Positions 1 through 15,853 of a stretch of 15,853 nt of DNA are shown one piece after another. The notes beneath the pieces were generated by a model. The model made no database searches and was not told the DNA's origin. It saw only the letters and a program-made list of their open reading frames with translations. Where the stretch lies: positions 1 through 15,853 of the forward strand of contig JAFTEK010000002.1 of assembly GCA_017453705.1 (NCBI GenBank). Reading direction: 5' to 3'. Every line of letters starts with the position of its first letter. Positions within the stretch are counted from its first letter, which is position 1. The position numbers and the translations under genes are program-made. Source of the stretch: Treponema sp. (lineage in GTDB: Bacteria > Spirochaetota > Spirochaetia > Treponematales > Treponemataceae).

Positions 1-46
1 CTTTCCGGCCTTCTTTCCGGCCTTCTTTCCGGCCTTCTTTCCGGCC
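1..46. repeat. 12-bp tandem repeat (about 3.8 copies)
   Basis: The unit CTTTCCGGCCTT is repeated without change from the window edge to 46. It is in frame on the minus strand, where it encodes GRKE repeats in the tail of the Rpn-like remnant. Such expandable charged tails are common at the C-termini of that family. The array may continue beyond the window. Confidence 0.9.
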
Positions 47-232
47 AGTTTCTATTCCCCTTCTCTCTACGTCATGGTCATGGAGACTCCACGCTAGGTA
101 CTCGTTTATGAAAGACTGCTCAAATTTCTTAGTCTGAACCATATTCGCTATCTCCCTTGTTATGTTAGATTCGGCCTTGTTATTCTTTACAAACGAAAGG
201 AAATCCTTTATGTCCTTGTTGGACTCTTTTTC
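1..232 (-). pseudogene. 3' remnant of Rpn-family (PD-(D/E)XK) nuclease/transposase-like gene
   Basis: The minus strand is open from about 232 to the window edge and reads as the C-terminal part of the Rpn/PDDEXK_2 'recombination-promoting nuclease/putative transposase' family, as I recall it from Treponema. It shows a KNNKAESNITREIANMVQ stretch, then KKFEQSFINEYLAWSLHDHD, then a basic tail of tandem GRKE units. The catalytic N-terminal domain is absent, because the frame meets a stop inside the end of rdgB (a GTG at 242-244 is the only upstream start and lacks a ribosome site). I therefore read it as a 5'-truncated fragment rather than an intact gene. Its 3' end lies outside the window. The family call is fairly secure, but pseudogene status is an inference from the missing 5' part. 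Confidence 0.6.
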
Positions 233-233
233 A

Positions 234-911
234 TCAGTTTGCACTGCCGTTCAGTAGTCTCATAATCATGCGGGCGGCCTTGCCACGGTGGGAGATGGCG
301 TTCTTTTCTTCAGCGGTAAGCTCCGCGGCTGTCTTTCCGTATTTGGGCAGGAAGAAAATCGGGTCGTAGCCGAATCCTCCGTTTCCGCGTGCCTGGGACA
401 CATCTTCCAGCAGGGTGCCTTCCATCACTTGGACGGCAGCGGCGTACTCCTGCACTCCGGTCAGCAGCACCATAGCGCAGGCATAGTGGGCACTGCGGGG
501 GCCGTCCTTGAACAGACCCTGTTTTTTTCCGGCCTCTATGTCCACGTTCCCGGATGCAAGGGCGGCATTAAGTTCCCCGATGAGAAAGGCGTTTTGTTCC
601 GACTGGGGAATCTTGGAGCCGTCCGGCCTGCCCCTGTGGAATTCCGGCCCTGCGTAGCGTGATGACCAGACTCCGGGAACTCCCCCCAGCGCGTCCACGC
701 AGATACCTGAGTCATCGGCAAGGACAGGATGTCCTGTCAGCAGGTGCAAGGCACGGGCTTTGATAAGGCTGTTCTCAAGGAAAGTGTTTCCTGTTTCCTC
801 CGGGTCAAACTCAATGCCCTCGTCTGCCGGGGTGACTATTTCATGCATGGGAAAAATCTCGCTGATTTCCCTCTTCTTGTTTTTGTTGGAACTGGCAAGG
901 TAAATCTTCAT
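234..911 (-). CDS. rdgB: RdgB/HAM1 non-canonical purine NTP pyrophosphatase
   Basis: Cytosolic house-cleaning enzyme that hydrolyses dITP, ITP and XTP to the monophosphate plus pyrophosphate, keeping deaminated purines out of DNA and RNA. The 225 residues carry all family signatures: SSNKNKKREI at residues 7-16, GNTFLENSLIKA at 41-52, the catalytic acidic DDSG at 66-69 followed by the VDALGGVPGVWSSRYAG region, GNGGFGYDPIF near 176-186, and SHRGKA near the end. It is slightly longer than the roughly 197-residue E. coli protein, mainly through an insertion after SSRYAG (residues about 89-117). The start ATG at 909-911 gives the canonical N-terminal strand, and only a weak GGAA lies upstream. 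The gene is monocistronic here and divergent from the 1211 gene. The assignment is secure. Confidence 0.95.
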   Translation of the reverse strand: MKIYLASSNKNKKREISEIFPMHEIVTPADEGIEFDPEETGNTFLENSLIKARALHLLTGHPVLADDSGICVDALGGVPGVWSSRYAGPEFHRGRPDGSKIPQSEQNAFLIGELNAALASGNVDIEAGKKQGLFKDGPRSAHYACAMVLLTGVQEYAAAVQVMEGTLLEDVSQARGNGGFGYDPIFFLPKYGKTAAELTAEEKNAISHRGKAARMIMRLLNGSAN

Positions 912-918
912 GTTTCCA

Positions 919-947
919 ATGATAGAACTTTAACGCTTGTCTGGCAA
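919..947 (-). promoter_or_regulatory. Candidate sigma-70 promoter of rdgB
   Basis: On the minus strand, TTGCCA (942-947) and TATCAT (919-924) are separated by exactly 17 bases. The -10 element ends only 7 bases before the ATG. If real, transcription would begin at or next to the start codon and give a leaderless or nearly leaderless message, which fits the weak ribosome site. It is read by eye only and could be chance. Confidence 0.35.
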
Positions 948-968
948 GCAGTCGGACAAAATGTTAAG

Positions 969-1012
969 GGCATCTCTAAAAACTGGGCAAGCCCCAGTTT
1001 TAGAGATTGCCT
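969..1012. repeat. Near-perfect inverted repeat (about 19-bp arms)
   Basis: The arm GGCATCTCTAAAAACTGGGC is followed, after two bases, by its near complement ending AGAGATTGCC. The arms differ by about one indel. There is no T-tract, so it does not look like a simple intrinsic terminator. It sits in the divergent region between rdgB and the 1211 gene and starts a run of several palindromes that I read as a composite intergenic repeat. Confidence 0.75.
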
Positions 1013-1022
1013 TCGAGTCTAA

Positions 1023-1060
1023 GCCTTGCTTGCAAGGCCAGTCGCATATAATATCGCGAC
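1023..1060. repeat. Two adjacent short palindromes
   Basis: Positions 1023-1038 (GCCTTGC-TT-GCAAGGC) are a perfect palindrome. Positions 1041-1060 form GTCGC-N10-GCGAC around an AT-rich centre. They directly follow the larger inverted repeat at 969-1012. The rest of the divergent region, 1061-1178, holds a further weaker pairing (GGAACC near 1111 with GGTTCC near 1165) and no convincing gene. Confidence 0.6.
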
Positions 1061-1178
1061 TTAAGACATCGCATTTGACTTGACGCTACGCTGGCAGTTG
1101 CAGAGTTACCTCGGAACCGCCAGCGGAGCCACGGCGTTGCCAAGGCAAAACTGAAGTTTTTCGAGGTTCCCTTAAATG

Positions 1179-1207
1179 TTGAAATTCCCTCTGGTCTGTG
1201 TTAAAAT
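1179..1207 (+). promoter_or_regulatory. Promoter of the DUF3990 module, probably leaderless
   Basis: TTGAAA (1179-1184) and TAAAAT (1202-1207) are separated by exactly 17 bases, each matching 5 of 6 consensus positions. The first ATG begins 3 bases after the -10 element and a second at 1214, where transcription would be expected to start. No ribosome-binding site precedes either ATG, so leaderless initiation at 1214 is the simplest reading. Confidence 0.55.
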
Positions 1208-1210
1208 ACG

Positions 1211-1891
1211 ATGATGTCAAAGTTGCTGTTATATCATGGGTCACAGAGAATAGTTTCAAAGCCCCAGTTTGGACAAGGAAAGATTTATAATGATTATGGG
1301 CGAGGATTCTATTGCACAGAAGATAAAGAACTTGCAAAAGAATGGGCTTGTCCTACCGCTGATGACGGATTTGCAAACAGCTATGAGCTTGAAACGGATG
1401 GTCTTTCCATTCTTGATTTAATGGATGAAAAATTTTGTGCACTACACTGGCTCTGTATTTTGGTAAATAACCGCAAGTTTGATTTGAATACACCTATTAT
1501 GAGACAGGGAGTTTTTTATTTGACTGAGAATTTTTTGCCAGACTTGTCAAATGTTGATGTAATAAAAGGATGGCGTGCAGATGATTCATATTTTTCTTTT
1601 GCTAAGGCATTTTTATCAAATCAAATTTCTTATGAGCAACTGCAAGGTGCAATGAAGCTTGGAAATCTTGGGGAGCAAATCTTTATAAAATCCAAGAAAG
1701 CTTTTGATGCCATTAAGTATATAGGCTATGAGCTTGCGGATGGAGAAAAATACTTTTCTCTTAGAACGGGCAGGATGGAGAAAGCGAAATCTGATTACAT
1801 GAAATCTTTGAACGATTCGGGTATTTCAGGCTTATTTATCAGGGATCTTATACTGAACGAGGTGAAATATGGGGATCCAAGGCTACGATAA
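1211..1891 (+). CDS. DUF3990 ADP-ribosyltransferase-like protein (candidate toxin)
   Basis: The 226 residues match the DUF3990 family, which belongs to the ADP-ribosyltransferase fold group. The LYHGS motif places the first-strand His at residue 9, NDYGRGFYCTED spans 27-38, GWRADDSYFSFAKAF 120-134, and LGEQIFIKSKKAFDAIKYIGYE near 153-174 puts a candidate catalytic Glu at 155, giving an H-Y-E-like set. It has no signal peptide or membrane segment. ATG codons occur at 1211 and 1214 with no ribosome site, and a good promoter ends at 1207. The gene overlaps the next one by 23 bases, so the two are translationally linked. Base composition is AT-richer than the flanking genes, which suggests horizontal transfer. 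Toxin activity and target are inferences from family and context. Confidence 0.75.
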   Translation: MMSKLLLYHGSQRIVSKPQFGQGKIYNDYGRGFYCTEDKELAKEWACPTADDGFANSYELETDGLSILDLMDEKFCALHWLCILVNNRKFDLNTPIMRQGVFYLTENFLPDLSNVDVIKGWRADDSYFSFAKAFLSNQISYEQLQGAMKLGNLGEQIFIKSKKAFDAIKYIGYELADGEKYFSLRTGRMEKAKSDYMKSLNDSGISGLFIRDLILNEVKYGDPRLR

Positions 1892-2363
1892 GTTTTTCCT
1901 CCATGATGTAATGGACAACTTGGGCTTTGCGACGGATTTTGCAGTGAATGGCTGTGGGATAGCCCCTGACTCATTTTATGATTTTTTTATCATTTCAAAG
2001 GTTGCGAGGCAAATCGAAACAAATTCTCCGGTTTTTATATGTGGATGTTCAGGGACAGAGCTTGCACTTACAGTTTTTGAAAGGGTTGGCTTTGACGCTG
2101 TAATCCCGGATATGCCTTTTGGTTTTGAGCGGTTCAATAGAACTCCTGAATACTGGGCTGGTTGGATTACAGCATTTTATCAATGGAAAAGAGGTCTTTC
2201 TTTTTCAAGAATTCGGGACTTTGTTCCTTTTCATGACATAATCAACATGTATTATCCTTTGCATGAAGCCCCAGAGGAAAAATTTTTAGGCGTGATGGAC
2301 GAAATAATTAAGAAGAAAGAGAGGAGTGCTGTATCTTACTCCGCAAGGCGGCGGACTTCGTAG
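1869..2363 (+). CDS. Conserved partner of DUF3990 protein (candidate antitoxin)
   Basis: This 164-residue cytosolic protein has no domain I can name with certainty. It reads like a conserved hypothetical family I recall beside DUF3990 genes: FFLHDVMDNLGFATDFAVNGC near residues 9-29, a SGTELALTVFERVGFD segment near 60-75, PEYWAGWITAFYQWKRGLSF near 101-120, and a closing YPLHEAPEEKFLGVMDEI helix. The ATG at 1869 is preceded by GAGGTG (1859-1864) inside the upstream coding sequence. The overlap and shared AT-rich composition make a two-gene toxin-antitoxin-like module likely, with this as the neutralising partner. The last roughly ten residues (after KKKER) are read from the antisense of the convergent gene at 2336, so the native C-terminus may have been replaced. 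Confidence 0.6.
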   Translation: MGIQGYDKFFLHDVMDNLGFATDFAVNGCGIAPDSFYDFFIISKVARQIETNSPVFICGCSGTELALTVFERVGFDAVIPDMPFGFERFNRTPEYWAGWITAFYQWKRGLSFSRIRDFVPFHDIINMYYPLHEAPEEKFLGVMDEIIKKKERSAVSYSARRRTS

Positions 2364-4603
2364 CCTTTCAGGATGAAACCTGCGGTTTTGCTTTTGCAGA
2401 CTATCTCCACGTTCTTGCTGTAGGCCGGGATGTCCACGGTGAAAGTACATTCCCCCTCTTGCGGGGCGGTAATCTGTTGTTCTTTGTATTCCTTTTTTCC
2501 GCTGTTTGCGGTGACTAGTATATATGCAGGATAGTCTCCGCTGTCATTGCCAATGAACTCATACAATACCTTGATTTCGTAGCTTCCGGGACTGGCACTT
2601 ACATAGGGGCCGTAGGTGAGCAGTTGTTTGCCTGAGCTTATGGGGTAGCCGTCTTCCGTGAGTTTTGTGTCCGTGCCAAGGCATAGCTCTGTCGTTGGGA
2701 TAAAAAGTCCTTTGTCCGATGGCTCTTGCAGGAACAGCCTTGAAATCATGCCTGTCTTGCGGAAGTTGCGGCCTATGTCATAATCATAGATGTATGCGGT
2801 AAGGCCGCCGAGCGGCAGGATTTGTTTTGGGGCGCCGTATTCTTCTTTAAAGCTGTCTTTTTGCACGTAATGCAGCTGGTCATCGGAGAGTAGCAGGAAA
2901 GTAGGCTCGTTGCTTGTGAAGTCAAATACAGTGCTGTCGACGAGGCACAGGTTTGGTTCTATCCTGTCCCTTTCAAAGTAGATAGCCCCAAATCGTATCG
3001 CCAAATCGGAGTAAACTTCATTCTTGTATGCGTTCCAGAATGAAGCATAGCCTTTGTGTGCGCCTGTCGCAAGGAGCTTTGCGCAAAACTCCTTTTGTTC
3101 CAATAGGGCGGGATAATAGCCGGTGGAAAGGTCAATCAGGTACAGGGAGTTTATGCAAACCCCGGATGCGACTATGGCTACAAGGATGTTTCTTATTATG
3201 GATGCCTTGCAGCCTTTAATCCAATGGGCGTAAATGTAGCGGCTTGAGACAATCAGTTCCATATATATGGAGGTGAGTACATACCGGGATTCCGTCTTGC
3301 CCAGGAATACAATGACGAGGAACATGATTGCATTGTGGATGAAGGCAAAAAGGCTGATAAAAATGACGCTCTCGTTTTCCTGCCGTATCCTGCGAATTTG
3401 CAATATGGGTATGACAAAGCATGTCAGGAGCATGAAAAATACGCTGACAAAGTTCCTGAGGCCTTCCGCGCTTGTAAGTTCAGCTCCTGAGCTCATCCCG
3501 AAGTTTATCATCCGGTTGATGAAATACTGCTGAAAATTGCTCCACCAGTTGGCCGTAAAAATCAAGGCGTTGCTGTCCGTGTTGGAGACGTTGTGGGTCG
3601 CGCAGATCCAATGGTAGGCTGCCAGGCCAAGGACTGTCGAGAGCAGTAGTGCGCCCGTGATGAGGCAGCTGTTCTTGCTCCTCTCGGAAGGCTCATTGTG
3701 GAACCCTATGTGCACAAGCTCGCGGACTATCAGGGTCAGGCAGAGGGGCAGGTTGATTTCTGCCAGGCACCTTGAGCCAGCCATGGTAAGAAGGACGATG
3801 AATACGGATAATGTAGATATGGGGGGGGGTATTATGGTTTTGAGATGAGCCTGCCTGTCATAGGCTCGGACAGCCAGCAGCAGGGTCAGGCAAAGCCATG
3901 TGAGCTGTCCGATGTATGCGGCTTCGTACAGGATAAAACCACGTGCGCCTGTGAAAAAGAGCAGGGTGAAAGGAACCATGAGCTTGTATGATGAGTCCTT
4001 GAGCGCCCTGCTGCTGAGCAGGTAAAGCCCGATACATGCTAACGCGACCCATGCGGCGGAATCAAGCGCCCTGAGAAGGCTCTGGTTTTTTATTATCCTA
4101 AGGAAGGGAATCATTAGGAGGTTTCTTTCCAAGAACCATACGTCGCCGTTGGCATAGTACCAGTTGTCCGGGAAAAGGCGCTTGCTTTCCAGCTGGCTTC
4201 TTGCAAGGATAGTCGCGGTAGCCGTGTCAGAGTGTATGACGGCCTGTCCGTGGGTCATAATGGAATAAAAGACCACTGACGCGGAATACAATAGAAGAAA
4301 GTTCAGGACGTTCCTGTATGAGAAGGATTTCCTGTCTAGCAGGAAAGGAATAAGCAGGGTGGAAAAGAAAGCGCACAGGACGGAGTATATGGAAAAGTAT
4401 TCGTAGCAGTAGTATTGCTGCAGGATAACCCAAGCAAGCCATGTAAGAATCAGGGCGGGGATAGCCGTGAGAAGGGTCTTTGCGCAGAATGTCTTGTAGC
4501 TTTTACCGGCCAGATCCTTGCTGAATAAAAAGACGCTGAGCAGGCATGGGACGGTAAAATAGGCAAGACCTAGCATGGGCAATAGCATATCACGGATTGG
4601 CAA
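2336..4603 (-). CDS. Large GT-C-like polytopic membrane protein
   Basis: This protein of 755 residues is mostly hydrophobic, with about 12-13 predicted membrane helices up to residue ~480 and a soluble C-terminal part of ~270 residues. Features typical of GT-C lipid-sugar-dependent glycosyltransferases are an acidic residue after the early helices (HSDTAT, Asp126) and the loop FPDNWYYANGDVW (144-156). The last ~120 residues (GPYVSASPGSYEIKVLYEF onward) look like a beta-sandwich, possibly carbohydrate-binding. I infer a role in surface-glycan assembly; the substrate is unknown. The longest frame starts at TTG (4601-4603), just after an in-frame TAG. An ATG at 4586-4588 gives a protein five residues shorter and is equally plausible, since neither has a clear ribosome site. 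A C9 run encodes Pro259-261 and could switch the gene off. Its 3' end overlaps the converging 1869 gene by 28 bases. Confidence 0.6.
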   Translation of the reverse strand: MPIRDMLLPMLGLAYFTVPCLLSVFLFSKDLAGKSYKTFCAKTLLTAIPALILTWLAWVILQQYYCYEYFSIYSVLCAFFSTLLIPFLLDRKSFSYRNVLNFLLLYSASVVFYSIMTHGQAVIHSDTATATILARSQLESKRLFPDNWYYANGDVWFLERNLLMIPFLRIIKNQSLLRALDSAAWVALACIGLYLLSSRALKDSSYKLMVPFTLLFFTGARGFILYEAAYIGQLTWLCLTLLLAVRAYDRQAHLKTIIPPPISTLSVFIVLLTMAGSRCLAEINLPLCLTLIVRELVHIGFHNEPSERSKNSCLITGALLLSTVLGLAAYHWICATHNVSNTDSNALIFTANWWSNFQQYFINRMINFGMSSGAELTSAEGLRNFVSVFFMLLTCFVIPILQIRRIRQENESVIFISLFAFIHNAIMFLVIVFLGKTESRYVLTSIYMELIVSSRYIYAHWIKGCKASIIRNILVAIVASGVCINSLYLIDLSTGYYPALLEQKEFCAKLLATGAHKGYASFWNAYKNEVYSDLAIRFGAIYFERDRIEPNLCLVDSTVFDFTSNEPTFLLLSDDQLHYVQKDSFKEEYGAPKQILPLGGLTAYIYDYDIGRNFRKTGMISRLFLQEPSDKGLFIPTTELCLGTDTKLTEDGYPISSGKQLLTYGPYVSASPGSYEIKVLYEFIGNDSGDYPAYILVTANSGKKEYKEQQITAPQEGECTFTVDIPAYSKNVEIVCKSKTAGFILKGYEVRRLAE
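3821..3829 (-). repeat. Homopolymeric C9 tract inside a coding sequence
   Basis: Nine G on the plus strand are nine C on the coding strand, read as three proline codons (residues 259-261 of the 2336-4603 protein). Loss of one C would reach a TGA about 30 codons later, and gain of one C a TGA about 43 codons later, both worked out from the sequence. This fits a slipped-strand phase-variation site, though the length could also be a sequencing artefact. Confidence 0.8.
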
Positions 4604-4657
4604 TAAGGGCTAGAGGTTTGCGGGAGGGGCGGGACGCATTAGCACAGCTGAAAGTGC

Positions 4658-4684
4658 AAAAAAATCCAGAGCCGAAGGGCCGGA
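4658..4684 (-). terminator. Possible hairpin plus T7 in the leader of the 2336-4603 gene
   Basis: On the minus strand a GC-rich stem with a CTTC loop (4665-4684, with a two-base bulge) runs straight into seven T (4658-4664). It lies about 55 bases upstream of the 4603 start in that gene's own direction, where there is no other minus-strand gene to terminate. It could act as an attenuator, or be a relic of a lost upstream gene. Confidence 0.35.
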
Positions 4685-4778
4685 ACTCCTTAAAAAAATG
4701 TCTGTCATGGTACTAAATAGCAATAATTTCTAGAAAGTGGGCAATCCAAACATCCTGGTTTGATGTAGAATGAATATA

Positions 4779-4795
4779 TCGAACAGGAAGTTCGA
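4779..4795. promoter_or_regulatory. Perfect 6-5-6 palindrome upstream of chvE
   Basis: TCGAAC-AGGAA-GTTCGA lies about 40 bases before the chvE start. Its position and symmetry suit an operator for a sugar-responsive regulator, or a small leader hairpin. No regulator gene is in the window, and I could not identify a convincing -35/-10 pair between 4604 and 4833; TAGAAT at 4766-4771 is the best -10 candidate but has no matching -35. Confidence 0.35.
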
Positions 4796-4833
4796 GCTGA
4801 GATTGTATTTTTTTATTCCTAATGGAGGAAATT

Positions 4834-5949
4834 ATGAAGAAGTTGATTGCATTTGGACTTGCAGCCCTTATGGTGACAGGTTCACTCTTTGTTTCTTGTA
4901 ACAAGGGTGGTAGCTCTGCTGGCGGAAGCTCCGCTGGTGGTTCATCAGCAAAGGCAACTGCCGTTGGTGTTTCTATGCCTACCAAGGATCTGCAGAGGTG
5001 GAACCAGGACGGAGAGAACATGAAGAAGAAGCTGGAGGAGGCCGGATACAAGGTTGACCTGCAGTATGCCAACAACGACATCGCAACCCAGACCAGCCAG
5101 ATTGAGAACATGATCACCAAGGGTGACAAGGTTCTCGTTATCGCTTCTATCGATGGTTCTGCTCTCAAGAACGTTCTTGACAGCGCAAAGAAGAAGGGAA
5201 TCAAGGTTATCGCTTATGACCGCCTTATCATGAACAGCGATGCTGTTTCTTACTATGCAACTTTCGACAACTACAAGGTCGGAACCATCCAGGGAGACTT
5301 CCTTGTTGACAGGCTCAACCTCAAGAGCCGCTCTGCATCTAACCCTGTTTACATGGAGCTGTTCACCGGTTCACCTGATGACAACAACATCAACTTCTTC
5401 TTTGGCGGTGCTATGGACGTGTTGAAGCCCTACATCGACTCTGGTGTTATCGTTGTTCCCTCTGGACAGACTTCAAAGGCTCAGTGTGCTACTCTCAACT
5501 GGTCTACCGAGGAAGCTCAGAAGAGGATGGAGAACCTGATTACTTCACAGGGATACGGCCCCAAGGGCAAGAAGCTCGACGCTGTTTATTCTTCCAACGA
5601 CTCCTGTGCTATGGGAATCACCAACGCTCTTGAGGGAGCTGGCTACACCGCAGAGAACTTCCCGCTCATCACTGGTCAGGACTGTGACAAGCCGAGCGTC
5701 AAGAACATGCTCAAGGGAACCCAGGCCATGTCCATCTTCAAGGACACCCGTACTCTTGCTGACAAGGTTGTTGGAATGGTTGACGCCATCATGCAGGGCA
5801 AGGAGCCTGAGATTAACGATACCAAGACCTATGACAACGGAACTGGAATCATCCCCTCATACCTCTGTGACCCAGTGTTTGCTACAACCGAGAACTACAA
5901 GTCACTGCTCATCGACTCTGGATACTACAAAGAGAGCGACTTGCAGTAG
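4834..5949 (+). CDS. chvE: ChvE-type monosaccharide-binding lipoprotein of ABC importer
   Basis: Extracytoplasmic solute-binding protein that captures monosaccharides such as xylose, arabinose, glucose or galactose and hands them to the MmsAB membrane complex. The 371 residues begin with a lipoprotein signal (MKKLIAFGLAALMVTGSLFVSC) whose relaxed lipobox points to lipidation of Cys22. A GGSSA-repeat linker follows, then the two-lobed periplasmic fold: VGVSMPTKDLQRWNQDG, VLVIASIDGSALKNVL, KVIAYDRLI, and DAVYSSNDSCAMGITNAL with the hinge-side GQDCD. The start at 4834 is set by GGAGGAA (4824-4830); an ATG at 4822 is in frame but overlaps that site. Lysine is almost always AAG and asparagine AAC, as in highly expressed genes. 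It is the first gene of the chvE-mmsA-mmsB operon. The exact sugar cannot be read from sequence. Confidence 0.9.
   Translation: MKKLIAFGLAALMVTGSLFVSCNKGGSSAGGSSAGGSSAKATAVGVSMPTKDLQRWNQDGENMKKKLEEAGYKVDLQYANNDIATQTSQIENMITKGDKVLVIASIDGSALKNVLDSAKKKGIKVIAYDRLIMNSDAVSYYATFDNYKVGTIQGDFLVDRLNLKSRSASNPVYMELFTGSPDDNNINFFFGGAMDVLKPYIDSGVIVVPSGQTSKAQCATLNWSTEEAQKRMENLITSQGYGPKGKKLDAVYSSNDSCAMGITNALEGAGYTAENFPLITGQDCDKPSVKNMLKGTQAMSIFKDTRTLADKVVGMVDAIMQGKEPEINDTKTYDNGTGIIPSYLCDPVFATTENYKSLLIDSGYYKESDLQ
4906..4950 (+). repeat. GGSSA linker repeat in chvE
   Basis: Three imperfect 15-base units encode GGSSA-GGSSA-GGSSA just after the lipidated cysteine. Third-position differences between the units suggest selection on the protein tether rather than a recent duplication. 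It probably spaces the binding domain from the membrane. Confidence 0.8.
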
Positions 5950-5993
5950 TCACTACTTGAGGCTGCGGGCTTAGCCTGCGGTCTTTCGAATCA

Positions 5994-6030
5994 AGGCAGG
6001 ACGGAAGTGTTTGCGTCCTGCCTTTTTTTT
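5994..6030 (+). terminator. Strong intrinsic terminator between chvE and mmsA
   Basis: A perfect 10-bp stem (AGGCAGGACG at 5994-6003, CGTCCTGCCT at 6014-6023) with a 10-base loop runs into a T8 tract. Because mmsA follows only 35 bases later without an obvious promoter, partial read-through would give excess binding protein over transporter, as is common for importer operons. Confidence 0.9.
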
Positions 6031-6064
6031 AGAAATAAAAATAGAAGAAAGCTTGGAGGTTCCA

Positions 6065-7624
6065 ATGGCAAAGAATTTATTGGAAATGAAACATATCACC
6101 AAGGAATTCCCCGGTGTCAAGGCCCTTAGCGATGTAAGCTTTGAGGTTGAGGAGGGTGAGATTCACGCCCTTTGTGGTGAGAACGGAGCCGGAAAGTCCA
6201 CGTTGATGAACGTCCTTTCAGGCATATACCCTTACGGTACATATTCAGGTGATATTGTTTATAATGGGAACGTCTGTAAGTTCCAGAAAATAAAGGACAG
6301 CGAGAAGGAAGGCATAGTCATCATCCATCAGGAGCTGGCTCTTGTTCCGCTGCTTACAATCGGTGAAAATATGTTCCTCGGCAACGAGCGGGGAACTCCA
6401 AATAGGATAGACTGGGCGCGCACTTTCAGCGAGGCTGATGAGCTTTTGCGCACTGTCGGGCTGAGCGATTCCTCCAGGACTTTGGTAAAGGACATTGGAG
6501 TTGGAAAGCAGCAGCTGGTAGAAATCGCCAAGGCTCTTGGAAAGAACGCCAAGCTGCTCATTCTGGACGAGCCGACGGCTTCTCTCAACGACACTGAAGC
6601 CAAGCACCTGCTTGACCTGCTGCTTGAGTTCAAGAAGAAGGGAATGACGAGCATCATCATCTCCCACAAGCTCAACGAGGTTTCCTATGTCGCGGACAAG
6701 ATTACGGTCATCCGCGACGGTCAGGTCATCAAGACGATGAGCAAGACCGACAGCTCCTTCTCAGAGGACACGATTATCTCCGCTATGGTAGGCCGCAGCC
6801 TTACCGACCGCTTCCCCAAGAGGGAGCCGAAAATCGGTGATATCTCCTTTGAGGTCAAGGACTGGTGTGTGGATCACCCGGTGTTTGACGGCATAAAGGT
6901 TTGCGACCACATCAACTTCAACGTCCGCAAGGGCGAGGTTGTCGGTATTTCCGGCTTGATGGGCGCGGGACGCACGGAGCTTGCGATGAGCATCTTCGGC
7001 CACTCCTATGGCGCGAACATCCGTGGAAAGATTTTCAAGGACGGCAAGGAAGTCCACTTCCCCAATGTCAAGGCTGCCATCGACCACAAGGTTGCATACG
7101 TCACCGAGGACAGGAAGGGCAACGGCCTTATCTTGAGCGAGTCCATCACGCAGAACACCTCCGCGGCATGTCCTGAGAAGATTTCCAAGCACGGAATCGT
7201 GGACTTTGACAAGGAGAGGGATGTTGCCCGCCACTACGTCAAGGAGATGCACACAAAATGTGCTTCTATCGATGATCAGGTTGGAAACCTGTCCGGCGGA
7301 AACATGCAGAAGGTTCTTCTGGGCAAGTGGCTGTTCGCGGATCCGGATGTCCTTATACTGGACGAGCCGACCAGGGGTATTGACGTAGGCGCCAAGTACG
7401 AAATCTACGGAATCATCAACAAGATGGTTTCAGAAGGCAAGTCCGTCATCTTCATCTCGTCGGAGATGCCTGAGATTCTCGGAATGAGTGACAGGATTTA
7501 CGTTATGAACGCCGGACGCATCATAGCCGAGCTTCCCGGAAAAGAGGCGACCCAGGAGAAGATAATGGCCTGCATCATCAACTCCGACAAGGGTGTAAAC
7601 CAGAACGTTGCAGAAAGCAATTAG
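6065..7624 (+). CDS. mmsA: Monosaccharide ABC importer, double ATPase (MmsA/GguA)
   Basis: Cytoplasmic motor of the sugar importer: 519 residues with two fused ABC domains, as in the RbsA/XylG/MglA group. The first domain has Walker [10 protein letters not shown] (38-46) and the Walker B region [13 protein letters not shown]. Its signature loop is the non-classical [13 protein letters not shown]. The second has a degenerate Walker A (GLMGAGRTE), [15 protein letters not shown] as signature and [16 protein letters not shown] as Walker B. One competent and one degenerate ATP site is normal in this group. The ATG at 6065 follows TTGGAGG; the longer frame from 6011 lies in the upstream terminator and is not used. 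mmsB starts 27 bases downstream. Family assignment is secure, and the GguA/MmsA subgroup follows from the ChvE and MmsB neighbours. Confidence 0.92.
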
Positions 7625-7651
7625 CAGCTGCTATAAAAATTGGAGGATACA

Positions 7652-8836
7652 ATGTCAACTTCATTGAATATAAAGAAGACTTTAAAGGACAACACGATTT
7701 TCATCGCGCTTATTGTCGTCATGCTGTTTTTCCAGGCGCTCATCACGGCGACTGACAACGGCTCCCTTTTCTCACCCAGCAACATCAAGAACCTGATTAA
7801 CCAGAACGCTTATGTTGTCGTTCTTGCGACCGGTATGCTTTGCTGTATCTTGACTGGTGGTAACATCGACCTGTCTGTTGGATCTATTGTCTGTCTTGTC
7901 GGTGCCATTGGCGGAACCTTGATAGTGAACTTGCACTGGAACATCTATGTTTCCATCCTCGTCTGCCTTGTCGTGGGTATTCTTATCGGTGCATGGCATG
8001 GAATGTGGATTGCTTATATCCATATACCTCCGTTCATCGTAACCCTTGCAGGAATGTTGCTCTGGCGCGGTGTCGCCCTCATCATCCTGAACGGACTTAC
8101 GATTTCTCCGATGCCCCCCAAGTACCTTAACCTCTTTGCTAGCTACATTCCGTTCAACGCTGACTCGGCTTCTACTATTTACGTGGTGACGATGATTATT
8201 GCCGCGCTTTGCTGTGCTGTCTATGTCATCGCAGAGGTCATATCCAGGAACACCAAGGTCAAGAAGGGCTACGAGGTTCCCAGCATGGCTGGTTTCCTTA
8301 TCAAGGTCATCGTTATCTGTGCCGTCATCATGCTCGTTGCCCACCTGCTCGGACAGGATCAGGGTCTGCCGATAATCCTCGTTATCGTTGGTGTCATAGT
8401 CGCAATCTATGCCTACTACACCAAGAACACGGTTTCCGGCCGCTACCTGTATGCTCTCGGTGGAAACGCAAAGGCCGCCAAGCTCTCCGGTGTCAATACG
8501 GACAAGGTTATGTTCTTTGCCTACACCAACATGGGATTCCTCTCTGCTGTCGCTGCCTTGATGTGTGTCGCGCGCTTTAACTCTGCCGCTCCGACCGCTG
8601 GAACCAACTACGAGATGGACGCAATCTCCTCATGTTTTATCGGAGGAGCCTCCGCTTATGGTGGAACCGGTAAGGTCTCCGGTGCTGTCATCGGTGCTAT
8701 ATTCATGGGCGTTCTTAACAACGGTATGTCCATCCTTGGTATCGATGCCAACTGGCAGAAGGCGGTCAAGGGTCTCGTCCTCCTGCTCGCCGTCCTCTTT
8801 GACGTTGTTTCAAAGAAGCGCAAGGGCGGAAAGTAA
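7652..8836 (+). CDS. mmsB: Monosaccharide ABC importer permease (MmsB/GguB)
   Basis: Inner-membrane channel subunit of the importer. The 394 residues belong to the branched-chain/ribose permease family (BPD_transp_2). Residues 15-35 form the first helix, and LTGGNIDLSVGSIVCLVGAIGG is the conserved second-region motif of RbsC/XylH/GguB permeases. The cytoplasmic coupling segment GRYLYALGGNAKAAKLSGVN contacts the ATPase, and GGASAYGGTGKVSGAVIGA precedes the last helices. The basic tail SKKRKGGK is cytoplasmic. It is longer than RbsC, as usual for the GguB group. The ATG at 7652 follows TGGAGG (7641-7646); a TTG at 7640 overlaps that site and is rejected. It is the last gene of the operon, closed by the terminator at 8880. 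Confidence 0.92.
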   Translation: MSTSLNIKKTLKDNTIFIALIVVMLFFQALITATDNGSLFSPSNIKNLINQNAYVVVLATGMLCCILTGGNIDLSVGSIVCLVGAIGGTLIVNLHWNIYVSILVCLVVGILIGAWHGMWIAYIHIPPFIVTLAGMLLWRGVALIILNGLTISPMPPKYLNLFASYIPFNADSASTIYVVTMIIAALCCAVYVIAEVISRNTKVKKGYEVPSMAGFLIKVIVICAVIMLVAHLLGQDQGLPIILVIVGVIVAIYAYYTKNTVSGRYLYALGGNAKAAKLSGVNTDKVMFFAYTNMGFLSAVAALMCVARFNSAAPTAGTNYEMDAISSCFIGGASAYGGTGKVSGAVIGAIFMGVLNNGMSILGIDANWQKAVKGLVLLLAVLFDVVSKKRKGGK

Positions 8837-8879
8837 GAACCGAGGGGCTAGTTCCCGAAAACTTCCATAACTAAAACAC

Positions 8880-8925
8880 CCCTTCTGGCGAACATTGTTA
8901 CTTCATGCCAGAAGGGTTTTTTTTT
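8880..8925 (+). terminator. Intrinsic terminator of the sugar-importer operon
   Basis: A perfect 10-bp stem (CCCTTCTGGC at 8880-8889, GCCAGAAGGG at 8907-8916) with a 17-base loop is followed by nine T. It lies 44 bases after the mmsB stop. Transcription from the opposite side would meet the same stem with only a short T run, so its bidirectional strength is doubtful. Confidence 0.9.
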
Positions 8926-8959
8926 GTATTTTGGGGCGGGCGGTTTCAAAAGAATAGGG

Positions 8960-9020
8960 CTGTTCGGAAACTGGCTCGGGCAACGCCAGCGGCTTCTTGC
9001 CAGTGCAGTTTTCCGAACAG
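8960..9020. repeat. Bulged inverted repeat in the intergenic region
   Basis: CTGTTCGGAAACTGGC at 8960-8975 pairs with GCCAGT-N4-TTTTCCGAACAG ending at 9020, with a small bulge, around a GC-rich centre. The surrounding sequence shares short words in related order with 1090-1170 (GGCAGTTGCA, GGCGTTGCC, CCAGCGG), so both may belong to one dispersed repeat family. It could also help stop leftward transcription from the 9077 gene. Confidence 0.6.
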
Positions 9021-9076
9021 GTTCAATGGGCAGCACGGTGCTACAGGCACTGAGCCTAAATTTTTGCAACTGCCTC

Positions 9077-10165
9077 TCAAAAGGACTTGTTTGATTCCCA
9101 TACCGTGCACAGCTGCTCGTCCAGGGCGTTGATGATTCCCAGTTCCTTTATTGCCAGCTTGCGTTCGGATAAGGCCGCGAAGATTGTAAAGATTCTGCCT
9201 GGTTTTCCGCCGTTCATAAAACACCATCCTTTTGCGGAAGCGAACAGGGCCTGTGATGCAAAGAGCATTCCGGTCAGCGTCAGCCCCTTGGAAAGGCCTG
9301 TTTCCAGCGCGCCCTGGGTTATGCGTAAGGAACCCAGCGTGTACAGGACTTTTCCTGCCGGGGAGAGAAGGGACAGGGCGGTCATGCTCAGTATTATTGC
9401 GATGGAAGGAAGCAGCCTTACTTTTCCTTTACGGCATATCTCGTCCGAGACAAGAAGGAGCAGCCAAAAAAGAATTTTCAGCCGGAGGGGGTTGGCCAGG
9501 TTAAAGAAGGGCAGGGCCAGCATTGCCAGCATCAGGAGCATGGACACGGCCGCGAGGCAGGCCTGGGGCAGGTCTTTTGGGCGGGGGGCAGCGCTTTCCG
9601 CTGTGATTTCCCCTTGTTTTTCAATTGCTTCTGGTTTTCCACAGGGGGCTCCGTTTCTTACGGCTGAGAGAAAGCGGGAGCGGGACTCGAATGTGTTTGC
9701 AAAAAGCCCAAGGAGCATCCCGGAGACAAGCCCGGATGCGAGCAAAAGCGGGGCTATAAGGTAAGCCTGGCTGCCGAACATAATCAGGCGGGCGACCGCT
9801 ATCTGGGCCGCGTTGTTTGCAAGCGCACCGGTCAGGCAAAGCCCGATATTGCTTATGTGGCGGTCAAGTCCGGTTTTCTTGAGGGATGTATACAGGGCAA
9901 AAACTGCCAGCCCGCTTGACAGGCTGCCCGCCGCGCTGAATAGGAACACATAGCTGATGGTCGTTCCGCTTATAACGGAAGAAAGGATGACTTTCAGCAG
10001 GATAAGGATGAGGATGTCGCGAAAGCGGAATGACTTTACCGCGAAGATGACAGGAAGGTTTGCCAGCCCCAGCCGCATGAAGGGCAGGGGCTTGGGAATG
10101 GCATATTCTACCGATGAAAGAAAGAGGCAGAGCGAGGCAAAAAAAGCAAGTGTGCCGCCCGGCAT
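9077..10165 (-). CDS. Gx transporter family (HepI-like) protein with EcfT-like C-terminal half
   Basis: A 362-residue membrane protein. Residues 1-160 match the Gx-transporter/HepI family (often annotated heptaprenyl diphosphate synthase component I), with the hallmark IPKPLPFMRLGLANLPVIFA, then LLKVILSSVISGT and SYVFLFSAAGSLSSGLAVF. This family resembles ECF-transporter S components. After a hydrophilic linker (about 165-205) comes a second hydrophobic half that reads like CbiQ/EcfT: a conserved SLLSPAGKVLYTLGSLRITQGALETGLSKGLTLTGMLFASQ stretch. The protein thus looks like a substrate-binding membrane component fused to a coupling component, with the ATPase encoded elsewhere. The start at 10165 has no ribosome site and follows the upstream stop by 16 bases, so re-initiation after the beta-barrel gene is likely. 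The substrate is unknown. Confidence 0.7.
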   Translation of the reverse strand: MPGGTLAFFASLCLFLSSVEYAIPKPLPFMRLGLANLPVIFAVKSFRFRDILILILLKVILSSVISGTTISYVFLFSAAGSLSSGLAVFALYTSLKKTGLDRHISNIGLCLTGALANNAAQIAVARLIMFGSQAYLIAPLLLASGLVSGMLLGLFANTFESRSRFLSAVRNGAPCGKPEAIEKQGEITAESAAPRPKDLPQACLAAVSMLLMLAMLALPFFNLANPLRLKILFWLLLLVSDEICRKGKVRLLPSIAIILSMTALSLLSPAGKVLYTLGSLRITQGALETGLSKGLTLTGMLFASQALFASAKGWCFMNGGKPGRIFTIFAALSERKLAIKELGIINALDEQLCTVWESNKSF

Positions 10166-10181
10166 GGACAGGCTGACCGGA

Positions 10182-10868
10182 CTAGAAGAAGTAGGTGTAG
10201 CTTAGCCCGAATGTAATCTTGCGGCGGGTCATCAGCGTAACACCGTCTTTCGCGTGATGGTTTATCTTTAGGTGAGCCAAATCCGCCATGTAGCGGCCGT
10301 CAAAGTTAACAAGCCCTTTGCCGACCTTGTAACCGATGGCTATTCCTCCCACGCAGCCGTAGAGGAACTTGCTTGTCACGTCCATGTTCGTCGTGTTGGT
10401 GGCGTTGGAAACCAAGACCCCCTCACTTTCAACGCGCTCCAGGTCAAATTTGACTGAACCAATCGGGATGGAAGCGTAGGGGCCTATCTGTGGAGTGATA
10501 CGGAAGTTCCCCTTTGCGAATGTGTAGCCTACCAAGAGGGGAATGTCAAATGATGAATAGGAAATCTTTCCCTTCATGTCGAATTCGGTCGTAGTTGCTT
10601 CCCAGCCAATCTCGTTGTGGGCGTAACCAAGGTCAAGCTCCACGCCAAAGCCCTTCATGTCCTGCTGCATGACCACAACATCTGCGGAAATGCCAAAACC
10701 GATGCCTTCAAATGGGGCAATGGCATACTTGCTGTCGAATAAGTCTTCGCTCAAGGTACTGCCAGCAGGAATTCCAAGGTATCCACGTGCCCCAACACCG
10801 AACTGAATCTGGGCAAAGAGTAGGCTTGAGGCAAAAAATGCCACGGCAAGGGCAAGTATTCTTTTCAT
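10182..10868 (-). CDS. Outer-membrane beta-barrel protein
   Basis: A 228-residue exported protein with a clear signal peptide (MKRILALAVAFFASSLLFA, cleavage before Gln20). Alternating polar/hydrophobic strands rich in glycine and aromatics follow: FGVGARGYLGIP, GFGVELDLGYAHNEIGW, SSFDIPLLVGYTFAKGNFRITPQIGPYASIPIGS, GCVGGIAIGYKVGKGLVNFDGRYMADL. The last strand ends in the Phe-terminated FGLSYTYFF, typical of barrels inserted by the BAM machinery. It resembles the general outer-membrane beta-barrel (PorT-like) families of 8-10 strands. GGAGGAAA sits eight bases before the ATG, and a near-consensus promoter lies upstream. It is cotranscribed with the Gx-transporter gene. The barrel call is firm, but the function (structural, adhesin or small porin) is not determinable. 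Confidence 0.78.
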   Translation of the reverse strand: MKRILALAVAFFASSLLFAQIQFGVGARGYLGIPAGSTLSEDLFDSKYAIAPFEGIGFGISADVVVMQQDMKGFGVELDLGYAHNEIGWEATTTEFDMKGKISYSSFDIPLLVGYTFAKGNFRITPQIGPYASIPIGSVKFDLERVESEGVLVSNATNTTNMDVTSKFLYGCVGGIAIGYKVGKGLVNFDGRYMADLAHLKINHHAKDGVTLMTRRKITFGLSYTYFF

Positions 10869-10901
10869 AATAAAATTTCCTCCGCTGGGAATCCTTGTAA
10901 T

Positions 10902-10930
10902 ATTCTAGCTTTTATCGGCATAAATGTCAA
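10902..10930 (-). promoter_or_regulatory. Near-consensus sigma-70 promoter of the barrel/Gx operon
   Basis: On the minus strand, TTGACA (10925-10930) and TAGAAT (10902-10907) are separated by exactly 17 bases. This predicts a start site near 10895 and a leader of about 27 bases carrying the ribosome site at 10876-10883. It is the best promoter match in the window and implies strong constitutive expression. Confidence 0.85.
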
Positions 10931-11007
10931 TTTCCTTTTCTCCCCTGTCCCAGGACAATCCGGCTGTTATCTTTCCTGCGGTCTCTAAAACTTCGGGGTC
11001 TTTTTTA

Positions 11008-11183
11008 CAGCTCGGTTCACTGAGAAAATCAGCTTGATTCACTGGGAAAATCAGCTTGATTTGCTGAGAAAATCAGCTTGATTCACTTGTAAAATCAGCT
11101 TGATTTGCTGAGAAAACCAGCTTGATTCACTGGGAAAATCAGCTTGGTTTGCTGGGAAAATCAGCTTGGTTTGCTGAAGGAAC
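11008..11183. repeat. Eight 22-bp tandem repeats with palindromic junctions
   Basis: Units start at 11008, 11030, 11052, 11074, 11096, 11118, 11140 and 11162. Most begin CAGCTTGATT and all but the last end GAAAAT, TAAAAT or GAAAAC. Two variants, with core TTCACTG or TTTGCTG, alternate from unit 2 to unit 7, implying expansion in 44-bp pairs. Each junction makes a palindrome (AATCA-GCT-TGATT), four of seven perfect. The unit is not a multiple of three, and no gene is expected through it. It lies 13 bases after the stop of the 11197 gene. The rest of 10931-11007 shows only a small TGTCC-CA-GGACA palindrome. Confidence 0.92.
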
Positions 11184-11196
11184 AGAAGCTACGTAT

Positions 11197-14139
11197 TTAC
11201 TCATAGATTGTCCTGCACTTGAGGAACTTGATTTCTTTGGGCGCGGGGGCTGGAACTGGCTGGCCGTCACGGAGCAGGGTGATTTCCAGCTTGTCGTGCT
11301 TTTCCAGAAGGTAGCCGCAGCCGACACCCAGGTTCAACAGCAGCCTGCCGTTCCCATAGTTTGCCAGAATGTGGTGCGGGCGGCCGTCCTCACCGTAGAA
11401 AGTGACTTCGACTTTCATGGAGGGGTTGGGCTTTTTCTTCAGGAAAAGGCGGGACAGGAGCGGCGGAAGATCCTTTTTCTGTTCCCCGGCTATGCCAAAT
11501 TCCGTCCATTCATATTTATCATGGAGTCCGTCAAGCTCTATGTATAGGAAGTCCATCTCCTTTCCCGGCACCGGCTCTGATAGCATTATGTCCAGGGGGC
11601 CGTCTTTGCCGCCGATTATACCGAAGGAAAGTTCTTTTTCCGTGAAAATCTTCTTGAGCTTGCCGAACGACAGGCCAAACACATCAGCGGAGTTGCCCAG
11701 CTCGTAATCTTCCTTAAAGAGCGGACTGGACAAGTTGTACCGCCTTAGATCATCTAGGCAGGCTTTTTCCCCGCAGGGAAGGAATATCTCAAAGTCTTTG
11801 TCCCACCTGTATTCTCCTGAGCAGATGAGCCAGTTGTACAGGTAGTAAGTCTCCAAGGGGTCAACGGTGCCTACGCTGGCCCGGTTTGCCAGAAGCATCT
11901 TTCTGGTCTCGCTGGCCGCCCCAAAGCCTTTCATCACACCGCCTTCTATGTTGGCAGCCCCCTTGAGTGAGTATGCGTACCAGTAGCCAAAGCTTTCAAA
12001 CAGGGCGAAAGAGCTGTTGCCCGTCTTTTCGACCGCGGCATATTTCTCATATAAAGCAAGCTTGTCCGAGACGTTTTTTTCTATAAAACACTTTCCTGTT
12101 GTATTCGGCCATCCTGTTGCCTGCGACCACACGTTTTCCACGCGATGGTAGTTTTCCGGGACTTTAATCTGGGAGAACATCTTGCCCCTCGCGTGGTCTA
12201 CCCCGATTCCGCTTGCAGGAACTATGATGATGCCCAGAAGAATCAGGACGATGAGCCTTGCCGTGTTGTCCTTTAGGTATTTATAGGCAAAGACCGCATG
12301 AAGGAATATGACACAGACCAGTGCAGGCCAGCTGCGGACAAATAGGGTGAACAAGTCCAGGCGGATAAAGCTGAATGTGTAGGAGACCGCCGGAATCATG
12401 GCAAGGGAAAGAATCATTGTGAACATCTCGATGTTCTTTCCCATCATGGAAGCCGCCGTATCCCCGCCCTTGTGCAGGAAGGAACAGAGAAAGAGGACTG
12501 GCAGCCAGACCGTCATGGCGAGCGGAACGACTTGCATTATGGTGTAGAGGGGATAGCGGATTGCACTGCCCGCATAAGGCATGAACCAGTCCGGCAGCTG
12601 CTGGCCAAAGAATGAGATTCCGTCCGCCAGCATGGACTGGCCTGCCATCGCCTTTATGTGGAGCAGCGTTCCCCACAGGAGGGGAACCGATGCGAGCAGG
12701 AGCAGTATGACAGGCAGCCAGCCCATCCAGAAGCCTGCCCTGCTGTACGGCTTTTCCGGGTCAGCCGCGATTTTCCTTGCCTGTATGGCGGCCAATGGGA
12801 TGAAACCCGCAAAGCAAGCCACGGCGTAGACCGGATAGTAGAGTCCGTGAAAGACGCTGACGAGCAGGAATACTTTCAGCCAGAGGTTTGGGCGTCTTAT
12901 AAGGGCTGGCAGCAGAAGGAGCAGGACGATGGGTGTCATAAAGGCGACCCTGTTGTAGTCGGGAATCTGGATTAGCAGTGCCAGCGCAAAACAGCCTGTT
13001 TTTCCCAGGTGCAACTTAAGCAGGAAGAGGGTGAGCGCGATGACAGTATAATAGAAGATATTGTTTGCAAGCGCATAATAGGCCATCTGTCCCTTTCCAA
13101 ACAGCTTAAAGAAAGCCCCCTGTACGATGGAATACAGGCCTGCCGGTGGTATGAAATCCCTGAAAGGAATCTGCCCCAGCTCAAAAACCTGCTGGAAAGC
13201 AAAGACATTCTCATAGGGGTGGTGCATGTCGGGGTTGACTACCGCCCCTTCCCCGCAGTAGAAGTTAAAGCACATGATTGCTATGCAGCTTCCCAGGCTT
13301 ATGTAACTGCTTGGATCCAGCTCTTCCGCCTTCCATGTTCCCTTGAGCGTCCTTGCCGCGTCTGCCAGTGACAGAAAGACTGCCAGAACCATAAAGAGCC
13401 TGGCCTCTGGGGTAATCCAAATCCATTCCTTTTGACCGAGGTAAGAGTAGTTTTGTATGCTGAGTATGTTGTATAGGAAGGGGAGAGCCAGCTGCATGAC
13501 TAGTGCCGCCCTCTTCTGAATAAGCCGCCTGTTTTTAAATGGCATGGACAGGGCGGTGCAGCAGATTGCAAAGACCAGTGCGTGGGAACTGGGAACACTC
13601 CAGTCCATGTCGTTGTGCGCCACCGGGTTAAAGCTGTCCATACAGCGCAAAAGATGATAATAGGCAAAGAACGTGTAGTAACTGATAAAGAATAGGCAGA
13701 ATGTGGAGCCTACCGCCTTTTTGTCCAGGACGTAGGCCAGGGCCATGAAAAAGACAGCCGCCAGCATCAGTTTGGAAAAGCTCTGCATAAAGAGCATCTT
13801 TAGGACAAAGAGCGAAATCGTACAGGCCAAAAGCAACATTGATTCCCCTGCTGTCTTGGCTGCCTTGCCGCTGTCATCTATGCCCCCGGCTTTCCTGCCT
13901 TTAAGCAATAGGCGGCAGACTATGGCGGCGGAGCCTAGCAGGATAAGCATCCTGAGCAGCAGGATTTCCGTTCCCTTGTTGCTCCTGACCCAGGTTGTCC
14001 ACTCCACAACTATGTCGTTGTAGGCCTGGGGCGAGTTGCCTGTCAGTGCCATCCACAGGATGCTGAAAATTCCCCCCATGGCGAATATGAGGGCAAGAAA
14101 AAGCAGGTCGCCTTTTGTCAGTTCTATCTTCCTGTCCAA
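11197..14139 (-). CDS. Very large GT-C-like membrane glycosyltransferase candidate
   Basis: A 980-residue protein with about 16-18 membrane helices to residue ~645 and a soluble, probably periplasmic, C-terminal third (650-980). The N-terminal ~290 residues form a helix bundle of their own. The second part carries an acidic loop NPDMHHPYENVF (302-313) followed by GQIPFRDFIPPAGLYS, resembling the first catalytic loop of GT-C (family 39/PMT-like) enzymes that use polyprenyl-linked sugars. I infer transfer of a sugar or modifying group to surface glycan. The start is TTG (14137-14139), preceded by GGAGGG with 6-base spacing and separated by one base from the upstream stop. A longer frame from an ATG at 14185-14187 overlaps the upstream gene by 47 bases and is less likely. 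It is the last gene of the operon, and the 22-bp array follows its stop. Confidence 0.6.
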   Translation of the reverse strand: MDRKIELTKGDLLFLALIFAMGGIFSILWMALTGNSPQAYNDIVVEWTTWVRSNKGTEILLLRMLILLGSAAIVCRLLLKGRKAGGIDDSGKAAKTAGESMLLLACTISLFVLKMLFMQSFSKLMLAAVFFMALAYVLDKKAVGSTFCLFFISYYTFFAYYHLLRCMDSFNPVAHNDMDWSVPSSHALVFAICCTALSMPFKNRRLIQKRAALVMQLALPFLYNILSIQNYSYLGQKEWIWITPEARLFMVLAVFLSLADAARTLKGTWKAEELDPSSYISLGSCIAIMCFNFYCGEGAVVNPDMHHPYENVFAFQQVFELGQIPFRDFIPPAGLYSIVQGAFFKLFGKGQMAYYALANNIFYYTVIALTLFLLKLHLGKTGCFALALLIQIPDYNRVAFMTPIVLLLLLPALIRRPNLWLKVFLLVSVFHGLYYPVYAVACFAGFIPLAAIQARKIAADPEKPYSRAGFWMGWLPVILLLLASVPLLWGTLLHIKAMAGQSMLADGISFFGQQLPDWFMPYAGSAIRYPLYTIMQVVPLAMTVWLPVLFLCSFLHKGGDTAASMMGKNIEMFTMILSLAMIPAVSYTFSFIRLDLFTLFVRSWPALVCVIFLHAVFAYKYLKDNTARLIVLILLGIIIVPASGIGVDHARGKMFSQIKVPENYHRVENVWSQATGWPNTTGKCFIEKNVSDKLALYEKYAAVEKTGNSSFALFESFGYWYAYSLKGAANIEGGVMKGFGAASETRKMLLANRASVGTVDPLETYYLYNWLICSGEYRWDKDFEIFLPCGEKACLDDLRRYNLSSPLFKEDYELGNSADVFGLSFGKLKKIFTEKELSFGIIGGKDGPLDIMLSEPVPGKEMDFLYIELDGLHDKYEWTEFGIAGEQKKDLPPLLSRLFLKKKPNPSMKVEVTFYGEDGRPHHILANYGNGRLLLNLGVGCGYLLEKHDKLEITLLRDGQPVPAPAPKEIKFLKCRTIYE

Positions 14140-14140
14140 G

Positions 14141-14872
14141 TCATCCCTCCAGGAAGGCTTTAAGCTCCTCCGGTGTGCCAAGGACATGCACCTTGTCGCT
14201 GGGGATGTCCACTATGCGTATATCCCCGCCCTTTTCCAGGAGATAGTTGTACAGGGGGGCGACATATTTCTCTCCGTTTACCAGGCTCCCCTCTTTTGAG
14301 TAGTATTCATTGTAAAGGGATTCGTAGAGGGCGCAGCTTTTAAAGTAGTAGGCTCCCAATGTACAGTTGTCCGAAATCCTGACCTTCTCCTTTATTTCCA
14401 CGGCTTTTCCGTTTTTGTCCAGGCGGACAAAGCTCCAGTGGTCTCCTTGCGCCTTGAAGCAGGGGATAAAGCCGTCCCCTTTTATCTGCTCACAATTCAT
14501 CGCCCCGCTTTCCACGTAAGTGTCTATGTTGTATATCAGAAGGGGGGAGTCCTTGTCCCAGAACCTGCTGGCGAGCATGGCTGTTGTGGCCTGTCCGTCT
14601 GTCAGGTAGTCCAGCATTATCACGTGGAAATCGCTTATCCCAAGTTCTGCGCATTTCTCCCTGATAAAGGCCTCCGCATCTGCCTTCTCGTCTTTCATCG
14701 CAATGAACACGTACTGTCCCGCCTGGGACTTGAAGCCGTCCAGGCTGACCATTGACCACTCAAAGAGAGTCCGCCCCTTGGCGGAAATCATGTACTTAGG
14801 CACGTCGTATCCTGCCTTGCGGAAGCGGGAACCCAGGCCTCCCATTGTAATCACGATGTTAAGCTTGTCCAT
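14141..14872 (-). CDS. Nucleotidyltransferase for an activated sugar/small molecule
   Basis: A 243-residue soluble enzyme of the NTP-transferase (GT-A-like) fold, expected to join a phosphorylated substrate to a nucleotide with release of pyrophosphate. The nucleotide loop is ITMGGLGSRFRKAGYDVPKY, with the G-G-x-G-S-R signature at 11-16 and the conserved Lys at 26. LTDGQATTAMLA (90-101) and LLIYNIDTYV (111-120, metal-binding Asp117) follow, then a second-half strand set with HWSFVRLDKNGKAVEIKEK. The ATG at 14872 has GGAGG six bases upstream and overlaps the HAD gene by 14 bases. An upstream in-frame start at 15001 would add 43 residues of antisense-like sequence and is rejected. Neighbouring kinase and HAD genes suggest one pathway. 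Nucleotide and substrate cannot be told from sequence. Confidence 0.78.
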   Translation of the reverse strand: MDKLNIVITMGGLGSRFRKAGYDVPKYMISAKGRTLFEWSMVSLDGFKSQAGQYVFIAMKDEKADAEAFIREKCAELGISDFHVIMLDYLTDGQATTAMLASRFWDKDSPLLIYNIDTYVESGAMNCEQIKGDGFIPCFKAQGDHWSFVRLDKNGKAVEIKEKVRISDNCTLGAYYFKSCALYESLYNEYYSKEGSLVNGEKYVAPLYNYLLEKGGDIRIVDIPSDKVHVLGTPEELKAFLEG

Positions 14873-15290
14873 TTGAGCCTCCGCACTGGGACTGCTTGCA
14901 TATCCTGTCAAGCTCCTCCACGGACTTGGACAGGAACTCATCGGGGCGTACCGTGCGGTCGTCCACATAAAAGCCCTTGTGCCCCGGCCAGGGCTTGCCA
15001 TAGATTATCTCGTCGTAGGGAATTTCCCACTTGTCCAGCCAGTCCTGCAGTATGCGGGCGGTGTTCTTGTTTATGAGGCCTATGTTGCCGTTATATGAGT
15101 TCATGTTGCGGCTGGTAAAGAGGACTATCTTTGCCCCAAGCTCCTTGTACTGGCGCAGCTTTTCCACCATTTCCTTGTAGGGAACAAGGTCTTCGTACTT
15201 TTCTTCCTTTTTCTTTATGGGGCAGAGCGTCCCGTCTATGTCAAATACGAAAGAATATGCGGAATAGTCCGCCTTGTCATCTGATTTCAT
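14859..15290 (-). CDS. HAD-family phosphatase of capsule/surface-glycan type
   Basis: A small 143-residue HAD hydrolase with no cap domain. Motif I FDIDGTLC supplies the nucleophile Asp17 and acid/base Asp19; motif II is FTSRN (Thr59 or Ser60); motif III/IV is YGKPWPGHKGFYVDDRTVRPDEF with Lys99 and Asp110-Asp111. The combination matches the short phosphatases found in capsule clusters (BcbF-like annotations, recalled from family knowledge). Expected role is removing a phosphate from a bisphosphorylated intermediate before nucleotidyl transfer. The ATG at 15290 overlaps the upstream kinase gene by 14 bases, and its 3' end overlaps the nucleotidyltransferase by 14 bases, so all are translationally coupled. 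Fold and catalytic residues are seen directly, but the substrate is unknown. Confidence 0.82.
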   Translation of the reverse strand: MKSDDKADYSAYSFVFDIDGTLCPIKKKEEKYEDLVPYKEMVEKLRQYKELGAKIVLFTSRNMNSYNGNIGLINKNTARILQDWLDKWEIPYDEIIYGKPWPGHKGFYVDDRTVRPDEFLSKSVEELDRICKQSQCGGSNGQA

Positions 15291-15853
15291 GCTCTATTTC
15301 CTCCAGAATGTCTATGGCGTTCAGTATAAAGGCAAAGACCTTGTGCGGGTTGTCTATGTGCAGGGGCAGCATGGATATGAACAGCGATGCCTCGTAAGTC
15401 CTGACGGACAGGTAGTCAAAGCCGTTGTCCTTTAGTTTCCTGCGGAACAGGTCTTTGTATGCCGTGTTGTCAAAGTCAATCTTAAGCTCCGCCCTAAAGT
15501 CCTCGCTTATGCAGATGTCAAAGAGGGCGTTGTTAAAGAAGTCGTACAGGCCGCACAGGGAGTGGCTCAGCTTGGCGACATCATAATAGGGGTTTGTCCA
15601 CAGCTCCTCCTCGCTCAGCGCACCCTTGGGGTCTATGAACTTGAGCAGGCCGGTGGACTTGTTGTACATCGCGTTGGCAAAGCATGGGTCTCCGTGGCCT
15701 ATCACCGAGATATTGGGATAGCGGGCGCGGGACTCAACCTTGTCTTTTACGGCCAGATATTTCTCAAGCAGGCTGTCAATGTCACTTACGGGGCATGAGG
15801 CTTTCATCAGGCTGTCTATTTTTGCAAAAGCGGGCAGGCCTTTCAGTTCCTCA
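15277..15853 (-). CDS. APH/choline-kinase-like kinase (5' end beyond window)
   Basis: The frame is open to the window edge; 191 residues of the C-terminal lobe are seen. GHGDPCFANAMYN is the HGDxxxxN catalytic loop of the aminoglycoside phosphotransferase/choline kinase fold, and FIDPKGA carries the Mg-binding Asp. The ATG at 15805-15807 is internal, because coding continues upstream as EELKGLPAFAKIDSL. In this context the enzyme probably phosphorylates a small precursor such as a sugar or amino alcohol rather than an antibiotic. It is the first visible gene of the kinase-HAD-nucleotidyltransferase-GT-C operon, and overlaps the HAD gene by 14 bases. It could equally be called a capsule-associated phosphotransferase. 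Its full length is not visible. Confidence 0.75.
   Translation of the reverse strand, partial: EELKGLPAFAKIDSLMKASCPVSDIDSLLEKYLAVKDKVESRARYPNISVIGHGDPCFANAMYNKSTGLLKFIDPKGALSEEELWTNPYYDVAKLSHSLCGLYDFFNNALFDICISEDFRAELKIDFDNTAYKDLFRRKLKDNGFDYLSVRTYEASLFISMLPLHIDNPHKVFAFILNAIDILEEIEHEIR

Follow-up and report, generated by a model that had tools for sequence, protein, structure and literature searches.

Does a run of nine cytosines in the middle of a treponemal membrane-protein gene serve as a site of slipped-strand phase variation, or is it a homopolymer that three adjacent proline codons have formed by chance? The question concerns the window, i.e. the whole stretch of 15,853 nucleotides that was analysed, which is contig C78 of genome G000 (2.28 Mb in 393 contigs, 72% complete). 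The host organism, to judge from its relatives, is probably an uncultured, gut-associated treponeme.

The answer that we favour, with moderate confidence, is that the C9 tract is a slipped-strand contingency site giving translational phase variation. For this particular tract the reading draws on the other coding tracts of the genome and its clade; in those tracts length differences as well as in-frame and out-of-frame states were observed, and we infer that the C9 tract itself also varies in length.

The tract and the gene that carries it

The C9 homopolymer, our candidate slippage tract, occupies positions 3821..3829 of the minus strand (G9 on the plus strand). It lies in a minus-strand ORF at 2336..4603 that encodes a multi-pass membrane protein of 755 aa, possibly a glycosyltransferase of the GT-C type; the start codon of this ORF is TTG, and its codon 6 is an in-frame ATG. 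The tract fills codons 259-261 (CCC CCC CCC, Pro-Pro-Pro), exactly where the first-pass annotation had put it. It is also, as had been claimed, the longest G/C run of the window, in which the next G/C runs are 6 long; a T9 run is present as well, at 8917-8925.

With the tract one base shorter, the reading frame meets a TGA at 3736..3738 of the minus strand (codon 289, 27 codons past the tract), and with the tract one base longer it meets a TGA at 3693..3695 of the same strand (codon 304, 42 codons past the tract); the distances given earlier, about 30 and about 43 codons, are true if counted from the start of the tract. A loss of two units leads to a stop at codon 303 and a gain of two to a stop at codon 290. 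The full-length protein, as computed, is lost on a one-unit change in either direction, which speaks for a contingency site.

The proposed mechanism is as follows. In replication the C9 tract would gain or lose C at a raised rate, a length of nine being presumably enough for slippage by analogy with T. pallidum tracts at least 8 long that are described in part of PMC7864442. Only frame-keeping tract lengths would yield the 755-aa membrane protein; at other lengths translation would stop 27-42 codons past the tract, and the resulting protein of ~290-304 residues would be devoid of the entire C-terminal domain and of half of the membrane segments. Cells with and without a probable surface-glycan enzyme would then coexist in a population.

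Roughly the first 490 residues of the 755-aa protein contain ~12 hydrophobic segments, and the ~265 that follow contain none; at residues 124-126 the protein carries an HSD that is a candidate for the acidic loop motif of GT-C enzymes. We found no match to it in Pfam or among PDB sequences and no informative match in NCBIfam, where a single irrelevant one appeared at E 0.1. Topology and context are therefore what remains of its earlier description as GT-C-like; the sequence searches of Pfam, NCBIfam and PDB gave no match to a GT-C family. We consider that the protein probably acts on surface glycan. The context is a probable surface-glycan cluster at 11197..15852, also on the minus strand, which comprises a 996-aa membrane protein, a sugar nucleotidyltransferase-like protein, an EcbF/BcbF-like capsule phosphatase and a partial ORF that by eye is kinase-like; the capsule-phosphatase-like gene matched TIGR01689 with E 3.5e-40 and 136.8 bits, under the model cut-off of 162. 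An ABC transporter (4822-8836) and two further genes separate the tract gene from this cluster.

No ortholog of the tract gene was found in 200 genomes of the genus, 274 genomes of the family or a broader contig collection, and the weak short matches seen in genus genomes were all above E 0.001. Outside its own genome the only significant match was a protein of genome G119, at E 1.7e-6; the alignment spans residues 317-617 with 22% identity and contains one in-frame TGA. Within its own genome, contig C176 carries what is left of another copy of the gene, 22 codons from its 3′ end (L030:5201-5266), adjoining glycosyltransferase and methyltransferase genes. The same contig shares a repeat with the window, positions 1-234 of the latter being 97% identical to C176:666-899, inside a repeated 284-aa gene.

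Number, flanks and gene classes of long C/G runs

The chance explanation holds that three adjacent CCC prolines stand in a tolerant loop with no selected switching, the tract slipping faster than average just as any C9 would. The location of Pro-Pro-Pro, where a charged loop gives way to a hydrophobic segment, agrees with it, and so does codon usage. In a set of 131 genes, which included tract-selected loci and the window gene, CCC was the commonest proline codon (34%), and one of the eight Pro-Pro-Pro triplets was all CCC; the triplet of the window is therefore no strong codon anomaly.

More can be learned from the number of such runs. We counted 77 C/G runs of exactly 7 bases in the genome and 19 of 8 bases; a further 22 are at least nine long (17 of nine, 4 of ten and 1 of eleven). 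Shuffling of synonymous codons in 76 genes on 20 contigs not picked for tracts, scaled to the genome, gave expectations of 88.7, 24.6 and 11.6 for runs of 7, of 8 and of at least nine, respectively; a first-order Markov model gave 211, 57 and 20.9. The 22 long runs exceed the shuffle expectation (Poisson P 0.004) and the 6.2 runs extrapolated from the runs of 7 and 8 (P 7e-7), and both excesses are in favour of contingency. Short runs are thus at or under expectation, and runs of at least nine make up about twice the codon-matched number, not exceeding the Markov number. An earlier shuffle background, with 35.6 runs expected, was discarded as biased because its loci had been picked for tracts.

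The nearness of the long runs to the Markov expectation, and the fact that codon shuffling alone produces a considerable number of them, are points for the chance explanation. Against it, the Markov model predicts 2.7-3 times more runs of 7 and 8 than there are, and runs of at least nine show no such deficit. These figures leave room for chance to account for a third to half, or more, of the runs of at least nine: about half by the shuffle, and every one by the Markov model. Taken alone, the window tract stands out from chance only weakly. Among 96 genomes of the genus, individual genomes had from 0 to 57 exact C9/G9 runs.

The flanks of the runs also differ with length. On the C strand an A precedes 10 of the 22 runs of at least nine, 6 of the 19 runs of 8 and 7 of the 77 runs of 7 (Fisher P 3e-4 for runs of 7 versus at least nine; P 0.002 with runs of 7 and 8 pooled), and the window tract is of the A-before class. 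This difference from the runs of 7 counts against chance; the frequency of the flank in runs of 8 weighs against a contingency role. In the wider flanks the window tract has the plus-strand signature AT-G9-TA(TTAT) at 3819..3835, which is common to other long tracts of the genus and includes TATTAT, a -10-like hexamer on that strand. Exact AT-G9-TA sites in the genome are three: the window tract, L018 (a lipoprotein) and L023 (a YidC-sulfatase membrane protein). Their occurrence in 3 of 17 exact-9 runs has P ~1e-4 from base composition, for a pattern noticed post hoc; as AT-G9-TA is the same read backwards, a reversed control is uninformative. In 16 of the 22 tracts it is the G strand that encodes the longest frame through the run; at the window tract it is the C strand, another observation that tells against the contingency reading.

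Ten of the 22 tracts were located inside or just before genes for surface glycan or surface proteins (classes of our own, assigned with Pfam and by eye), which is in favour of contingency. Besides the window gene these are a nucleotidyltransferase-HAD fusion (L012), a DUF6311 membrane protein (L015), two YidC-sulfatase membrane proteins (L017 and L023), a probable glycosyltransferase recognized by eye only (L021) and four lipoproteins (L013, L018, L026 and L029). Long runs were found in or next to housekeeping genes too, namely those for ribulose-phosphate 3-epimerase, CheR, ATP:guanido kinase, dihydropteroate synthase, ApbE, a thiamine-pyrophosphate enzyme and an ECF-transporter-like protein (under its cut-off), as the chance explanation would have it and contrary to the contingency reading; the remainder were unclassified. 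With these by-eye classes, the enrichment in surface genes for runs of at least nine over runs of 8 (10/22 versus 4/19) was not significant (P 0.19), and we dropped it as a proof of switching. One of the four surface-class runs of 8 (L279) belongs to the lipoprotein family of L018. All in all, we regard chance as a possible but rather doubtful origin of the window tract.

Frame states of coding tracts in the clade

Slippage at coding tracts, our preferred reading for the window tract, can be assessed in gene families with several copies. With the L018 lipoprotein as a query, 7 of 196 genomes of the genus proved to have relatives of it, the window genome among them; the best candidates of each genome, nine at most, were scored, so that the copy numbers are lower bounds. 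In all 25 copies that had a legible N-terminus and no tract (no G run of 7 or longer in the searched interval) the signal peptide was in frame with the body of the protein (24 judged by eye, plus L327), and the two copies with G7 were both in frame. In contrast to the tract-less copies, 9 of the 11 copies with a coding tract of G8-G12 after the lipobox were out of frame, as expected of contingency loci: L029 (G11), L279 (G8), L305 (G12), L306 (G8), L310 (G10), L312 (G10), L314 (G8), L321 (G9) and L336 (G8). The two in frame were L026 (G10) and L018/L293 (G9). The bodies of the out-of-frame copies are still open for at least 141 codons. The association of frame with tract has Fisher P 8e-7 (with 24 tract-less copies), or 2e-6 leaving out L029, values that overstate independence as the copies are mutually related. 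Left out of the counts were copies cut by contig ends (L300, L324 and L328), a second partial copy at L029, and L311 and L329, where the run is before or within the signal-peptide region. In one of the copies left out, L328 (G054:C91), a G19 run stands at the contig end inside the lipoprotein gene; perhaps tract heterogeneity broke the assembly there.

Assembly is itself a conceivable source of the window tract, through a wrong tract length or a wrong join at the homopolymer. The genome is fragmented, and its L029 tract sits where two lipoprotein paralogs diverge, so that L029 may be a chimera. At the window tract, however, the frame runs unbroken into the tract and out of it, the translation looks like a single multi-pass membrane protein, and many other genomes have tracts of this kind; we consider an artefact very improbable.

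The contingency reading gains from a second lipoprotein, with a tract in the signal peptide, for which tract length and frame differ between species: G9 is in frame in G144 and G173, and G10 is out of frame in G035. With these length differences between orthologs and the states of the L018 family, the frame on-off mechanism of the first-pass annotation finds support for this genome and its closest relatives. If the tracts do switch, 'frameshifted' lipoproteins in metagenome-assembled genomes would be off states and not pseudogenes.

The YidC-sulfatase proteins, which had matches in 139 of 196 genus genomes, show a varied picture. L023 and its relative in G069, 63% identical overall, have G9 at the same aligned place; the G9 of L017 is elsewhere and adds one residue. 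For one relative in G177 a G9 inside the ORF was considered and rejected, as the tract is 5′ of the ORF; a further G177 homolog, cut by a contig end, has no G/C run of 7 or longer. In 27 other retrieved members (36-40% identity) no run of 8 or longer was seen inside the gene, and one G8 was outside the match. A YidC-like domain is fused to a sulfatase-type domain in L023, L017, L260 and L261, and the closest members differ in where the G9 tract stands, which can also be 5′ of the gene.

Poly-G spacer promoters and known switching systems

Long G tracts also occur in the genus between promoter elements. We observed the pattern TTGACA-N5-12-G9-TA at 190 sites in 77 of 196 genus genomes, and the reversed pattern at 1 site; in promoters, the TA after the G run is the beginning of the -10 hexamer. 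At least three of the sites (in G144:C29, G173:C47 and G035:C106) are the signal-peptide coding tract of the second lipoprotein and not a promoter. The 30 retrieved loci (L082-L111) contain 31 sites, with a downstream ORF for 28; by eye, 26 of these 28 have a signal peptide or lipobox, the exceptions being L087 and L103, and the start of L106 is uncertain, so that its tract may be coding. Spacers at the retrieved promoter-like sites were 14-19 nt long. Two of the promoters, with surroundings 95% and 87.5% identical, differ between species in tract length (G9/G10 and G12/G10).

It seems reasonably probable that the genus, apparently one of animal guts, has a large switching repertoire of two modes: poly-G spacer promoters on many lipoproteins, to which the clade of the window genome adds G/C tracts within the coding regions of lipoprotein, sulfatase-type and glycan genes, the window gene being one of the switches. 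Were this so, the surface would be a mosaic whose composition depends mostly on the lengths of the tracts.

Might the window tract itself belong to the promoter type? AT-G9-TATTAT on the plus strand would then start antisense transcription of the gene, either replacing frame switching or adding to it. The AT-G9-TA context is the same as in many promoter tracts of the genus, and in the G119 homolog G9-TATTAT stands where a promoter would. Yet TTGACA at the searched spacing is absent (0 sites in the window genome), and within ~990 nt downstream of the signature no plus-strand ORF of at least 100 aa starts; such a function is highly unlikely. In G119 itself AT-G9-TATTAT is ~40 nt upstream of the gene start, which has a good ribosome site, an arrangement in line with contingency; no clear -35 was seen for this tract. 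From its layout, the distant G119 relative may be switched in the other, promoter mode.

In Neisseria, Campylobacter and Helicobacter, poly-C and poly-G tracts are present inside surface-glycan genes, with frameshift as the off state. The window gene, if it is a contingency locus, resembles these genes in its in-gene homopolymer with frameshift as the off switch, as described in part of PMC5084427; unlike it they belong to another phylum, and the likeness is one of tract layout as read from the sequence. A further parallel is porA of Neisseria meningitidis, in which the poly-G promoter spacer is changed by the count of G (described in a section of PMC7864442), similarly to the genus-wide TTGACA-N-G9-TA promoters; this likeness concerns the lipoproteins of relatives, the window tract being coding instead.

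Closer systematically is T. pallidum. The portion of PMC7864442 on its poly-G tracts reports them in promoters, some between -35 and -10, and, for 17 further tracts at least 8 long, gives 76% as length-variable, some inside ORFs; the precedent that had been cited for the window tract agrees with this account. The excerpted text of a review also counts T. pallidum with the species whose repeat-mediated repertoires are large (PMC11868660). The tracts of tprE/G/J, tp0126 and tprL are like the window tract in being Treponemataceae G tracts of ~8 or more. But the T. pallidum tracts studied in detail, as far as the portion of PMC7864442 on them goes, are those of outer-membrane-protein promoters in a host-restricted pathogen, and the window tract, known from sequence alone, is deep in the coding region of a lineage-specific membrane protein.

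Slippage contingency in treponemes is already known from the syphilis spirochaete, and the window tract is likely to be a further instance. In open-licence papers we found no literature on slippage switching in rumen or gut treponemes. If the tracts switch, surface antigens and glycans of a gut spirochaete would vary within a clone, which bears on phage resistance and colonisation.

A poly-G spacer pattern similar to that of the genus promoters was also seen elsewhere. Among the matches listed (at least L112-L227) it occurred in Saccharibacteria, Clostridia, Bacilli, Rikenellaceae, Planctomycetia and others, many of them from animal guts; as it appears in so many other phyla among these matches, the pattern is not special to Treponema.
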